A DNA stretch of 64,000 nucleotides from Ezakiella coagulans. Its GTDB lineage: Bacteria > Bacillota > Clostridia > Tissierellales > Peptoniphilaceae. The notes under the pieces were generated by a model. It was not told where the DNA came from, did not search any database, and was given only the letters and a program-made list of their open reading frames with translations. Location: assembly GCF_003096635.1 (NCBI RefSeq), contig NZ_QEKV01000002.1, positions 157,388 through 221,387 on the forward strand, read 5' to 3'. How positions within the stretch are numbered: the first letter of the stretch is position 1; the number at the start of each line of letters is the position of its first letter. Of the stretch, positions 1 to 64,000 are shown piece after piece. Both the position numbers and the translations under genes were made by a program.

Positions 1-1
1 T

Positions 2-823
2 AAATTTATGGATGATGTCGAAGTGAAACACACGCTTGTGAGAGACGAGGATATTTTGACAAAGGCGGAGTTCTATTCGAAAATTTTAACGGCAACAAAG
101 AAAAGCAAAATTATTTTCAAAGATGAAAAACTGGGGGATAGTTCAGGGCTTAAAAAAGCATCTGATTTCCCTGGGGTTTTTGTGACAAACAAGGAGCCAT
201 TTTCGCTCGATTTAATTATAAAAGATAACAGAATCGAGAGAGTCGTGCTTCCACAAACCACAATTATAAACTTCGATGAAACTTTGGAGAAGGGGGAAGA
301 GGTTGTCGAAAGAGAAGGTATTGACGGTGAATTATTAAGAAATTCGGAAAATGTCTTTATTAACGGACAGGTTGTAAAAACTAAAATTTTAAATGAAGAG
401 GTCAGCGTTGAACCGTCATCTGAAATCAAACGTGTTGGCGATAGAGATGAAGCTTTGAAACCGAAATTCGGTTGGCCGAGTATCGGACGAGTAACAAGCG
501 GATTTGGACCAAGATTTGACGGCTTCCACAGAGGACTTGATATTGCAAACTATCTCGGAGCGACTGTACGAGCATCGCAAAGAGGTAAGGTTGTGTTCGC
601 AGGCTTTAGTGGAAGTTACGGAAATGTGGTTATAATTGATCATAAGGGCGGATATCAAACGCGTTATGCACATCTTTTAAAACCGCTAGTCAGTGTTTCA
701 CAAATTGTAGACAAGAACGAAGCAATTGGACTTATGGGCTCGACCGGAAATTCGACAGGCAGCCATGTTCACTTTGAAATTCTAAAAAATGGACAATTGA
801 TAGATCCGGAGGATGAATTATAA
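2..823 (+). CDS. G5 domain / M23 family peptidase, 5'-truncated by window edge
   Basis: C-terminal part of a secreted or envelope-bound murein hydrolase. The reading frame is open to the window edge, so the true start and any signal peptide lie upstream; the ATG at 8 is only the first in view. Residues about 75-145 fit a G5 domain (pattern ending NGQVVKTKIL and a Pro before the next domain). Residues about 155-271 are a LytM/M23 zinc peptidase: HRGLD and the later HVHFEI supply the metal-binding His/Asp motifs. By family knowledge it cleaves peptidoglycan cross-bridges and aids growth or separation. The stop overlaps the next start by one base (TAATG), so the two are translationally coupled. 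Confidence 0.85.
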   Translation, partial: KFMDDVEVKHTLVRDEDILTKAEFYSKILTATKKSKIIFKDEKLGDSSGLKKASDFPGVFVTNKEPFSLDLIIKDNRIERVVLPQTTIINFDETLEKGEEVVEREGIDGELLRNSENVFINGQVVKTKILNEEVSVEPSSEIKRVGDRDEALKPKFGWPSIGRVTSGFGPRFDGFHRGLDIANYLGATVRASQRGKVVFAGFSGSYGNVVIIDHKGGYQTRYAHLLKPLVSVSQIVDKNEAIGLMGSTGNSTGSHVHFEILKNGQLIDPEDEL

Positions 824-1593
824 TGCTTGATGGAAAAACTGCGAGAAGAGCTTTAATAAAAAAATTTAGAAAACCGATTTACCGTGAGTTTATTAAGGCG
901 ATAAAATCATATAAATTAATTGAATCCGGCGACAAAATCATGTGCTGCGTAAGCGGTGGCAAGGACTCAATCACGCTTTCACTTTTAATGGAGGAGCTAT
1001 ATGAGCACGGTGAGAGAAATTTCGAACTGTGCCATGTTATGATGAATCCGGGATTTGACAGCGACTATGTAAATCACATAAAGGGAATCTACGACAAACT
1101 TGAGATGGAATTAAAAGTGTTTGACACCGATATTTTCAAAATTACAAAGGAGATGGCGGCAGACAATCCATGCTTTTTGTGTGCAAGGATGAGACGTGGT
1201 GCTCTTTATGGACAGGCAGAAAAACTTGGCGCAAATAAAATTGCACTCGGTCACCACATGGACGACGTTGTGCAAACGACGCTTATGAATATGTTTATGC
1301 AAGGGTCGTATAGAAATATGATGCCGATTTTGGACAGTGCGAACCATCCGGGTATCAAACTCATAAGACCGCTCTATCTCGTCGGTGAGTCCGACATCAT
1401 AAAGTTTAGGGATTATATCGGGCTTGAATCGCTCGGTTGTAGATGCGTTTTGAGCGAAGGCAAGATTGAAACCACGAGAGACAGAATGCGTGAGCTTTTA
1501 AACAATTTGGAAAATGAAATACCGGGAGTCAAGAAAAACATTCAAAAATCAATTGAAAATGTTTACATTGATACCGTAATAAAAACAAGATAA
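823..1593 (+). CDS. TtcA-like tRNA 2-thiocytidine biosynthesis protein
   Basis: PP-loop ATPase of the TtcA/TtuA superfamily, 256 residues. The PP-loop SGGKDS lies at residues 44-49. Cysteines C117-x-x-C120 (CFLC) and C206 or C208 match the spacing of the three iron-sulfur-ligand cysteines of TtcA. GHHMDD near residue 143 is the conserved downstream motif. The family adenylates a tRNA base and inserts sulfur, giving 2-thiocytidine at position 32. It starts at the ATG overlapping the previous stop. Orthology to TtcA rather than another tRNA thiolase is inferred, so no symbol is assigned. Confidence 0.75.
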   Translation: MLDGKTARRALIKKFRKPIYREFIKAIKSYKLIESGDKIMCCVSGGKDSITLSLLMEELYEHGERNFELCHVMMNPGFDSDYVNHIKGIYDKLEMELKVFDTDIFKITKEMAADNPCFLCARMRRGALYGQAEKLGANKIALGHHMDDVVQTTLMNMFMQGSYRNMMPILDSANHPGIKLIRPLYLVGESDIIKFRDYIGLESLGCRCVLSEGKIETTRDRMRELLNNLENEIPGVKKNIQKSIENVYIDTVIKTR

Positions 1594-1646
1594 AAAATCA
1601 GTCCGCTTTTGTAAGCTTTAGAGTTTATGGAGGTGGACTTTTTACA

Positions 1647-1675
1647 TAAAAAAACCGACATGTTTCCACGTCGGT
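1647..1675 (-). terminator. Intrinsic terminator of the hydroxyacid dehydrogenase gene
   Basis: Inverted repeat 1654-1662 / 1667-1675 (arms accgacatg and cacgtcggt, one mismatch, loop TTTC). Read on the minus strand it is followed by a run of eight T, so it ends transcription of the minus-strand gene next to it. Confidence 0.8.
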
Positions 1676-1682
1676 CGATATA

Positions 1683-2642
1683 TTAATTTACTTTATTCGG
1701 CGCTTCTTCACCGTTTAAAACGGCGATAATATTTTTTGCAGCCATCATTCCCATTTCGTCCCTTGCTTCGATAGAAGCGTTTCCAAGGTGCGGAGAGAGA
1801 ACTACATTGTCGAGTTTTAAAAGTGACTCCGTTACAGCAGGTTCAAATTCATAAACGTCAATTGCGGCACCCTTTACAACCTTGTCTTCGAGAGCCTTTG
1901 ACAGTGCTTTCTCGTCTATAATTGGCCCGCGTGATGTGTTTACAAGATATGCGGTCGGTTTCATCTTTTTAAATGTATCTTCGTTAAAGAGATGGTGCAG
2001 TTCTTTAGAATATGACGGATTTAGACTGATGACGTCGCTTTGTTTCAGGAGTTCATCGAACTCTACATATTTTACGCCGAGTTCTTTTTCGAGTGCATCC
2101 TCGAGTTTTGTTCTCGAATTATAAATCACGTTCATTCCGAAAGCTTTTGCACGGATTGCAACAGCTTTTCCGATTCGCCCGAGCCCGAAAATTCCGAGAG
2201 TTTTTCCGTAAAGCACAGGCCCAAGACCAAAAGTCGGCTTCCAACCTTTAAACTCACCCTTGCGAAGTGCTTCTTCACCCCTAGTTATTCCACGCATAAT
2301 GTCCACAATAAGTCCCATTGCGATTTCGGCTGTTGCATTCGTAGATCCTTTAGCAGGTGCGTTTGTAACAATTATTCCTTTTTCTCTTGCAGCTGAAATG
2401 TCGATGTTGTCGTAGCCCGCTCCGAAGTTTGCAATAATTTTCAAATTTTTCGCACAGTCGATGATTTCTTTGTCCCATTTCTCGCTCAAAGGAATCAAAG
2501 CAGCATCGGCGGTTTTAATTTTTTCTTTAAGTATATCTTTCGGTAAAAATTCGAGACTGTCATTGTAGTCCAATTCAAAATTTTTGGAAAGTATCTCGAG
2601 AGTGTCTTTCGGAACTCTCATTGTAACTAATATTTTTTTCAA
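1683..2642 (-). CDS. D-isomer-specific 2-hydroxyacid dehydrogenase
   Basis: NAD(P)-dependent reductase of 2-oxo acids (glyoxylate/hydroxypyruvate reductase or D-lactate dehydrogenase type). The Rossmann motif GIFGLGRIG is in the middle; catalytic Arg in NTSRGPIID, Glu in DVYEFEP and His in SPHLGNAS are all present. A GTG at 2651 lies inside the Shine-Dalgarno GAGGTGAG itself; the TTG at 2642 sits five bases after it and gives MKKILVTMRV, so TTG is chosen (319 residues). Monocistronic, with its own terminator. Exact substrate cannot be read from sequence. Confidence 0.85.
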   Translation of the reverse strand: MKKILVTMRVPKDTLEILSKNFELDYNDSLEFLPKDILKEKIKTADAALIPLSEKWDKEIIDCAKNLKIIANFGAGYDNIDISAAREKGIIVTNAPAKGSTNATAEIAMGLIVDIMRGITRGEEALRKGEFKGWKPTFGLGPVLYGKTLGIFGLGRIGKAVAIRAKAFGMNVIYNSRTKLEDALEKELGVKYVEFDELLKQSDVISLNPSYSKELHHLFNEDTFKKMKPTAYLVNTSRGPIIDEKALSKALEDKVVKGAAIDVYEFEPAVTESLLKLDNVVLSPHLGNASIEARDEMGMMAAKNIIAVLNGEEAPNKVN

Positions 2643-2758
2643 AATTCTCACCTCTAAAAACTTATACCCAATTTGAAAATATAAAATCTTTAAATTTCTC
2701 GAATGGAATTATAAGTTTAAAAAGTGATATATGTGGTAAAATATATGTAGGTGATGGT

Positions 2759-3883
2759 ATGAATAAAAATATTGATAATATAAATGTTGCCGACGAGCTT
2801 TTCGACAAGACTATGGATGTTTTAAAGGAGATGACTCCTGTAAACGTTTTGGTAGTCGGAAAGACCGGTGTAGGAAAGAGCACTCTAATAAACGCGATTT
2901 TCAGGGAGAATCTTGCGACTACAGGTATTGGAAAGCCGGTCACAAAGAGTGTTATGAGAATTACTAAAGAGAATATTCCGATAGTTTTGTACGACACGAA
3001 GGGTCTGGAACTCCAAAAGAATGAAAGCGAGATAATTGCCGAAGTGCGTGAGTTTTTAAAGAACAAGGAGTCGGAAAACGATCCGATTCACGTCGCATAT
3101 TTTGTCGTGAGCGCACAAAGTGCAAGAATCGAAGATGCGGAAATAAATCTTATAAATGAGCTCGCAAAATTTATGCCGGTTATTTTGGTTTTAAGTAAAT
3201 ATTTTGGAGATGAAGCGAGAGAACTTGATAAATATATGCATTCTCTTGATTTGAATGTGGCGGATATAATTCCGGTACTTGCAAAGGAGATGCGTCTTTC
3301 ATCAAGCCTTGTAATAAAACCGCAGGGCTTAAAGGAACTCGTGCAAAAAACTGTAAGTTTGATTCCAGAAGAGACTAAAAATTCTTTTATTAACGCCCAA
3401 CATGCGGACATCGATTTGAAAGTGAAAAGGGCACGCAGTTGGGCGAAAAAATATATTGCAACAACTTTCGGAGTCGGATTTGTTCCAATACCGTTCAGCG
3501 ATGCGTCAGTTTTGGTGCCGATGCAAGTTGCGATGCTTGCTCATATAACGGCGATTTTCGGACTTTCGCTTGATAAGACACGGCTCACGTCAATAGTTGC
3601 AGCGGTCGGAGGGACCGGCGGTGCAACATTTCTCGGAAGATATATCGTTTCCAATGTTTTAAAACTTATTCCGGGGGCGGGCACAATTTTAGGCGGACTG
3701 ATTTCCGGAAGCACAGCGTCGATTTTAACCACTGCACTTGCATTTTCATATATTGAGACGCTTGCAATCATGACAAAAAACGAAAAAGAAGGAAAGAGCA
3801 TGAGCGTATTCGAACTCGAAGAGCTTATGAAAAAATTATATAAGGAGCATTTAAGTAATAAAAACGATGAGACAAAAAAATAG
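2759..3883 (+). CDS. Era-like GTPase with C-terminal DUF697-type membrane domain
   Basis: 374-residue GTP-binding protein. The G1 P-loop GKTGVGKST is at residues 34-42 and G3 DTKG near 82. The G4 motif is degenerate: VLSKYFG stands where NKxD is usual. From about residue 210 a hydrophobic region rich in Gly/Ala resembles DUF697 (YcjF-type) and probably contacts the membrane. A ribosome binding site AGGTGATGG precedes the ATG. The 3' end overlaps the next gene by 17 bases, so the two form an operon. Cellular role unknown; GTP hydrolysis is inferred from the family. Confidence 0.75.
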   Translation: MNKNIDNINVADELFDKTMDVLKEMTPVNVLVVGKTGVGKSTLINAIFRENLATTGIGKPVTKSVMRITKENIPIVLYDTKGLELQKNESEIIAEVREFLKNKESENDPIHVAYFVVSAQSARIEDAEINLINELAKFMPVILVLSKYFGDEARELDKYMHSLDLNVADIIPVLAKEMRLSSSLVIKPQGLKELVQKTVSLIPEETKNSFINAQHADIDLKVKRARSWAKKYIATTFGVGFVPIPFSDASVLVPMQVAMLAHITAIFGLSLDKTRLTSIVAAVGGTGGATFLGRYIVSNVLKLIPGAGTILGGLISGSTASILTTALAFSYIETLAIMTKNEKEGKSMSVFELEELMKKLYKEHLSNKNDETKK

Positions 3884-4331
3884 AGAAATAAAAGATATAA
3901 ATAAAATCGCAGAGGTCATTGATTCGTGCGAAGTTTGCAGAATTGCGATAAATGACGAAGAGTACCCTTACATCGTTCCTTTGAATTTTGGGTATGAAAT
4001 GAAGGATAATATTATTTTATATTTTCACTCAGCACTTGAAGGGAAGAAAATTGACCTCTTAAAAAAGAACAACAAAGTATGCTTTGAGATGGACACAGCT
4101 CACGAACTCTATTCGGAGGAATCTCGTGGATATTGCACATTTAGATACAAGAGCGTCATAGGAACGGGCGAGATTCATTTTATTGAGGACGAAAAAGAGA
4201 AGGAGCATGCACTTCAAAAAATTATGGATCACTATCACATGGAAGATTTTCCGTGGAGCAGGGCAGCAATGCCTAGAACGGCCGTTTATAAACTTGAAGT
4301 TAGAAGCATTACAGGAAAAGAAAAAAATTAA
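3867..4331 (+). CDS. Pyridoxamine 5'-phosphate oxidase-family flavin-binding protein (NimA-like)
   Basis: 154-residue split-barrel protein. The pattern of a small residue in CRIAIND, then YPYIVPLNFGY and LYFHSA, is typical of the flavin-binding PNPOx-like/NimA group, some members of which reduce nitroimidazoles or bind FMN/F420. The start overlaps the end of the GTPase gene by 17 bases; the ribosome binding site is weak, which fits translational coupling. Substrate is unknown. A bidirectional terminator follows directly. Confidence 0.75.
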   Translation: MRQKNREIKDINKIAEVIDSCEVCRIAINDEEYPYIVPLNFGYEMKDNIILYFHSALEGKKIDLLKKNNKVCFEMDTAHELYSEESRGYCTFRYKSVIGTGEIHFIEDEKEKEHALQKIMDHYHMEDFPWSRAAMPRTAVYKLEVRSITGKEKN

Positions 4332-4340
4332 GTACAAAAA

Positions 4341-4369
4341 AATGTCGGGGTTTTCCCCGACATTTTTAT
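4341..4369. terminator. Bidirectional intrinsic terminator
   Basis: Perfect 10-bp stem 4341-4350 / 4355-4364 (aatgtcgggg / ccccgacatt, loop TTTT). T-rich on the right and A-rich on the left, so it can end both the plus-strand gene on the left and the minus-strand feo remnant operon on the right. Confidence 0.85.
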
Positions 4370-4557
4370 TATTTTCTATTTTGCTTTTGTTGCCATTCTT
4401 TGTAACCGCGTTCAAGTTCTTTTTGTTTCTTTTGGCAGTCGCAATTGTGCGAACATCCGGCACAACCGCCCGACTTTAAAGAACTTCTTACACGTTTTAT
4501 CGCAAAGAATAAAACTATTAATATTATACCAACCAAAATTATATCAACTGGACGCAT
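4369..4557 (-). CDS. FeoB-associated Cys-rich membrane protein
   Basis: 62-residue protein with one N-terminal transmembrane helix (residues about 4-20) followed by a basic stretch and the motif GGCAGCSHNCDC. This is the pattern of the small Cys-rich proteins encoded after feoB in many Bacillota. The ATG at 4557 follows a good Shine-Dalgarno AAAGGTGG. It is the last gene of a feo operon whose other members are broken, so it may now be functionless. Confidence 0.8.
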   Translation of the reverse strand: MRPVDIILVGIILIVLFFAIKRVRSSLKSGGCAGCSHNCDCQKKQKELERGYKEWQQKQNRK

Positions 4558-4558
4558 T

Positions 4559-5392
4559 TTATGCCACCTTTTTGTATTTAGACTTTTGTCTGAGTCTTGT
4601 AATAAGTGCACCTATAACTGCAACGACGATAAGCCCGGCTATTACATATAAAATCAAATTTCCTTTAACGTCGATCGATTCACTCGCTTCTTCCAAGATG
4701 GAGTGGTCGAGATGAATTTTTTCGGTGTATTTTGTGCCTGCGAAAATGAGGCTGCCGACTTGATTTACAATGAATGAGAGCACGTATGCGAGCGTTGTTT
4801 GGAAACCGACTGTAAAGAGCGTGTCTTTAGTGTTTACAAGTTCGCGTTTCATAGCTCCGATTGCTGCGAAGCAAGGTGCTGCGAACATTGTGAAAATAAT
4901 AAACGAAAATGCTGTAACATAGCTGAAGTAAATCGGAACTTTTGATCCGACGCTTGCAAATGTTGCAACTACAACTTCTTTTGCGACAAGTCCTGTGATT
5001 GATGCAACGGCCGGTGCCCATGAATCACCAAATCCGAGCGGAACGAAGATGTATCTTAATGCACCGCCGATTTGAGCGAGCATTGAGCTTTCGGTGTCTT
5101 CTCCCAAATATTCGAATTTGAAATTGAAGCTTTGGAGAACCCAAAGTGTTAAACATGCGATAAAGATAACAGTTCCGGCTTTAATTATGAATGATTTACC
5201 CTTTTCCCACATGTGAATAATAACGTTCTTGATGGTCGGGAGTCTGTATGGAGGAAGTTCCATAACAAACGGAGCCGGGTCACCCTTAAATCTCTTTGTG
5301 TGCTTTAAAATAATTCCTGCAATTATAACAACTGCAATTGCGATGAGATAGATGAGCGGAGCAATCCATGAAGCTTTTTCACTGTCGCAGTT
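4559..5392 (-). pseudogene. feoB: feoB, C-terminal fragment (ferrous iron transporter, GTPase domain lost)
   Basis: About 277 codons remain of a protein normally 600-700 long. The frame runs ...KGDPAPFVMELPPYRLPT, the hallmark segment before the second membrane half of FeoB, then several transmembrane helices to the end. The N-terminal G-protein domain and first membrane half are absent. Upstream of 5392 the frame hits a stop and the DNA instead continues, in another frame, as the start of a FeoA-like gene. The simplest reading is a deletion of roughly 1.5 kb joining feoA to the end of feoB. A start at the internal Met (5263) cannot restore a transporter. Confidence 0.85.
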
Positions 5393-5424
5393 TCATTAAT
5401 TTTTAAATCTTCAATAGTTCTCAT
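5323..5424 (-). pseudogene. feoA: feoA-like gene, 5' fragment fused out of frame to feoB
   Basis: A start with ribosome binding site GAGGCG begins MRTIEDLKINETATV, a typical FeoA N-terminus. After about 15-17 codons homology ends at the junction around 5375-5392, beyond which the DNA encodes FeoB in a different frame; this frame stops at 5323. FeoA is a small SH3-like partner of FeoB. Clear truncation, not a functional gene. Confidence 0.7.
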
Positions 5425-5426
5425 AA

Positions 5427-5645
5427 TTACGCCTCACAAACATCGATTTTAGATCCAAGCGTTCTATCAATCGCAACTCTCGACTCATAAAGTTTTACAA
5501 TTATGCCGCTCTCCGTTTTTTGAAGAATCTAGACAATTGCATCAGGAACAAATCCCATATTTCTGAGATGAGTTACAACTTCCTCGGGTCCTCTTACTCT
5601 TAAGATTTTATAATCTTTATTTTCATCTCCCATTATTATCGGCAT
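5427..5645 (-). pseudogene. feoA: feoA-like gene interrupted by an in-frame amber codon
   Basis: Reading from ATG 5645 (ribosome binding site GAGGA) gives a complete 72-codon FeoA-domain protein: ILRVRGPEEVVTHLRNMGF, then after the stop GIIVKLYESRVAIDRTLGSKI. Codon 39 is TAG (5529-5531), so the protein is split. It lies three bases before the second FeoA-like start. Two FeoA genes before feoB is a common feo layout. The TAG could also be a sequencing error, but the neighbouring deletion supports real decay. Confidence 0.75.
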
Positions 5646-5751
5646 TTTTTCCTCATTCAAAAGGTCTTTTATAAATTAGACTATGCTAACAGAGTTATTA
5701 TATACTTAAAAATTCTCAAAGATAAGCCTTTTTAATAGATATGTTGTAAAA

Positions 5752-6309
5752 TTAAATAAAAAGCTCTTTTTCATGCTCTAAAAATGGAGCGATAGATTCG
5801 CCGGTGTAAAGAACAGTACGACCTTTGATGTGTTTTGATATGAAATTAATTGTAATGTTTTTTGTGTAATCGTCGAGGCCGAGAAGTGGTTCGTCCAAAA
5901 ATAAAACATCTGAATCCGAAAGTAATGCACGTATTATCGAAAGTCTGCTTCGCATGCCGGTCGAGAGCTCGGATGCTTTTTTATTTATGTCTTTATCGAG
6001 GCCAAGTTCAAAAAATGCGTCTAAAAGTTCTGAGTCACTTCTATTTGTAAAAAGTTTTATCTCCTTAAAAATATTTATTCCACCCAAAAAAACTCTCTCC
6101 GGAAAAACGATTGCCGCTTTTTGAAAGGTGTTTGAGAGCTGTCCGGTGAAATTGGAATCAAGTCCCGCCACAATTCGAATAAGAGTGGTTTTTCCAACGC
6201 CCGACTTGCCGATAATGTGTAAAATATCACCTGATTTTATTTCAAGATTTATATTTTCAAGTATTAAATTGTCGTCAAATCTTTTTTCTTTAAGTTCAAG
6301 TTTAATCAT
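5752..6309 (-). CDS. ABC transporter ATP-binding protein, NitT/TauT (SsuB/TauB) type
   Basis: Short 185-residue ATPase. Walker A GKSGVGKTT lies near residues 38-46. The signature is LSTGMRSRL instead of LSGGQ, and Walker B is VLFLDEP. It lacks the usual C-terminal extension, making it shorter than typical SsuB/TauB (about 240). It overlaps the permease gene by eight bases. With the permease and lipoprotein next to it, it energises uptake of a small anion-like or amine solute; which one is not visible. Confidence 0.85.
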   Translation of the reverse strand: MIKLELKEKRFDDNLILENINLEIKSGDILHIIGKSGVGKTTLIRIVAGLDSNFTGQLSNTFQKAAIVFPERVFLGGINIFKEIKLFTNRSDSELLDAFFELGLDKDINKKASELSTGMRSRLSIIRALLSDSDVLFLDEPLLGLDDYTKNITINFISKHIKGRTVLYTGESIAPFLEHEKELFI

Positions 6310-7039
6310 AGATTTTTAAAGTCCTTTTGTATAAAAAGCCGGCAATCATTTCGAATATAAATGAAAGTAATATAACTATAAATGTGATTGCGACCAAATC
6401 AGGCATGTCAAAAGAAAGTTTTGAGATATACATGAGTTCACCAAGACCGCCGGATGCACCTGACACAACTTCCGACGTTGCACCCGCCTTAAATGAAAGT
6501 CCGAGGGCGATTCTAAGGCTCATAAGCGTGCTTTTTACAATTGCAGGAAGTTCAATATATCGAAAAACTGTGAAGCTTTTTAATTCATATACAGCTGCGA
6601 GTTCAAGTTTACCTTTGTCGATGTTTGTGAGAGAGTTGTAGACATTTTCGTAGACAATCGGTAGAGTCACAAAGATAACAACAATTATTGAAAGTAGATT
6701 TTTTTCTGCGAAAAACAGCACTATTAAAACTATGCTTATTACAGGAATCGTTCGAAGAATTGAAAAGAGAGGTTCCAAGTATTCCTTCAGTTTAAATTTA
6801 TACGACACATAGCTCAAAATATTTCCGAAAACTATCGAGATTAACACACCGACTAAAATTCGCACGGTGGTTTTTAAAATTGCCGGCTGAAGAGTGTGGG
6901 ATTGAATCATCAAGGTAATCCTTTTAAAAACAGCTATAAAAGATGGCAGAATAATTTCGTCATCAACAATAAGGGCTGCAACGCTCCATATAATAATCAG
7001 CGCTACAGCCCCCAAGAATCTTTTTTTGCTAGTTTTCAT
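6302..7039 (-). CDS. ABC transporter permease, NitT/TauT type
   Basis: Integral membrane protein with about six helices and the cytoplasmic coupling loop ELPAIVKSTLMSLRIALGLS. The ATG at 7039 lies inside the end of the upstream binding-protein gene (stop at 7029); a GTG at 7057 is possible but overlaps the best Shine-Dalgarno GGTGGA. 245 residues from 7039. Coupled between the binding lipoprotein and ATPase genes, it forms the channel of that importer. Confidence 0.85.
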   Translation of the reverse strand: MKTSKKRFLGAVALIIIWSVAALIVDDEIILPSFIAVFKRITLMIQSHTLQPAILKTTVRILVGVLISIVFGNILSYVSYKFKLKEYLEPLFSILRTIPVISIVLIVLFFAEKNLLSIIVVIFVTLPIVYENVYNSLTNIDKGKLELAAVYELKSFTVFRYIELPAIVKSTLMSLRIALGLSFKAGATSEVVSGASGGLGELMYISKLSFDMPDLVAITFIVILLSFIFEMIAGFLYKRTLKIYD

Positions 7040-8135
7040 ATTGCGGTAATTTTCCACCGATCAATTCCGGATTTGTGTCCATAAGTGCGGAGAAAAATTT
7101 ATCAAGCTCATCATGGAGTGCTTTTCCCGTCAAATTTACGAATTCAATTTTCGGAAGAGAATTTTCGGCGACTTTTTGAGGAACGATGCCCATTGATTCA
7201 ATCACTTTAGAATATGCAGCAGGTGCTTGTCTCAAGGAGTCGATACCCTTTGTATAGAAATTTAAGAACTTAATGATATCTTGAGATTTTTCTTTGTACA
7301 CATTTGCTTTTGCAACAATTACAGATGTGATGACTTGCGGAAGCTCTGCATCTTTCCATACTTTATTTATGTCGATGACCGGTTTTAATCCTTCAACCTT
7401 TCCCGCTATTGCAGTTGCAAAAGGTTCCGGAAGGAGAAGGAGAGCGTCTGCGTTCTTTTTTATGATTGGAGCAGCTTCTGTTGGTTCGTTTAAAAACACC
7501 GGATTGATGTCAGCTTGTGTAAGGTTTGCTGTTTCAAGAAGCTTGTTTAAAATCATTTCAGGAACGGCTCCGCGACCTGTAAGCGCAATTGTCTTTCCCT
7601 TTAGTTCAGATATGTCTTTAATTTCATTTTTACCAACGAGATTCAAAACATTTCCTGCATTTCCATAAAGAACTTCCAAATTCATTCCACTGTTTTTAAG
7701 CTTTGCAAAAAGATTTGACGGAATGAGATAGATGTCGCCTTCGTCTTTTTTTAGTGCGGCGATTTGCTCTTCAATCGAACCTGTTATAACGAGATTTGTT
7801 CCTAGAAAATTGACCATAGGAGCCATGCTCATTGCAGTCGGTCCCTTCATTGTGTAGACTTTAAGTCCACCTATTTCCAAAGATTTACCGGCTTTTGAAT
7901 TGTCATCTTTTTCATCATCCTTATCAGTAGAAACTGATTTTTTGTCGTCGTCTTTGGCATCTTTATTGTCTTCATCTTTTGAAGTTTCGGTATCATTAAC
8001 TTCGCCTTCAACATTTTTTTCAGTTACATTTTTATCTTCATTCTTCGTGCATCCATATTGACTTGTCACCAATAAAAAGATTGGAACGAAAAGCATGAAT
8101 AGTGAAACAATTAATTTAAAATTTTTATTTTTCAT
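7029..8135 (-). CDS. Substrate-binding lipoprotein, NMT1/TauA-like
   Basis: 368 residues from the ATG at 8135, which follows GGAGG. An N-terminal hydrophobic stretch ends in VTSQYGC, an atypical lipobox, then comes a long acidic Asp/Lys linker (residues about 30-75) and a periplasmic-binding-protein-II fold. GDIYLIPSNLF and the EAAPIIKKNADALLLLPEP region resemble NMT1/SsuA-like proteins for nitrate, sulfonate or thiamine precursors. First gene of the three-gene importer operon. Ligand unknown. Confidence 0.8.
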   Translation of the reverse strand: MKNKNFKLIVSLFMLFVPIFLLVTSQYGCTKNEDKNVTEKNVEGEVNDTETSKDEDNKDAKDDDKKSVSTDKDDEKDDNSKAGKSLEIGGLKVYTMKGPTAMSMAPMVNFLGTNLVITGSIEEQIAALKKDEGDIYLIPSNLFAKLKNSGMNLEVLYGNAGNVLNLVGKNEIKDISELKGKTIALTGRGAVPEMILNKLLETANLTQADINPVFLNEPTEAAPIIKKNADALLLLPEPFATAIAGKVEGLKPVIDINKVWKDAELPQVITSVIVAKANVYKEKSQDIIKFLNFYTKGIDSLRQAPAAYSKVIESMGIVPQKVAENSLPKIEFVNLTGKALHDELDKFFSALMDTNPELIGGKLPQYEN

Positions 8136-8237
8136 TTTGTCCTCCAAATAAATATATTCAATCCAATTATACAATACCTTATCTAAAAAATCAAAACCTA
8201 TTAATTGTTATAAAAATGATTAATTTGTTTCAAAATA

Positions 8238-8266
8238 TTGACAGCAAATTATTTATAATGTATAAT
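8238..8266 (+). promoter_or_regulatory. Consensus promoter of the hydrogenase operon
   Basis: TTGACA at 8238-8243 and TATAAT at 8261-8266 with 17 bp between. Perfect sigma-A boxes; predicts strong expression of hymABC from about 8273. Confidence 0.85.
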
Positions 8267-8349
8267 ATATCTATACTTAATAATTAAAACTTATAATGGG
8301 GAAATTTACTCATGGAGTAAAAGAAACATGAATTAGAAAGGAGTTTCGT

Positions 8350-8835
8350 ATGACTTTTTGCTACAAAAAAGATAAGGACAAATTTGATGAATTCGTAAAA
8401 TTTGTCGATATGAAAAAGGACACACCGGGGGCAGTTATGCCGGTGCTACAAGAAGCACAACATATATTCGGCTACATACCGGAACCAATAGTTGACTATA
8501 TCGCATTAAAGCTCAACAAGCCATCAAGCGAAATTTTCGGAGTTGCAACATTCTATTCACAATTCACATTGACACCGAGAGGAGAACATGAAATTTGTAT
8601 TTGTCTCGGAACTGCATGTTATGTAAAAGGTGCGGATAAACTTTTGGATGAATTCTGCAAGACTTTAAATGTAAAGCCGGGAGAAACTACACCGGACGGC
8701 AAGTTCTCAGTAATTGAAACAAGATGCGTTGGAGAATGTGGAAGTGCACCTGTTGTTACTGTTGACGGAAAAAATATTCCATTTGTAAAGAAGGATATGA
8801 TTGACCAAATATTATTTGATGCAGAGGGGAAATAA
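8350..8835 (+). CDS. hymA: NADH-dependent hydrogenase/dehydrogenase subunit A, NuoE-like
   Basis: 161-residue thioredoxin-like [2Fe-2S] protein. The four cluster cysteines are visible: CLGTAC (residues about 84-89) and CVGEC (about 120-124). In bifurcating or NADH-linked [FeFe] hydrogenases this subunit passes electrons to the flavin subunit. Ribosome binding site AAAGGAG at 8337-8343. First of three genes under a consensus promoter; the next start is two bases after its stop. Confidence 0.88.
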   Translation: MTFCYKKDKDKFDEFVKFVDMKKDTPGAVMPVLQEAQHIFGYIPEPIVDYIALKLNKPSSEIFGVATFYSQFTLTPRGEHEICICLGTACYVKGADKLLDEFCKTLNVKPGETTPDGKFSVIETRCVGECGSAPVVTVDGKNIPFVKKDMIDQILFDAEGK

Positions 8836-8836
8836 T

Positions 8837-10414
8837 ATGAATAGACAAGAACTTACAAAAATTAAAAAAGATACTTATCCTCATCTCATAGAAAGACTTG
8901 AAAAGGGTGGATTTGTAATTGACGGTGAAGACATATATCCTGAGGGCGATTTCTACAAAAAACAAAAGAGAATTGTTTTGAGAAACTGCAACGTCATTGA
9001 CCCTGCTTCAATTGAAGAGTACATTGCAAGAGACGGCTATTTTGCACTTGAAAAGTGTTTAAGCGAAATGAGTCGCGAAGAAATTATTGACACTGTTAAA
9101 AAATCCGGACTAAGAGGACGCGGCGGCGCAGGATTCCCGACCGGAAGAAAGTGGGAAGCTGCATACGTGCAAACAGAACCTACGAAATATATAATTTGTA
9201 ACGCTGACGAAGGAGACCCTGGAGCATTCATGGACAGATCTGTCCTCGAATTCGACCCGCACAGTGTGCTTGAAGGCATGGCTATTGCAGGGCTTGCAGT
9301 TGGTGCAAAACATGGCTTTATATACGTAAGAGCAGAATATCCAAAAGCTGTTGACAGTTTAAATATTGCAATAAAAGAAGCTGAGGAAAAAAATCTTCTC
9401 GGAAAAAATATTATGGGAAGCGATTTTGATTTCTCAATTGAACTTAGACTTGGTGCAGGTGCGTTTGTATGCGGTGAAGGAACCGCTCTTATGGAATCCA
9501 TAGAAGGAAAACGCGGTATGCCGAGAAACAAAGAGTTCAGAACTACCGAACGCGGCCTTTGGGGCAAGCCGACAGTAATAAATAATGTAGAAACATTTGC
9601 AAATATCGCACAAATTATAAATAAGGGTGCTGATTGGTTCAATTCAATCGGCACAAAGGATTCACCGGGCACGAAAGTTTTTGCACTTGTTGGAAAAATC
9701 GAGCACTCGGGACTTGTTGAAGTGCCGATGGGAACTTCGATAAACACGATAGTTTATGACATCGGTGAAGGCATTCAAAACGGCAAAAAAGCGAAAGCCG
9801 TTCAAACGGGTGGACCGTCAGGCGGTTGTATTCCGACTGAGCTTTTTGACACCGGATGTGACTTTGAATCATTGAAAGCAATCGGCTCAATCATGGGCTC
9901 CGGCGGAATGGTTGTAATGGACGAAGACGATTGTATGGTCGACGTTGCAAGATTTTTCCTCGAGTTCTCAGTCGATGAATCGTGCGGAAAATGCACACCT
10001 TGCAGAATCGGAAACAAGAGACTTTATGAAATGCTTGTCGATTTGACTGAGGGAAGGGGCGACGAAACAACGATTGAAAAGCTTGAAACTCTTTCGAAAG
10101 TTGTTTGCGAAACAAGTCTTTGCGGACTTGGACAATCGAGCCCGAATCCGATTTTGTCAACGCTCCATTATTTCAAAGATGAATACATGGCTCACGTTGG
10201 TGATCACAAAACTTGTCCGGCAAAGAGATGTAAAGGCATTCTCAATTACTTTATCACCGACAAATGTATCGGTTGTACAAAATGTGCAAGAAAATGTCCG
10301 GTCAGCTGTATTTCCGGAGAAGTTAGAGCGAAACACGAAATTGATTCTACAAAATGCATTAAATGCGGACAATGTATGGACGCATGTCCTGTGAATGCAA
10401 TAATTTTGGATTAG
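8837..10414 (+). CDS. hymB: NADH-dependent hydrogenase/dehydrogenase flavin subunit, NuoF-like
   Basis: 525 residues from the ATG after GAGGGG. GRGGAGFPTGRKW and CNADEGDPGAFMD form the FMN/NADH site, and SCGKCTPCRIGNK ligates a [4Fe-4S] cluster. The C-terminus adds two ferredoxin motifs (CIGCTKCARKCP and CIKCGQCMDACP). The N-terminal [2Fe-2S] thioredoxin-like domain found in many longer HymB proteins is missing, so the protein starts closer to the NuoF core. It exchanges electrons between NADH and HymC. Confidence 0.88.
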   Translation: MNRQELTKIKKDTYPHLIERLEKGGFVIDGEDIYPEGDFYKKQKRIVLRNCNVIDPASIEEYIARDGYFALEKCLSEMSREEIIDTVKKSGLRGRGGAGFPTGRKWEAAYVQTEPTKYIICNADEGDPGAFMDRSVLEFDPHSVLEGMAIAGLAVGAKHGFIYVRAEYPKAVDSLNIAIKEAEEKNLLGKNIMGSDFDFSIELRLGAGAFVCGEGTALMESIEGKRGMPRNKEFRTTERGLWGKPTVINNVETFANIAQIINKGADWFNSIGTKDSPGTKVFALVGKIEHSGLVEVPMGTSINTIVYDIGEGIQNGKKAKAVQTGGPSGGCIPTELFDTGCDFESLKAIGSIMGSGGMVVMDEDDCMVDVARFFLEFSVDESCGKCTPCRIGNKRLYEMLVDLTEGRGDETTIEKLETLSKVVCETSLCGLGQSSPNPILSTLHYFKDEYMAHVGDHKTCPAKRCKGILNYFITDKCIGCTKCARKCPVSCISGEVRAKHEIDSTKCIKCGQCMDACPVNAIILD

Positions 10415-10423
10415 GAGGTCAAA

Positions 10424-12157
10424 ATGATTAACCTTAAAATCAACGGAATAGATGTAAGTGTGGAGAAGGGCACTACCATTTTGCAGGCGGCAAATATGAT
10501 AGATATCCAGATTCCAACACTTTGTCATATGGATTTACACGACATAAAATATATAAATAAACTAGCAAGCTGTAGAGTTTGTATGGTTGAAGATAAAAAA
10601 AGTGGAAAACTTTTTCCATCATGTGCAACACCTGTAAAGGAAGGCATGATTATTGAAACTGATTCCATCAGAGCTGTTCAAGCTAGAAGAACTGTTGTAG
10701 AACTTCTTCTTTCGGATCACCCGAATTCTTGTTTGACATGTGCGAAGAACCTCGACTGTCAACTTCAAAAAATAGCTCACGATCTTGGAATAAGAGAAAT
10801 TCCATATCAAGGTGAAATGAGACAACTTCCGATTGACGCAAACAGCCTTTCGCTTGTGAGGGATCCTAACAAATGTATCCTTTGCAGAAGATGCGAAACT
10901 ATGTGTAATGAAGTTCAAACAGTAGGTGCACTTGCTGAAATCGGAAGGGGCTTTTATACTCACGTCGGCAGCACTTTTAACAGATCTATGTACGAAACGA
11001 CGTGCACATTCTGCGGTCAATGCTTGAGCGTTTGTCCGACAGGTGCCCTAACGGAAGTTTCAAATGTGAGAAAAGTTTGGAAAGCACTCCATTCGGACAA
11101 GACTGTTATAGTTCAAACAGCACCGGCTGTAAGAGTTGCACTCGGCGAAATGTTCGGCATGGAACCGGGAACTGTTGTGACAGGAAAGATGGTTACAGCT
11201 CTAAGAAAACTCGGATTTGATATGATTTTTGACACTAACTTTGCAGCGGACCTCACAATTGTTGAAGAAGCAAATGAATTTGTCGAAAGAATGAAAGGAA
11301 ACGGTAAGCTTCCGATTTTAACTTCATGTTGTCCGGGTTGGGTAAACTTTATGGAGCAACAATTCTCAGATATGATTGATATTCCAAGCACATGTAAGAG
11401 TCCGCATGAAATGTTCGGTGCAATTGCAAAGTCATATCTCTGCGAAAAGCTTAATATTAAACCGGAAGACATGGTTGTTGTTTCAGTAATGCCATGTATT
11501 GCAAAGAAATTTGAAGCAGCAAGACCGGAACTCGAACACAAGGGAGCATCCGATGTTGACATGGTTATAACGACAAGAGAACTCGCATCGATGATTAAAG
11601 AAGCTGGAATTCATTTCACAGAACTTCCGGATGATGACTTTGACGATCCAATGGGAGAGTCCACAGGTGCAGGTGCAATTTTCGGGGCAACGGGCGGAGT
11701 TATCGAAGCGACTGTAAGAACAGCTTATGAAACTTTGACCGGCAAGGAACTTGAAAAGCTCGAGTTCACAGATTTGAGAGGGCTCACAGGCATCAAAGAA
11801 ACCACTGTTAAAATTGGTGATAGAGAAGTCAGAATTGCGGTTGCAAATGGGCTTGGAAACACGAGAAAACTTTTAAACAAAGTTAAGAGCGGCGAAGAAA
11901 AGTTTGATGCAATTGAAGTTATGGCGTGTCCTGGCGGATGCATCGGCGGTGGTGGACAACCTTTCCACCATGGTGACATCAGCATACTGAAGAGAAGAGC
12001 TGAAGGAATTTACAGTGTTGACCACAACAAAAAGCTTAGAAAATCACACGAAAATCCAAAGATTATAGAGCTCTATGAAACATATCTCGGAGAAGTTGCA
12101 GGACCAAGAGCACACGAACTTCTTCATACAAGTTATACAGCAAAACCAAAACTATAA
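10424..12157 (+). CDS. hymC: [FeFe] hydrogenase catalytic subunit
   Basis: 577 residues, preceded by GGAGG. Domains in order: N-terminal [2Fe-2S] (C50, C53, C67), a His-Cys3 cluster (HPNSCLTC, residues 99-106, plus C112), two [4Fe-4S] motifs (CILCRRCETMC 151-161; CTFCGQCLSVC 194-204), then the H-cluster signatures TSCCPGW (300-306), MPCIAKK and MACPGGCIGGGGQP. All catalytic motifs are intact, so it should produce or consume H2. With HymA and HymB it re-oxidises NADH, possibly with ferredoxin. A strong terminator follows. The maturases HydE/F/G are not in this window. Confidence 0.93.
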   Translation: MINLKINGIDVSVEKGTTILQAANMIDIQIPTLCHMDLHDIKYINKLASCRVCMVEDKKSGKLFPSCATPVKEGMIIETDSIRAVQARRTVVELLLSDHPNSCLTCAKNLDCQLQKIAHDLGIREIPYQGEMRQLPIDANSLSLVRDPNKCILCRRCETMCNEVQTVGALAEIGRGFYTHVGSTFNRSMYETTCTFCGQCLSVCPTGALTEVSNVRKVWKALHSDKTVIVQTAPAVRVALGEMFGMEPGTVVTGKMVTALRKLGFDMIFDTNFAADLTIVEEANEFVERMKGNGKLPILTSCCPGWVNFMEQQFSDMIDIPSTCKSPHEMFGAIAKSYLCEKLNIKPEDMVVVSVMPCIAKKFEAARPELEHKGASDVDMVITTRELASMIKEAGIHFTELPDDDFDDPMGESTGAGAIFGATGGVIEATVRTAYETLTGKELEKLEFTDLRGLTGIKETTVKIGDREVRIAVANGLGNTRKLLNKVKSGEEKFDAIEVMACPGGCIGGGGQPFHHGDISILKRRAEGIYSVDHNKKLRKSHENPKIIELYETYLGEVAGPRAHELLHTSYTAKPKL

Positions 12158-12167
12158 TTTAAATTAT

Positions 12168-12200
12168 CCCCCGCGCATAGAATTTGCGTTCGGGGGTTTA
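12168..12200 (+). terminator. Terminator of hymABC
   Basis: Stem cccccgcgca / tgcgttcggggg with a two-base bulge, followed by TTTATTTAT. Confidence 0.75.
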
Positions 12201-12263
12201 TTTATACCTTTTTATGAACATTTATCTTTATATTGGGTATAAGTAAGATAGTGGAGGTGTAAT

Positions 12264-13208
12264 ATGCTAAAGTTTATGAAAAAAATTCCGGGAGGACTCC
12301 TTCTGGTACCTATGCTTATAAGTGCGCTTTTTGCAACATTTTTGCCGGATATATTTAAAATAGGCGGAATGACCGAAGCGTTTTATACAACAAAGGGAAT
12401 CAACTACATAGTCGCACTTGTGTGTTTCTGTTCATCAGCGGCACTCGATTTGGAAAAGATGAAAAAAGTTATACGAAAACAAGGCTCAATTCTTGCACTA
12501 AAAGTTGCAATCTGTTTTTTGTTTTCTTTTTTATATTTTAAATTTTTTGGTATGAATGGAATTTTTGGAATTTCGGCAATTGCTTTTACCGCAACGATTT
12601 GTTCATTAAATCCGTCACTCTATCTTGCTCTCGTCTCCGATTACGGCGATCCGGGAGATGAAGCGGCATTTGGACTCACAGGACTTCTTTGTGTTCCGGC
12701 ATTTCCGATGCTTGTTTACAGCGTGTCTAAAGTATCGGGCGTCGACTGGATGCCTGTTGTGTCGGTTCTAGTTCCAATTGTTTCGGGAATCGTTATTGGA
12801 AATCTCGATAAAGATTTGGGCAAATTTTTTGCAGGAGCAGTTCCGATTTTAACGCCGTTTATGGGTTGGGCCTTCGGTGCAGGTATCAATTTGATTGCAG
12901 CATTTAAAGCGGGCTTAGAAGGAATTCTTCTTACGGTAATTTTCTATGTCGTATCATTCCCACTTCTTTGGTTATTTGAAACAAAAGTTTTGAAGGAAAG
13001 CGGAATAACAACATTTGCAATTTCCTCAATCGCGGGACTCAGTGTTTCCGTGCCTTCGCTTATTGCAGCTGCTGACCCGAGCGTCGCAGATATTGCAAGC
13101 GTGGCGGTTGCGCAAATTGCTTTGGGCGTTGTTATTACCAGCATCATAACGCCGTATATTACAGCGGTTTATGCAAAGAAAAAGGGAATTGAAAAGAGAG
13201 TACTATAA
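12264..13208 (+). CDS. kdgT: 2-keto-3-deoxygluconate permease family transporter
   Basis: 314-residue protein with about ten transmembrane helices that begins KIPGGLLLVPM, the signature N-terminus of KdgT. Family members import 2-keto-3-deoxygluconate with protons. Ribosome binding site GTGGAGGTG. It is followed 21 bases later by an M20 amidohydrolase, not by sugar-acid catabolic genes, so the true substrate here may differ. Membrane localisation is certain; substrate is by family only. Confidence 0.8.
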   Translation: MLKFMKKIPGGLLLVPMLISALFATFLPDIFKIGGMTEAFYTTKGINYIVALVCFCSSAALDLEKMKKVIRKQGSILALKVAICFLFSFLYFKFFGMNGIFGISAIAFTATICSLNPSLYLALVSDYGDPGDEAAFGLTGLLCVPAFPMLVYSVSKVSGVDWMPVVSVLVPIVSGIVIGNLDKDLGKFFAGAVPILTPFMGWAFGAGINLIAAFKAGLEGILLTVIFYVVSFPLLWLFETKVLKESGITTFAISSIAGLSVSVPSLIAAADPSVADIASVAVAQIALGVVITSIITPYITAVYAKKKGIEKRVL

Positions 13209-13229
13209 ATAAAAATCTATGGAGGTATT

Positions 13230-14399
13230 ATGACTAATTATTTTGAAAAAGCAAAAGAATATAAAGATCAATTAATTGAGAACAGAAGGAGTTTACACCA
13301 AATGCCTGAAACTGGGCTTTCACTTCCTAACACAAAAAAGTTTGTTATGGAAAAGCTAAAAGCATTGGGTCTTGAAGTTAAAGAACTTGGAGAATCAGGA
13401 CTTTCTGTTTTAATCGAAGGTGAAAAGGGAGACGGCAAGTGCATTCTCGTGAGGGCGGATATGGACGCTCTGCCGATGAAGGAAGAAAGCGGTCTTCCGT
13501 TTTCGGCAACCGGTGACAAAGCACACACTTGCGGACACGATCTTCACGCAGCAATTGCTATTTCCGCAGCGGAGATGCTTATCAAAGAGAAAAAGAATTT
13601 TAAGGGAAAAGTAAAAATTATGTTCCAACCGGCAGAAGAAATTTTTGAAGGTTCGAAGATGATGATTGAAGAAGGTATTTTGGAAAATCCAAAAGTAGAT
13701 GTGGCAATCGCTCTTCACACTGCACTTGATGAGGAACCGGGTTCGGTTGAATATAACGAAGGATATTTTACGACAAGCTGCGACAACTTTAAAATAAATA
13801 TTAAAGGCAAAGGTGGGCACGGTGCGTATCCGCACACGACTATCGACCCGATAAATGCTGCTTTTAACATTTATCAAAATTTTATGGAACTTGTCGGAAG
13901 AGAAGCACCACCTCAAGAAACGGTCACTCTTACATTCGGAATGATGAGTGCCGGTTCAAATTCTAACATAATTCCTGAAACAGCTGAACTTCAAGGTACT
14001 CTTAGAACTTATAGTCCGGAAGTTAGAAAGAATTTAAAAGCACGTATGCAAGATATTGTCGATGGTGTGATGAAGACAACGAGAAGTGAAATAAATCTCG
14101 ACTTTTTCGCAGGAGTTCCGAGTCTTTTATCGGATCCGAAGCTAACTGCAGAACTTGTAGGATATATTAAAAAAACAAATCCGGAATTAAAACTCATTCC
14201 GAATATGCAAATTATGGCGAGCGAAGATATGGCACTCGTTGCTGAAAGAGTTCCGACCACATATTTTATGCTCAATTCAAAAGTTGAAGGAAATAATTTC
14301 AGCCACCACAATCCGGGTGTCGAATTTAATGAAGATGCACTTCCAATTGGACTTGGTCTAATTGTAACCTCGGCAATAGATTGGCTAAATAACAATTAA
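13230..14399 (+). CDS. M20 family amidohydrolase (hippurate hydrolase/aminoacylase-like)
   Basis: 389 residues. Metal-ligand and catalytic motifs are visible: RADMDALPM, TCGHDLHAA, FQPAEE and the C-terminal SHHNPGVEF, as in the M20D group (N-acyl-amino-acid amidohydrolases). The central KGKGGHGAYPH segment is the dimerisation-domain His motif. Cytosolic, probably releasing amino acids from N-acylated or conjugated forms. Ribosome binding site TGGAGG; cotranscribed with the KdgT-type permease. Confidence 0.85.
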   Translation: MTNYFEKAKEYKDQLIENRRSLHQMPETGLSLPNTKKFVMEKLKALGLEVKELGESGLSVLIEGEKGDGKCILVRADMDALPMKEESGLPFSATGDKAHTCGHDLHAAIAISAAEMLIKEKKNFKGKVKIMFQPAEEIFEGSKMMIEEGILENPKVDVAIALHTALDEEPGSVEYNEGYFTTSCDNFKINIKGKGGHGAYPHTTIDPINAAFNIYQNFMELVGREAPPQETVTLTFGMMSAGSNSNIIPETAELQGTLRTYSPEVRKNLKARMQDIVDGVMKTTRSEINLDFFAGVPSLLSDPKLTAELVGYIKKTNPELKLIPNMQIMASEDMALVAERVPTTYFMLNSKVEGNNFSHHNPGVEFNEDALPIGLGLIVTSAIDWLNNN

Positions 14400-14408
14400 A
14401 AAGATTTC

Positions 14409-14448
14409 AAAATATCTATGTTTGTGAGAACTCTCATAGATATTTTTT
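14409..14448 (+). terminator. Terminator of the permease/amidohydrolase operon
   Basis: Stem aatatctatg (14411-14420) / catagatatt (14435-14444), followed by TTTT. Confidence 0.75.
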
Positions 14449-14499
14449 ATATTTTCATCCGATTTATTAAAATTAATGATACGATTTTATAAAAAGGTA

Positions 14500-14552
14500 T
14501 TGACGTTTTTAAAATTAGATGATATAATAACATATAGAAAGATTTCTATATG
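14500..14552 (+). promoter_or_regulatory. arsR promoter with perfect palindromic operator
   Basis: TTGACG at 14500-14505 and TATAAT at 14523-14528, 17 bp apart. Directly downstream, catatagaaa-GA-tttctatatg (14531-14552) is a perfect 10-bp inverted repeat covering the expected transcription start. Placement fits an ArsR dimer site for autorepression; binding itself is inferred. Confidence 0.8.
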
Positions 14553-14562
14553 AGGTGAGATT

Positions 14563-14976
14563 TTGGATAAGGTATATAACGATACAGCGAAAATATTGAA
14601 AGTGTTGTCCGATCCGAAGCGTTTGCGCATCGTGGACATGCTTTCTTGCGGTGAGCTGTGTGCTTGTGAACTTTTGGAGGCGTTTCATATAACGCAACCT
14701 ACTTTGTCTCACGACATGAAGCAGCTCGTGAATTTAAAATTGGTGAATTTTCGCAGAGAAGGAAAAAATGTTTATTATTGTCTGAATCAGTCCACTTTGA
14801 ACAATTTGCAGAAAACTTTAGATATCATGTTCTCAGATAAACCGGATTGTATCTGTCACAAGATTTTAAACAACGGAAGAGAAGGTGATTCCAATTGCGA
14901 TTGCTGTTGCGACGATGAAAGTGAATCGGATTGTGGTTGCGAAAGCGATAGAGACTGCAGTTGTGGGACAAAATAA
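14563..14976 (+). CDS. arsR: ArsR/SmtB-family arsenite-responsive repressor with Cys-rich tail
   Basis: 137-residue winged-helix repressor starting at TTG after GAGGTGAG. ELCACELL (residues 31-38) holds the paired cysteines C33/C35 of the alpha-3 arsenite sensor, followed by the recognition helix ITQPTLSHDMKQL. Residues 112-135 form an extra tail, CDCCC...CGC...CSC, rich in Asp/Glu/Ser and absent from ordinary ArsR proteins (about 110-120 residues). It may bind metal. Likely represses its own promoter and, through a matching half site, arsD-arsA-acr3. Confidence 0.9.
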   Translation: MDKVYNDTAKILKVLSDPKRLRIVDMLSCGELCACELLEAFHITQPTLSHDMKQLVNLKLVNFRREGKNVYYCLNQSTLNNLQKTLDIMFSDKPDCICHKILNNGREGDSNCDCCCDDESESDCGCESDRDCSCGTK

Positions 14977-15008
14977 GATTTACAATTATGTTTGAATTGT
15001 ATTAATAC

Positions 15009-15057
15009 GCCGATGCATATTTTGGCATCGGCTATAATTAAACATCACATATAGAAA
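15009..15057 (+). promoter_or_regulatory. arsR-arsD intergenic hairpin, -10 box and ArsR half site
   Basis: An 8-bp hairpin gccgatgc / gcatcggc (15009-15016 / 15025-15032) is followed by TATAAT (15033-15038), then catatagaaa at 15048-15057, an exact copy of one arm of the arsR operator. No good -35 is seen and the hairpin lacks a T-run, so this is either a weak second promoter under ArsR control or an attenuating element. Confidence 0.5.
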
Positions 15058-15088
15058 ATCTTCAATGTATTATAAAGGAGAGATTATT

Positions 15089-15640
15089 ATGAGCAAGATG
15101 TGTATCTATGAACCTGCCCTATGTTGTGAAACGGGCCTTTGCGGAGTCAATGTGGACCCTGAACTTCTTCGTATTTCTACAGTTTTGAATACGTTAAAAA
15201 ATGAAGGGGTAGAAATTGAAAGATTTAATTTAAACAGCGCACCAATGGAATTTGTCAAAAATAATATTGTCAACCAATATTTAAATGATAAGGGTGTCGA
15301 AGGTTTGCCTGTTGTGACTTTGGACGGAGAGATTGTAATAGAGGGAAGGTACCCTGCAAATGATGAGATATTGACTCTTTTAAATCTGCCGGCGGAAATG
15401 CTTCTTCCAAAAGGGGCGACATCATGTTGCAGCGGAGACGATGACGACACATGTTGCTGTGGAGACGATGACGACACATGTTGCAGCGGAGACGATGACG
15501 ACACATGTTGGTGTGGAGATTACGATGACTCATGTTGCAGCGGAGACGATGACGACACTTGTTGCTGTGGAGACAGAAAGGATAAAGAAGTTTCAAAGAA
15601 TGACAAAAAAGAAGGCGGATGCTCCTGTGGATGTTGTTAA
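15089..15640 (+). CDS. arsD: ArsD arsenic metallochaperone with repetitive Cys/Asp-rich tail
   Basis: 183 residues from the ATG after AAAGGAG. The metal-site cysteines C12, C13 and C18 are at the canonical ArsD positions; they hand As(III) to the ArsA ATPase. The thioredoxin-like core ends near residue 108. Beyond it sits an extra 75-residue tail of repeats CC(S/C)GDDDDT, ending CSCGCC, while typical ArsD proteins end near 110-120. The tail has about 20 cysteines and more than 20 Asp. It may act as an added metal or metalloid trap. Placed 20 bases before arsA. Confidence 0.92.
   Translation: MSKMCIYEPALCCETGLCGVNVDPELLRISTVLNTLKNEGVEIERFNLNSAPMEFVKNNIVNQYLNDKGVEGLPVVTLDGEIVIEGRYPANDEILTLLNLPAEMLLPKGATSCCSGDDDDTCCCGDDDDTCCSGDDDDTCWCGDYDDSCCSGDDDDTCCCGDRKDKEVSKNDKKEGGCSCGCC
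15425..15574 (+). repeat. 27-bp tandem repeats inside arsD
   Basis: Five full units plus a partial sixth, starting at 15425, 15452, 15479, 15506, 15533 and 15560. Each encodes nine residues, consensus CC(S/C)GDDDDT. The fourth unit has drifted most (CWCGDYDDS). Confidence 0.9.
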
Positions 15641-15659
15641 GAAAAATGGGGGGACAAAT

Positions 15660-17402
15660 ATGTATGAACTTTTTATGCCTGACAAAAACCATTTGACAAA
15701 GTATCTTTTCTTTACCGGAAAAGGCGGTGTCGGAAAAACTTCAATTGCCTGTGCAACGGCTGTAAAGCTTGCGGATGAAGGAAAAAAAGTGCTTCTTATA
15801 AGCACTGATCCCGCATCCAATTTGCAGGATGTTTTTGATAAAAAGTTGGACAACAAGGGTGTTAAAATCGATGAAGTGAGCGGACTTACGGTTTTGAATC
15901 TCGATCCGATAGAGTCGGCAGGGGAATACAAAGAGAGTGTAATTTCGCCGTACAGAGGCAAGCTTCCTCAATCGGTTATTGCCAATATGGAGGAGCAGTT
16001 ATCCGGCTCGTGCACTGTTGAAATTGCTGCATTTAATGAGTTTTCAAATTTCATCACCGACAGCGAAATTTCTGAAAAATATGACAATATTATTTTTGAT
16101 ACGGCTCCTACAGGGCACACTCTTAGAATGTTACAACTTCCGTCGGCATGGAGCGGTTTTATAAGTGAAAATACTCACGGTGCATCTTGTTTGGGACAAC
16201 TTTCAGGGTTAGAGAGTAAAAAAGATATTTATAAAAAAGCTGTGGAAACTTTGAGTGATAAGAATCTCACGACACTTATTTTGGTTACAAGAGCCGAGAA
16301 AACTCCTATTAAGGAAGCAATGAGAGCATCTCAGGAGCTCGCACAGCTTGATATAAACAATCAGATGATGGTTATCAACGGTGTTTTAAAGGAGCCGACG
16401 GACGAGGTTTCCAAAAAGCTCTTTAATAAACAGCAAAACGCTTTAAAAGATATGCCGGAGCATTTGAGAAGTATGAAGACTTATATTGTGCCTTTAAGAG
16501 CGTACAATGTTGTAGGGATAGATAATATTCGTACATTATTTACAGACGACAAAATTTATGATGAGGTTGAAAAATCGGAAGTAGATAGATTGCCACATTT
16601 GAGAGAGGTAATTGACGATTTATATAAAAACGGCAGAAAAGTTATTTTCACTATGGGAAAGGGAGGCGTCGGAAAAACAACTGTTGCAGCCGCTATTGCA
16701 ATGGGAATGGCAGAAAAAGGGGTGAAGGTAAATCTCGCAACAACAGACCCGGCGGCACATTTAAAATATGTTATAAGTGAAAATAAAAACATATCTATGA
16801 GCCGGATAGATGAAAAAGAAGAGTTGAAAAAATATCAGGAAGAGGTTTTATCGAAGGCTAGGGAAACGATGTCCGAAGATGATTTGGAATATATAAAAGA
16901 GGATTTGCGTTCGCCTTGCACACAGGAAATTGCAGTATTCCGCGCTTTTGCGGAAATTGTGGACGAATGTGATGATAAGGTCGTAGTTATAGACACCGCG
17001 CCTACAGGACATACGCTTCTTCTGTTGGACTCATCCCAAAGCTATCACAAAGAAGTTCAACGAACACAGGGAGGAAATACTCCGGAATCGGTCAAGAATC
17101 TTTTACCGAGATTGCGTTCGGAGGAAACCGAAGTTGTAATAGTAACACTTGCCGAGGCAACGCCTGTGTATGAAGCGCTACGTTTGGAGGACGATTTAAA
17201 GAGAGCGAACATCCCTGTAAAATGGTGGATAATAAATTCTTCACTTTATAAAGCAAACTCGACAGACAAGTTGCTTGCGGCAAAAGGAAATGAGGAAGTC
17301 AAGTGGATAAAGAAAGTTGAAGAACATTCCAATGGAAATTTTGCTGTAATTGAGTGGAAAGCAGATGAAATAAAAGGCGAAAAACTTAAAGAATTATTTT
17401 AA
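15660..17402 (+). CDS. arsA: Arsenite efflux pump ATPase ArsA, two-domain
   Basis: 580 residues from the ATG at 15660, after a GGGGGGA ribosome binding site. Two homologous halves each carry a deviant Walker A (GKGGVGKTS at about 21-29; GKGGVGKTT at 333-341) and the signal DTAPTGHTL (147-155; 445-453). The three arsenite-ligand cysteines of ArsA are present at C118, C177 and C420. ArsA is activated by metalloid delivered by ArsD and drives efflux. Here the partner pump is Acr3-type rather than ArsB. Full-length and intact. Confidence 0.95.
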   Translation: MYELFMPDKNHLTKYLFFTGKGGVGKTSIACATAVKLADEGKKVLLISTDPASNLQDVFDKKLDNKGVKIDEVSGLTVLNLDPIESAGEYKESVISPYRGKLPQSVIANMEEQLSGSCTVEIAAFNEFSNFITDSEISEKYDNIIFDTAPTGHTLRMLQLPSAWSGFISENTHGASCLGQLSGLESKKDIYKKAVETLSDKNLTTLILVTRAEKTPIKEAMRASQELAQLDINNQMMVINGVLKEPTDEVSKKLFNKQQNALKDMPEHLRSMKTYIVPLRAYNVVGIDNIRTLFTDDKIYDEVEKSEVDRLPHLREVIDDLYKNGRKVIFTMGKGGVGKTTVAAAIAMGMAEKGVKVNLATTDPAAHLKYVISENKNISMSRIDEKEELKKYQEEVLSKARETMSEDDLEYIKEDLRSPCTQEIAVFRAFAEIVDECDDKVVVIDTAPTGHTLLLLDSSQSYHKEVQRTQGGNTPESVKNLLPRLRSEETEVVIVTLAEATPVYEALRLEDDLKRANIPVKWWIINSSLYKANSTDKLLAAKGNEEVKWIKKVEEHSNGNFAVIEWKADEIKGEKLKELF

Positions 17403-17413
17403 AGGAGAAGTAA

Positions 17414-18451
17414 ATGGAGGAAAATAAAAAAATAACTGCATTTCAAAGACATCTATCGCTTTGGGTGCTTTTGTGTATGGCGGTCGGGATTTTAATAGGT
17501 AGATTTCTGCCTGGCGTTACGGAGTTTTTAGGTAAGTTTGAAATTTCAAATATATCGATTCCGATTGCAGTTTTAATTTGGATTATGATTTATCCGATGA
17601 TGATAAAAGTGGACTTTAATAGCGTAAAAGAAGTGGGTAAAAATCCAAAAGGTTTGTATTTGACTTGGATTGTAAACTGGCTTATAAAGCCATTTACGAT
17701 GTATGGAATAGTATATTTCTTTCTGTTTGTGATTTTTAAAAACTATATTTCTCCGGACCTTGCAAGAGAGTATCTGGCGGGGGCGGTTCTTTTAGGGGCG
17801 GCTCCATGTACTGCTATGGTTTTTGTCTGGAGTGCACTCACAAACGGAAACCCGGCTTATACTGTTGTGCAGGTGGCAACAAATAACTTAATAATACTTG
17901 TCGCTTTTGTGCCGATTGTAAAATTTTTACTGGGGGTTTCAAATGTAAGTGTGCCTTATAGTACTCTCTTTTTGAGCGTTTTTCTGTTTGTTGTAATTCC
18001 ACTTGCGGGTGGAATTGTGACAAGGATGACGGTTCTAAAAAAACGCGGCAAAGAATACTTCGAAAGCGAATTTGTTCATAAATTTGACGGAATTACGACT
18101 GTGGGACTTTTATTAACGTTGGTTTTGATTTTTGCATCACAGGCGGAAGTGATTCTTTCAAATCCGCTTCATATCGTTCTTATAGCGATTCCTTTGATAA
18201 TACAGACATTTTTCATTTTCTTTGTTTCTTTCGGAGTTGCAAAGTCAATACGTTTACCGTTTGATATTGCAGCACCGGCGGGAATGATTGGCGCATCGAA
18301 TTTTTTTGAGCTGGCGGTTGCGGTTGCAATTGCACTTTTCGGAACGACAAGTCCTGCAGCACTTGCGACAACTGTCGGAGTTTTAACGGAAGTGCCGGTG
18401 ATGCTGACTCTAGTAAAAATTGCAAATAATTCAAGATATAAATTTGAATGA
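17414..18451 (+). CDS. acr3: Acr3-family arsenite permease
   Basis: 345-residue membrane protein with about ten helices. GAAPCTAMVFVWS carries the essential Cys of helix 4, and the Glu in LTEVPVMLTLV near the C-terminus is the other conserved residue. Exports As(III), energised by ArsA or the proton gradient. Ribosome binding site AAAGGAG, 11 bases after arsA; last gene of the arsenic operon, followed by a terminator. Confidence 0.93.
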   Translation: MEENKKITAFQRHLSLWVLLCMAVGILIGRFLPGVTEFLGKFEISNISIPIAVLIWIMIYPMMIKVDFNSVKEVGKNPKGLYLTWIVNWLIKPFTMYGIVYFFLFVIFKNYISPDLAREYLAGAVLLGAAPCTAMVFVWSALTNGNPAYTVVQVATNNLIILVAFVPIVKFLLGVSNVSVPYSTLFLSVFLFVVIPLAGGIVTRMTVLKKRGKEYFESEFVHKFDGITTVGLLLTLVLIFASQAEVILSNPLHIVLIAIPLIIQTFFIFFVSFGVAKSIRLPFDIAAPAGMIGASNFFELAVAVAIALFGTTSPAALATTVGVLTEVPVMLTLVKIANNSRYKFE

Positions 18452-18458
18452 TATTATA

Positions 18459-18493
18459 AAATATCCGGAATAATATTTCCGGGTATTTTTTTG
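18459..18493 (+). terminator. Terminator of the ars operon
   Basis: Stem aatatccggaa / ttccgggtatt (one G-U pair), then seven T. Confidence 0.8.
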
Positions 18494-18566
18494 TTGTCTT
18501 ATTTTTTTAAGTTTCATTTGTAGTTTTATATAAAAAATATTATAATATAAAGAGGAGGAGAAAAAT

Positions 18567-19694
18567 ATGTATTTAAAAAATGGAAAATATTTGACAAGAG
18601 ACGGAATTTTAAAAGATAATCCGGGAATCTTGGTGGAAGACGGAAAAATAAAATCAATCGGAGAAAGTTCGGACAAAGATGTAATTGACTGCACAGGGAA
18701 AATTATTTTTCCAGGATTTGTTGAAGCACACTGTCACACAGGTCTTGATGAACAAGACATCGGGTATGAAGGACAGGACTACAATGAAGCAAGCGAACCT
18801 ATTCAAGCGGATTGTCGCGGTCTTGACGGAATAAATCCTTTCGAATCAGGTATAAAGGATGCAATGGAAGGTGGAGTTACAACTTTCAACGCCGGACCGG
18901 GTTCGGCAAATGTTATTGGTGGAACTTTCTGCTGTTTGAAATCATTTGGATCATCAGTCGATGAAATGGTTATAAAAAAAGACAGTGCAATGAAAATTGC
19001 ATTCGGTGAAAATCCAAAGAGATTTTACGGTCAGTCTCAAAAGAAAAGCCCTTATACAAGAATGAAAATCGCTTCACTTTTGAGAGAATATATAAACAAA
19101 GCTATTGAATATGGAAAGGACAAGGAACACAAATTCGATTTGGGACTTGAAGCATTCCAAAAAGTTATAAATCATGAAATCCCTCTAAAGGCACACTGCC
19201 ACAGAGCGGACGACATTGCAACTGCTATAAGAATTGCAAAAGAATTCGGCCTTGGTCTCACGCTCGACCACGTGACGGAAGGACATAAAATTGTGGATTT
19301 GATTAAAAATTCAGGATTTAGCTGTATAGTTGGACCGAGTTTCGGCGGCAGAAGTAAAGTCGAGCTTAAGGATAAATGTTTTGAAACAGCAGGCATTTTG
19401 GCAAATGCAGGAGTTAAAGTCGCAATTATGACAGACTCGACGGTTATACCGCTCCAAAACCTTACAATGTGCGCAATGCTTGCATACAGACACGGCATGA
19501 AAAAAGAAGATGCATATAAAGCAATCACGATTAACGCTGCGGAAATAATTGGAGTTGAAGACAGAGTCGGCTCGATTGAAGAAGGAAAAGATGCGGACTT
19601 TGCAATTTTCAATGAAGATTTTATGGAATCCACAAACGCAAGATGCGTAAAGACAATAATAGACGGAAAGGTGAGATTTAGTGAAGAAGTATAA
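18567..19694 (+). CDS. Amidohydrolase (imidazolonepropionase-like metal-dependent hydrolase)
   Basis: 375 residues, ribosome binding site GAGGAGG. The family metal motif GFVEAHCHTG (HxH) lies near residues 51-60, later metal His in KAHCHRADD and LDHVTEGH, and the last Asp in IMTDSTVIP. The C-terminal GVEDRVGSIEEGKDADFAIF is the usual composite beta-sandwich ending. Cytosolic hydrolase of cyclic amides or similar; substrate not determined. The 3' end overlaps the HAD gene by 14 bases. Confidence 0.85.
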   Translation: MYLKNGKYLTRDGILKDNPGILVEDGKIKSIGESSDKDVIDCTGKIIFPGFVEAHCHTGLDEQDIGYEGQDYNEASEPIQADCRGLDGINPFESGIKDAMEGGVTTFNAGPGSANVIGGTFCCLKSFGSSVDEMVIKKDSAMKIAFGENPKRFYGQSQKKSPYTRMKIASLLREYINKAIEYGKDKEHKFDLGLEAFQKVINHEIPLKAHCHRADDIATAIRIAKEFGLGLTLDHVTEGHKIVDLIKNSGFSCIVGPSFGGRSKVELKDKCFETAGILANAGVKVAIMTDSTVIPLQNLTMCAMLAYRHGMKKEDAYKAITINAAEIIGVEDRVGSIEEGKDADFAIFNEDFMESTNARCVKTIIDGKVRFSEEV

Positions 19695-20301
19695 GAATCT
19701 CATCTTCGATTGCGACGGTACGCTCCTCGATTCAAACGAAGCGACGGTCGGTGCATTCGATGCATTTGCAAGGCTTATGATCAATCGCGGTTTGACGGAA
19801 AAAGAAACTGACGATATTTTCCACGCTTCTTCCGAACAGTCTGTCATAAATCTTGGAATTCCGACGACTACTGCAAATATGCTTAAACTGCAGGAACTTT
19901 TTGATGCGAACAGCGGGAGTATAAAGTTTTTTGACGGCGTTGAAGATGTGCTTGCGATTTTGAAGGACAAGAATATAAATATGGGCGTTGCGACAAACAG
20001 AAGTGAGGGCGAAACTCTGATTGCGATGAATGCGAATGGAATCGGAAAATATATCGACAAATTCACATGCAGAGACTACGGTGAAAATCCTAAACCATCA
20101 GGCGACATGCTGAAATATTATTTAAAAAAGTACAATCTTAAAAAAGATGAAACGCTCATGCTCGGAAACGCAATTGCGGACCATTTGGCAGCGATTGACG
20201 CCGGAATTGACTATGCATATTGCATGTGGGGCACGAACCTCAAGCACGACGCCGAAGCGATTGAAATTGAAAAACCGGAGGAGATTTTAAAACTGGTATG
20301 A
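19681..20301 (+). CDS. HAD-superfamily hydrolase (phosphoglycolate phosphatase-like)
   Basis: 206 residues from a GTG start preceded by AAAGGTGAG. Motif I IFDCDGTLLDS, motif II ATNRS, motif III Lys in NPKPSGDM and motif IV GNAIADHLAAIDAG are all present. Probably dephosphorylates a small sugar phosphate. It is a close paralogue of the HAD gene at 57716 (shared NAI(A/T)DH(L/M)AAIDAGID block). Overlaps both neighbours, so part of one operon. Confidence 0.85.
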   Translation: MKKYKNLIFDCDGTLLDSNEATVGAFDAFARLMINRGLTEKETDDIFHASSEQSVINLGIPTTTANMLKLQELFDANSGSIKFFDGVEDVLAILKDKNINMGVATNRSEGETLIAMNANGIGKYIDKFTCRDYGENPKPSGDMLKYYLKKYNLKKDETLMLGNAIADHLAAIDAGIDYAYCMWGTNLKHDAEAIEIEKPEEILKLV

Positions 20302-20870
20302 TTATTTTAGGCAGCTCATCTCCGAGAAGAAAAGATATTTTGGACATGATGGGCGTAAAATTTAAAGTTGTAAAACCGATTGTCGACGAGGATAGCATCC
20401 GGGCGAAGTTCGATATAAAAAACGGCGACGACAAAAATGAACTCGTCAAGGAACTCTCGTTTTCTAAATTAAAATCGATTGAAAAGGATTTTTCAAGTGA
20501 CACAATTTTATGTGCAGACACACTTGTATTTTTGGGAAATGAAGCTCTTGGAAAACCGAAAAATCACGAAGATGCTAAGAGAATGCTCCGAGAACTGCTC
20601 GGAAAAACTCACGAGGTTATCACCGGAGTTTCGATAAAAAAAGACGGAGAAGTGAGAACATTTTCCGTGGAGACCAAGGTAAAATTTAGAGAAAATTCGG
20701 AGCTTATTTCGAGACTCATCGAGGAGTATGTCGAGAGTGGAGAAAGCGACGGAAAAGCCGGAGCATACGGAATTCAGGACAGCGGTGCACTCTTTGTCGA
20801 CTCGATCGACGGGGACTACTACAATGTTGTGGGTCTTCCGATTGATGCGGTTTTGGGTGTTTTGAAATAA
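20298..20870 (+). CDS. maf: Maf-family nucleotide pyrophosphatase
   Basis: 190 residues beginning MIILGSSSPRR, the Maf signature with the SxxR phosphate-binding motif. CADTLVF and YGIQDSGALF are further Maf motifs. The family hydrolyses non-canonical or UTP/dTTP nucleotides. ATGA overlap with the HAD gene. Confidence 0.9.
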   Translation: MIILGSSSPRRKDILDMMGVKFKVVKPIVDEDSIRAKFDIKNGDDKNELVKELSFSKLKSIEKDFSSDTILCADTLVFLGNEALGKPKNHEDAKRMLRELLGKTHEVITGVSIKKDGEVRTFSVETKVKFRENSELISRLIEEYVESGESDGKAGAYGIQDSGALFVDSIDGDYYNVVGLPIDAVLGVLK

Positions 20871-20887
20871 TTTAAGATAGAATATTG

Positions 20888-20947
20888 GGCAACTGATTTA
20901 TTGTCGGGATTTTTGGAAAATCTCGGGAATATTTTCGGTTGCTTTTT
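20888..20947 (+). terminator. Possible terminator after maf
   Basis: Outer arms gcaac / gttgc enclose an imperfect inner stem (gggattttt / aaaatctcg), followed by TTTTTGTTTG. Loose structure, so moderate confidence only. Confidence 0.4.
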
Positions 20948-20975
20948 GTTTGGGGGAGTTTATTTGGATTTATAT

Positions 20976-21024
20976 AAAAAGTGATTAACCAATAGTTAAT
21001 TTCAACTAAAGGTTAATCACTTTT
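20976..21024. terminator. Long inverted repeat, probably a bidirectional terminator
   Basis: Perfect 14-bp arms aaaagtgattaacc (20977-20990) / ggttaatcactttt (21011-21024), with a further short tagtt / aacta stem in the loop. It sits between the maf operon and a minus-strand gene. Confidence 0.6.
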
Positions 21025-21075
21025 AGATAATCCTATATTGTCTTAAATTTTTCATTAAGAGAACGATATTCTACA

Positions 21076-21477
21076 TTAATTCCATAAAAATTCCAACTCA
21101 CCTGTTGCTTCTTCAAATTTTAGAATCAAATAGTATCGACATTTTTTATCAACATTTATAGTAGCATTTGGCATATTAGAATTCAGGTGTAACAATATTT
21201 TTTTGTTATTATCCCATATTTCTGCCATTACAAGCCCATTTTCAACTATACTGTTTAAGCAAAAATCATAACTGCGATTTTCCTTAAACTTAAGTATTTT
21301 TTTTATATAGCCATTGCAGGATACAAATTTTATCCTACATCGTTTCTTATTTCTAAACGAAGCAATAAACAATTTAGCTGTTTTCCTACTTATAATTAAA
21401 TACCCCTTAATCCACAAAGTATAAAATAATATTATTAAAAAAGTCATAAGTAATATAAATATAAATAAGTAATCCAT
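21076..21477 (-). CDS. Hypothetical protein with one N-terminal membrane anchor
   Basis: 133 residues, not recognised. Residues about 4-26 are a transmembrane helix or uncleaved signal; the rest is basic and then beta-like, with short segments such as RSYDFCLN and CRYYLILKFEEATGELE. It has a good ribosome binding site (GAGGGAG) on the minus strand. Lies alone between the maf operon and an IS remnant, and is more AT-rich than its neighbours, so it may belong to an accessory insertion. Confidence 0.55.
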   Translation of the reverse strand: MDYLFIFILLMTFLIILFYTLWIKGYLIISRKTAKLFIASFRNKKRCRIKFVSCNGYIKKILKFKENRSYDFCLNSIVENGLVMAEIWDNNKKILLHLNSNMPNATINVDKKCRYYLILKFEEATGELEFLWN

Positions 21478-21573
21478 ACTATAGTCTCCCTCTTTTTAGA
21501 TTATTTTTTATAACAAGTGGAAATGTTTAATTCTTTTAAGATAGTTGTATAATCTCTTTACAGCGAATATTTG

Positions 21574-22011
21574 ATGTGTTCCCCAAAAATTGGACACATT
21601 TATACACTTATCCTTAAGCATGCTTTCTACTAGACGGATAAATTTTTGAATTCGAGTGTCAAGAGTTGCGAAGCCTTTGACATGAGTAAATTCGAAAATT
21701 TATAATTCCGTGGCTTTTTAGCAAATGTTGTTAGTTTTGTTTTCTCCCTTAGATACAATTCTACTAGATTATTTTGTTCTTGTAAAGTCAATTTGTTTCT
21801 TTTGTTTGAGTACATGAATGCATCGGGTTCATAGTTGTTGTAGGTTTTAATCCAGTCTTAAAGGGTAGATTTTGGTATGTTGTTTCTTTTGACAAATTTT
21901 GAGAGTGAGACTTTTGAGTTTAGGTGTTCTTTTACTTTTGTTTTTTGTTTCTTTTGTGTAGTTCATTTCTCCTCCTTTTTTGTCCGATTTTTGGGGACTG
22001 TCCAACACACC
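21574..22011 (-). mobile_element. Internally deleted IS-element remnant
   Basis: Both ends are visible as an inverted repeat: left tgtgttccccaaaaattgga (21574-) and, on the other strand, right end tgtgttggacagtccccaaa (to 22011). The left copy lacks about seven bases present in the right. In between is a broken transposase first frame. Total about 440 bp, so most of the element is lost. Confidence 0.6.
21630..21966 (-). pseudogene. IS transposase OrfA-like (HTH) fragment
   Basis: From an ATG at 21966 with an AAAGGAGG site, the minus strand encodes a basic start. After a frameshift it reads SLSKFVKRNNIPKSTL, then a TAG-like break (TAA), then DWIKTYNNYEPDAF, the HTH pattern of IS3-type OrfA. 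At least one frameshift and one in-frame stop; no DDE catalytic part remains. Confidence 0.6.
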
Positions 22012-22657
22012 AAGGGGGATATATTATATTTATGTTTTTAAATGGTTAATTAAAAAAAATGAGTGTAGTAGAATAAGAGAACCGAAAAATAGAATAGAAA
22101 AGTGAAAAAAGAATAATGGAGAAGTGAAAAAGAATAATAGAGTAGTTAAAATGCATCTGAATTTGTGTGTGTAAAATTTTAATTAATAGTTAGATTTATT
22201 TTTGCATAGCAATTGAGTTAAAAATATTGTACTTGTAAAAAAGTCCGAAATGCATTTAAAATCAAAAAAAGTTATTATTGTCTTTTGTGAAGAATGATGT
22301 CTTTTTATCAATTCTGTTTTGGATTTATACAAAGACGGAGAAAAATATTTAAAAGCAATGCAAAATTATGCAAGCGCTATGCAAACGATATGCAAGTACT
22401 ATGCAAAACGATGCCAAGCAAAGAAAAGAAAAGCAAAGCAAAGAAAAGAAAAACAAAGCAAAGAAAAGAAAAACAAACAAAATAAAAACAAACAAAATAA
22501 AATATTCCCACATTTTTCTAATTTGACATTTCTCGGGATATATATTTCTAGAGTTTGATTAATTTGTGTGTTTGTTTTTGTTTATGATATGTAATCTGCA
22601 TCAATTGATATATTGTTTATAAAATGTTATAATATGGCTATATGAAAGGAAGATTAT
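22012..22657. other. Non-coding AT-rich stretch upstream of secA
   Basis: No supportable gene in about 650 bases. It holds purine-rich direct repeats near 22100-22145, the low-complexity array described separately, and the secA leader. A -10-like TATAAT (22629-22634) lies just before the secA ribosome binding site. Confidence 0.6.
22358..22502. repeat. Low-complexity array: 10-11 bp ATGCAA repeats, then CAAAGAAAAGAAAAG repeats
   Basis: Five ATGCAAnnnn(n) units at 22358-22412 are followed by about 90 bases of purine-only units. The period near 10.5 bp matches one DNA helical turn. A short open frame over it is compositionally extreme and has no ribosome binding site. Confidence 0.65.
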
Positions 22658-22658
22658 T

Positions 22659-25379
22659 ATGGGTTTATTTGAAAAAATTTTTGGCACTCCGTCCGCAAAA
22701 GAATTAAAAAAGATTGAGCCGATTGTGGATGAGGTTATGAGCCTTGAAGATAAATATAAAGCACTTTCCGACGAGGATTTGAAAAATAAGACGCTCGAGT
22801 TTAAGGAGCTTTTGAACGGCGGAAAGACGCTTGATGATATTCTCCCTGAAGCATTTGCAGCTATAAGAGAGGCGGATTATCGTGTTTTGAAGATGCGCCC
22901 TTTCAGAGTACAAGTAATAGGGGGAATGGTTTTACACCAAGGAAAGATTGCGGAAATGAAGACCGGGGAAGGAAAGACTTTGGTTGCGACTTTGCCGGCA
23001 TATTTAAATGCACTTTCAGGAAAAGGAGTACACATTGTCACGGTCAACGATTACCTTGCAAAGCGTGACAGAAATTGGATGGGCAAGGTTTTTGAATTTA
23101 TGGGGTTAAAAGTCGGCGTTATCGTTAACGGAATGGATAATGTCGAAAGAAGAGACGCATATGATGCGGATATAACTTATGGGACAAACAATGAGTTCGG
23201 ATTTGACTATTTGAGAGATAATATGGTCATTTACAAGGGCAATATGGTTCAAAGGGGTCAAAATTTTGCAATCGTTGACGAAGTCGACTCGATTTTGATC
23301 GACGAAGCAAGAACACCGCTCATTATAAGTGGTCAATCTGACAAGCCGACAGATCTTTATGAAAAGGCAAAGGCTTTTGCAAGTACTGCAACGTTCAGGT
23401 ATTTGGACCCGAATGAAAAGCCAATCAGTCCGCTTGATTTCGACAAGGATATGCCGGAAGAAACGGTGGATTATGTCATTGATGAAAAGGGAAATTCCGT
23501 TTCACTTACAGAGCTTGGGACAAGAGATGCTGAAAAGTTTTTCGGAGTTGAAAATCTTGCGGATATCGACAATATTGAAATTATGCACCACATTAATATT
23601 GCTTTAAAAGCTAAGGCGCTTATGAAAAAGGACAAGGATTATGTAGTAAAAGATGGCGAAGTTCTTATTGTTGACGAGTTCACCGGACGTATTATGTACG
23701 GTAGAAGATACAGCGACGGGCTTCACCAAGCGATTGAAGCAAAGGAAGGTTTGGATGTTAGAAATGAGTCGATGACTCTTGCAACGATCACTTTCCAAAA
23801 CTATTTCCGTATGTATGAAAAGCTTTCAGGTATGACGGGTACTGCGATGACTGAAGAAAGTGAATTTAGAGAAATTTACGATATGGAAGTCATTGAAATT
23901 CCGACAAATAAGCCTGTTCAAAGAATAGATTACGACGATGAAATTTATGCAACAATTGCGGGCAAAGATACGGCGATTGTTCGTGACATAAAGGAATGTT
24001 TTGAAAAGGGACAACCGGTTCTTGTCGGTACTATAACAATTGAGGACTCTGAGCATTTGTCACGACTTTTAAAGAAAGAAAGAATTCCGCACAGAGTTTT
24101 GAATGCGAAGTTCCATGAAAAGGAAGCGGAAATTGTCGCACAAGCAGGACGTCTCGGTGCGGTTACAATTGCAACGAATATGGCAGGTCGTGGTACGGAT
24201 ATTATGCTCGGCGGAAATCCTGAACACATGGCAATGAACGATATTAGACGCGAAGTGGAAGATGAAACTCTTCTTCCAAATATCGAAGGTCATGAAAACA
24301 CTGATGATCCGGCACTTTTGGCATACAGAAAGAAATATCACGATTTAGTTGAAAAATATAAAGAAGAAATCAAAGAAGAAAAGCAAAAGGTTATGGAAGC
24401 CGGCGGTCTTCACATTATCGGTACGCAAAGACACGAAAGTAGACGTATTGACAATCAGTTAAGAGGTCGTGCAGGTCGTCAAGGAGACCCGGGTTCATCG
24501 AAGTTCTACATTTCAACTGAGGATGATTTGATGAGACTTTTCGGCGGTGAAATGCTTAAAAATCTAATTCAAAAATACGGCGAAGGCGATGATGTGCCAC
24601 TTAAACACAAGCTCATCACAAAGAGAATTGAAACGGCTCAAAGAAACGTTGAAGCTAACAACTTCAGAACACGTAAGCACGTTTTACAATACGACGATGT
24701 TATGAATCAACAAAGAAACATTATTTACGGAGAAAGAAAGAAGTTGCTTGATGAAGATAATATCAAGTCACAAATTCTTGATATGATTGATTCGGAAATC
24801 GACTTCATTGTGGATTCCGCTGCTGTTGATTTTGATAAGACTGCAGAGTGGAACGCACCGGCTGCTGCTCTTGAGCTCGAAAGAGTTTTTGGAGTTGTCC
24901 CGAAAGAAGCTGACACGCCGAATGCAATGAAAGAAGAAGTTAAGGATTTGATTCTTGACGAATACAAGAGACGCGAAGATGAATTTGGCGAAGAAAACAT
25001 CAGAAATATCGAAAGAATTCTCCTTTTGAGAGTTGTTGACGAAAAGTGGATGGACCAAATCGATGCTATGGATCAGCTTAAAACCGGTATCGGACTTAGA
25101 GCATATGGTCAAAAGGACCCGGTTCAAGCTTACCAAATTGAAGGTTCACAAATGTTTGAAGATATGAACAGAGAAATCCGTTCAGATTTTTTGAGATTTT
25201 TATTCCACGTTGAAGATCCTGAAAAAGTTGAAAAGAAAAGAATGTCAAAAAATATCAAAGAAGGTGCTTCTGACAAGCAACAAACTATTAAGCGCCAAGC
25301 TCCTAAGGTTGGAAGAAACGATCCATGTCCATGTGGAAGCGGTAAGAAGTACAAAAATTGTTGCGGGAGGAATGAATAA
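22659..25379 (+). CDS. secA: Preprotein translocase ATPase SecA
   Basis: 906 residues, full length. Walker A is in [16 protein letters not shown] (near residues 103-118), Walker B in [16 protein letters not shown], and the second helicase lobe contains [10 protein letters not shown]. The C-terminus ends with the zinc-binding SEC-C motif [13 protein letters not shown], which contacts SecB-like partners or ribosomes. It drives export through SecYEG. Ribosome binding site AAAGGAAG. The stop overlaps the prfB start by one base, the classic secA-prfB order. Confidence 0.96.
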
Positions 25380-26495
25380 TGGAAGTGACTAGAGACGTTT
25401 ATCACCAGATAGACGAGCTTATAGAAAAAGTCCAAGAAATCGGGGTGTCTCTTTGACCCTCAAAAAAAGAAAGATGAGTTAAATGAGCTTAAAAAGAAGA
25501 GTTTGGAGTCGGGTTTGTGGGACAAGCCGGAGGAAGCCACTCTTCTTATGAAAAAGATAAATGACATAGAGTCGGAGTTAAACGACTACAATTCTCTCTT
25601 AAAGGAACTTCGGGAGCTTCGATTTATGGTCGAGCTCTCCGAAGAATACGGGGATGAAAAAGAGTATTCTATTGAGCTGAAAAAGCTCAAAAATCTCGAG
25701 AGGAGAGTTGTTGACTACAGCTACAGCCAAATGCTTACGGGTGAATACGACACGGGAGATGCAGTCGTTCAAATTCACTCGGGGGCGGGCGGACTTGAAG
25801 CACAAGACTGGGCGGAAATGCTCTATAGGATGTATCAACGATGGTCGCAAAGAAAGGGATTCAAGCTTAATATATACGACATTTTAAAGGATACCGAGGC
25901 CGGCATAAAGAGTGTTACTTTTGCGGTTCAAGGGCGAAATGCGTATGGATATTTGAAAGCGGAAAAAGGCGTGCACAGACTTGTTCGAATCAGTCCGTTT
26001 GACACTGCACGAAAAAGACACACGAGTTTTGCAAGTGTGGATGTAATTCCGTCGCTTGATGACGATATCGAGGTTTCGATAAATGAAAACGATCTTGAAA
26101 TTGACACCTATCGCTCGAGCGGTGCAGGCGGTCAAAGCGTCAACACTACTGACTCTGCGGTTCGAATAAAACATATTCCGACTGGCATTGTGGTTTCCTG
26201 TCAAAACGAAAGGAGCCAACTCAAAAACAAGGAAGTCGCTCTTAAAATTTTGAAGGGAAAACTCATAGCTTTGAAAGAGGAAGAACGCAAGGAAAAGATT
26301 GAGGACCTTGCCGGGAACTATTCGAAAATCGAGTGGGGCAGCCAAATCAGGAGTTATGTTTTTCATCCGTATAAGATGGTCAAGGACCACCGAACAAACT
26401 TTGAGGTCGGCGATGTTTCATCGGTTATGGACGGTGAGATTGACGAGTTTATAAGAGCGTATTTGCTCTACAGGAAAAAGGAAGGCGCAAATTGA
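25379..26495 (+). CDS. prfB: Peptide chain release factor 2, programmed +1 frameshift
   Basis: Translation starts at ATG 25379 and reads 25 codons to CTT-TGA (TGA 25454-25456). Shifting +1 at CTT continues with DPQKKKDELNELKKK and on to 26495, giving about 371 residues. The catalytic GGQ is in SSGAGGQSVN. RF2 releases peptides at UGA and UAA, and low RF2 promotes the shift, so the gene autoregulates. The downstream frame alone would lack the N-terminal domain. It overlaps secA and tsaE by one and four bases. Confidence 0.95.
25442..25457 (+). other. RF2 programmed frameshift site
   Basis: Sequence GGGGTGTCTCTTTGAC. The slippery CTT, the stop TGA and the following C are canonical. The internal Shine-Dalgarno-like element is GGGGTG three bases before CTT, instead of the usual AGGGGG. 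Confidence 0.9.
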
Positions 26496-26911
26496 AATTC
26501 GAATTAAAAAGCTTAGACGATACAACTTCAATTGCGAAGAAAATAGCGGAGATTTTAGAATCGGGCGACGTCGTTTTTTTGGAAGGCGACTTGGGAACGG
26601 GGAAGACCACTTTTGTGAATGAAATCGCAAAAATTTACGGCACCCTTGCAAAGAGCCCGACTTTTTCGCTTGTAAATCTTTATGACGGCGAAAAAAGAAT
26701 TTCGCACATCGACCTTTACAGACTTGAAACAATCGACGAAGCATATAACATAGGCATCGAAGAAATTCTTGACGACGACACGATTAAGTTTATTGAGTGG
26801 CCAGAAATTTTGGGTGATGAGCCGTTCGATTTAAAGCTCACTTTCAAATACGAAGATGGAAAACGAGTGCTATATCTCGAAGGAGATGCATTAAAAAGAG
26901 GAGATTTTTAA
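26492..26911 (+). CDS. tsaE: tRNA t6A biosynthesis ATPase TsaE
   Basis: 139 residues starting at TTG that overlaps the prfB stop (ATTGA). The P-loop GDLGTGKTTF lies near residues 33-42, and the switch motif SPTFSLVN is conserved. TsaE powers the TsaB-TsaD complex that makes N6-threonylcarbamoyladenosine on tRNA. Genes tsaE-tsaB-rimI-tsaD are contiguous and overlapping. Confidence 0.93.
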   Translation: MKFELKSLDDTTSIAKKIAEILESGDVVFLEGDLGTGKTTFVNEIAKIYGTLAKSPTFSLVNLYDGEKRISHIDLYRLETIDEAYNIGIEEILDDDTIKFIEWPEILGDEPFDLKLTFKYEDGKRVLYLEGDALKRGDF

Positions 26912-27570
26912 TGGACAAGGTTTTACTTAATTTACTTACGGGAACGGCATCCACAGGAGTTTCCATTACAAAAGGCGACGAGACTCTGATTTCGATTTCA
27001 ATCGAGACGGGCATTCGCCAATCGGAAACTATTTTTAAAATGATCAAGGATGCCTTTTCGTATGTAGACTTGACAATTAAAGATATTGACGCGGTTTCAA
27101 CTTTGAAGGGACCGGGCTCTTTTACGGGGCTCAGAGTGGGTCTTGCCGCCGCAAAGGCAATCGCTTTTGCCGTTAATGTACCGATTGTGCTTGTGGACAC
27201 GATGGACGCGATTTTTCATGAAGCGAATTATGAAAAAGACGTTCTCACGATTATGGATGCAAGGCGCGACAGAGTTTATTTAAAAAAGCACTACGGCGAC
27301 GAAAGAGCAGACGAGATTTCGGAAGTTGCTGCAATAGAGCCGAGGGAAAACACAGTTGTCGTCGGAGAAAATGCACTTAAATATAAAGATATTTTTACGG
27401 AAAAAGGATATACATTCATTCCGAAAAAAGATGTTTACTTAACAATAAAGGGTCTCACCGAAGCAGCACTTCGAGTGAGTGAGGACGACTATGTTGACAG
27501 CCTTGAATCGAGACTCGATTATCTAAAAAAGGACAGCGATGTCGTCACTGTGAAAAAAGAAAAGCTATGA
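26911..27570 (+). CDS. tsaB: tRNA t6A complex subunit TsaB
   Basis: 219 residues of the ASKHA fold. The N-terminus LLNLLTGTASTGVSI and the GPGSFTGLRVGLAAAKA block are typical TsaB. It is a TsaD paralogue without its own catalysis and serves as a scaffold. One-base overlap (TAATG) with tsaE and ATGA overlap with rimI. Confidence 0.92.
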   Translation: MDKVLLNLLTGTASTGVSITKGDETLISISIETGIRQSETIFKMIKDAFSYVDLTIKDIDAVSTLKGPGSFTGLRVGLAAAKAIAFAVNVPIVLVDTMDAIFHEANYEKDVLTIMDARRDRVYLKKHYGDERADEISEVAAIEPRENTVVVGENALKYKDIFTEKGYTFIPKKDVYLTIKGLTEAALRVSEDDYVDSLESRLDYLKKDSDVVTVKKEKL

Positions 27571-27968
27571 ATCTGAGAACACTCGAAAAAAATGATGTTC
27601 ATTGGGTGGGAAAAATCGCTTCTGAAATTTTTCACACAGACGACGTGGAATCGTTTTTTAAAAACGAAAACTACAAAATCATCGGCATCGAAAACGTGGC
27701 ATTTGCGATATTTCAATTTGTCGCAGGTGAGGCGGAAATAATTTATATAGCCGTTCGTGATGAGTTCAGACGGCAGGGCATCGGCGGAAAGATGCTCGAG
27801 TATTTTATCGAGAATTTTAAGCCGGAGAGTATTTTTTTGGAAGTCAGAGATTCAAATATAAATGCTCAAAAAATGTATAAAAAATACAATTTTAAAAATA
27901 TAGGAATGCGAAAAGGCTACTATGAAGGGGGAGAGAACGCTCTTTTGATGGAGTGGAAGATATGTTAA
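27567..27968 (+). CDS. rimI: Ribosomal protein alanine N-acetyltransferase RimI-like
   Basis: 133-residue GNAT enzyme. The acetyl-CoA-binding loop RDEFRRQGIGGKML (Q/RxxGxG/A) is near residue 70, and LEVRDSNINAQKMYKKYNF is the RimI-specific part. The name follows its place between tsaB and tsaD, a widespread order. Confidence 0.88.
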   Translation: MNLRTLEKNDVHWVGKIASEIFHTDDVESFFKNENYKIIGIENVAFAIFQFVAGEAEIIYIAVRDEFRRQGIGGKMLEYFIENFKPESIFLEVRDSNINAQKMYKKYNFKNIGMRKGYYEGGENALLMEWKIC

Positions 27969-28960
27969 CATTAGCAATTGAAACGAGCTGCGATGACACA
28001 AGCATTGCGGTTGTCGAAAAACCGAATAAAGTTCTTTCAAATGTCGTGCAGAGCCAAATCGACACGCACCTGAAATACGGAGGAGTTGTGCCGGAAATCG
28101 CTTCGAGAATGCACATCGATGCAATTGAAATCTGTTTAAAAGAAGCACTTCTTCGCGCGGACAAAACGCTCGAGGACATTGATCTCATATCCGTGACACA
28201 AGGACCGGGGCTCATCGGGAGTCTTCTTGTCGGTGTTTCGTTTGCAAAGGCGCTTGGCGTCGCAACGGGGATTCCGGTTGTCGGAGTAAACCACATGAAG
28301 GGGCATATCGCTTCGAACTATATCTCAAATCCGGATTTAAAACCGCCGTATATCGCACTTGTCGTGAGCGGTGGACACACATATATCATAGACGTTGTCG
28401 ACTACGACGAGTTTCATAAAATTGGCGAGACAAAAGACGATGCGACGGGCGAGAGCTTCGACAAAGTTGCACGCGTCATGGGAATCGGTTATCCGGGCGG
28501 AGCGGAGCTTGAAAAACTTGCGAAAGACGGCGAGGATGTTCTCGATTTTCCGCGAGTTTATCTTTCTAAAGACTCATTCGACTTTTCGTTTTCGGGACTG
28601 AAAACTGCGGTCATAAATTATATCAACACAGAAAACATGAAAGGAAATCCGATAAAGCGTGAAGACGTTGCAAGGAGTTTCCAGGAAGCGGTGATTGACG
28701 TCATCGTGGACAAGGTCATTAGAGCGGCAAAGATGAAAAACAGAAAGACCATCGCAATCTCGGGCGGCGTTTCAAACAACAAAGCCATCAGAGACAGCAT
28801 ACAAAAAGCGGGCGAGGAATTTCAGATAAAAGTTTTGACGCCGGAAGCAAAATACACGGGAGACAACGCTGCAATGATTGGAGTTGCAGGCTTTATACAA
28901 TACGAAAAATACGGCGAATCGCCAATTGATTTTGTCGCCGACCCGAATATGGGATTGTAG
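27962..28960 (+). CDS. tsaD: tRNA N6-adenosine threonylcarbamoyltransferase TsaD
   Basis: 332 residues from ATG 27962, overlapping the rimI stop; an upstream GTG at 27953 lacks support. MLTLAIETSCDDTSIAV is the canonical N-terminus. VNHMKGHIAS carries the iron-binding HxxxH, and the nucleotide site includes VVSGGHT. Transfers the threonylcarbamoyl group to A37 of ANN-reading tRNAs. Confidence 0.95.
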   Translation: MLTLAIETSCDDTSIAVVEKPNKVLSNVVQSQIDTHLKYGGVVPEIASRMHIDAIEICLKEALLRADKTLEDIDLISVTQGPGLIGSLLVGVSFAKALGVATGIPVVGVNHMKGHIASNYISNPDLKPPYIALVVSGGHTYIIDVVDYDEFHKIGETKDDATGESFDKVARVMGIGYPGGAELEKLAKDGEDVLDFPRVYLSKDSFDFSFSGLKTAVINYINTENMKGNPIKREDVARSFQEAVIDVIVDKVIRAAKMKNRKTIAISGGVSNNKAIRDSIQKAGEEFQIKVLTPEAKYTGDNAAMIGVAGFIQYEKYGESPIDFVADPNMGL

Positions 28961-28968
28961 GAGGAATT

Positions 28969-29493
28969 ATGCAGAAGAAACCTTATAAAATAATGACACT
29001 TATTGTGCTTGCAATTTATTCGATTCTTATTTTCAGTTTTCTCTCTTTGAAAATTGGGAACTGGTTCGTTGAAAAGAGCGACAATGAGATAGTTGTAAAT
29101 TCGGAAAAAGAAGAGGGGGAAAGCTTCTCGGAATATGCGAAACGCGTGACGAATCTCGTGCCGTTTAGAACTATTAAAGGCTATATCACACGCCTTAAAA
29201 ATAAAGACATACTTCCGATTTATGCATTCCAATTTTTTGTTTTAAACCTCATGGCGGCGTTTCCGTACGGACTGCTTTTGCCGGTTGCGTTTAAAAAACT
29301 GAGAAATTTTTGGGGAACGGTCGGGTGCGTTTTTGTTATAGCGGCGATGAAAGAAATTTTTAAACTGTTTATTACCGTCGGTAGATGCGACATTGACGCC
29401 GTCATTTTAAACGTTGTGGGCGGAATGTTCGGATTTATGATATTCATGCTCATCTACAAAAATCCAAGTATAAAAGAAGAAATTACTGACTAG
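28969..29493 (+). CDS. VanZ-like family membrane protein
   Basis: 174 residues with about four transmembrane helices. The motif GRCDIDAVILNVVGGMFG is the VanZ-type GRxxDIDD...NxxGxxxG block. Related VanZ proteins give low teicoplanin resistance, but most are of unknown function. RBS AGGAGG, eight bases after tsaD, then a terminator: last gene of the secA-prfB-tsa cluster. Confidence 0.8.
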   Translation: MQKKPYKIMTLIVLAIYSILIFSFLSLKIGNWFVEKSDNEIVVNSEKEEGESFSEYAKRVTNLVPFRTIKGYITRLKNKDILPIYAFQFFVLNLMAAFPYGLLLPVAFKKLRNFWGTVGCVFVIAAMKEIFKLFITVGRCDIDAVILNVVGGMFGFMIFMLIYKNPSIKEEITD

Positions 29494-29518
29494 AGCTGTC
29501 CGAAAAGACAGCTTTTTT
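29494..29518 (+). terminator. Terminator after the VanZ-like gene
   Basis: Stem agctgtc / gacagct (29494-29500 / 29507-29513), then six T. Confidence 0.85.
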
Positions 29519-29603
29519 GTTTGCGTTTTTTAAAAGACATATAAGTAGATTGCGCGCTTTAAAAAATTTAACATAATTTCAACATTTGATGGGTAATATG
29601 TAT

Positions 29604-29632
29604 TTGAAATTTCGGGAGGGGTGTGATACCAT
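29604..29632 (+). promoter_or_regulatory. Probable promoter of the 29705 gene
   Basis: TTGAAA (29604-29609), 17-bp spacer, TACCAT (29627-29632) with an extended -10 TG one base upstream. Confidence 0.5.
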
Positions 29633-29704
29633 ATATATAGATAAGTGAAACAAAAATCACAATCAAAACACATGCAAACTACATATTAAACAAAGGAGGT
29701 TATT

Positions 29705-30205
29705 ATGTACAAAAAATTTAGCTATTTTACAAAAAAGGGAAGATTCGGAAGAATTATTTGGACTGCGGCAGTTCTTTTAATCGTGAGTCTTTTCATGGGC
29801 TCGGGCGCAATGAAAAGCATCTACGAAAGGGACCCAAAAAAACTTGAAAGCACGATGAGCATATTAAAAGTCATCGTCGGACTCCACGCAATCTGGTTCG
29901 GTTATCTCGGATTTTACGACTTCTTCAACTTTTATTTTTCGGTCAAGAAAAAAATCAGCGGACTCGTACAAATCATTTTCGGAATTGCTGTAATTCTTCA
30001 AGTTTATTTCGCAACGCTCTCGATATTTGATTTAATCGGACTTTCAAATATGCCGGACATCCACAACTTGAGCACATTTGAAGGCTTGAACAATTTTAAA
30101 TTCGTATTTCTGTCACTCGCTTTTTCAATCGTAACATATTTTATAAGAAGCCATGTTGAAAAGGGAGAATACGATTTAAGAACGACAATTGATGCAAGAA
30201 TGTAA
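29705..30205 (+). CDS. Hypothetical integral membrane protein
   Basis: 166 residues with four predicted helices (about 18-32, 55-75, 82-105, 135-155). No family recognised. Strong ribosome binding site AAAGGAGG, a promoter upstream and a terminator downstream make it a monocistronic unit, so it is very likely a true gene. Function unknown. Confidence 0.7.
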   Translation: MYKKFSYFTKKGRFGRIIWTAAVLLIVSLFMGSGAMKSIYERDPKKLESTMSILKVIVGLHAIWFGYLGFYDFFNFYFSVKKKISGLVQIIFGIAVILQVYFATLSIFDLIGLSNMPDIHNLSTFEGLNNFKFVFLSLAFSIVTYFIRSHVEKGEYDLRTTIDARM

Positions 30206-30210
30206 AAATT

Positions 30211-30239
30211 AATGAGCTGCATTGACGGCTCATTTTTTT
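30211..30239 (+). terminator. Terminator after the 29705 gene
   Basis: Stem aatgagc / gctcatt (30211-30217 / 30228-30234), then T-run. Confidence 0.8.
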
Positions 30240-30247
30240 GTGCAAAT

Positions 30248-30275
30248 TTGCAAAGGGGGGGGAATGTGCTATAAT
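30248..30275 (+). promoter_or_regulatory. Probable promoter of the ABC exporter gene
   Basis: TTGCAA at 30248-30253 and TATAAT at 30270-30275, 16 bp apart; the spacer contains a run of eight G. Confidence 0.55.
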
Positions 30276-30297
30276 ATTTATATACAAGGAGGGCAAG

Positions 30298-31914
30298 ATG
30301 GTTAAAAAATACAGAAAACTTTTGGGTTACATAGGACCTTTTAGAAAAAGGCGATTTTGGCTCGTAGTGCTTTGCGCAGCTTCGATTTTAATCGGCTCTA
30401 TAATGCCGTTTTTCATCGGAAAGCTCGTAAATATGGTCACAGTGAGTGCACCTATCGCGGACATTTTAAAATTCGGAGCACTTTTGATCATAATCGGACT
30501 TTTGGATGCGACTTTAAACTCGACACAAAACTACATATGGCATATGTACAGCACGGAGTATTTGAACTATTTCAGAACGATTATGCTGCAAGCAGCGCTA
30601 AAAAAGAATGTAAAATTTTTCAAAGAGAACGACGAGGATTTCACCAACAGAATTTTGCACGACACGTCGATTCTTTCGTACGACATTTCAATCGGTTTTC
30701 CGATGCTCATTTTAAACGTGCTGAGAATTGGGATTGTCGTGGTTTTGATGTTTTATATGAGTCCGATACTCACGATTTTACCTCTTTTGATCGTTCCGAT
30801 ATACACGTTCACATTCCATAGAATCGACAAAAAAATAAGAACGGCATCGAACAAAGAGAGACAACTTTTTACAAGAGTTTCCGAAACCGTAAAGGAATAT
30901 CTGAACGGAGTTTTGCAGATAAAAATCAACGGCAAGGAAAAATTTTTCCTCGACAATTTTAAAAACACAATAAATGAATACACGGACTCGGCAAAGGATA
31001 TAAAAAAATACACCGCAATAAGCTACGGCGTGGGCGGATTTACAAAGGCGCTCCTTCCGATAGTTGTGCTCATTTCGGGTGCAATTTTAATTATAAAGGG
31101 ACAACTCACACTCGGCTATCTCTTTGCGTTTTATTCATATCTCGACTTTTTGTACGAGCCGATGACGAATCTTTCGGATTGGTACACGGGCATAAACGTC
31201 AGTCTCGGGATGAGCGACAGAGTTTTGAGTTTTCTTGAGGACGATATGGAAGAAGAAACCGGAGAGAAGATTCGCGGTATAAATTCAATCGAGTTTAAGG
31301 ACGTTTCTTTTTCGTATGATTCCCAAAAGCCGGTTCTTAATAGTGTGAATTTCAAATTTGAAAAAGGCGACATCGTCGGCATCATTGGTCCGTCGGGCTC
31401 GGGCAAGTCGACGATTATAGACATAATCCTGAAAATTTGGGACACATATACCGGAGAGGTCATTGTGAACGACACGGAGCTCAGAAAAATCAATCGCTCA
31501 AGCTACTATGACAATCTTTCGCTTGTTGAGCAGGAGCCTTTTATTTTCAGAGATACAATTCTTCGAAATATTCAATTTGACAATGAAGTTGTCGCCGAAA
31601 ATGTTTTGAGTGAGAGCGAGCTTTCAAATCTCGTCGAGAAAAAAGACGGGAAGCTCGATCACGAGCTTACAACGAACGGAGCAAATTTAAGTGGTGGGGA
31701 AAAACAAAGAATCGCACTTGCACGCGCTCTTTACAGCGACAAGGACTTAATCATACTTGACGAGTTTACGTCGGCACTCGACAATGAAACCGAGGATAAA
31801 ATTGTGCAAAATATAAAAAAACTCGGCGACGAAGGCAAGATTGTAATCATCATAACGCACAGAAAAAGCCCGCTTTCAATAACGAACAAGATAATCGATT
31901 TGGAAAAGTTTTAG
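30298..31914 (+). CDS. ABC exporter, fused membrane and ATPase domains
   Basis: 538 residues from the ATG after AAGGAGGGC. Residues 1-310 are a six-helix ABC membrane domain; then Walker A GPSGSGKST, signature LSGGEKQRIALAR and Walker B DLIILDEFTSALD. The H-loop His is in IITHRKSP. A half-transporter, probably a homodimer, exporting a lipid, drug or peptide. It stands alone with its own promoter and terminator, so the substrate cannot be inferred. Confidence 0.88.
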   Translation: MVKKYRKLLGYIGPFRKRRFWLVVLCAASILIGSIMPFFIGKLVNMVTVSAPIADILKFGALLIIIGLLDATLNSTQNYIWHMYSTEYLNYFRTIMLQAALKKNVKFFKENDEDFTNRILHDTSILSYDISIGFPMLILNVLRIGIVVVLMFYMSPILTILPLLIVPIYTFTFHRIDKKIRTASNKERQLFTRVSETVKEYLNGVLQIKINGKEKFFLDNFKNTINEYTDSAKDIKKYTAISYGVGGFTKALLPIVVLISGAILIIKGQLTLGYLFAFYSYLDFLYEPMTNLSDWYTGINVSLGMSDRVLSFLEDDMEEETGEKIRGINSIEFKDVSFSYDSQKPVLNSVNFKFEKGDIVGIIGPSGSGKSTIIDIILKIWDTYTGEVIVNDTELRKINRSSYYDNLSLVEQEPFIFRDTILRNIQFDNEVVAENVLSESELSNLVEKKDGKLDHELTTNGANLSGGEKQRIALARALYSDKDLIILDEFTSALDNETEDKIVQNIKKLGDEGKIVIIITHRKSPLSITNKIIDLEKF

Positions 31915-31949
31915 CCGAACGATTTAAACACAAATCAATACAAAAAAAT

Positions 31950-31975
31950 AAAGCTGTCCAAACGGGCAGCTTTTT
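31950..31975 (+). terminator. Terminator of the ABC exporter gene
   Basis: 10-bp stem aaagctgtcc / gggcagcttt with one G-U pair, then TT. Confidence 0.8.
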
Positions 31976-31999
31976 GAAATTCAATATTTTACATAAATT

Positions 32000-32533
32000 C
32001 TATTTATTTTGCGAGATTTCAGTTGGAGGGAACATTTCTCCAAATGCGTCGACCATCTTGTCGCCGTCAAACATACATCTTATTTTGTAGCTCTTTTTTG
32101 CAATTTCGGCCTTTGAGTCGTTGATGAAAGTTACGTCAAAAGTCGCATCCACGGCACCTTCTTTTTTGTCCGAAGGCACGGCTTTGAAGTTTTCGATTTT
32201 ATAGTCCTTGACATTTGATTCATAATACTTCGTGTTCAAAAGTTCCTGGTCGTTTAAGTATTTGATGAGCTGTTCTTCGGAGATGTATTCTCTCATGTCA
32301 TCGTAATATTTTTTTACTGTCTTTTTCGCTTCGTCGTCAGCGTTTTCATTCAGTTCTTCCAAAGTGAAGATTTGGTTATCTGTCTTTTGTAAAACTTTCA
32401 CTTGTTCGAAGAACAAATTTGCAAATTCCTCCGCCTTTTTGCTCTTTGTGTCTTCATTTGTCTTGCATCCGCTGAATATCATCAGCGCTATTAAAATTGC
32501 AATCATTGCAATTCGTATGGATTTATTTTTCAT
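32000..32533 (-). CDS. Hypothetical lipoprotein
   Basis: 177 residues. Signal peptide with lipobox LMIFSGC (Cys near residue 23), then a charged, mostly helical domain and a beta-rich C-terminus, reminiscent of DUF-type lipoproteins with an NTF2-like shape. Ribosome binding site AAAGGAG. Its upstream region is a near copy of that before the gene at 33944, so both are probably switched together. Confidence 0.7.
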   Translation of the reverse strand: MKNKSIRIAMIAILIALMIFSGCKTNEDTKSKKAEEFANLFFEQVKVLQKTDNQIFTLEELNENADDEAKKTVKKYYDDMREYISEEQLIKYLNDQELLNTKYYESNVKDYKIENFKAVPSDKKEGAVDATFDVTFINDSKAEIAKKSYKIRCMFDGDKMVDAFGEMFPPTEISQNK

Positions 32534-32610
32534 AATTTCTCCTTTCTACAAAAATATTGAATTCTTTAATATATTATTACCCAATAAAGTACTATAAACA
32601 ACAGTTTATA
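32534..32610 (-). promoter_or_regulatory. Duplicated regulatory region, copy 1, with 18-bp palindrome
   Basis: Matches 33945-34020 with about nine differences over some 80 positions by eye, including ribosome binding site, spacer and palindrome. The palindrome TATAAAC-AACA-GTTTATA (32593-32610) is perfect in both copies and looks like a repressor or activator operator about 60-75 bases before the start codon. Confidence 0.7.
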
Positions 32611-32623
32611 TATAACCGTTATA

Positions 32624-32653
32624 CAAAAATAAGCTATAAATTACCGCTTATTT
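32624..32653 (-). terminator. Terminator of the exported-protein pair
   Basis: On the minus strand aataagc / gcttatt followed by TTT; the left arm overlaps the end of the gene at 32648. Confidence 0.6.
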
Positions 32654-33487
32654 TTTTCTGAATACATATACGGAAACAATCAGGAGAAGAACACTTATGG
32701 CAATTTTTACATATGCCGAGTTGTATCTCGATTTGATGTATCCGTTTTTCCAATTTTGAATTTTTTCGTCAATCTTAACCCACTTCAAATCGCAGATTCC
32801 GTTTTTGTCGGCGCTCATTTTGTCGCTGAAAAGATTTACAGATTCAGGATTTTTAAAGAGCGTACGATTAAACATCATATCGACGTCTTGCGGCGAGTCC
32901 ACATATTTTTTAAAGAGGGTTTTGTTCACAGGATACAAAATCCCGGAGTCGAAATAGTTTGTATTTTCCAAGAGGTCCGGATAGCTTTGTTTCGGAGCTG
33001 TTGTACCTACGATTTTTATCTTGACGATGTGTCCGAAAAGGCTGTCCTCATATGTTTTACCGGTTTCGAAATCGGACGAAAAATTGCTGCCGATTAAAAC
33101 AGGAATCGGCTCGTCGGATTCGTAGTCGAAATCGAAATAATTTTCGAGCCCTTCTCCGTTTTCAATCTTCGGCGTTACAAGCTCGTACATATCCTTTGAA
33201 AAGAAAGTCTGTCTCGGCTCAAGCACTCCGTTTTTGTACATTTGCATAAATGAGGAGTGCGTGTAGTATGGAATGTCCTTTTCCAAAAATTCATCCACAA
33301 GTTTCAGCGCATCGTCGGTAAATTCGCTCGGATTTTTTTCGGAAACTGCATCGAGATGGTACAGTTCTTTGTTTGTGAAGACGTCCATCGCATTTTTTGG
33401 AGGTGTCGACTTTATCTTTAGAAATGCAAATATCGCAAGCGCAAGTGCGACTATAAATAAAAGCACACCGATTATTTTATTTTTCAT
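32648..33487 (-). CDS. Hypothetical membrane-anchored extracytoplasmic protein
   Basis: 279 residues with an N-terminal helix (about 5-25) and a C-terminal helix ending in RKK (about 258-277). This places the 230-residue middle outside the cell, anchored at both ends. The middle contains PVLIGSNFSSDFETGKTYED and resembles extracytoplasmic segments of FtsX/MacB-type permeases, but there are only two helices. The start overlaps the upstream gene by 11 bases. Not recognised; function unknown. Confidence 0.7.
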   Translation of the reverse strand: MKNKIIGVLLFIVALALAIFAFLKIKSTPPKNAMDVFTNKELYHLDAVSEKNPSEFTDDALKLVDEFLEKDIPYYTHSSFMQMYKNGVLEPRQTFFSKDMYELVTPKIENGEGLENYFDFDYESDEPIPVLIGSNFSSDFETGKTYEDSLFGHIVKIKIVGTTAPKQSYPDLLENTNYFDSGILYPVNKTLFKKYVDSPQDVDMMFNRTLFKNPESVNLFSDKMSADKNGICDLKWVKIDEKIQNWKNGYIKSRYNSAYVKIAISVLLLIVSVYVFRKK

Positions 33488-33944
33488 AATAGTTCCACCC
33501 CAATTCTATAAAATTCGGAAGCTGTCTTTTTCCGAAAATCGAGTCCCAAAAACTTGATTCAATATAATAGAAATCGTTTTTCATGTCCGTCGTCGGTTTC
33601 GTGTAAAAAATCGGACTCTTGTCCAAAGCCGGCTCTGCTTTAATCCAAATATTTTTCACATGTCTGTTCGATTTGAGTGCGAACGAATCGCCATCTTTTG
33701 TTTCCTGTGAAGGACTGAACTGAATTTTTGTAATCAAATTTAAATTCAAAAGATTTTTAAATGAGTAAAAGTTTGCCGTGTCCTTGTTTGAATTTAAAAA
33801 GATTCGATACTCACCGTCCGCACGTGAAACTATAGAGTCTCCAATGATTGTGTTCTTCATTTTCTTTTCGCCGGCTCCAACTGTGAGCGTTTGAAGAAGT
33901 AAAAGCGAAAGAAAAACAAGTGCCATTTTATAAATCTTTTTCAT
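33477..33944 (-). CDS. Hypothetical secreted protein
   Basis: 155 residues with a cleavable signal peptide (residues 1-24, cleavage likely near VGA-GE). The mature part is short and beta-rich with no recognised domain. Ribosome binding site AAAGGAG; the first gene of a two-gene unit, coupled to the anchored protein downstream, and preceded by copy 2 of the duplicated regulatory region. Confidence 0.65.
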   Translation of the reverse strand: MKKIYKMALVFLSLLLLQTLTVGAGEKKMKNTIIGDSIVSRADGEYRIFLNSNKDTANFYSFKNLLNLNLITKIQFSPSQETKDGDSFALKSNRHVKNIWIKAEPALDKSPIFYTKPTTDMKNDFYYIESSFWDSIFGKRQLPNFIELGWNYYEK

Positions 33945-34020
33945 AATTTCTCCTTTCTGTAAAATATTGAATTCTTTTATATAGTATTACCCAATAAATC
34001 GTTATAAACAACAGTTTATA
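33945..34020 (-). promoter_or_regulatory. Duplicated regulatory region, copy 2, with 18-bp palindrome
   Basis: Palindrome TATAAAC-AACA-GTTTATA at 34003-34020, identical to copy 1; the sequence down to the start codon is also shared. Suggests one regulator for both transcription units. Confidence 0.7.
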
Positions 34021-34067
34021 TATTGCGGGTGGAGAATGTTTGCACGTTAAATATGTATGCCGGGATT

Positions 34068-36050
34068 TTATAATCCCAGCTTGAACCAATCTCTTATTTC
34101 GGTGAGTCTTCTTATTCTGTGGTGCGGAAGTCCCGAGCGGCTGAGCTCGTGGTTTTCGCCCTTAAAGAGTACAAGTCTAGATTCGACTCCGAAATATTTG
34201 AGCGCCGTGAACATTTGAAGCCCTTCTGTGTGGTAGCATCTGTAGTCTTCGTTGCTGTTTATGAAAAGCGTCGGCGTTTCGACCTTGTCGGCGTATTTGA
34301 GCGGGCTTTGCTCCCACATCTTGTCGACACCGCCCCAGCCGGAAACATTGTTCCAAATTGCGGCTCTCGTTTGGTCGTCGGCGAAATAGTAGCCGATGTC
34401 CGCCGTGCCCCACATGCTGATCCAGTTTGAAATGGACCTTTGCGAGCAGGCACGTTTGAATCTGTTCGTGTGGCCGATAATCCAGTTTGTCATAAATCCG
34501 CCGTAGCTTCCGCCCGTCACAAAAACTCTGTCCTTTTCAATTGCAGGATATTTTTCGAGCACGAGGTCGGTGAAGTCCATCAAATCTTTGTAGTCGATGT
34601 CGCCGTATTTTCCGAAAATGTCCATGAAGTCGTTTCCATAGCCGTCGCTGCCGCGCGGGTTTGTGAAGAACACAATATAGCCTTCGTTTGCAAGGAATTG
34701 GAGTTCGTGGTAGAAGACCGTGCCGTAAACGGTTTTCGGTCCGCCGTGAATTTCAAAGACGGCAGGATATTTTTTTGTCGCGTCGTAGTTTGGCGGAAGA
34801 AGCACAAATCCGGTGTAGTGATAATCGTTTTTGTCCCATTCGACTAGCTCCGGCTTTGCAACATAAACATCTTTCAATCCATCGTTTAAGTGTGTTATTT
34901 CAATATGTTCACCATCTTTTATCTCGTAGAGCTCTTGAAGCTTTTGCTCGATTAGAGAAATTGCATAAATCTTTCCGTTTTTCACATCGAATGAATCGAC
35001 GGAGCCACCGCAGTTTGTGAGCTGCTCGATTTCAAGATTTTTGTCGACGCGGAAAAGTTCGCATTTATATTCGATTGTGGTTGTGAAATAGAAATAGTCG
35101 CCGTCGACTTTAAAAGTGTCGCCCTCTCTGTATCTAACGTCGCTTCCGACGCTTGACCAAAATGAAAAGTCCGGCATAATTTTTTTGAGAATTCTTTTTT
35201 CGTTCGGCTCAAACAAAATGAGGCTGCCGTTTTCGTTTATTCCGTGCGACTTCATGTCGGTTGCAAGAGTTATGATGTCGTCGCCCATAAATTTCAAAAT
35301 TTGATAACTCATTCCGTAGAGCGGAGTTATGTCTTCAATTTTGCCGGTTCTTAAATCGAGCATCATCACTTCGCTTGTGAGCGGCATTTTGTCCTTGTAG
35401 ACATTTGTCGTGAATGCGATTTTTTCGGTATTTTTATTTATGTCGACAAGTTCGACGGTTCTTTCTTTTTCAGTCAAAAAAGTGAGTTCTTTTTTGCCTA
35501 AGTCATAGCAGGCGAGGCGACTTCTATTTTTATTTGTAACGCCGGCGCCGTTTCCCCAAAAAGGAATTTCGTCGAACACATGATAGTCTTCGTCGTTCTT
35601 GTTTCTTGAAATCATCGCTTCTCTCGACTTCGAGTCGGTCTTGTCGTAGCCGTCCCAAATAGGGTTGTAGTTTTCTATAAAAATAATTTTATTTCCGACA
35701 ACATCGACAATTGAAAGGTTGGAATCAAATTCCAAAAACTTTTCAGCTTCGCCACCGTTTAAATTAAGTTTATAAATCTTAGTTGAAGGAGCGGCAGATT
35801 TGTTTTCAGATTTATCCCTATCATCTCTAAAAATTATCTCATCTTCATTCAAAAAACAAAAACCTTGCCCACTCTTTGTCGTAATTCTTTTTGCGTTGTT
35901 GTTTTCGAGTTCAAAAAGTCCCGTCTCATATGACTTTTTATCTTCGCTAATATTTGTCACTTCAAATACAAATCTCTTACCACCATCTGAGAATGTTGGT
36001 TTTGAGAGAAATTTGTATTTTGTGAATGCGTCCAGTGTAATTTTATTCAT
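34068..36050 (-). CDS. S9 family (acylaminoacyl/prolyl oligopeptidase-like) peptidase
   Basis: 660 residues. The N-terminal 400 residues form a beta-propeller-like region and the C-terminus is an alpha/beta hydrolase: nucleophile Ser in TGGSYGGFMTNW, Asp in INSNEDYRC, His in KGENHELSRSG. No signal peptide, so cytosolic. Trims short peptides or acyl-amino acids, consistent with a peptide-fermenting anaerobe. Ribosome binding site GGAGG; monocistronic. Confidence 0.9.
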   Translation of the reverse strand: MNKITLDAFTKYKFLSKPTFSDGGKRFVFEVTNISEDKKSYETGLFELENNNAKRITTKSGQGFCFLNEDEIIFRDDRDKSENKSAAPSTKIYKLNLNGGEAEKFLEFDSNLSIVDVVGNKIIFIENYNPIWDGYDKTDSKSREAMISRNKNDEDYHVFDEIPFWGNGAGVTNKNRSRLACYDLGKKELTFLTEKERTVELVDINKNTEKIAFTTNVYKDKMPLTSEVMMLDLRTGKIEDITPLYGMSYQILKFMGDDIITLATDMKSHGINENGSLILFEPNEKRILKKIMPDFSFWSSVGSDVRYREGDTFKVDGDYFYFTTTIEYKCELFRVDKNLEIEQLTNCGGSVDSFDVKNGKIYAISLIEQKLQELYEIKDGEHIEITHLNDGLKDVYVAKPELVEWDKNDYHYTGFVLLPPNYDATKKYPAVFEIHGGPKTVYGTVFYHELQFLANEGYIVFFTNPRGSDGYGNDFMDIFGKYGDIDYKDLMDFTDLVLEKYPAIEKDRVFVTGGSYGGFMTNWIIGHTNRFKRACSQRSISNWISMWGTADIGYYFADDQTRAAIWNNVSGWGGVDKMWEQSPLKYADKVETPTLFINSNEDYRCYHTEGLQMFTALKYFGVESRLVLFKGENHELSRSGLPHHRIRRLTEIRDWFKLGL

Positions 36051-36069
36051 AAAATACCTCCATGTTTAT

Positions 36070-36099
36070 ATTATAACAGTTTTAATGTGTTAAAATCAA
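36070..36099 (-). promoter_or_regulatory. Promoter of the S9 peptidase gene
   Basis: On the minus strand TTGATT, 18-bp spacer, TATAAT. A plus-strand TATAAT (36112-36117) nearby probably serves the divergent hpf gene. Confidence 0.6.
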
Positions 36100-36142
36100 T
36101 TTAAAGGGGTATATAATATATATAAAGATAAGGAGGAATATT

Positions 36143-36676
36143 ATGAAACTTACAATCGTAGCAAGAAACTTTGAAATGACGCCTGACTTAAGGGAATTAA
36201 CGGAAAAGAAACTATCTAAGCTCGATAAATTCTTCGCAGAAGATATAACGGGCAATGCAGTGTTCAGAAGGGTAAAGTCGGATGAAATTTTGGAAGTGAC
36301 AATATCCCTTCCTGACGGACAAGTTCTTAGGAGTGAACAAAAGACAAAAGACTTTTATGAATCTGTCGACAAAGTGTTAAATCAACTTGAAAGACAGATC
36401 AGAAAACATAAAACAAAACTTCAAAAGAGATACCAAAATACAAAGAGCATAAAATTTGAAGAAATCCCTGATTTGGAACCGAAGGAAGTCGTTGAAGGAC
36501 CGAAAGTTGTTCGTGAAAAAGCATTCTTCTTGAAACCGATGTCGAGAGAAGAAGCGGCTCTTCAAATGGACCTTGTAACACACGATTTCTATCTCTTTAG
36601 AGATTCTGAAAATGACAAGGTTTCTGTAATTTATAAGAGAGGCGACGGCGACTACGGCGTTTTGAGAGAAGAATAG
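36143..36676 (+). CDS. hpf: Ribosome hibernation promoting factor, long form
   Basis: 177 residues, the length of Gram-positive long Hpf. The N-terminal S30AE domain (MKLTIVARNFEMT...) is joined by a linker to the C-terminal dimerisation domain, with KAFFLKPMSREEAALQMDL. It joins 70S ribosomes into inactive 100S dimers in stationary phase. Ribosome binding site AAGGAGG; the stop overlaps the next GTG start. Confidence 0.93.
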   Translation: MKLTIVARNFEMTPDLRELTEKKLSKLDKFFAEDITGNAVFRRVKSDEILEVTISLPDGQVLRSEQKTKDFYESVDKVLNQLERQIRKHKTKLQKRYQNTKSIKFEEIPDLEPKEVVEGPKVVREKAFFLKPMSREEAALQMDLVTHDFYLFRDSENDKVSVIYKRGDGDYGVLREE

Positions 36677-37287
36677 TGAAAAAGATAAAAATATATGACT
36701 TTGATAAGACCCTGGTCGACATAGATTCGATCAGGGTTCTTATAAGATTTGCATTAAAAAATGGATATATAAATATTTTCGGGCTCTCGTGGTGGATTAT
36801 AAAGGGCTTTTTTGCTATGCTTTTCACCGGTAGATTTGAAAAATTAAAAAGTGCATTTGTCAGAGTTGTGGAGGCCGTTCCTGACAATGCATTAAAAGAG
36901 TTTTCGAAAGGATTCGTTGAAACGCACGGGTACAAAAATTTGATTGATGAGATCAATGAGGAGGGTTATATCACAATTCTTTGCTCTGCAAGTCTTTATG
37001 GATATATGAAATATGTAAAGGAAATTTTAGGTTTTGATTATCTTATCGCGACGGGTCACTCGGGTGGCAAGGTTATTGGAAACAACAATACAAAAATGAC
37101 CAAGAAAGAAAATTTGGAAAAGCTATTCCAAAAAGAGGGGATTGAAGTTTCTTACGATGAGTCAAAGTCTTACACCGACAGTTATAAAAATGACTTTTGG
37201 ATGTGCAGTTTCACAAAGAATAAGTTTGTTGTGAATTCAAAAAAATCTTACCCTGATTTTATAAATATAGAAGGAATGATAAATTGA
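36676..37287 (+). CDS. HAD-IB family phosphatase
   Basis: 203 residues from a GTG overlapping the hpf stop (TAGTG). The N-terminus IKIYDFDKTLVDIDS is the HAD motif I, and ITILCSASLYGYMK carries motif II. The C-terminal KSYTDSYKNDFWM is the motif IV region, with YTDS in place of the more usual GDxxxD. Related to SerB-like or lysophosphatidate-linked phosphatases. Substrate unknown. Confidence 0.8.
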   Translation: MKKIKIYDFDKTLVDIDSIRVLIRFALKNGYINIFGLSWWIIKGFFAMLFTGRFEKLKSAFVRVVEAVPDNALKEFSKGFVETHGYKNLIDEINEEGYITILCSASLYGYMKYVKEILGFDYLIATGHSGGKVIGNNNTKMTKKENLEKLFQKEGIEVSYDESKSYTDSYKNDFWMCSFTKNKFVVNSKKSYPDFINIEGMIN

Positions 37288-37312
37288 GTTCTTTAATTTA
37301 ATATGATATAAT
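37284..37312 (+). promoter_or_regulatory. Promoter of the LCP gene
   Basis: TTGAGT (37284-37289), 17 bp, TATAAT (37307-37312). Confidence 0.7.
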
Positions 37313-37345
37313 AAAGAAAGTATAGTTATGAAATGGAGTTACGAA

Positions 37346-38335
37346 ATGAAAAAGTTTAAAGTAGCATTTATAACTGCTTTTTTTGCATTTACGGCATTTT
37401 ATATTTTCGCAGTTGTTAAAAATGCACATAATCCGTTTGCAAAATATATCGGTGTCGAATCAGAAAAGGAAAAGACGACAGATGAAGATATAAATGGCTC
37501 ACAAGAAAAAGAAATCGACCTCGAAAAGATGAAAAAACCGAAAGAGGAGTTTAAAGGCGAGATTACTTTTGTCGTGATGGGAATTGACGGCATGGACCTC
37601 ACAACTGAGGAGGCAAAGCATCAAAGAACCGACACGATGATTTTGACGAGAATAAATTTTGACACGGGTGAAGTGAGAATGCTCAATTTGCCGCGTGATA
37701 CACAATATAAATTTCCAAACGGCAACTATGTAAAGCTAAACGCCGGTCATGCGACGGGTGGAAGCGAGCTTGCATTGAAATATATAAACAATCTTACCGG
37801 ACTTCAAGTTGATAAATATGCCAAAGTTGACTATATGGCTGTGAAGAATCTTGTTGATTCAATAGGCGGAGTAGAGTTTGAGATTCCTTTCAGAATGAAA
37901 TATCTCGATACAACAAAAGGTAAGGAACTCTCGATTGATTTCAAACCTGGGCTTCAAACTATAAACGGACAACAAGCGATTGAGTTTTTAAGATGGAGAA
38001 AAAATTCGCCGGGCATTCCGATGCCGACGGATGGCTCAGATATTTCGAGAATTGAGCATCAACAACAGTTTATAAAGGCGGTTATAAGTCAAGCACTAAG
38101 CTTTAAAAATGTTTTCAAACTCCCGAAAATTTTGAGAGTTGTGCTTCCGAATGTGGAGACAAACATTCCGATTGAAACAATCTTAAAGATGGCAACATCT
38201 GCGGGGAAAATAGATACTGAAAATATAAAGACAATGACTCTTCCGGGCCATGCAGAAAATGATGCCGAAGGGATAAGTTATTGGATTATGAACAAGGCTG
38301 AAGCCGATAATTTGATTAACGAGAATTTCAGATAA
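37346..38335 (+). CDS. LytR-CpsA-Psr (LCP) family cell-wall glycopolymer ligase
   Basis: 329 residues from the second ATG, which has a GGAG site seven bases upstream; the ATG at 37328 has none. One N-terminal membrane helix, a charged linker, then the LCP domain: MILTRINFDTGEVRMLNLPRD contains the conserved RD, and GGSELALKYINNLTG the next motif. LCP enzymes attach teichoic acid or capsule polymers to peptidoglycan outside the cell. Confidence 0.9.
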   Translation: MKKFKVAFITAFFAFTAFYIFAVVKNAHNPFAKYIGVESEKEKTTDEDINGSQEKEIDLEKMKKPKEEFKGEITFVVMGIDGMDLTTEEAKHQRTDTMILTRINFDTGEVRMLNLPRDTQYKFPNGNYVKLNAGHATGGSELALKYINNLTGLQVDKYAKVDYMAVKNLVDSIGGVEFEIPFRMKYLDTTKGKELSIDFKPGLQTINGQQAIEFLRWRKNSPGIPMPTDGSDISRIEHQQQFIKAVISQALSFKNVFKLPKILRVVLPNVETNIPIETILKMATSAGKIDTENIKTMTLPGHAENDAEGISYWIMNKAEADNLINENFR

Positions 38336-38377
38336 GACTGGACGAAAGTTTGGTCTTTTCCTATTTTTGGAGGAAAA

Positions 38378-38962
38378 ATGAAAATAGATGTTACAAATAT
38401 CACGCTCGAAACAAAGAGACTTATATTAAGAGCGTTTCAAATTGAAGACTTAGAGAATTTTTTCGATTATGCAAGAGTGCCGGGAGTCGGTGAAGCAGCG
38501 GGTTGGATTCATCACAACTCAATTGAGGATACGAAAAAAGTTGCGGAAATGTTTATAAAAGAGAAGAACATCTTTTCGCTTGTAGACAAAGATACGGGAA
38601 AAATGATTGGTACACTTGGTCTTCACGAGCCTGATGGAAAAATGCCGGAGCTTGTTTATGAAAAATTTAAAAAGAAAAACATTGTCGAGCTTGGGTTTGT
38701 GCTCTCAAATGAATATTGGGGCAAAGGTTTGATGCCTGAAGCAGTGAGTGCAGTTCTTAAATATCTTTTTGAAAATACTGACGCGGAGTTTGTTATGGCG
38801 GGGTATTTTGTAAACAATGAGCGTTCGATGAGAACTCAAGAAAAAGTCGGGATGAAAAAGTTTGCCGAAGGAATAGGCAAGGACGCAGACAAAAAGGACA
38901 TTGGAATTTGTTTTACAGGTATAACAAAGGAGAAATATTTTGATAGAATTACCAACAGATGA
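38378..38962 (+). CDS. GNAT family N-acetyltransferase, RimJ/RimL type
   Basis: 194 residues. N-terminal LETKRLILRAFQIEDLENFF and the acetyl-CoA loop YWGKGLMPEA are typical of RimJ/RimL-like enzymes. Ribosome binding site GGAGG. It shares GVGEAAGW near residue 40 with the next gene, which it overlaps by 23 bases; the two look like an old tandem duplication. Substrate unknown. Confidence 0.85.
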   Translation: MKIDVTNITLETKRLILRAFQIEDLENFFDYARVPGVGEAAGWIHHNSIEDTKKVAEMFIKEKNIFSLVDKDTGKMIGTLGLHEPDGKMPELVYEKFKKKNIVELGFVLSNEYWGKGLMPEAVSAVLKYLFENTDAEFVMAGYFVNNERSMRTQEKVGMKKFAEGIGKDADKKDIGICFTGITKEKYFDRITNR

Positions 38963-39461
38963 GATACAATCACAAAGGATAATTTTGAGGAAATGGATTG
39001 ATTCAGATCTTGAAGCACTTTATGAATTTGGCAAAGTCGAAGGAGTTGGCGAAGCGGCGGGATGGCACCACTTTTTGTCAGAGAATGACGCCCGAGATTT
39101 TCTTGAAATGTTTAAGAAATTAAACACCGTTTTTTGTATATACCACAAGGATGATGAAAAGGCGATAGGAACACTTGACTTTATTGTGGATAAAGATTAC
39201 ACCGACGGCAAAACCATGTGCATCGGCTATTCTCTTTCAAAGGCCTATTGGGGACAAGGCATAATGAAGGAAGCGATTGAAGCGGCAATTCCGTTTTTTA
39301 AATCCGAAAACATGTTGAGGCTTTCCGCAAATGTGTACTCGACGAACAACAATTCAATTCGGCTTCTCAATAAACTTGATTTTGAATTTATGTATGAGTT
39401 CGAAGACAAAGACGCCCATGGCAGACCTATTGTCGCGAACAAATATGTGAAGGAGATTTGA
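38940..39461 (+). CDS. GNAT family N-acetyltransferase, RimJ/RimL type
   Basis: 173 residues from a TTG start, supported by AAAGGAG seven bases upstream. SQRIILRKWIDSDLEALY and YWGQGIMKEA match the preceding paralogue. Coupled to it by overlap. Followed by a bidirectional terminator. Confidence 0.82.
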   Translation: MIELPTDEIQSQRIILRKWIDSDLEALYEFGKVEGVGEAAGWHHFLSENDARDFLEMFKKLNTVFCIYHKDDEKAIGTLDFIVDKDYTDGKTMCIGYSLSKAYWGQGIMKEAIEAAIPFFKSENMLRLSANVYSTNNNSIRLLNKLDFEFMYEFEDKDAHGRPIVANKYVKEI

Positions 39462-39472
39462 TTCTAAAAAAA

Positions 39473-39509
39473 TAAACTCGGCTGTGTTTTATTCACAGAC
39501 CGAGTTTTT
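39473..39509. terminator. Bidirectional terminator
   Basis: Stem aaactcggctgtg / cacag-a-ccgagttt with one bulged base; A-run to the left and T-run to the right. Between convergent genes. Confidence 0.85.
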
Positions 39510-39515
39510 GTGTGT

Positions 39516-40898
39516 CTATTTTGCGGAAACTTTTCTTATTTCCTTATCAAGTTTTTTCCATTCGTCGAATTTTTTTACTACAGTTCCCGATAGAAGTACA
39601 ACGCCGATCCAGTTCGGGATGACCATGAGTGCGTTAAAGAAGTCGCTGAACATCCAAACTGTGTCTACCGGAATTATTGTTCCGAGAACTATTGCAACGA
39701 GAACTAGAATTCTGTAAGGGGTGAGTGCTTTTTTTCCAAATAGGTAAGCGATGTTACTTTCGCCGAAGTAGTACCAACCGACGATTGTAGTGAATGCAAA
39801 GAATACTAGAGAAATTGCAAGGAACATGAGACCTGCGTTTCCGAATGCAATTTCAAATCCTTTTTGTGTTACTGCAACTGTTTGAAGATCGAGTCCGGCT
39901 GAAATATTGTGTGCGTTTGTTACTAGAATGACAAGAGCTGTGAGTGTACATATTACGAGTGTATCAACAACTACACCTGCCATAGCTACGAGACCTTGAT
40001 TAACCGGGTGTGGAACTTCAGCAACTGCGTGAGCGTGCGGAGTTGAACCCATTCCGGCTTCGTTGGAGAAAAGTCCCCTTTGGAGGCCAAGTCTAATTGC
40101 TTTTTTCATTGACACACCGACAAGTCCGCCGAGGACTGCTTCACTTGAAAATGCTGCAGTAAATATTCCCTTGAATACAGGAATGATTTGGTCATGGAAT
40201 TTAAATAGAATGACAAATCCACCGATGATGTATATTAGAGCCATAATCGGAACAACAAGTTCAGCAAATTTTGAAATTCTTGAAATACCGCCAATGACTA
40301 TCATTCCAACTAAAACTGCAAGAACAAGTCCTGTAATTACCGGAGTAATACCGAAACCGTTTTTAAGTGAAAGTGAAATTGAGTTTGATTGGACCATGTT
40401 TCCGACTAGTCCCAAAGCTATAATGATGAAAATCGAGAAGAGTACTGCCAAAACTTTTCCAAATTTTTTATTTTTTAAACCGTGTGTGAGATAGTAAGCA
40501 GGACCACCATAGACAGTGTCATCTTTCTTTTCTCTGTAAGTTTGAGCAAGTACAGCTTCGGCGAATATTGTGCTCATGCCAAGGATTCCTGAAACCCACA
40601 TCCAAAATACTGCACCCGGTCCGCCGACCATAATAGCCCCTGCAACTCCACCGATGTTACCGGTTCCGACTTGTGCTGCAATTGCCGTTGCAAGTGCTTG
40701 GAATGCACTGACTCCGGAGTCGCCTTTTTTATCTTTCTTAGTAAAAACTCCACCGAAAGCTTCTTTAATAGCTCTCCCTAATTTTGTTACTTGTGGAAAA
40801 CCAAGTCTAATGGTGTAGAGAATACCGACCCCGAGAAGCATATACGCTATAAGGTTATCCCAAAGATAACTTGTTAGTTTTTGAATAATATCTATCAT
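39516..40898 (-). CDS. AGCS family sodium:alanine/glycine symporter (copy 1)
   Basis: 460 residues, about 11 helices. GTGNIGGVAGAIMVGGPGAVFWMW and GLFSNEAGMGSTPHAHA are the AGCS signatures. Imports alanine or glycine with Na+. RBS GGAGG on the minus strand. Third in order of transcription of a tandem set of three paralogues (with 41048 and 42438); nearer to the third (42438) gene in motif detail (both have GSTPHAHAVA). Confidence 0.92.
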   Translation of the reverse strand: MIDIIQKLTSYLWDNLIAYMLLGVGILYTIRLGFPQVTKLGRAIKEAFGGVFTKKDKKGDSGVSAFQALATAIAAQVGTGNIGGVAGAIMVGGPGAVFWMWVSGILGMSTIFAEAVLAQTYREKKDDTVYGGPAYYLTHGLKNKKFGKVLAVLFSIFIIIALGLVGNMVQSNSISLSLKNGFGITPVITGLVLAVLVGMIVIGGISRISKFAELVVPIMALIYIIGGFVILFKFHDQIIPVFKGIFTAAFSSEAVLGGLVGVSMKKAIRLGLQRGLFSNEAGMGSTPHAHAVAEVPHPVNQGLVAMAGVVVDTLVICTLTALVILVTNAHNISAGLDLQTVAVTQKGFEIAFGNAGLMFLAISLVFFAFTTIVGWYYFGESNIAYLFGKKALTPYRILVLVAIVLGTIIPVDTVWMFSDFFNALMVIPNWIGVVLLSGTVVKKFDEWKKLDKEIRKVSAK

Positions 40899-41023
40899 AC
40901 CTAACCTCCATAAAGTATGCGAATTTTTTATGTGCTAGCCACCTCGATGCTAACACGCTAAAGTAAAGAATACTTTGTTATACCTATACAGAATTTTTAT
41001 TCATAAATTATGTACAGGAGATA

Positions 41024-41046
41024 GATTGGGAGGATATCTCCCAATC
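41024..41046 (-). terminator. Hairpin after AGCS copy 2
   Basis: Perfect 9-bp arms gattgggag / ctcccaatc with a 5-base loop. No T-run on the minus strand, so it may be a weak terminator or an mRNA-stabilising stem between the two genes. Confidence 0.45.
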
Positions 41047-41047
41047 A

Positions 41048-42403
41048 TTATTTAAGCTCTAAGCTTTTCCATTCTTTATATTTATTAACAACTATGTTTG
41101 ACATTAGCATTATTCCAATCCAGTTCGGAATAACCATGAGTGCGTTTAGAAGATCACTCATTGTCCAAATTGAGTTAAAGTGTGTGACAGTTCCGAATAT
41201 TACTGCAAGAACAACTAAAATTTTATATGGAATAACTGCTTTTTTGCCGAATAGATAAACTATGTTACTTTCGCCGTAGTAGTACCAACCGATCATTGTT
41301 GTATATGCGAAGAAGAGAAGGAGTATTCCTAAGAATGCCGTTCCCGTTTCGCCGAGTGCAAGTTCAAATCCTTTTTGTGTTACGGTAATCGGGTTCATAG
41401 TTGTATCAAGTGCAGTGTGTGCATTTGTTACAAGTATTATAAGTGCAGTGATTGTAGAAATTATTATTGTGTCGATAACAACGCTAACCATTGCAACAAG
41501 CCCTTGTTTTACAGGGTGGTCAACTTCAGCAATTGCGTTTGCTTGTGGTGTTGCACCCATACCTGCTTCATTTGAGAAAAGACCCTTTTGAATTCCAAGT
41601 CTAACAGCTTCTTTGACGCTTATACCGATTGCACCACCGAGTGCTGCTTTTGCGGAAAATGCGGATGTGAAAATAGATTTTAATGCAGGAATAATTTCAT
41701 TGCTTAATTTTGCAAGAATAACTACACCGACTCCAATGTAAATTAGAATCATTACCGGAACTATAAGTTCGGCAACTTTAGAAATTCTCTTTATTCCGCC
41801 GGCAATGATTATTGCCACGAGCGCTGCAAGGACTATACCGGTTAGAATAGGTTTTATACCGAAGCCTTCACTCATAGATGTAGAAATAGAGTTCGATTGA
41901 ACCATATTTCCGACAATGCCGAGTGAAATTACAATTAGTACTGCAAATATTGAAGCGAGAATTTTTCCAAACTTTTTATTTTTCATACCTTTTGAAAGAT
42001 AATAGGCAGGGCCCCCGTAAACTTCGTCGCCTTTCTTTTCTCTGTAAGTTTGAGCAAGTACAGCTTCGGCGAAAATTGTTCCCATACCGAGAATTCCTGA
42101 AATCCACATCCAAAAGATTGCACCCGGTCCTCCGACCATTATTGCACTTGCGATACCGCTTATATTACCGGTTCCGATTTGAGCAGCGAGTGAAACTGCA
42201 AGTGCTTGAAACGATGAAACGTGATCTTTTTCACGTCCGTCTTTTAAGAATATGTTTTTAAATGCTTCTTTAAATCCTTTTCCCAATTTTGTGAATTGAG
42301 GACATCCTAATTTCACAGTGTAAAAAAGCCCTACGATTAGAAGTAGATAAACTACCATGTTGTCCCATAAAAAGTTTGAAATAGTTTTTATTGTATCTAT
42401 CAT
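41048..42403 (-). CDS. AGCS family sodium:alanine/glycine symporter (copy 2)
   Basis: 451 residues with the same fold and signatures, but more diverged: GLFSNEAGMGATPQANAIAEV replaces the GSTPHAHA found in the other two. This change lies in the substrate/Na+ region, so it may prefer another amino acid. Ribosome binding site GGAGG. Only 34 bases downstream of copy 3, so cotranscribed. Confidence 0.92.
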   Translation of the reverse strand: MIDTIKTISNFLWDNMVVYLLLIVGLFYTVKLGCPQFTKLGKGFKEAFKNIFLKDGREKDHVSSFQALAVSLAAQIGTGNISGIASAIMVGGPGAIFWMWISGILGMGTIFAEAVLAQTYREKKGDEVYGGPAYYLSKGMKNKKFGKILASIFAVLIVISLGIVGNMVQSNSISTSMSEGFGIKPILTGIVLAALVAIIIAGGIKRISKVAELIVPVMILIYIGVGVVILAKLSNEIIPALKSIFTSAFSAKAALGGAIGISVKEAVRLGIQKGLFSNEAGMGATPQANAIAEVDHPVKQGLVAMVSVVIDTIIISTITALIILVTNAHTALDTTMNPITVTQKGFELALGETGTAFLGILLLFFAYTTMIGWYYYGESNIVYLFGKKAVIPYKILVVLAVIFGTVTHFNSIWTMSDLLNALMVIPNWIGIMLMSNIVVNKYKEWKSLELK

Positions 42404-42437
42404 GCCATACCTCCCTAAAATGATAAATCAAATAAAG

Positions 42438-43790
42438 TTAAAGCTTATTTCTCCATTCGTCATATTTTTTGACTACAATTCCCGACAAAGCAACAAGACC
42501 TATAAGGTTCGGAATAACCATCAGTGCATTGAACATGTCGCTGAATAGCCAAACTGTTCCGACAGGAACTATTGTTCCGAGAGTAACAAATAATATTGCA
42601 ACAATTCTATAAATTGGAAGTGTTTTTCTTCCGAATAGATAAACGACATTACTTTCGCCGAAATAGTACCAACCGATAATGGTTGTAAATGCAAAAAATG
42701 CAAGTGCTATTGCAAGGAATATAGTTCCGGCGTGTCCAAATGCGATTTTAAAACCGAGTTGGGTGACCTCGACAGTCTCAAGACCGAGATTCGCCGATTC
42801 TATATGAGCACCTGTAACGAGAATTATAAATGCGGTGAGTGTACAAATGAAGAATGTTCCGATGATAACTCCTGCCATAGCGACAAATCCTTGATTAACA
42901 GGGTGTGGAACATTTGCAACAGCGTGAGCGTGTGGTGTCGAACCCATACCGGCTTCGTTTGAGAAAAGTCCCCTTTGAAGGCCAAGTCTCATTGCTGTTT
43001 TAACTGAAATACCGACCATACCTCCAAGCACAGCTTTGCTCGAGAAAGCGGCGGTAAATATTGCTTTTATAACAGGAATGAATTGAGCGTGGAATTTTAT
43101 TACCACAACTATGCCTGCAAGAATATAAATAACAGCCATAACCGGAACTATTGTTTCTGCAATTTTGGATATTCTTTGAACTCCTCCGAGAACAATGAGA
43201 CCAACAATAACTGCTAGTGCAATTCCCGTTATTATTGGAGCAATTCCAAATCCGTTACTTAGTGAAAGAGAAATTGAATTCGATTGAACCATATTTCCGA
43301 CAAGCCCCAAGGCAATAATTATAAATATTGAAAAAAGTGTTGCTAATATTTTTCCTATCTTTTTATTCTTAAGCCCGTTTGAAAGATAGTATGCAGGTCC
43401 GCCATATTGTTCGCCGTTTCTTTCTTCTCTATAGACCTGTGCAAGCACTGCTTCAGCAAAAATTGTGCTCATACCGAGAAGTCCGGAAATCCACATCCAG
43501 AAAACTGCTCCGGGACCACCCATCATTATTGCACTTGCCACACCGCCGATGTTTCCGGTTCCAACTTGTGAAGCAACTGCCGTTGCCAAAGCTTGAAATG
43601 AACTAACTTCGCCTTCTTTCTTCTCGCCTTTTTTAAAAAGATCTCCGAACGCTTCCTTAAAAATACTTGGTAAGCGTAGGATTTGAGGCAGTCCAAGTCT
43701 GATGGTGTATAGTATTCCTACTGCAATAAGCATATAAGCAATCATGTTGTCCCATAAAAATGTAGTAAACTTTTCTATTATACCTATCAT
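42438..43790 (-). CDS. AGCS family sodium:alanine/glycine symporter (copy 3)
   Basis: 450 residues, first transcribed of the three. Signatures GTGNIGGVASAIMMGGPG and NEAGMGSTPHAHAVANV. RBS GGAGG with a near-consensus promoter upstream. Probably a Na+-coupled amino acid importer feeding fermentation. Confidence 0.92.
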   Translation of the reverse strand: MIGIIEKFTTFLWDNMIAYMLIAVGILYTIRLGLPQILRLPSIFKEAFGDLFKKGEKKEGEVSSFQALATAVASQVGTGNIGGVASAIMMGGPGAVFWMWISGLLGMSTIFAEAVLAQVYREERNGEQYGGPAYYLSNGLKNKKIGKILATLFSIFIIIALGLVGNMVQSNSISLSLSNGFGIAPIITGIALAVIVGLIVLGGVQRISKIAETIVPVMAVIYILAGIVVVIKFHAQFIPVIKAIFTAAFSSKAVLGGMVGISVKTAMRLGLQRGLFSNEAGMGSTPHAHAVANVPHPVNQGFVAMAGVIIGTFFICTLTAFIILVTGAHIESANLGLETVEVTQLGFKIAFGHAGTIFLAIALAFFAFTTIIGWYYFGESNVVYLFGRKTLPIYRIVAILFVTLGTIVPVGTVWLFSDMFNALMVIPNLIGLVALSGIVVKKYDEWRNKL

Positions 43791-43812
43791 ATAAACCTCC
43801 TTGATATTATAA

Positions 43813-43841
43813 ATTATAACATATTTTATTTCTTGTGTAAA
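43813..43841 (-). promoter_or_regulatory. Promoter of the AGCS cluster
   Basis: On the minus strand TTTACA, 17 bp, TATAAT. Confidence 0.8.
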
Positions 43842-43903
43842 CTGTTACTAAAAAACACAATAAATTTATGCCCATTAAATAAAGATAAAGAGGCAAATAA
43901 AAA

Positions 43904-43923
43904 ACCCGACTATATTGTCGGGT
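43904..43923 (-). terminator. Terminator of the PAP2 gene
   Basis: Stem acccgac / gtcgggt, with six T on the minus strand. The stop codon lies inside the hairpin. Confidence 0.8.
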
Positions 43924-44551
43924 CGAAAAGTGTCAAGTCATATTCTCGAAGTTTCGGAATTATTATATTTAAAACGACATAAGCATATAAAATTCCTCCG
44001 ATACAATCAGCGACAATATGTTGCTTGGTGGTCATTGTAGAAAGAATTATAAGTACCATTTGTACTTGGAAGAATTTTCCAATAAAACCTTTGTTATTTG
44101 TGTAATGATATGCTACTACAGCACACGCAACGTGTGACGATGGGAATCCATTGTATGGATTATCCATTTTGTAGGTGAGCATTATTAGTTTTTCATAAAA
44201 GGTTCTTGGGACAATATCTTCTCTAATGCTAACAACGCTCGGAAGTAAAATAAATGTTAAAATACAAAGAGATTTTACTATAAATAGAGCCATTATATAT
44301 TCACGATCGTATTTGTCGTCTTTTAAAAAGTACATTATTAAAAATAGAGTCGGATACCATGAATGATAAATAAGAACGGTCCATGGTACCAATTTTATTT
44401 GATCGTCGAGCCAAAAACTTAAATCTAGCGGATTTACCGGTTCAACATTTGTGAAGCGATACATCATCGCAAGACTGAAAAATAATGCGATTAATATAAA
44501 ATTATTCTTGTGGATTTTTGTCAAGTTGTCTTTGTGAAATAATTGTGTCAA
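43910..44551 (-). CDS. PAP2-superfamily membrane protein (inositol phosphatase/phosphotransferase-like)
   Basis: 213 residues, about six helices. GFPSSHVACAVVAYHY and TTKQHIVADCIGG supply the SxxH and HxxxD catalytic motifs of the PAP2 fold; the leading KxxxxxxRP motif is not clear. Starts at TTG after GAGGGA, overlapping the upstream gene by 50 bases. Probably dephosphorylates or transfers lipid phosphate at the membrane. Confidence 0.8.
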   Translation of the reverse strand: MTQLFHKDNLTKIHKNNFILIALFFSLAMMYRFTNVEPVNPLDLSFWLDDQIKLVPWTVLIYHSWYPTLFLIMYFLKDDKYDREYIMALFIVKSLCILTFILLPSVVSIREDIVPRTFYEKLIMLTYKMDNPYNGFPSSHVACAVVAYHYTNNKGFIGKFFQVQMVLIILSTMTTKQHIVADCIGGILYAYVVLNIIIPKLREYDLTLFDPTI

Positions 44552-45440
44552 AAAATTCCCTCAGCATTTCTAAATAGATTTCCTTTGTTTTGTCATGATA
44601 TAGATCGAAGCGTCCATCTTTTATGATTTTGAGCTCCGCATTTTTTCCCATGCTTGTGTAGAAGTCGACAAGTGCCTCCTGTTTTTTTATTCCTCCGCCG
44701 ACGATGTCTTTTTCTCCAACAACAAAAAGAAGCGGGAGATCGTCAGGAATGTATTTTTGTGCGTTTTCATCCTGAATTTTTTTCTTTGCAAGAAGGATCG
44801 AACGCCACATTGCAACTGTCGGTACACCTTTCATAAACGGATTTTTATTCATCTTATCTTCCTCATATAAATCTGAAGTCATATATGAGAACATAGAATT
44901 CTTTATAAACGGCTTGTTCAAATCTTTCAAAGCTTTATCTTTTATTGCTTCGGAGCGATAAGTTTCGCCTTTGTTTGAGATAAGAAAACTTAAAATTTTG
45001 CTGTATATATTATATCTTAAATTCCCAATATATTTTCCTGCCGAAACGAGAACGATACCGTCGGTTTCGTGTCCATATTTAATCGCATAAGTTCTAAGAA
45101 GGTCACTTCCAATACCGTATCCTATGAGAAAGTTCGGTTTGTTTCTTTGACGCAAATAAGAATTAAGAACATGAATATCGTCGGTTGCATTGTTCCATCC
45201 GTTAAATTCCCCTAAATATAACGACTCCGAAGCATTTTCAATCGCCCTTTTGTGGCCTCTTATGTCCATAATCGCGGCAGATGCTCCCATTTTATTTAAA
45301 TCTTCCATAAAATCAAAATATCTGTCGCTGCTGTCAAACAGTCCGTGTACTATTTGAACGGTAAATTTCTCATCGTCAATCCTACTGCAATAGACGGGAA
45401 TCTTGTGACCATCGGTCCCATCCAAAAATAACGTCTCCAT
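44502..45440 (-). CDS. Alpha/beta hydrolase-fold (monoacylglycerol-lipase-like) protein lacking the nucleophile Ser
   Basis: 312 residues. The oxyanion HGLFDSSDRY and the MDIRGHKRA loop match the serine aminopeptidase S33/monoacylglycerol-lipase group. The nucleophile elbow, normally GHSMG, reads GYGIG (residues 107-111), so Gly 109 replaces Ser; S112 is one turn away. Late acid and base: VGEKDIVGGG is present, with no clear His motif (DLYHDKT). Possibly inactive or altered. Overlaps the PAP2 gene, suggesting linked lipid work. Confidence 0.75.
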   Translation of the reverse strand: METLFLDGTDGHKIPVYCSRIDDEKFTVQIVHGLFDSSDRYFDFMEDLNKMGASAAIMDIRGHKRAIENASESLYLGEFNGWNNATDDIHVLNSYLRQRNKPNFLIGYGIGSDLLRTYAIKYGHETDGIVLVSAGKYIGNLRYNIYSKILSFLISNKGETYRSEAIKDKALKDLNKPFIKNSMFSYMTSDLYEEDKMNKNPFMKGVPTVAMWRSILLAKKKIQDENAQKYIPDDLPLLFVVGEKDIVGGGIKKQEALVDFYTSMGKNAELKIIKDGRFDLYHDKTKEIYLEMLREFFDTIISQRQLDKNPQE

Positions 45441-45484
45441 AATATTTAAACATTCTCCTTTATTTTTAACAATATATATATTAT

Positions 45485-45521
45485 AATATAGTATAGAATC
45501 GCTTAATTGTCAACAATGACA
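45485..45521 (-). promoter_or_regulatory. Promoter of the hydrolase/PAP2 operon with overlapping palindrome
   Basis: On the minus strand TTGACA, 17 bp, TATATT. The -35 lies in TGTCA-ACAA-TGACA (45508-45521), an inverted repeat suited to a repressor. Confidence 0.7.
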
Positions 45522-45582
45522 GTTGCAATGCTTATTTTATTAAATTTAGGGTAAAAATAAATAAAGAATGGAGGGTTGAATT

Positions 45583-45963
45583 TTGAGAGACGATTTTTAT
45601 TATGACGGACCTGACGATGAAATTATCGATGAAGACAGAGTTGGAAAAACTCCAAACGATGACGCACTTCTTTCGTTTATATTTGGTGTAGTATCAATTT
45701 TTCTTGTAATATTCATGAGAAGCGGAATACTTGCAATAATTTTTGGTGCAATTGCATGGTCCAAAGGAAGCAAGGCTATGATTGTCGACAGAAAAAATTC
45801 AGTCGCACAAGTTGGAAAAACATTGGGACTTATTGGAATAATATTGGGAACAATATTTTTTGTAACATGCATATCCTGTGTTTCATGCCTCGGATGCAGA
45901 GGATACGGATTTAGACCAATGGATAATATGATGAGAGATTTTAGAGGCAGCTGGAGGTTTTAA
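45583..45963 (+). CDS. Small two-helix membrane protein (DUF4190-like)
   Basis: 126 residues from a TTG start after TGGAGGG. An acidic N-terminus is followed by two helices (about 27-58 and 77-100) with the small-residue pattern ILAIIFGAIAWSKGSKA, which resembles DUF4190 proteins. The C-terminus is Cys-rich (CISCVSCLGC) and basic. Function unknown; located just before lgt. Confidence 0.65.
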   Translation: MRDDFYYDGPDDEIIDEDRVGKTPNDDALLSFIFGVVSIFLVIFMRSGILAIIFGAIAWSKGSKAMIVDRKNSVAQVGKTLGLIGIILGTIFFVTCISCVSCLGCRGYGFRPMDNMMRDFRGSWRF

Positions 45964-45966
45964 GTT

Positions 45967-46758
45967 TTGAAAATGTTTTTTAATGTGCTGGGAGCTAAGA
46001 TCCCGGCATATGGTTTTTTTATAGCTATAGGGCTTTGTTTTATTATGCTCTATTTGAGGTATCAAAAATATTATAAGGAGCTTGATTTCGATACGGCTCT
46101 TAGTGCGATGATATATGCACTTCTTATCGGAGGAGCGGGAGCGAAACTTCTTTACTGGATTACTGATCCGTCGAGTTTTATGATACTTTTCGATTCAAAG
46201 TATCCGCTCCTTCAAAGAATACAATATTCATTTAGCGGAGGAATGGTCTTCTTGGGAGGACTGATCGGTGCAGGAATCGGAGTTGTGTTATTTTTAAAGA
46301 AATACAAACATATAAAACCGCTGAAGCTTTTGGATATGTTTGCAATATCGATGCCGATTTTACAGATGTTTGGAAGAGTAGGATGCTTTTTTGCAGGATG
46401 TTGCTATGGAAGAGCTTCAAATTCTTGCATAGCCGTACAATTTCCGAAAGGTGGACTTGCACCGGCAGGTGTTTCGGTTCTACCTACGCAACTTTTCGGA
46501 GTGGTCGGAAACTTTATAATTGTTATTACACTTTTAATTTATTCTAAAAAGAATAAACACCCGGGCAGAATTTTCGGACTATATCTAATAATGTACTCAA
46601 TCGGAAGATTTATATTGGAATTTTTCAGAGGAGACGAAATCAGAGGAATCTATGGAGCACTCTCAACCTCACAATGGATTTCGATTCCATTATTGGTGCT
46701 TGGAATTATTTTGTTTGTAAAGGCAAAGGAAGAAGTATATGAAAAAAATATTGATTAG
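45967..46758 (+). CDS. lgt: Prolipoprotein diacylglyceryl transferase family protein
   Basis: 263 residues, seven helices, TTG start after GGAGG. The signature GRVGCFFAGCCYGR replaces the enterobacterial GRxGNFxNxExxGR, and VLPTQLFG and GRFILEFFRGD carry the conserved Arg and Glu. It attaches diacylglycerol to the lipobox Cys of prelipoproteins, such as the binding proteins in this window. Overlaps the next gene by 20 bases. Confidence 0.85.
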   Translation: MKMFFNVLGAKIPAYGFFIAIGLCFIMLYLRYQKYYKELDFDTALSAMIYALLIGGAGAKLLYWITDPSSFMILFDSKYPLLQRIQYSFSGGMVFLGGLIGAGIGVVLFLKKYKHIKPLKLLDMFAISMPILQMFGRVGCFFAGCCYGRASNSCIAVQFPKGGLAPAGVSVLPTQLFGVVGNFIIVITLLIYSKKNKHPGRIFGLYLIMYSIGRFILEFFRGDEIRGIYGALSTSQWISIPLLVLGIILFVKAKEEVYEKNID

Positions 46759-47437
46759 CACCGGCATGCTTTATGCCGAAGACGACAAATGGAACACACT
46801 TGTGCCGATTGCATATAGCGAGGCGATTAAAAGAGCGGGCGGAGTGCCTGTTATTGTGCCTAATATCGCCGATGATGATTTAATCGATTCATACGTCGAA
46901 ATGTGTGACGGTTTTCTCTTTACCGGTGGCGTTGATATTAATCCGATGATTTATAATGAAGAGATGATTCTTGAAACCAAAAAATATTCTTTTGAAAGAG
47001 ATGAATTCGAATTAAAGCTTTTAGAAAAAATCAGGGATATAAATAAACCTATTTTGGGAATTTGTCGAGGAATGCAACTCATAAATTCGGTCTACGGCGG
47101 AAGCCTTTATCAGGATTTGAAAACGGCGGGATTCAATTTAAATCACAACAATCCTCAAAATATTACCGATGGTACACATTCAATTGCAATTGAAAAGGAT
47201 TCGATTTTATTTGATATTTTCGGAGAAAAAGAGATTGTGAATTCGTATCACCATCAGGCAGTAAAGGACGTTGCCGAAGGCTTTAGAGTGACATCGCGTG
47301 CAAAGGACGGCATTGTTGAATCGATGGAATGGACGGGTGAGAGATACATTCACCTTGTTCAATTTCATCCTGAAATGATGATTTATAAGCATGAAAAGTT
47401 CGAAAAGATTTTTGAGGACTTTGTGAAAAGAGCATGA
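46739..47437 (+). CDS. Class I glutamine amidotransferase-like (peptidase C26, gamma-glutamyl hydrolase type)
   Basis: 232 residues. The nucleophile elbow is LGICRGMQLIN, with Cys near residue 107, and the catalytic His is in FHPEMM. The PuuD/peptidase C26 group hydrolyses gamma-glutamyl amides. Coupled to lgt and to the SDR gene by overlap. Confidence 0.87.
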   Translation: MKKILISTGMLYAEDDKWNTLVPIAYSEAIKRAGGVPVIVPNIADDDLIDSYVEMCDGFLFTGGVDINPMIYNEEMILETKKYSFERDEFELKLLEKIRDINKPILGICRGMQLINSVYGGSLYQDLKTAGFNLNHNNPQNITDGTHSIAIEKDSILFDIFGEKEIVNSYHHQAVKDVAEGFRVTSRAKDGIVESMEWTGERYIHLVQFHPEMMIYKHEKFEKIFEDFVKRA

Positions 47438-48156
47438 AGAATATACTTTTAACCGGAGCGAGTGGGGGAATCGGATACGCAATTGCGAGAAAATTTCTTG
47501 AAAATAGCGATGCTAGAATGATTCTTCAATATAATACGCACGCTCAAAAAATTGAAAGTTTAAAGGAAGAGTTTCCTTATAGAATCGATTCATACAAAGC
47601 GGACCTTTCGGATGAAAAGAGCGTGGTCGAATTTTTAAAGAAAATCGACAGCGATTATAAAAGGCTGGACATTATAATTCACAGTGCCGGAATAAGTGTT
47701 GTCGACACGATTAACCACACAAAAGTAGAGGACATTTCAAAGATTATTAACGTAAATCTTAAGTCCCCGATTTTAATAACGCAAAAACTTGTGGGAAAGA
47801 TGATCGAGAAAAAATCCGGAGTTATAATTTTTATCTCCTCGATGTGGGGAATTACGGGTTCGTCTTGCGAGTCGGTTTACTCCGCAACAAAGGGCGGTAT
47901 TATTGCTTTTTCAAACAGTCTGTCAAAAGAACTTGGACCGTCGAACATTAGAGTGAACAGCGTTAGCCCGGGCTTTATAAATACGGCGATGAATGACAAT
48001 ATAAAAATTGAAGACAGAGATTTATTTGTTTCGGAAATTCCACTTCTAAGAGCAGGGGAGGCAACCGACGTTTCGAATGCGATTTATTTTCTTTGCAGCG
48101 ACGAAGCCTCATATATTTCGGGAGCAAACCTCCGAGTTGATGGGGGCTATTTATAA
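47434..48156 (+). CDS. Short-chain dehydrogenase/reductase (FabG-like)
   Basis: 240 residues. TGASGGIGYAIARKF binds NAD(P); YSATKGG is the YxxxK active site, with Ser in FISSMWG. Closest to 3-oxoacyl-ACP reductases. ATGA overlap with the previous gene. No fatty-acid genes adjoin, so FabG function is uncertain. Confidence 0.87.
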   Translation: MKNILLTGASGGIGYAIARKFLENSDARMILQYNTHAQKIESLKEEFPYRIDSYKADLSDEKSVVEFLKKIDSDYKRLDIIIHSAGISVVDTINHTKVEDISKIINVNLKSPILITQKLVGKMIEKKSGVIIFISSMWGITGSSCESVYSATKGGIIAFSNSLSKELGPSNIRVNSVSPGFINTAMNDNIKIEDRDLFVSEIPLLRAGEATDVSNAIYFLCSDEASYISGANLRVDGGYL

Positions 48157-48241
48157 TATGTAATTTGTTTGTGTGAAATTTAATTGGAAAAATATTTATG
48201 CACATATTTAAAATATGACAATTTATTTTTATACAAACACA

Positions 48242-48275
48242 AAAATAACAGGACTCTAAGGGGTCCTGTTATTTT
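48242..48275. terminator. Bidirectional terminator
   Basis: 13-bp stem aaaataacaggac / gtcctgttatttt between convergent genes. Confidence 0.88.
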
Positions 48276-48894
48276 AAAATTTAAATCTGATATATTTTAT
48301 CTTAACGCCGTTTTCTCTGAACCTTTCTTCATAGTGACTTATTGGAGTTGTCGGTGGAGCGTCGTCCGACTTTTCGAGAATTACGCCGTCCACTTCTTCG
48401 ATGTAGGAAAGAGTATCTACATAAAGCTCATCGTCGTCGGTTCTAAAGTCGATTTCGCCGTCGGGTTTTAAAATATTTTTGTACTTTAAAAGTCTTGAAG
48501 GATAGGTAAGACGTCTATTATTTTGTCTATTTTTCGGCCAAGGATTCGGAAAGTGAATCGTGATTGAATCAACTTCGTTTTCCGCAAAAATATTTTCGAC
48601 GTGGTCAATTTCTCGTGGAATGATGAGAGCGTTATCAACATTTGACTCGAGAAGTTCATCAAGTGCATAAACTAAAACACCGGCTTCCTTGTCCCAAAGC
48701 ACAAAATTTCTGTTTTTGTCTTTTCGTGCAAGTGCAAGACAGTAGCCACCGCTTCCGCAACCTATGTCAAGATGAATCGGATTGTTATTATTAAATTTTT
48801 CGCTCCAGTGGCCTTTGTTTTCTTCCGGCCAGAAGAAAGCCTTGCCGCTGTCAAGCAATGTGGGCACTGCCCACCATTTTTTTCTCATTCTCAT
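48274..48894 (-). CDS. trmB: tRNA (guanine-N7-)-methyltransferase
   Basis: 206 residues starting MRMRKKWWA, the usual TrmB N-terminus; a start 11 codons upstream is possible but not supported. DIGCGSGGYCLAL binds SAM, and IHFPNPWPKNRQNNRR is the TrmB PDPWPKxRH-type motif. Methylates G46 of tRNA. Its plus-strand neighbour is convergent. Confidence 0.93.
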   Translation of the reverse strand: MRMRKKWWAVPTLLDSGKAFFWPEENKGHWSEKFNNNNPIHLDIGCGSGGYCLALARKDKNRNFVLWDKEAGVLVYALDELLESNVDNALIIPREIDHVENIFAENEVDSITIHFPNPWPKNRQNNRRLTYPSRLLKYKNILKPDGEIDFRTDDDELYVDTLSYIEEVDGVILEKSDDAPPTTPISHYEERFRENGVKIKYIRFKF

Positions 48895-49026
48895 AAAAAA
48901 CACCACATCCATTTTATCATAAATCACAGAATAAATAAACAGATTTAATTTTAATAAGTCTTTTGAAATATGACTTTTAATTTTTTAATATACATTAAAA
49001 GTATATCTTATACATAGAACATGATG

Positions 49027-49050
49027 AATTAGTGATTAACATCACTAATT
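49027..49050. promoter_or_regulatory. CRP/FNR-like palindrome upstream of the ferredoxin gene
   Basis: Perfect inverted repeat AATTAGTGA-TTAACA-TCACTAATT. The GTGA-N6-TCAC core resembles CRP/FNR-family sites. It is about 90 bases before the -10 box. Confidence 0.45.
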
Positions 49051-49135
49051 ATACGTAACTGTACTCACATTTCTAAAAAGATTACGTTTTTTTATCATTA
49101 TTTTATATAAAACTGTGTAATTTTTATGAAAGTGT

Positions 49136-49144
49136 GGTATAATA
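49136..49144 (+). promoter_or_regulatory. Extended -10 promoter of the ferredoxin gene
   Basis: TGGTATAAT at 49136-49144: an extended -10 (TGn) joined to a perfect TATAAT, with no clear -35. Confidence 0.65.
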
Positions 49145-49195
49145 TATGTAGATGAGATAAGAGATCTCATTTCAAAATACAAAGGAGGAACTTCT

Positions 49196-49366
49196 ATGAC
49201 ATATCATATTACAGATGATTGCATCGCTTGCGGTCAATGTCAAGCTGAATGCCCTGTAGATGCAATTTCAGATGGCGACATTTACTCAATCGATGGTGAA
49301 AAGTGCATCGGATGCGGAAACTGTGCAGACGTTTGCCCAACAGGATCATGTGTACCTTGTGAATAG
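49196..49366 (+). CDS. 2[4Fe-4S] ferredoxin
   Basis: 56-residue clostridial-type ferredoxin with two clusters: [12 protein letters not shown] (C9, C12, C15, C19) and [12 protein letters not shown] (C37, C40, C43, C47). Two extra cysteines near the end (CVPC) may be structural. Ribosome binding site AAAGGAGG. The main low-potential electron carrier in anaerobes; a likely partner of the hydrogenase and of radical SAM enzymes. It is too short for usual length cut-offs. Confidence 0.95.
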
Positions 49367-49400
49367 TAGGTACATAACAACGACATAAGTTGTCGTTAAA

Positions 49401-49429
49401 AAGAGTCTTATTATAAGGCTCTTTTTTTT
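49401..49429 (+). terminator. Ferredoxin terminator
   Basis: 10-bp stem aagagtctta / taaggctctt, then eight T. A second small stem aacgaca / tgtcgtt (49379-49397) precedes it. Confidence 0.88.
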
Positions 49430-49436
49430 GGATGAC

Positions 49437-49575
49437 GGGCATGTTCTAATGCTGGGGTGAAAATCCCCACAGAGCGTAGTTACCGACGAATCTAATAGCG
49501 ACTTGCATGTTTTAGATGGTGACATCTAGGAGAGAAGAACGGGTAGCGAAACCGTATGAAAAACTCCTGGCCCCA
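49437..49575 (+). other. RNA-like remnant, possibly a group II intron fragment
   Basis: Non-coding and rich in short stems with GNRA-type loops: TAGATG-GTGA-CATCTA (49513-49528), GGGG...CCCC around GAAA (49454-49468), and ACGG...CCGT around GCGAAA. Such stems and phrases resemble group II intron domain I, though I cannot confirm it. It abuts a truncated ABC gene. Confidence 0.35.
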
Positions 49576-49842
49576 ATCTTTGCAAACAAAAGTGTGGATA
49601 CAATTATAAATCCAGCAGTCGCCAATTTATCTGGCGGGGAAAAACAAAGAATAGCCTTCGCCAGGGTCATATATAGAGATCCAGATGTCTTGATTTTGGA
49701 CGAAATCACATCCAACATAGACGACAAGTCAGCTCGTGAAATCTACGCACGCGTTAATGAAGAGAGAAATAAGAGAATAACCTTTATAATCTCCCATGAT
49801 GACTTGCCGGGAGAAATATCCAATAAAGAGATTAAATTGTAA
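49516..49842 (+). pseudogene. ABC transporter ATPase, 3' fragment
   Basis: Only the last 90 or so residues of an ATPase remain: signature LSGGEKQRIAFARVIYRDP, Walker B VLILDEITSNID, H-loop IISHDD. The membrane domain and Walker A are missing. Homology starts near 49580 and the upstream DNA is the RNA-like remnant. Probably the lost partner half of the intact exporter at 49979, truncated by an insertion or deletion. Confidence 0.75.
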
Positions 49843-49860
49843 AAATTAAGATGACAAAAT

Positions 49861-49893
49861 AAAGTTGTGGGCCTAAAAACCCACAATTTTTTT
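49861..49893 (+). terminator. Terminator after the ABC fragment
   Basis: Stem aagttgtggg / cccacaattt, then T-run. Confidence 0.85.
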
Positions 49894-49921
49894 ATTGAAA
49901 AAAATAAAAAATGCAGTATTT

Positions 49922-49949
49922 ACTCATGTAATCTTTTTTAACTCATGTT
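49922..49949 (+). promoter_or_regulatory. Direct repeats before the ABC exporter gene
   Basis: actcatgta (49922-49930) and actcatgtt (49941-49949), 19 bp start to start, near two helical turns. Typical spacing for a dimeric response regulator; binding by the nearby regulator is a guess. Confidence 0.4.
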
Positions 49950-49978
49950 AGAATAAAAAATGTTAAAGGAGGTTTATT

Positions 49979-51553
49979 ATGAGTAAAATAATCAAAAAAC
50001 ATTGGTTGACATATGTTTTGGCGGTGATTTTAAGTATAGGGTCAGCGTTTTTATTTGCCATGTTTTCTGTTAGACTAGGGACAGTTGTTGACGTTGTAGT
50101 TAACCAAGATGTAGACTTTGTTTCAAAAATATTAGCATGTCTTAAGGTTGTAATCGGATGGTTTATTGTTTCCCTTTTATTCACGTATATAAAGAGTAAA
50201 AATGTATCAGACATAATTAGAGATGCAAAAAAAGACCTTTATGTGTCTGTCAATAAAAAGGAAATGAACGATTATGTATCAAAGTCAAATGAATATTATT
50301 TGAACAACTTTACAAAAAACATTGACCTATTGCAAACAAACTATTTGTCACCTAGATGTGAGATTGTTGCGAACTTTATATCGGCCTTGGTTAGTATTGG
50401 AACAATATTTTTTATCAATTGGAAGTTGGGTTTATCATTCGTTGGGGTTTCCCTTGTTACGATAATTTTATCCCAATTACCGGGAGTAATAATGGCTAAA
50501 AAAACCAATGAATTTTCAGATGAAAGTGCGAACTATTTAAAGGTAATAAATAATCATCTAAAAGGCTTTGAACAAATTAAACTACTTGGCGTATCTGATA
50601 TTTTTTTGAAAAAATACCTTGATAGGGATAAACAATATGAGAAAAGCAGGTTTTCGTATATATTTGTATCTAGCCTTGCCAATGACCTTGGACTTTTTTT
50701 CAGCTTTTTTGCCCAATTGGCTTGCATGTCAATAGGGGTATGGTTTGCTCTTAGGGGAGATATTACAGTTGGTTTATTAATTTCTGCAATAAACTTGTTA
50801 AATGGCGTGTTTAATCCCTTGCAACAATTAGCCTATAATAAAAACTTGATGGGGACAGTTAGCGACATAATGAAAAGTTTTGATGAAATTTTATCAACAG
50901 AGAAAAATAAAGGTCAACTAATTCAAAATAATATTTCAACCATAGACATTAAAGATTTGGATTTTAAGTTTGCAGAAGATAAGATAATTTTTGAAGACTT
51001 TAATACAAAATTTGAAAAAGGAAAAACCTACGCCATAGTAGGAGAATCCGGGCGAGGAAAGTCCACTCTTGCTAAGCTAATAATGAAATATTATGGCTCA
51101 GACCAGTACAAAGGCGAGATCCAGTTAAACAAGCAAGATGTAAATACAATTTTGACCGACGACCTTTATAAGAAAGTTGCTTATATACAAAGAAATGACT
51201 TTTATATTGATGGATCTGTAAGAGATAACATAGAGCTCTATAGAAAATTGGAAGCTAATAATGGTCTTTATAGGGAATTGAAATTTAATGACAGCTTTTT
51301 AGATAAGTCTATTGAAGAAGGGAGCAGGAACCAAGTGTCCACAGGTGAAAAACAAAGGATAGACATTGCAAGATTTCTGGTAGAAAATTATGATGTTATG
51401 ATTTTTGATGAGCCTACAAGTAACTTGGATAAGGAAACAAGCGAAATTATTTTTGATTTGATTTTTGGAATCAAAGATAGGATTGTTATCGTCATCACCC
51501 ATGTAAATGATGAAAATACACTAAAAAGATTTGATCAAGTTATAAGGTTATAA
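49979..51553 (+). CDS. ABC exporter, fused membrane and ATPase domains
   Basis: 524 residues, RBS AAAGGAGG. Six-helix membrane domain (residues about 1-290), then Walker A GESGRGKST, a degenerate signature VSTGEKQRI and Walker B VMIFDEPTSNLD. A degenerate signature is usual in one half of a heterodimeric exporter; the other half is the broken gene upstream. Codon and base texture differ from the flanks (more gcc, agg, ttgg), suggesting transfer. Probably exports a peptide or drug under the control of the two-component system that follows. Confidence 0.85.
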   Translation: MSKIIKKHWLTYVLAVILSIGSAFLFAMFSVRLGTVVDVVVNQDVDFVSKILACLKVVIGWFIVSLLFTYIKSKNVSDIIRDAKKDLYVSVNKKEMNDYVSKSNEYYLNNFTKNIDLLQTNYLSPRCEIVANFISALVSIGTIFFINWKLGLSFVGVSLVTIILSQLPGVIMAKKTNEFSDESANYLKVINNHLKGFEQIKLLGVSDIFLKKYLDRDKQYEKSRFSYIFVSSLANDLGLFFSFFAQLACMSIGVWFALRGDITVGLLISAINLLNGVFNPLQQLAYNKNLMGTVSDIMKSFDEILSTEKNKGQLIQNNISTIDIKDLDFKFAEDKIIFEDFNTKFEKGKTYAIVGESGRGKSTLAKLIMKYYGSDQYKGEIQLNKQDVNTILTDDLYKKVAYIQRNDFYIDGSVRDNIELYRKLEANNGLYRELKFNDSFLDKSIEEGSRNQVSTGEKQRIDIARFLVENYDVMIFDEPTSNLDKETSEIIFDLIFGIKDRIVIVITHVNDENTLKRFDQVIRL

Positions 51554-51634
51554 ATTTGTCTTATTTTCTTAAAGGACTGTGATAACTACTTTCTATATGG
51601 TAAAATAAAGCTATAGAGGGGTTGTGGTGAGTAT

Positions 51635-52783
51635 ATGTACAAGAAAATGTTAAAAAATATTAGCATCCATGCTTTTATACTGATGTATTTTGCTATTCTT
51701 CAAGCGACAGGTCTTTTGGTAAAAGACTATGTAGTTCTGGGAAAAATATTAAATTTAGCTAGGCGTGTAATTATTATTTTTGTTGCAGTGGAGTTGTCTA
51801 ATAATAAAATTTCTTTTAGGACTTCTTTAATATACAGTATTTTATTTATGGTCCCCATTGCTGTTGGTGCCTTGGACTTTGTTAGTTTTAATACTAAAAT
51901 TATTTATCTGACCTATGTTTTTATTTGCATTTATCTTGTGAAAGTTTTAAAGATAAAGAATTTTAAAAATATTAATATATTACCATTGACATTGAGGTCT
52001 TTGCTCATCTTGGCTTTGGGTTTTGGAGTGTTTGCTGGTGTTACGGTTTATATATTTGGCATTGATCCAAAATCAATAGACCTGATGTATCATTTTACCT
52101 ATTTATTTTTTGAATTGGTTTTGACCTTATATTTTAAAGAACAAGAAAATATTTACGACAAGATTTACAAGCTCTATTATCTGTCTGACCACATTGGTCA
52201 AGAGAGGGAAGAATTTGCCCGCGTTATCCACGACGATATTGTCCAGGATATTTTTGCCTGCAAGAATTACCTGTCGGCCAAGGACCCTGATTTGGGCTTC
52301 GTAAAAGAAATTTTAACTGACCTGGAGGACAAGGCCAGGGGGGTTATGAAATACTACCAGTCCAATGTTTACGATGACATTGATGTGGGTGCTTCCTTGG
52401 AGCATGTATTCGCAAATATTGCCAGCCTTTACAAGGATAAGGACCTTGATCTACACATGGATATAGAGCCTGAGGCTACAGATATTAAGGATAAAAAATT
52501 AAAACGCCTCTTGCTTTTGGTATCCAAGGAGCTAGTCAACAATATTTACAAGCACTCGGAGGGAAGATATTTAAATTATAGTCTTAGCATGGAGGATAAT
52601 AAAGTCCTTATAAATTTGGAGAGCGACGGGGCAACCAAGGAGGATTTTAAAAATATTCAGGAATCCAAGAGGGGGATTTTGATTCTGACTCTTTTGGTCG
52701 AGTCCAATTCTGGAAAGATAAATTATGATTTGAAGGGGGACAAATTGTTTACCCAAGTACTCATGGAGGTGAGGGAAAATTAA
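51635..52783 (+). CDS. Sensor histidine kinase, HisKA_3 (NarL/LuxR-coupled) type
   Basis: 382 residues. Residues 1-175 hold about six transmembrane helices. The phospho-acceptor His is in EEFARVIHDDIVQDIF (residues about 191-206). N-box KELVNNIYKHS is clear, and the G-box is reduced to KRGILILTLLVE. The membrane-embedded N-terminus lacks an obvious outer sensor domain, like peptide-sensing kinases. Translationally coupled to the response regulator gene. Part of the accessory island. Confidence 0.87.
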   Translation: MYKKMLKNISIHAFILMYFAILQATGLLVKDYVVLGKILNLARRVIIIFVAVELSNNKISFRTSLIYSILFMVPIAVGALDFVSFNTKIIYLTYVFICIYLVKVLKIKNFKNINILPLTLRSLLILALGFGVFAGVTVYIFGIDPKSIDLMYHFTYLFFELVLTLYFKEQENIYDKIYKLYYLSDHIGQEREEFARVIHDDIVQDIFACKNYLSAKDPDLGFVKEILTDLEDKARGVMKYYQSNVYDDIDVGASLEHVFANIASLYKDKDLDLHMDIEPEATDIKDKKLKRLLLLVSKELVNNIYKHSEGRYLNYSLSMEDNKVLINLESDGATKEDFKNIQESKRGILILTLLVESNSGKINYDLKGDKLFTQVLMEVREN

Positions 52784-53387
52784 AATTTTACTCTTAGACG
52801 ATCACAAGATTCTGGGCCAATCTATAAAGGTCCTCTTGGAAGAGCAGGAGGGGGTCGAGATGTGCACCTATATAGCTAGGCCGGAAGACTTGGATGCAAA
52901 TTTAAAAAATGCTTATGATATTTTGCTCCTGGATATAAATCTACGGGGAGAAAAAACTGGCTTAGAGATGATAGGTGGAATCTTGGAAAAATTCCCCGAC
53001 CAAAAGATAGTCATCTTGACCTCTTATGATTTGGAAAATTATAGACAGCGGGCCTTTGAATACGGGGCCAAAGATTTTATCAACAAGTCCATAGAAATCG
53101 GTGACATGATGGAAAGGCTAAGGAAAGTGCATGAGGGCAAGACCCGGGCCATCGCTGTCGAAATGGTAAACGAACTCAGCCCCAGGGAAGTGGAAGTCCT
53201 CACGGAACTTGTAAAGGGCGATAGCAAAAAGGAAATTGCCGAAAAACTCCACATCAGCGAACGCACCCTCTACAACCATATAGCCTCAATCTATGAAAAG
53301 TTCGGCGTGAAAAATATAGTTGAAGCCTACAATTCCGGCATGGAAAAAGGCTACATCAACCCATATGCAAATAAAAAGGAGCATTAA
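52779..53387 (+). CDS. NarL/LuxR-type response regulator, apparent AUU start
   Basis: 202 residues. Receiver domain: acidic pair in KILLLDDHK, phosphorylation Asp in LLLDINLRG and Lys in FINKS. C-terminal LuxR-type HTH, LSPREVEVLTELVKGDSKKEIAEKL. No ATG, GTG or TTG exists between the in-frame TGA at 52770 and the acidic pair; ATT at 52779 stands six bases after GGAGGTGA, so AUU is the best start. The first TTG downstream (52836) would remove the essential acidic pocket. Overlaps the kinase stop. Confidence 0.85.
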   Translation: MKILLLDDHKILGQSIKVLLEEQEGVEMCTYIARPEDLDANLKNAYDILLLDINLRGEKTGLEMIGGILEKFPDQKIVILTSYDLENYRQRAFEYGAKDFINKSIEIGDMMERLRKVHEGKTRAIAVEMVNELSPREVEVLTELVKGDSKKEIAEKLHISERTLYNHIASIYEKFGVKNIVEAYNSGMEKGYINPYANKKEH

Positions 53388-53400
53388 GCCTCCTTTTTTT
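53374..53400 (+). terminator. Terminator of the two-component operon
   Basis: Stem aaagga / tccttt with inner g/c pairs; the stop codon is in the loop; T-run follows. Confidence 0.75.
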
Positions 53401-53537
53401 GTGATTTAAATTTCTTTATTAAAAATATTTATCCTTGTATGCTATTCTTTATTATTTTTTTATTTACATTTTACAACTCGCAAATATTACAAAAACAATG
53501 GCTCGCTATAATGAGAATTAGTTTCAAGGAGGTAATT

Positions 53538-54854
53538 ATGAAACAAAGAATTTTAATTTTATTAACTGTATTTGCAATGCTTTTCACAGCAGGTTGCAAA
53601 AAGTCAGGAAGTGCAGCAAAAGAAGACGGAAGAACCGTAATAACATTTTGGCACTCTATGGGTGGAAACTTAAACGAAGCAATCGACAAGATGGTTGCAG
53701 ATTACAACGCATCTCAAAATAAGTATTTGGTAAAAGCTGAATTCCAAGGCGAATATGACGACGCTCTTACAAAATTAAGATCGGCATCGTCGGGCAGCGC
53801 TCTTGATGTTGATATAGTACAAGTTTTTGAATTAGGGGCAAGATTTATGATTGATTCAGGTCTAATAACTCCGGTTCAAGAAATGATCGACAAGACAAAT
53901 TTCAACACGGCAGATTTGGAGCCGAACCTTTTGGCATACTATACAATCGACGGAAAGTTGAACTCGATGCCTTTTAATTCATCGACACCGCTTCTTTATT
54001 ACAATAAGGATATGTTTAAAAAGGCGGGAATTACAGAAGTGCCGAAGAGTCTTGAAGAAATGGTTGAAGTCGGAGAAGAACTTAAGGCAAAGGGCGTTGA
54101 AATGCCGCTTAGTATGTCAATTTACGGCTGGTGGGTCGACCAATTTATGTTGAAACAACAAAAGCCGCTCTTCGATATGAACAACGGAAGAGGAGGAAAT
54201 CCTACAAAAACAGTGTTTGTTGAAAACGGCGGAATGGAAAACATTCTCGAAAGATGGAAAGAACTCGCCGATAAGGGCATAGCTCCAAACGTCGGAAGAA
54301 CGGGTGGAAAACAAGAATTCGTTTCGGGAGTTTCAGCAATGACTTTCGGATCGACAGCATCGCTTGCAGGAATTTTGCAAGAAGTCGGAGATAAATTTGA
54401 AGTCGGAACTGCATATTATCCTGCAGTAAACAAAGACGACAAGGGAATGGTTTCAATCGGCGGTGCATCTCTTTATATGATAGACTCGGGAAGCGACGAG
54501 AGAAAAGCCGGCGCATGGGATTTCATTTCATATATGGTTTCTCCGAAGTCACAAGCATATTGGAATGCAAACAGCGGATATTTTCCTGTGAATGTGAAAG
54601 CACACGATGAAGATGTGTTTAAGGAAAACATCAAGAAGTTCCCGCAATTCAAAACTGCAATAGATCAACTTCACGACTCAACTCCGGAAAGCCAAGGAGC
54701 AATTTGTGCAGTTTATCAAGAAAGCAGACAAGTTTTTGAAAAATATGTTGAAGATATGTTAAATGGTGTGAAAACTCCGAAAGAAGCAGCGGAAGCAATG
54801 CAAAAGGATATTGACTCCGCAATAAACGACTACAACAGAGCAAATAAGAAATAG
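53538..54854 (+). CDS. ugpB: Glycerol-3-phosphate-type ABC substrate-binding lipoprotein
   Basis: 438 residues from the ATG after AAGGAGG. Signal peptide with lipobox LFTAGC. TVITFWHSMGGNLNEAIDKM is the N-terminus of the UgpB-like cluster, and SLSMSIYGWWVDQFMLKQQ a binding-site region. The operon includes a glycerophosphodiesterase, which favours glycerol-3-phosphate or glycerophosphodiesters over sugars; direct specificity is inferred. It follows a weak -10 TATAAT (53507-53512). Confidence 0.85.
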   Translation: MKQRILILLTVFAMLFTAGCKKSGSAAKEDGRTVITFWHSMGGNLNEAIDKMVADYNASQNKYLVKAEFQGEYDDALTKLRSASSGSALDVDIVQVFELGARFMIDSGLITPVQEMIDKTNFNTADLEPNLLAYYTIDGKLNSMPFNSSTPLLYYNKDMFKKAGITEVPKSLEEMVEVGEELKAKGVEMPLSMSIYGWWVDQFMLKQQKPLFDMNNGRGGNPTKTVFVENGGMENILERWKELADKGIAPNVGRTGGKQEFVSGVSAMTFGSTASLAGILQEVGDKFEVGTAYYPAVNKDDKGMVSIGGASLYMIDSGSDERKAGAWDFISYMVSPKSQAYWNANSGYFPVNVKAHDEDVFKENIKKFPQFKTAIDQLHDSTPESQGAICAVYQESRQVFEKYVEDMLNGVKTPKEAAEAMQKDIDSAINDYNRANKK

Positions 54855-54855
54855 C

Positions 54856-55728
54856 ATGAACAGCAAAAACAAATATACAAAATCCGCATATTCTTATATT
54901 ATGCCGGCGATGGTAGGGTTTCTAGTTTTCACATTTTATCCGTTTATAAAAACTATTTACAGAAGTCTTTTTTTGACGGACAGAATGGGAAACAGCAATC
55001 TCTTTATAGGGCTTGAGAACTACACGACGCTCTTCACATCGCCGTCGTTTTATAACAGTCTCGTTGTGACCTTCATGTATGTGTTAATAGTTGTGTTGGT
55101 GGGCGTCGGACTCGGCTTTATGACCGCACTTCTTTGTCAAAGAAGTTTTCCGGGGATCAAAATTTTCTCGGCGGCATACAGCCTTCCGATGGCCATCGCC
55201 TCTTCGGGCATGGCGCTTGTGTTTAAAGTTATGTTAAACAGAAGCATCGGAGCTTTGAATCTTATTTTCGGCTCCGACATAAGTTGGCTCGAAGACCCGA
55301 CAATGGCACTCATATCGGTGAGCGTTCTTACGGCATGGCTAAATTCGGGGATGAATTTTCTATATTTGAGTGCCGGACTCGCTGCAATCGATGCTTCGCT
55401 ATATGAAAGTGCAAGCATCGACGGAGCGAACGGCTTTCAAAAATTCAGATATATAACTTTGCCGTCCTTAAAACCGATAATGTTTTTTGTAATTGTCACA
55501 AATGTCATTAACGCATTTCAATCGTTCGCACAGATAAAACTGCTCACAATGGGTGGACCGGGCGAATCGACAAATGTTATAGTTCACGACATATATAAAA
55601 ATGCGTTTGAAAACTACAAATATGGATATGCTTCGGCGGAATCCATAGTTTTATTTTTTATTGTAATGATTTTTACGATAATTTTGTTTAAAACAAACAG
55701 AGGCGGCAAGTCTCTTGCAGAAAGGTGA
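54856..55728 (+). CDS. ugpA: ABC permease, UgpA-like
   Basis: 290 residues, six helices. The EAA loop YESASIDGANGFQKFRYITL contacts the ATPase. Starts just after the ugpB stop (gap of one base) and overlaps the next frame slightly. First membrane subunit of the importer. Confidence 0.87.
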   Translation: MNSKNKYTKSAYSYIMPAMVGFLVFTFYPFIKTIYRSLFLTDRMGNSNLFIGLENYTTLFTSPSFYNSLVVTFMYVLIVVLVGVGLGFMTALLCQRSFPGIKIFSAAYSLPMAIASSGMALVFKVMLNRSIGALNLIFGSDISWLEDPTMALISVSVLTAWLNSGMNFLYLSAGLAAIDASLYESASIDGANGFQKFRYITLPSLKPIMFFVIVTNVINAFQSFAQIKLLTMGGPGESTNVIVHDIYKNAFENYKYGYASAESIVLFFIVMIFTIILFKTNRGGKSLAER

Positions 55729-55732
55729 TTTT

Positions 55733-56605
55733 ATGCAGAAGGTACTCGAAAGAGAAAATATAAATATAAAAAGAAACAAGTCTTTTCGCTTCGATTTAAA
55801 AAAAGCATTACGCATGCTTTTGAATATTGTCGTCGTTACAGTTGTACTGTTTCCAATAATCTATGCATTTTTGATGGCGATAAAAGACCCGAGTGAAATT
55901 TTCACAAAAGACATAAGTCTTCTTCCGCAAAAGCCGACTTTGATGAACTTTGTAAACGTGTTTAAAACGGCACCGATTGGGAGATATATTTTAAACTCGA
56001 TTATAGTTTCCGTAATAATAACGTTTTCACAAGTTTTTACGGCGCTTCTTGCGGCATTCGCATTTCACTTTTTAAAATTTAAAGGAGCATCGGTTCTATT
56101 TGCGATAATAATGTCCACAATGATGATTCCGGGAGAAGCTACAATCATTTCGAACTTTTTGATGGTGTCAGGTTGGGGCCTTAGAGATTCATTTTTGGGA
56201 CTCGTGCTTCCATACCTCACGACCGCAATGGGAATATTTTTGTTTAGACAGTCGTTCAGATCTTTCCCGAAGGAAATATACGAAGCTGCAAAAATTGACG
56301 GTTGCTCGAATTTCAGATTCGTTTTAAACATTTTAATTCCGCTCTCAAGACCGACAATTGCTGCTCTTAGCGTTTCTTCATTTTTGGGTTCATGGAATAT
56401 GTATATGTGGCCGCTTCTCATTACGGGACTTGACAAATATAGAACAGTTCAAATCGGAATTTCGATGCTTAATGCAGTGGATTCACAATCGATGGTTTTG
56501 ATGATTGCGGGAGTTGTAGTCTGTATGATTCCATCGCTTATGATTTTCCTTTTCGCGCAAAAGAATATGATAAAGGGACTTACGGCAGGCTCAGTGAAAG
56601 GTTAG
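55733..56605 (+). CDS. ugpE: ABC permease, UgpE-like
   Basis: 290 residues, six helices; EAA loop YEAAKIDGCSNFRFVLNILI. The ATG at 55733 has AAAGGTGA upstream; an in-frame TTG at 55715 is less likely. Second membrane subunit of the importer. Confidence 0.87.
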   Translation: MQKVLERENINIKRNKSFRFDLKKALRMLLNIVVVTVVLFPIIYAFLMAIKDPSEIFTKDISLLPQKPTLMNFVNVFKTAPIGRYILNSIIVSVIITFSQVFTALLAAFAFHFLKFKGASVLFAIIMSTMMIPGEATIISNFLMVSGWGLRDSFLGLVLPYLTTAMGIFLFRQSFRSFPKEIYEAAKIDGCSNFRFVLNILIPLSRPTIAALSVSSFLGSWNMYMWPLLITGLDKYRTVQIGISMLNAVDSQSMVLMIAGVVVCMIPSLMIFLFAQKNMIKGLTAGSVKG

Positions 56606-56611
56606 GTAAAT

Positions 56612-57706
56612 ATGGCTGAAGTAAAATTTAAAAATATAACAAAAAAATATGAAGACGGATATGTCGCGGTGAATGATTTAAATCTAAACATCGACGACAA
56701 GGAATTTGTCGTGCTTGTAGGACCGTCGGGTTGCGGCAAGTCTACGACACTAAGAATGATTGCGGGCCTCGAAGATATTTCGGACGGGACACTTTTTATA
56801 GGGGAAAATGCAGTGAACGATATTGAGGCGAAAGACCGTGACATCGCAATGGTTTTCCAAAACTATGCTCTCTATCCGCACATGACTATAAGGGACAATA
56901 TGGGCTTTGCGCTCAAAATGCAAAAGGTGCCGAAAGAAGAAATCAAGGAAAAAGTTGAAAGAATTGCAAAAACTCTTCAAATTTCCGACTTACTCGACAG
57001 AAAGCCGAGTGAGCTTTCGGGCGGTCAACGCCAAAGAGTTGCACTCGGACGCGCAATGGTAAGAAAGCCGAAAGTTTTTCTATTGGACGAACCGCTTTCA
57101 AATCTTGACGCGAAACTCAGAGTAGAAATGCGCACGGAAATTGTAAAACTACACAAGGAACTCGATACAACATTTGTATATGTTACGCACGACCAAACCG
57201 AAGCGATGACAATGGGCGACAGGATTGCAGTTTTAAATAAAGGTGTTCTCGAGCAGTTCGACACGCCGATTAATCTCTACAATAAACCGAAAAATAAATT
57301 TATCGCTGAATTTATCGGAAGTCCTCAAATGAACATTGTCGAAAGTGAAATTAAAAAAGTTAACGACAAATATCAGATAAAATTTTTGGGGAAATATATA
57401 AATTTGCCGAAATATTATTCGTCGGCACTCAGAGATTCAGATAAAAAAGAAGTTTATCTCGGCGTTCGCTCTGAAGACTTTGTCTTGGGCGATGACGGAG
57501 TGGAAGTGCTCTTTTCAAATGTTGAATATATGGGAAGCGACCTTTTCTGCTACACATATTATGACGGTGCGAAACTCGTTATGAGGTTTGACCCGGAAGA
57601 CAGCATTTATGAAGAAAGAGTTTATAAAGTGTTGCCGAATGTGGATAGACTTTATATTTTCGATAAAAATACGGAAGAGACGATTGTTTTTCCGTCTGGA
57701 CTCTAG
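56612..57706 (+). CDS. ugpC: ABC ATPase of the UgpC/MalK/MsmK type
   Basis: 364 residues. Walker A GPSGCGKST, signature LSGGQRQRVALGRAM, Walker B VFLLDEPLSNLDA, then the C-terminal TOBE-like regulatory domain (about residues 240-364). Such ATPases may be shared between several importers. RBS AGGTAAAT, weak; six bases after the permease. Confidence 0.9.
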   Translation: MAEVKFKNITKKYEDGYVAVNDLNLNIDDKEFVVLVGPSGCGKSTTLRMIAGLEDISDGTLFIGENAVNDIEAKDRDIAMVFQNYALYPHMTIRDNMGFALKMQKVPKEEIKEKVERIAKTLQISDLLDRKPSELSGGQRQRVALGRAMVRKPKVFLLDEPLSNLDAKLRVEMRTEIVKLHKELDTTFVYVTHDQTEAMTMGDRIAVLNKGVLEQFDTPINLYNKPKNKFIAEFIGSPQMNIVESEIKKVNDKYQIKFLGKYINLPKYYSSALRDSDKKEVYLGVRSEDFVLGDDGVEVLFSNVEYMGSDLFCYTYYDGAKLVMRFDPEDSIYEERVYKVLPNVDRLYIFDKNTEETIVFPSGL

Positions 57707-57715
57707 GAGAATGAA

Positions 57716-58360
57716 ATGTACAAAGCGATAATATACGATTGCGACGGAACTCTTCTTGATTCAAAAAATGTGACGATTGAAACGTATGAATATATGATTG
57801 GAAGAAAACTCACGGAAGGCGAGAGGGAAAAAGTTTTTCATCAAACGCAAATCGAAAGTTTTAAAATGTTTAATCTCAATATAGAAGAGGGAAATCTCGA
57901 AAGAATTGAAAATATGTACAAAGAAATTGACGATTCTATAAAACCTTTCGATGGAGTTATGAACCTTTTAAGAGCGGTGAAAAAGCTTGGCATCCATCAG
58001 GCAATGGCGACAAACAGAAATGCCGAAGCGGCAAATTTAGCTTTAAACGGATACGGCCTTCAAAAATACATCGAAACGGTTGTGCATGCGGACATGGTTT
58101 TAAATCCGAAGCCGTCGGGCGAGATGCTTTTAAAATATATGGACACGATGAAACTCGAGAAACACGAAGTACTCTTTGTCGGAAACGCAATCACCGACCA
58201 TATGGCTGCAATTGACGCCGGTATAGACTTTTTCTACTGTCGCTGGGGAACGGTGGAGTATTTGAAAAAAAGTGCTATAATATTAGATAGACCGGAAGAA
58301 TTACTTCAATATGTAAAGGAGGATGTTTATGGCAAAAATTTATGCACACAGGGGATATAG
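57716..58360 (+). CDS. HAD-superfamily phosphatase (PGP-like)
   Basis: 214 residues with motif I IYDCDGTLLDS, motif II ATNRNA, motif III Lys in NPKPSGEM, motif IV GNAITDHMAAIDAG. A close paralogue of the gene at 19681. In this operon it may dephosphorylate glycerol-3-phosphate or a related product. Overlaps gdpD by 32 bases. RBS TAGGAG. Confidence 0.85.
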   Translation: MYKAIIYDCDGTLLDSKNVTIETYEYMIGRKLTEGEREKVFHQTQIESFKMFNLNIEEGNLERIENMYKEIDDSIKPFDGVMNLLRAVKKLGIHQAMATNRNAEAANLALNGYGLQKYIETVVHADMVLNPKPSGEMLLKYMDTMKLEKHEVLFVGNAITDHMAAIDAGIDFFYCRWGTVEYLKKSAIILDRPEELLQYVKEDVYGKNLCTQGI

Positions 58361-59030
58361 CGGCAAGTTTTTTGAAAACTCGAGTGAGGCATTTAAGAAA
58401 TGTTTGGACCTCGACATATTCGGAATTGAAACCGACGTACAGCTTACAAAAGACGGAGTGCCGGTGATAATTCACGATGAATATTTAAAACGACTTTTAA
58501 ACAAGGAGGCTTTTGTAAAAGACCTTACACTTGATGAACTCAAAAGTTTGAAATATGAAAACGGCGAAAACCCGATAACTCTTGATGAATATATAGAAAT
58601 TTTTAAAGATTCAAAACTTGTAAGTAATATTGAACTTAAAACGGGAGTTTTTCTCTATCAAGGAATTGAAAAGAAAGTGTATGATGCATTCAAGAAAAAC
58701 GATATGCTCGATAGACTTTTGGTTTCAAGTTTTAACCATTACAGCCTTCTTAAAATGAAGGAAATCGATCCGGAAGTTCCGCTAGGGGCACTCACCGGAT
58801 CAACTCTCATCAGTCCGGAAAAATATTTGAAACAATGCGGTTTTCAATTTTATCATCCTGTATTCAGCTCTGTGAACAAAAAAATGCTCGAAGATTTACA
58901 CAAAAATAATATACAGGTGAACGCTTGGACAATAAACTACAAAGAAGTTTATGATACGTCGATTCAAATTGGACTCGATGGAGTAATAACAAATTATCCG
59001 GAGCTTGACTTTCCGAATTTGGGGTACTAA
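58329..59030 (+). CDS. gdpD: Glycerophosphodiester phosphodiesterase
   Basis: 233 residues from ATG 58329; a Met two codons before is too close to the AAAGGAGG site. The GDPD signature HRGYSGKFFENSSEAF with catalytic His, IETDVQLTKDGVPVIIHD with metal-binding Glu/Asp, and SNIELK are present. No signal peptide: cytosolic, releasing glycerol-3-phosphate from imported glycerophosphodiesters. Supports a phosphodiester role for the upstream transporter. Confidence 0.92.
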   Translation: MAKIYAHRGYSGKFFENSSEAFKKCLDLDIFGIETDVQLTKDGVPVIIHDEYLKRLLNKEAFVKDLTLDELKSLKYENGENPITLDEYIEIFKDSKLVSNIELKTGVFLYQGIEKKVYDAFKKNDMLDRLLVSSFNHYSLLKMKEIDPEVPLGALTGSTLISPEKYLKQCGFQFYHPVFSSVNKKMLEDLHKNNIQVNAWTINYKEVYDTSIQIGLDGVITNYPELDFPNLGY

Positions 59031-59057
59031 GTTGTATCCCTTTTTTATTGCAATAAA

Positions 59058-59083
59058 AAAGATCCCAAATGGGATCTTTAAAG
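59058..59083. terminator. Bidirectional terminator
   Basis: 9-bp stem aaagatccc / gggatcttt, loop aaat, between convergent genes; A-run on the left. Confidence 0.85.
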
Positions 59084-59086
59084 TTT

Positions 59087-59680
59087 CTAGTGTGAATAAT
59101 ATTCGACAACAAATACGTCTTGGATTTCAATAGGAACTTCTTCTCTTTCAGGCATTTTAACCAATTTAGCTGAGAATTTGTTTTCGTCCTTTGAAATGTA
59201 AGGGTATGGGCTGTTTCCACCAACAGCAAAATTGTCTTTGAACATATCGTTTGAACGGCTCTTTTCTTTTAATGTCAATTCGTCGCCAACTTGAACTTGG
59301 AAGCTTGGACGGTCAACTTTTTTGCCGTTTACTAAAATGTGTCCGTGAACAACCATTTGTCTTGCTTGTCTGATACTTGAAGCAAATCCTGCACGATATA
59401 CCATGTTATCGAGTCTTGTTTCAAGTAATTTTACAAGTGCGTGACCTGTTTGTTCTTTTGACTTTCTAGCCTTATCGAAGTATCCTTTTAATTGATTTTC
59501 AGGTACTTGATAATATGCTCTTAATCTTTGTTTTTCAAGGAGTTGTTCGCCATATGTTGAAAGCTTCTTGTCGCTTCTAGCTGCTCCTTTTTTCATTCCT
59601 TTGTTAGCCTTTGGAAGATTGAAAACGTTAAGACCGAGTCTTCTTACAATCTTTACTCTGGCTCCTTTTAAACTACTCAT
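59087..59680 (-). CDS. rpsD: Ribosomal protein S4
   Basis: 197 residues starting [14 protein letters not shown] after AAAGGTGA; a start 15 codons earlier is not supported. The S4/RNA-binding domain is [16 protein letters not shown] and [13 protein letters not shown]. 16S rRNA-binding primary assembly protein; in many bacteria a free-standing rpsD gene autoregulates. Located away from the alpha operon, as in Bacillus. Confidence 0.95.
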
Positions 59681-59730
59681 TTTTTGAATCACCTTTCCTA
59701 AAATTGGATTTGCCGCGGTATTCATTAAAA

Positions 59731-59759
59731 ATTATATATCATACTTATCCGTTTGTCAA
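59731..59759 (-). promoter_or_regulatory. Consensus promoter of rpsD
   Basis: On the minus strand TTGACA, 17 bp, TATAAT. The 45-base leader is short. Confidence 0.85.
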
Positions 59760-59791
59760 GCATTTTCATGCATATTTTATTAAAAATAATA

Positions 59792-60805
59792 TTATTTGTC
59801 GGTTTCTCTTTTATAAAAATCCAAAAGAGTAGAAACCGTTCGCATTATATCGTCGTTTTCTATGAATAAAGTTTTCTCGTCAGCTTTGAATCTGTAGTTG
59901 TGGTCGTAATACTTTTCGCAAAGCAGCCTTGCAACCTCGTCATAATTTTTTAAAATCATATTTTCTTCGACAGCCGCTCTCGTTTCTTTTCCGAGATATT
60001 TCGAAAGATTTTCGATAGCTGTCTTTAGTTCATCGATAAGCTCAGGTTTTGCATAAGTTTCTTTGAGCCTTTCGATTCGCACACTCATTGGAGTCTCGAG
60101 ATAAATCTTTTTTGATTCGAGAATTTTTTCGTACAATAAATCCGGCATCACGACATTTCCGATTCTTTTACTTTCGCCTTCGATAAAATATGTTTTAGGC
60201 TCGTCGTCAATCGCTTCGAAAAGAAGGGACTCGAACATCTTTTGCGAGTTTGCTTTTCCAAGCCCCACTCCACCTAAAGTCGAACCCATGTGGTTGGCAA
60301 GATTTTCGAGATCGATAACCGGAATATTTCTCGATTTTAAAAGATGGAGTATTTCGGTTTTTCCGGAACCCGTTGGAGCATAGAGAGTTACGAGAGAAAT
60401 TTTCGATAATTTTTCGGGCAATTTCTCGTTTATATAGCGTCTATATGATTTCATGCCGCCTTTTAGTTTGTAGACATTGTATCCGAGTGTGAAAAATAAA
60501 GACGCGATTGTCTTCGATCTATATCCGCCTCTTGCACATGTGAAAATTATTCGCCTGTCGCTGTTCTTATAAATCAAATCTTCAAGCTCCAAAAGTTTTG
60601 TCGATACAAAAGTTATTGCACTTCTTTTTGCTTCCCGTCTTGAACCGTTGTCATACAAAGTGCCGACAATTTTTCGTTCTTCATTATTTAAAATTGGAAA
60701 ATTTATAGAGCCGGGAATATGAAAATCATAAAATTCTTCGCTGCTTCTTAAATCAATAAATAAATCGTTGTCTGTTGTTTCTTCATAATTAAGTAATTCA
60801 AACAT
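59792..60805 (-). CDS. mnmH: tRNA 2-selenouridine synthase
   Basis: 337 residues. N-terminal rhodanese domain (about 1-130) with reactive Cys in FTCARGGYRS, then a P-loop domain with APTGSGKTEIL. It replaces sulfur with selenium at U34 of some tRNAs via a geranyl intermediate, using selenophosphate. Implies use of selenium, although selD is not in this window. RBS GGTGG; monocistronic. Confidence 0.88.
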   Translation of the reverse strand: MFELLNYEETTDNDLFIDLRSSEEFYDFHIPGSINFPILNNEERKIVGTLYDNGSRREAKRSAITFVSTKLLELEDLIYKNSDRRIIFTCARGGYRSKTIASLFFTLGYNVYKLKGGMKSYRRYINEKLPEKLSKISLVTLYAPTGSGKTEILHLLKSRNIPVIDLENLANHMGSTLGGVGLGKANSQKMFESLLFEAIDDEPKTYFIEGESKRIGNVVMPDLLYEKILESKKIYLETPMSVRIERLKETYAKPELIDELKTAIENLSKYLGKETRAAVEENMILKNYDEVARLLCEKYYDHNYRFKADEKTLFIENDDIMRTVSTLLDFYKRETDK

Positions 60806-60909
60806 TATACCACCAAACTAATTATAAGGTGTTTTTGCAGTTATTTCAAGGCGAGTTTATAGTTTAAAAGTTACAATAAAAATCTTTTCATAAAAATATC
60901 TAAAAACAC

Positions 60910-60938
60910 TTGACATTTGTTTTATGAAGATATAAAAT
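60910..60938 (+). promoter_or_regulatory. Promoter of rplM-rpsI
   Basis: TTGACA (60910-60915), 17 bp, TAAAAT (60933-60938). The 80-base leader that follows contains GGACCCGGAAACC and may be an L13-type ribosomal-protein leader, but I cannot fold it with certainty. Confidence 0.75.
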
Positions 60939-61022
60939 ATATGCAGACTGTTTTTTAAGAAAGGACCCGGAAACCTGTCTTAATAAACGCTACAAAATGC
61001 TCGAAAGGAATGAAAAATTAAT

Positions 61023-61466
61023 ATGAAATCATTTATGGCTAAACCGCAAGAAATCGAGCGCAAGTGGCTTGTTATTGACGCCGATGGATTGGTTCTCGGT
61101 CGTCTTGCTACAGAAGTTGCAACGATTCTTCGCGGAAAAAACAAACCTATTTATACCCCGCACGTTGACACAGGAGATTATGTAATCGTAATCAACGCTG
61201 ACAAGATGAAACTTACAGGAAAGAAACTCGATCAAAAGAAATATTACTGGCACACAGGATATCCGGGAGGATTAAAATCTGTCGATTATAGAACTATGAT
61301 GGCAAACACTCCGGAAAAAGCTCTTATGATTGCAGTAAAAGGAATGCTTCCAAAGAATTCACTCGGAAGACAAATGCTCAAAAAATTACGTGTTTACAGT
61401 GGAACTGAACACGGACATGAAGCTCAAAAACCTGAAGTTTATGAAATCAAAGGGGGTAACAGATAA
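61023..61466 (+). CDS. rplM: Ribosomal protein L13
   Basis: 147 residues. [19 protein letters not shown] and [20 protein letters not shown] are L13 signatures. RBS GAAAGGA is 13 bases before the start. Overlaps rpsI by one base; the rplM-rpsI pair is near universal. Confidence 0.96.
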
Positions 61467-61846
61467 TGTATCAATCAGTTGGTAGAAGAAAAACCTCAAC
61501 AGCTCGTGCTATCTTAACAGAAGGCAAAGGAATGTTTTTTGTTAACGGCAAACCTGTTGATGAATATTTTGACCTTGACACATTGAGAAGACTTGCTAAG
61601 AGCCCATTTGTATTGACCGAAACAGAAGGTAAATACGACGTTAAAATCAACGTTCGCGGCGGCGGAAAGTCAGGACAAGCAGGCGCTGTAAGACATGCAA
61701 TCAGCCGTGCACTTTTAGAAGCAGATCCTGAACTTCGTGCTTCATTGAAACAAGCAGGTTTCTTAACAAGAGACCCGAGAATGAAGGAAAGAAAGAAATA
61801 CGGTTTCAAAAAGGCAAGAAAATCTACTCAATTCTCAAAACGATAG
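61466..61846 (+). CDS. rpsI: Ribosomal protein S9
   Basis: 126 residues; [14 protein letters not shown] at the start and the C-terminal [11 protein letters not shown], whose tail reaches the P-site tRNA. TAATG overlap with rplM. Confidence 0.96.
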
Positions 61847-61871
61847 TTTTTCGAAATACTATAAAAAATAT

Positions 61872-61908
61872 AAACCTTGTAATTTTAATGATTACAGGTT
61901 TTTTTTTG
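61872..61908 (+). terminator. Terminator of rplM-rpsI
   Basis: Stem aaccttgtaat / attacaggtt with one bulge, then nine T. The next 120 bases, to 62029, are very AT-rich and hold no gene. Confidence 0.85.
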
Positions 61909-62029
61909 TTGTTTTAAATATTGTATAAATAATATTTGGTTATATAGTATTTTTATAAAAATAATTATACATATATATATCATGAAATAAATAAAATATA
62001 AAAATAAATAAATAATATATAAAAACATA

Positions 62030-62058
62030 TTGACAAAAAAATAATATAGTATTATAAT
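62030..62058 (+). promoter_or_regulatory. Consensus promoter of the RiPP operon
   Basis: TTGACA (62030-62035), 17 bp, TATAAT (62053-62058). Perfect sigma-A boxes in a highly AT-rich setting. Confidence 0.88.
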
Positions 62059-62060
62059 AT

Positions 62061-62096
62061 AAATAAGAATTTAAATAAATGCTATAGCTCTTATTT
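62061..62096 (+). promoter_or_regulatory. Leader stem in the RiPP transcript
   Basis: AAATAAGA (62061-62068) can pair with TCTTATTT (62089-62096), at the expected 5' end of the mRNA. Weak stem; possible stability or operator element. Confidence 0.4.
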
Positions 62097-62128
62097 AGAA
62101 TCTTAATAGTTATTTAGGAGGTGTAATT

Positions 62129-62233
62129 ATGGAAAGACTTAAAGATTTGAAGGTGAAAAAGATCAGCTTCTCTAGAAGAGGAACTTGCAACAGCAGATGC
62201 GGTTGCGGAAACACATGTGGACAAGGAGCATAA
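62129..62233 (+). CDS. Cys-rich RiPP precursor peptide (34 residues)
   Basis: Start ATG at 62129 after TAGGAGGTG. Basic leader MERLKDLKVKKISFSRRG, then a core with four cysteines, C20, C24, C26 and C30, spaced CX3CXCX3C and ending CGQGA. Codes for nothing recognisable as a household protein, but sits under a consensus promoter directly before a radical SAM/SPASM enzyme and an ABC exporter, the order of ranthipeptide/sactipeptide operons. A linear or thioether-linked peptide is the expected product. No close named family comes to mind; it is shorter than SCIFF-type (about 45 residues). Confidence 0.8.
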   Translation: MERLKDLKVKKISFSRRGTCNSRCGCGNTCGQGA

Positions 62234-62271
62234 TCCAATCTGATAAGACTTTGTCTTATCAGATTGGATTA
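62231..62271 (+). terminator. Perfect 18-bp hairpin between precursor and maturase
   Basis: Arms 62231-62248 and 62254-62271 with loop CTTTG; the left arm begins with the precursor stop codon. It lacks a T-run, so it is more likely a partial terminator/attenuator or an RNA-processing stem that raises precursor over enzyme expression than a complete stop. Confidence 0.75.
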
Positions 62272-62294
62272 AAACAGATAAGAAAGGAGGAAGT

Positions 62295-63482
62295 ATGAAA
62301 TTAAGCAATGATTTAACATTGATTGAATCCAAAAATAAAGAAGATGTAAAGCTTTATAATAGTTTCACTAACACATTAACAGAATTAAATAGTGAAATTT
62401 ATGATTATTTAATTAAATGTAATCAAGATGAAGATTTTGAAAATATATATGATATACTTTCGAAGGAGCAAATAGATATACTAATTGATAATAATATTCT
62501 AGTAGATGATATGGATACATATAAGTCTAAAGAATATGTAAGCGTCAATATGGGACAAGAAAAAATTATAAAAGATGTCTATGCTCATTTAACATTTGAA
62601 TGCAATTTACGGTGCAAATATTGTTACCAGAAGGAAAATCTAAATAAGCACGATGTTTTGAAAGTTGAAGACTGGAAAATGATTTTTGATACATTGAAGC
62701 AAAAAGGCTTACAAAGAGTCCATTTTACAGGTGGTGAACCATTATTATATAGTGGAGCTAAAGAAATCATTCAATATGCTAAACAATTAGGTATCAATAC
62801 AACATTACTGACAAATGGCACAAAAATAAATCCTAAAGATGATTTATATAATTATGTTGACAATATTATAATTAGTTTGGACAGTATGAATGATAAAATG
62901 AGAACAGGTTTAAAACCAAAAAATGTACTCAACAATATAATAGAATTAAACAAAGATGGAAAGTGCAAAGTTTTTGTTAGGTCGGTTTTTACAAATGGAT
63001 ACGAGGACGATAGTCAACATGTAAAAGATTTTGTGGAAGAATATGGAATTAAACATATTGGAGTGTTATGTATACCAAGCGTTCAAGATGAAATTAAATT
63101 CATTCCAAATTATGATAAGTATGAACTAATTGATGAAGAATGTGGGTCTTCAGGATGCGGAGCGGGTGACACAATAATTTCTATTAGTCCTGCAGGAGAT
63201 GTATATCCTTGTCAACTCTTAATGAAGGATGAATTAAAAATTTGTAATATATTGCAAGAAGACTGGTATGAAAAATATAAAGCATCGAATATTAATTCAT
63301 TGATAAACTCTTTTGATGTGAGAAAAGTTGAGAAGTGTAATAAATGTACATATAGAAATATATGTGGTGGTGGGTGTAGAGGAAACTCATATATAATGTA
63401 TGGGAATTTCTTAACAAGAACCGAATATCTATGTGATTATTATGAAAAATGTGCGAGGAAGATGTTAGAAAATGCAGAGTAA
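62295..63482 (+). CDS. Radical SAM/SPASM RiPP maturase
   Basis: 395 residues, RBS AAAGGAGG. Residues about 1-75 resemble a PqqD/RRE-like peptide-binding domain (LYNSFTNTLTELNSEIYDYL). The radical SAM cluster is C103-X3-C107-X2-C110 (CNLRCKYC), and FTGGEPL binds SAM. The C-terminal SPASM/Twitch region has C283/C288, C306, C348, C351, C357, C361, C380 and C386, enough for two auxiliary [4Fe-4S] clusters. Enzymes of this build form thioether links from Cys to alpha, beta or gamma carbons. Overlaps the exporter gene by 11 bases. Confidence 0.92.
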   Translation: MKLSNDLTLIESKNKEDVKLYNSFTNTLTELNSEIYDYLIKCNQDEDFENIYDILSKEQIDILIDNNILVDDMDTYKSKEYVSVNMGQEKIIKDVYAHLTFECNLRCKYCYQKENLNKHDVLKVEDWKMIFDTLKQKGLQRVHFTGGEPLLYSGAKEIIQYAKQLGINTTLLTNGTKINPKDDLYNYVDNIIISLDSMNDKMRTGLKPKNVLNNIIELNKDGKCKVFVRSVFTNGYEDDSQHVKDFVEEYGIKHIGVLCIPSVQDEIKFIPNYDKYELIDEECGSSGCGAGDTIISISPAGDVYPCQLLMKDELKICNILQEDWYEKYKASNINSLINSFDVRKVEKCNKCTYRNICGGGCRGNSYIMYGNFLTRTEYLCDYYEKCARKMLENAE

Positions 63483-64000
63483 AGAATTAAAATTACAAAA
63501 GAAAGAAATGCTTAAAATAGTGAACAAATGGGGATTTGCTTTACTGTTATTCTTAAGTTTATTGTCCGCGATACTTTTTGTAATCGCACCGATAACTCTT
63601 AACAATGTGGTTGAGAATGTCGGAACTATTGGAGCAAGTGATATCATAAAGGTTATACTCCTACTTGCAGCGGGATATTTAGTCGAATTTATTTCGGTTT
63701 TTATAAAAAATGAGTTGATTCAACAGTATCATGGAAGAGCAGCTGAAATTTTATATGCTGATGTATTTAAGCTCAATTATGATAAATACATAGAAGATGG
63801 GCCAACTGCAATAAGAGACCTTGTGTGGAACGCGGCGGATGCATACGCGGGTTTGTATTTTGATGTAATTCCGAGTCTTATAGTTAATATTGCAACGATT
63901 ATTGTAAGTATATATATTTCGTTTACTTTAAATCATATTGCTGCACTTTTGATGTTTATTACTTTGCCGATTCATTATTTCGGATTTAAGCTCTTAAACA
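63472..64000 (+). CDS. ABC exporter membrane domain, 3'-truncated by window edge
   Basis: 176 residues visible. Begins MQSKELKLQKKEML, then helices near residues 20-42 and 57-77, and further segments near 132-160, the ABC type I exporter pattern. No N-terminal C39 peptidase domain is present, so leader removal would need another protease. The ATPase must lie beyond 64000. Start overlaps the maturase stop by 11 bases in another frame, so it is coupled. Predicted to export the modified peptide and perhaps give self-immunity. Confidence 0.82.
   Translation, partial: MQSKELKLQKKEMLKIVNKWGFALLLFLSLLSAILFVIAPITLNNVVENVGTIGASDIIKVILLLAAGYLVEFISVFIKNELIQQYHGRAAEILYADVFKLNYDKYIEDGPTAIRDLVWNAADAYAGLYFDVIPSLIVNIATIIVSIYISFTLNHIAALLMFITLPIHYFGFKLLN

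Follow-up and report, generated by a model that had tools for sequence, protein, structure and literature searches.

An ArsD with an amplified cysteine- and aspartate-rich tail in the ars operon of Ezakiella coagulans, a possible site of As(III) and Sb(III) capture

The ars operon in a 64-kb window of the Ezakiella coagulans genome (the window being the whole stretch of DNA analysed, 64,000 nucleotides) encodes an ArsD in which a normal core is followed by a tandemly repeated, cysteine- and aspartate-rich tail. The tail is best read as an exaggerated form of the C-terminal cysteine pairs already known from ArsD. The protein is proposed to be a working metallochaperone whose tail captures As(III) or Sb(III) through many thiolates and passes the metalloid to the core. 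Binding, stoichiometry and hand-over are all deduced from sequence and literature, and this reading is given a probability of about 0.5. The operon's repressor, ArsR, carries a second Cys/Asp tail. This second tail, and the finding that tails have grown on ArsD repeatedly and separately, are additions of this study.

The ArsD core and its repeat array

The protein matches two ArsD profiles, PF06953 (1.4e-40, 138.9 bits against a cut-off of 27) and NF033727 (4.5e-36, 123.3 bits against a cut-off of 90), and its cysteines C12, C13 and C18 are invariant across a 15-row alignment. In the predicted model the core has pLDDT values mostly of 63-86, falling to 48 in the block of residues 11-20. The best matches of this predicted core in the PDB are three ArsD crystal entries (seven chains, E 6.8e-11 to 4.0e-9), entries that are also matched by the core sequence. 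The likeness to ArsD of the E. coli R773 type (PDB 3mwh, 3kgk, 3ktb) covers the core in full, whether judged by profile, by sequence or by predicted fold, includes C12/C13/C18, and further takes in the C-terminal vicinal cysteine pairs and the adjacency to arsA, which here begins 20 bases past the end of arsD. The two proteins differ in the extent of the C-terminus: the E. coli type has two such pairs, whereas the tail described here has 18 cysteines, of which the six-unit Cys/Asp repeat contributes 14.

At the DNA level, the array at 15417-15574 has the highest Tandem Repeats Finder scores of the window (216 at period 27, with 5.8 copies, and 258 as a 54-bp dimer; the runner-up array scores 120). 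Since the 54-bp period outscores the 27-bp period, the array probably grew partly by dimers. Together with the translation, these results confirm what a sequence-only reading had claimed, namely an ArsD core with C12, C13 and C18 followed by a Cys/Asp tandem repeat and a terminal CSCGCC. Its count of six 27-bp repeats also stood, but the motif that it gave for them, CC(S/C)GDDDDT, is found in only four of the six units. Unit 4 reads CWCGDYDDS, one cysteine having been lost (C to W), and the degenerate sixth unit reads CCCGDRKDK and extends to 15586, where the array ends, and not to 15574. The same reading had put the added cysteines at about 20, which is slightly high. ArsD has cysteines at 5, 12, 13 and 18 and then 18 more from residue 113 to the end, all of them among the 83 residues past position 100, which also hold 25 Asp/Glu. 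Of that reading's interpretation, which holds up in part, the claim that the repeat was recently amplified is borne out by the DNA: units 1 and 3 share one sequence, from which unit 5 departs by one base and unit 2 by two. Units 4 and 6 are 6-10 bases away from the other units, with 3-4 replaced and 1-2 silently changed codons. These replacements and the cysteine lost from unit 4 count against capture by the tail.

The terminal CSCGCC probably represents the ancestral C-terminal cysteine pairs of ArsD. Because it is like the usual ArsD ending, the repeat probably arose between the core and the old tail. The tail is predicted to be disordered (pLDDT about 26-33 in the best of five models, built with 15 sequences, mean pLDDT 56.6). 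No further CCxGDxD array was found in the genome, where a search with one exact DNA pattern gave four matches, all within arsD.

Table 1. Features of the ars operon, in coordinates of the window.
Feature	Position	Strand	Details and evidence
Promoter-like TTGACG-17-TATAAT, upstream of arsR	14500..14528	+	Pattern match only
Perfect inverted repeat CATATAGAAA-ga-TTTCTATATG, directly past the -10	14531..14552	.	Repeat search
arsR, ArsR/SmtB repressor	14563..14976	+	TTG start, 137 aa, ELCACE and DCIC cysteines; PF01022 3.8e-13; NF033788 3.7e-25
Extra Cys/Asp tail of ArsR	14878..14973	+	Final 32 residues contain 8 Cys and 11 Asp/Glu
Hairpin between arsR and arsD, 8-bp stem	15009..15032	+	Folding against shuffles
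Imperfect copy (78%) of the operator-like repeat, before arsD	15044..15066	.	Repeat search
arsD	15089..15640	+	183 aa; ATG start at 15089
ArsD core, residues 1-108, with C12/C13/C18	15089..15412	+	Translation, alignment, structure matches
Six in-frame 27-bp units	15425..15586	+	Repeat finding and unit-by-unit reading
Terminal CSCGCC	15620..15637	+	CC ending common among relatives
arsA, two-domain ATPase	15660..17402	+	580 aa; TIGR04291 2.7e-250
acr3, arsenite efflux permease	17414..18451	+	TIGR00832 2.8e-112

The operon and a second tail on ArsR

The operon is intact, its four genes lying in the order arsR, arsD, arsA and acr3, all on the + strand (Table 1). Profile scores exceed arsenic-specific equivalog cut-offs for ArsD, ArsA and Acr3, and the ArsR/SmtB subfamily cut-off for ArsR. 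ArsA residues C118, C177 and C420 sit where E. coli C113, C172 and C422 (PMC2963123) are expected, their contexts having been judged by eye. The promoter-like site upstream of arsR has 11 of 12 consensus matches and ranks first among 12 sites between 14380 and 15120 (shuffles average 3.6). From their position, this site is a candidate promoter and the inverted repeat that follows it is likely the ArsR operator; the imperfect copy before arsD is a possible second ArsR site. The region between arsR and arsD (14977-15080) folds with a minimum free energy of -21.2 kcal/mol (z -3.20; none of 200 shuffles reached so low a value), and its hairpin is reminiscent of one in Bacillus sp. CDB3, where a hairpin before arsD is described as reducing expression (PMC4562236).

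ArsR ends in REGDSNCDCCCDDESESDCGCESDRDCSCGTK and has 10 cysteines past its HTH core. The fetched loci yield 153 distinct ArsR-like frames, counting this one, and none of the others exceeds 4. Descent of this tail from the ArsD repeat by DNA duplication was considered and rejected: the best 27-mer matches at 18 of 27 positions, a value equalled by 72 of 100 codon shuffles of the ArsR tail. That both As(III)-binding proteins at the head of the operon, ArsR and ArsD, carry Cys/Asp tails with no relation to each other suggests selection for thiolate capacity in this lineage, although as a single case it may be due to chance.

Proposed role of the ArsD tail

ArsD is described as sequestering arsenic and antimony and reducing free As(III) (PMC2963123). 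In E. coli, its residues C12/C13/C18 hand As(III) to ArsA (PMC12607644; PMC4562236), and, as stated in a review, each of its three vicinal cysteine pairs may form a metalloid site (PMC12607644). As(III) is bound by three thiolates each (PMC4562236, PMC13381914), so that by arithmetic the 18 cysteines of the tail could in principle hold up to six. In the mechanism proposed here, which extends these statements in the simplest way, a short C-terminal cysteine-pair segment would have grown by amplification into a flexible and acidic tail with many thiolates. Several As(III) (or Sb(III)) ions would be bound by cysteine thiolates from adjacent units, leaving less free metalloid in the cytosol. The metalloid would pass from the tail to C12/C13/C18 of the core by thiol exchange, then to ArsA, and would be exported via Acr3. 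The Asp runs may help the tail to stay soluble and extended and give it a negative charge. In favour of this mechanism are the intact operon with its arsenic-specific matches, the core cysteines retained in ArsD and the three expected cysteine contexts of ArsA, the cysteine count of the tail and the recurrence of long tails in other ArsDs, the tail on ArsR and the predicted disorder.

Metallothioneins and synthetic phytochelatins likewise have many cysteines in a disordered, low-complexity chain, a likeness of composition. The ArsD tail differs from them in being fused to a chaperone and in lying within an arsenic operon. Assignment to the classical metallothioneins, which are small independent Cys-rich proteins, was rejected, the Cys-rich part being the C-terminus of ArsD.

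What the C-terminal cysteines of ArsD do is less well established than what C12/C13/C18 do. Among the titles and abstract openings seen, none announces an ArsD with an expanded cysteine repeat tail, which does not prove that none has been described. According to a statement from 2025, ars operons are without any found gene for intracellular arsenic sequestration (PMC12093948); arsD could be one such gene if its tail serves for storage.

Tails across ArsD relatives

In searches with PF06953, ArsD was found in 56 of 249 genomes of the order, in 44 of 391 in a sample of the class and in 45 of 398 in a sample of the phylum. Searches around genome G689 found it in 73 of 380 genomes of that genome's class and in 7 of 17 of its genus and family. 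All matches without a locus were fetched from the order, class, phylum and G689-class searches, bar that of G269, a 20-residue PF06953 match. From the 250 frames at E<=1e-10, 16 without an N-terminus, 4 with a cut core and 1 running off its contig were removed, leaving 229, of which 210 are distinct. These 210 are no random sample, because the samples overlap or nest and the named loci were chosen by likeness to the window. No relative was found in viral contigs. On plasmids, 2124 records with ArsD relatives were found, all below 60% identity and none covering 80% of the query in one place.

Tail cysteines among the 210 distinct full-core ArsDs number 0 in 57, 1-3 in 14, 4-5 in 113, 6-7 in 9 and at least 8 in 17. 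The window's ArsD ranks first, followed by one protein with 13 and four with 11. Thus, long cysteine tails are uncommon yet recurrent (17 of 210), with the window the extreme in this set. The 17 come from the window (1), the genera g368 (5) and g556 (4), g580 (2), g613 (2) and three named species, Negativicoccus massiliensis, Oribacterium sinus and Lachnoanaerobaculum orale. Alignment of homologues for tail length, which had been suggested as a check on the tail, gave a divided answer: the nearest relatives are without the repeat, having 5 tail cysteines (L004 and L005) or 4 (the genus mate G002), which fulfils one half of the refutation set for the tail (the other half being an assembly artefact seen in long reads), yet extended tails of cysteine and acidic residues turn up again elsewhere in the family. 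The ArsDs of g368 and g556 (9-13 tail cysteines) resemble that of the window in having the core and then several CCC or CC clusters with acidic and Ser/Gly linkers between them. They differ in unit length, linkers and position in the tree, and the five ArsRs of g368 that were read end with just 2-3 cysteines, unlike that of the window. The repeat unit is 9 aa long in the window and 14 aa in L185, with a similar make-up of cysteine and acidic or Ser/Gly residues.

Separate growth of tails was examined on a quick ArsD tree of 151 of the 210 rows, built from few columns and with 74 of its 148 inner branches open. Left out of it were rows with fewer than 8 tail cysteines that are more than 85% identical (ungapped) to a kept row of the same kind, or that have a core shorter than 90 residues. 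The label of at least 8 cysteines needs six changes on this tree, and its starred branches force at least four, whether gains or losses. A starred clade of nine rows includes g368 and g556. The smallest starred set around the window contains seven short-tailed rows and no second long tail. A slower, 112-row tree that predates the addition of g556, g580 and g613 agrees and places the window as sister to L004, an Oscillospiraceae MAG, with 98/89 support. Between closely related proteins, the cores of L185 and L186 are alike at 97 of 98 residues, the L185 tail having one more CCC unit of 14 residues; those of Aedoeadaptatus coxii (L006) and N. massiliensis (L010) match to the same extent (97 of 98), and their tails have 4 and 8 cysteines, respectively. 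Tail length thus changes while the core barely does. Natural ArsDs with 0, 4, 8, 10, 13 and 18 tail cysteines, some of them near-identical in the core, form a series in which it can be asked whether the tail stores, passes on or senses the metalloid.

Selection on the tail and alternative explanations

The most serious alternative is that the tail arose mostly by neutral slippage during replication, its Cys-rich and repetitive coding sequence drifting in length under little constraint. The identical units and the 54-bp higher-order period speak of recent duplication, as slippage would produce, and since 57 of the 210 ArsDs have no tail cysteine, the tail must be dispensable in the family, which counts against capture by the tail as well. 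Among seven long-tailed sister pairs, residue changes are more frequent in tails (60 of 366 codons) than in cores (30 of 688). Within these tails, the residue has changed in 6 of 70 cysteine codons and in 54 of 296 other codons (Fisher p 0.0498), a marginal signal of selection on cysteine; when only changed codons are compared, silent versus replacing, the difference is not significant (p 0.16). The pairs are uneven: L185 and L186 differ silently at 5 of 10 tail cysteine codons with none replaced, whereas L246 and L247, whose tail alignment is doubtful, have 0 silent and 3 replacing changes at 11. Counting all pairs in two groups, which are not independent, gives 18 silent and 15 replacing changes among 102 tail cysteine codons in one, and 6 and 5 among 84 in the other. 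These comparisons weakly suggest constraint on single tail cysteines. Slippage is opposed by the similar Cys and acidic or Ser/Gly make-up kept in separate lineages despite differing units, by the unrelated Cys/Asp tail on the ArsR of the same operon and by the silent differences between L185 and L186. As the main explanation it is possible, at perhaps one chance in a few.

A wider form of the capture reading is more speculative. The two independently grown tails, on ArsR and ArsD, might together constitute an expandable arsenic store within the operon (an "arsenothionein"), with a capacity set by copy number, tuned by slippage and evolved several times on ArsD in the ars operons of anaerobes. 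This idea is put forward only tentatively and is doubtful as a whole.

A role in regulation is unlikely, though still a serious rival. If ArsD acts as a secondary repressor, the tail could change how it senses metalloid; alternatively, the two tails could desensitise induction by competing for As(III). The C-terminal pairs C112/113 and C119/120 of E. coli ArsD are linked to its repressor role, and a Bacillus ArsD without the C-terminal pairs failed to bind its own promoter (PMC4562236). The operator-like repeat before arsR, its imperfect copy before arsD and the tail on ArsR would also fit. However, one or two pairs would presumably suffice for such a role, and a six-fold array would not be needed.

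Buffering of other soft metals (Zn, Cd, Cu) by a metallothionein-like tail carried on ArsD is improbable. The Cys-rich, metallothionein-like composition allows it, but ArsD, ArsA and Acr3 match arsenic-specific families, and no exporter of Zn, Cd or Cu was named among the eight proteins examined from 10424 to 19691. Cd or Zn is less likely as the ligand than As(III) or Sb(III) because the operon's other three genes match arsenic or metalloregulator families. An assembly artefact behind the copy number, conceivable in a draft genome (1.8 Mb in 20 contigs), is very improbable indeed: the units differ among themselves and the array covers about 160 bp, tails with at least 8 cysteines occur in 16 other distinct ArsDs, including L185 from a one-contig genome, and an error could alter the number of units but not their existence.

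Origin of the operon and other ArsD tails

ArsD was found at the search threshold in just two of the six genomes of the genus, and the window's ArsD is 73% identical (100 columns) to that of a MAG from another family, versus 58% to that of G002. The operon therefore looks acquired. G004 retains the amidohydrolase, PGPase and Maf genes that lie downstream of the operon, and the 19 kb taken from it has no ars match. This locus was rejected as a clean insertion (empty) site, since the three genes that precede the operon likewise had no match there. The ArsD cores of A. coxii, Dialister micraerophilus, N. massiliensis, O. sinus and two Lachnoanaerobaculum spp. share 90-97 of 98 residues pairwise, which suggests that another ArsD lineage is moving among such anaerobes.

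Some relatives carry tails of other kinds. The ArsD frame from 1480 in L090 (G824) has a 100-residue tail, which we take to resemble an AhpD/CMD-type domain, and then the normal CC...CC end, a possible fusion. L129-L132 (G062, G045, G061 and G053) encode a divergent ArsD-like protein in which the profile match starts past the C12/C13/C18 region and an acidic tail ends in CGCGSG(G/S)TCSC; a normal ArsD is also present in three of these four genomes. In L124 (G060, same family), the tail of a long-branched ArsD is acidic, with 13 Asp/Glu and 6 cysteines, and may represent an earlier step towards tails of this kind.
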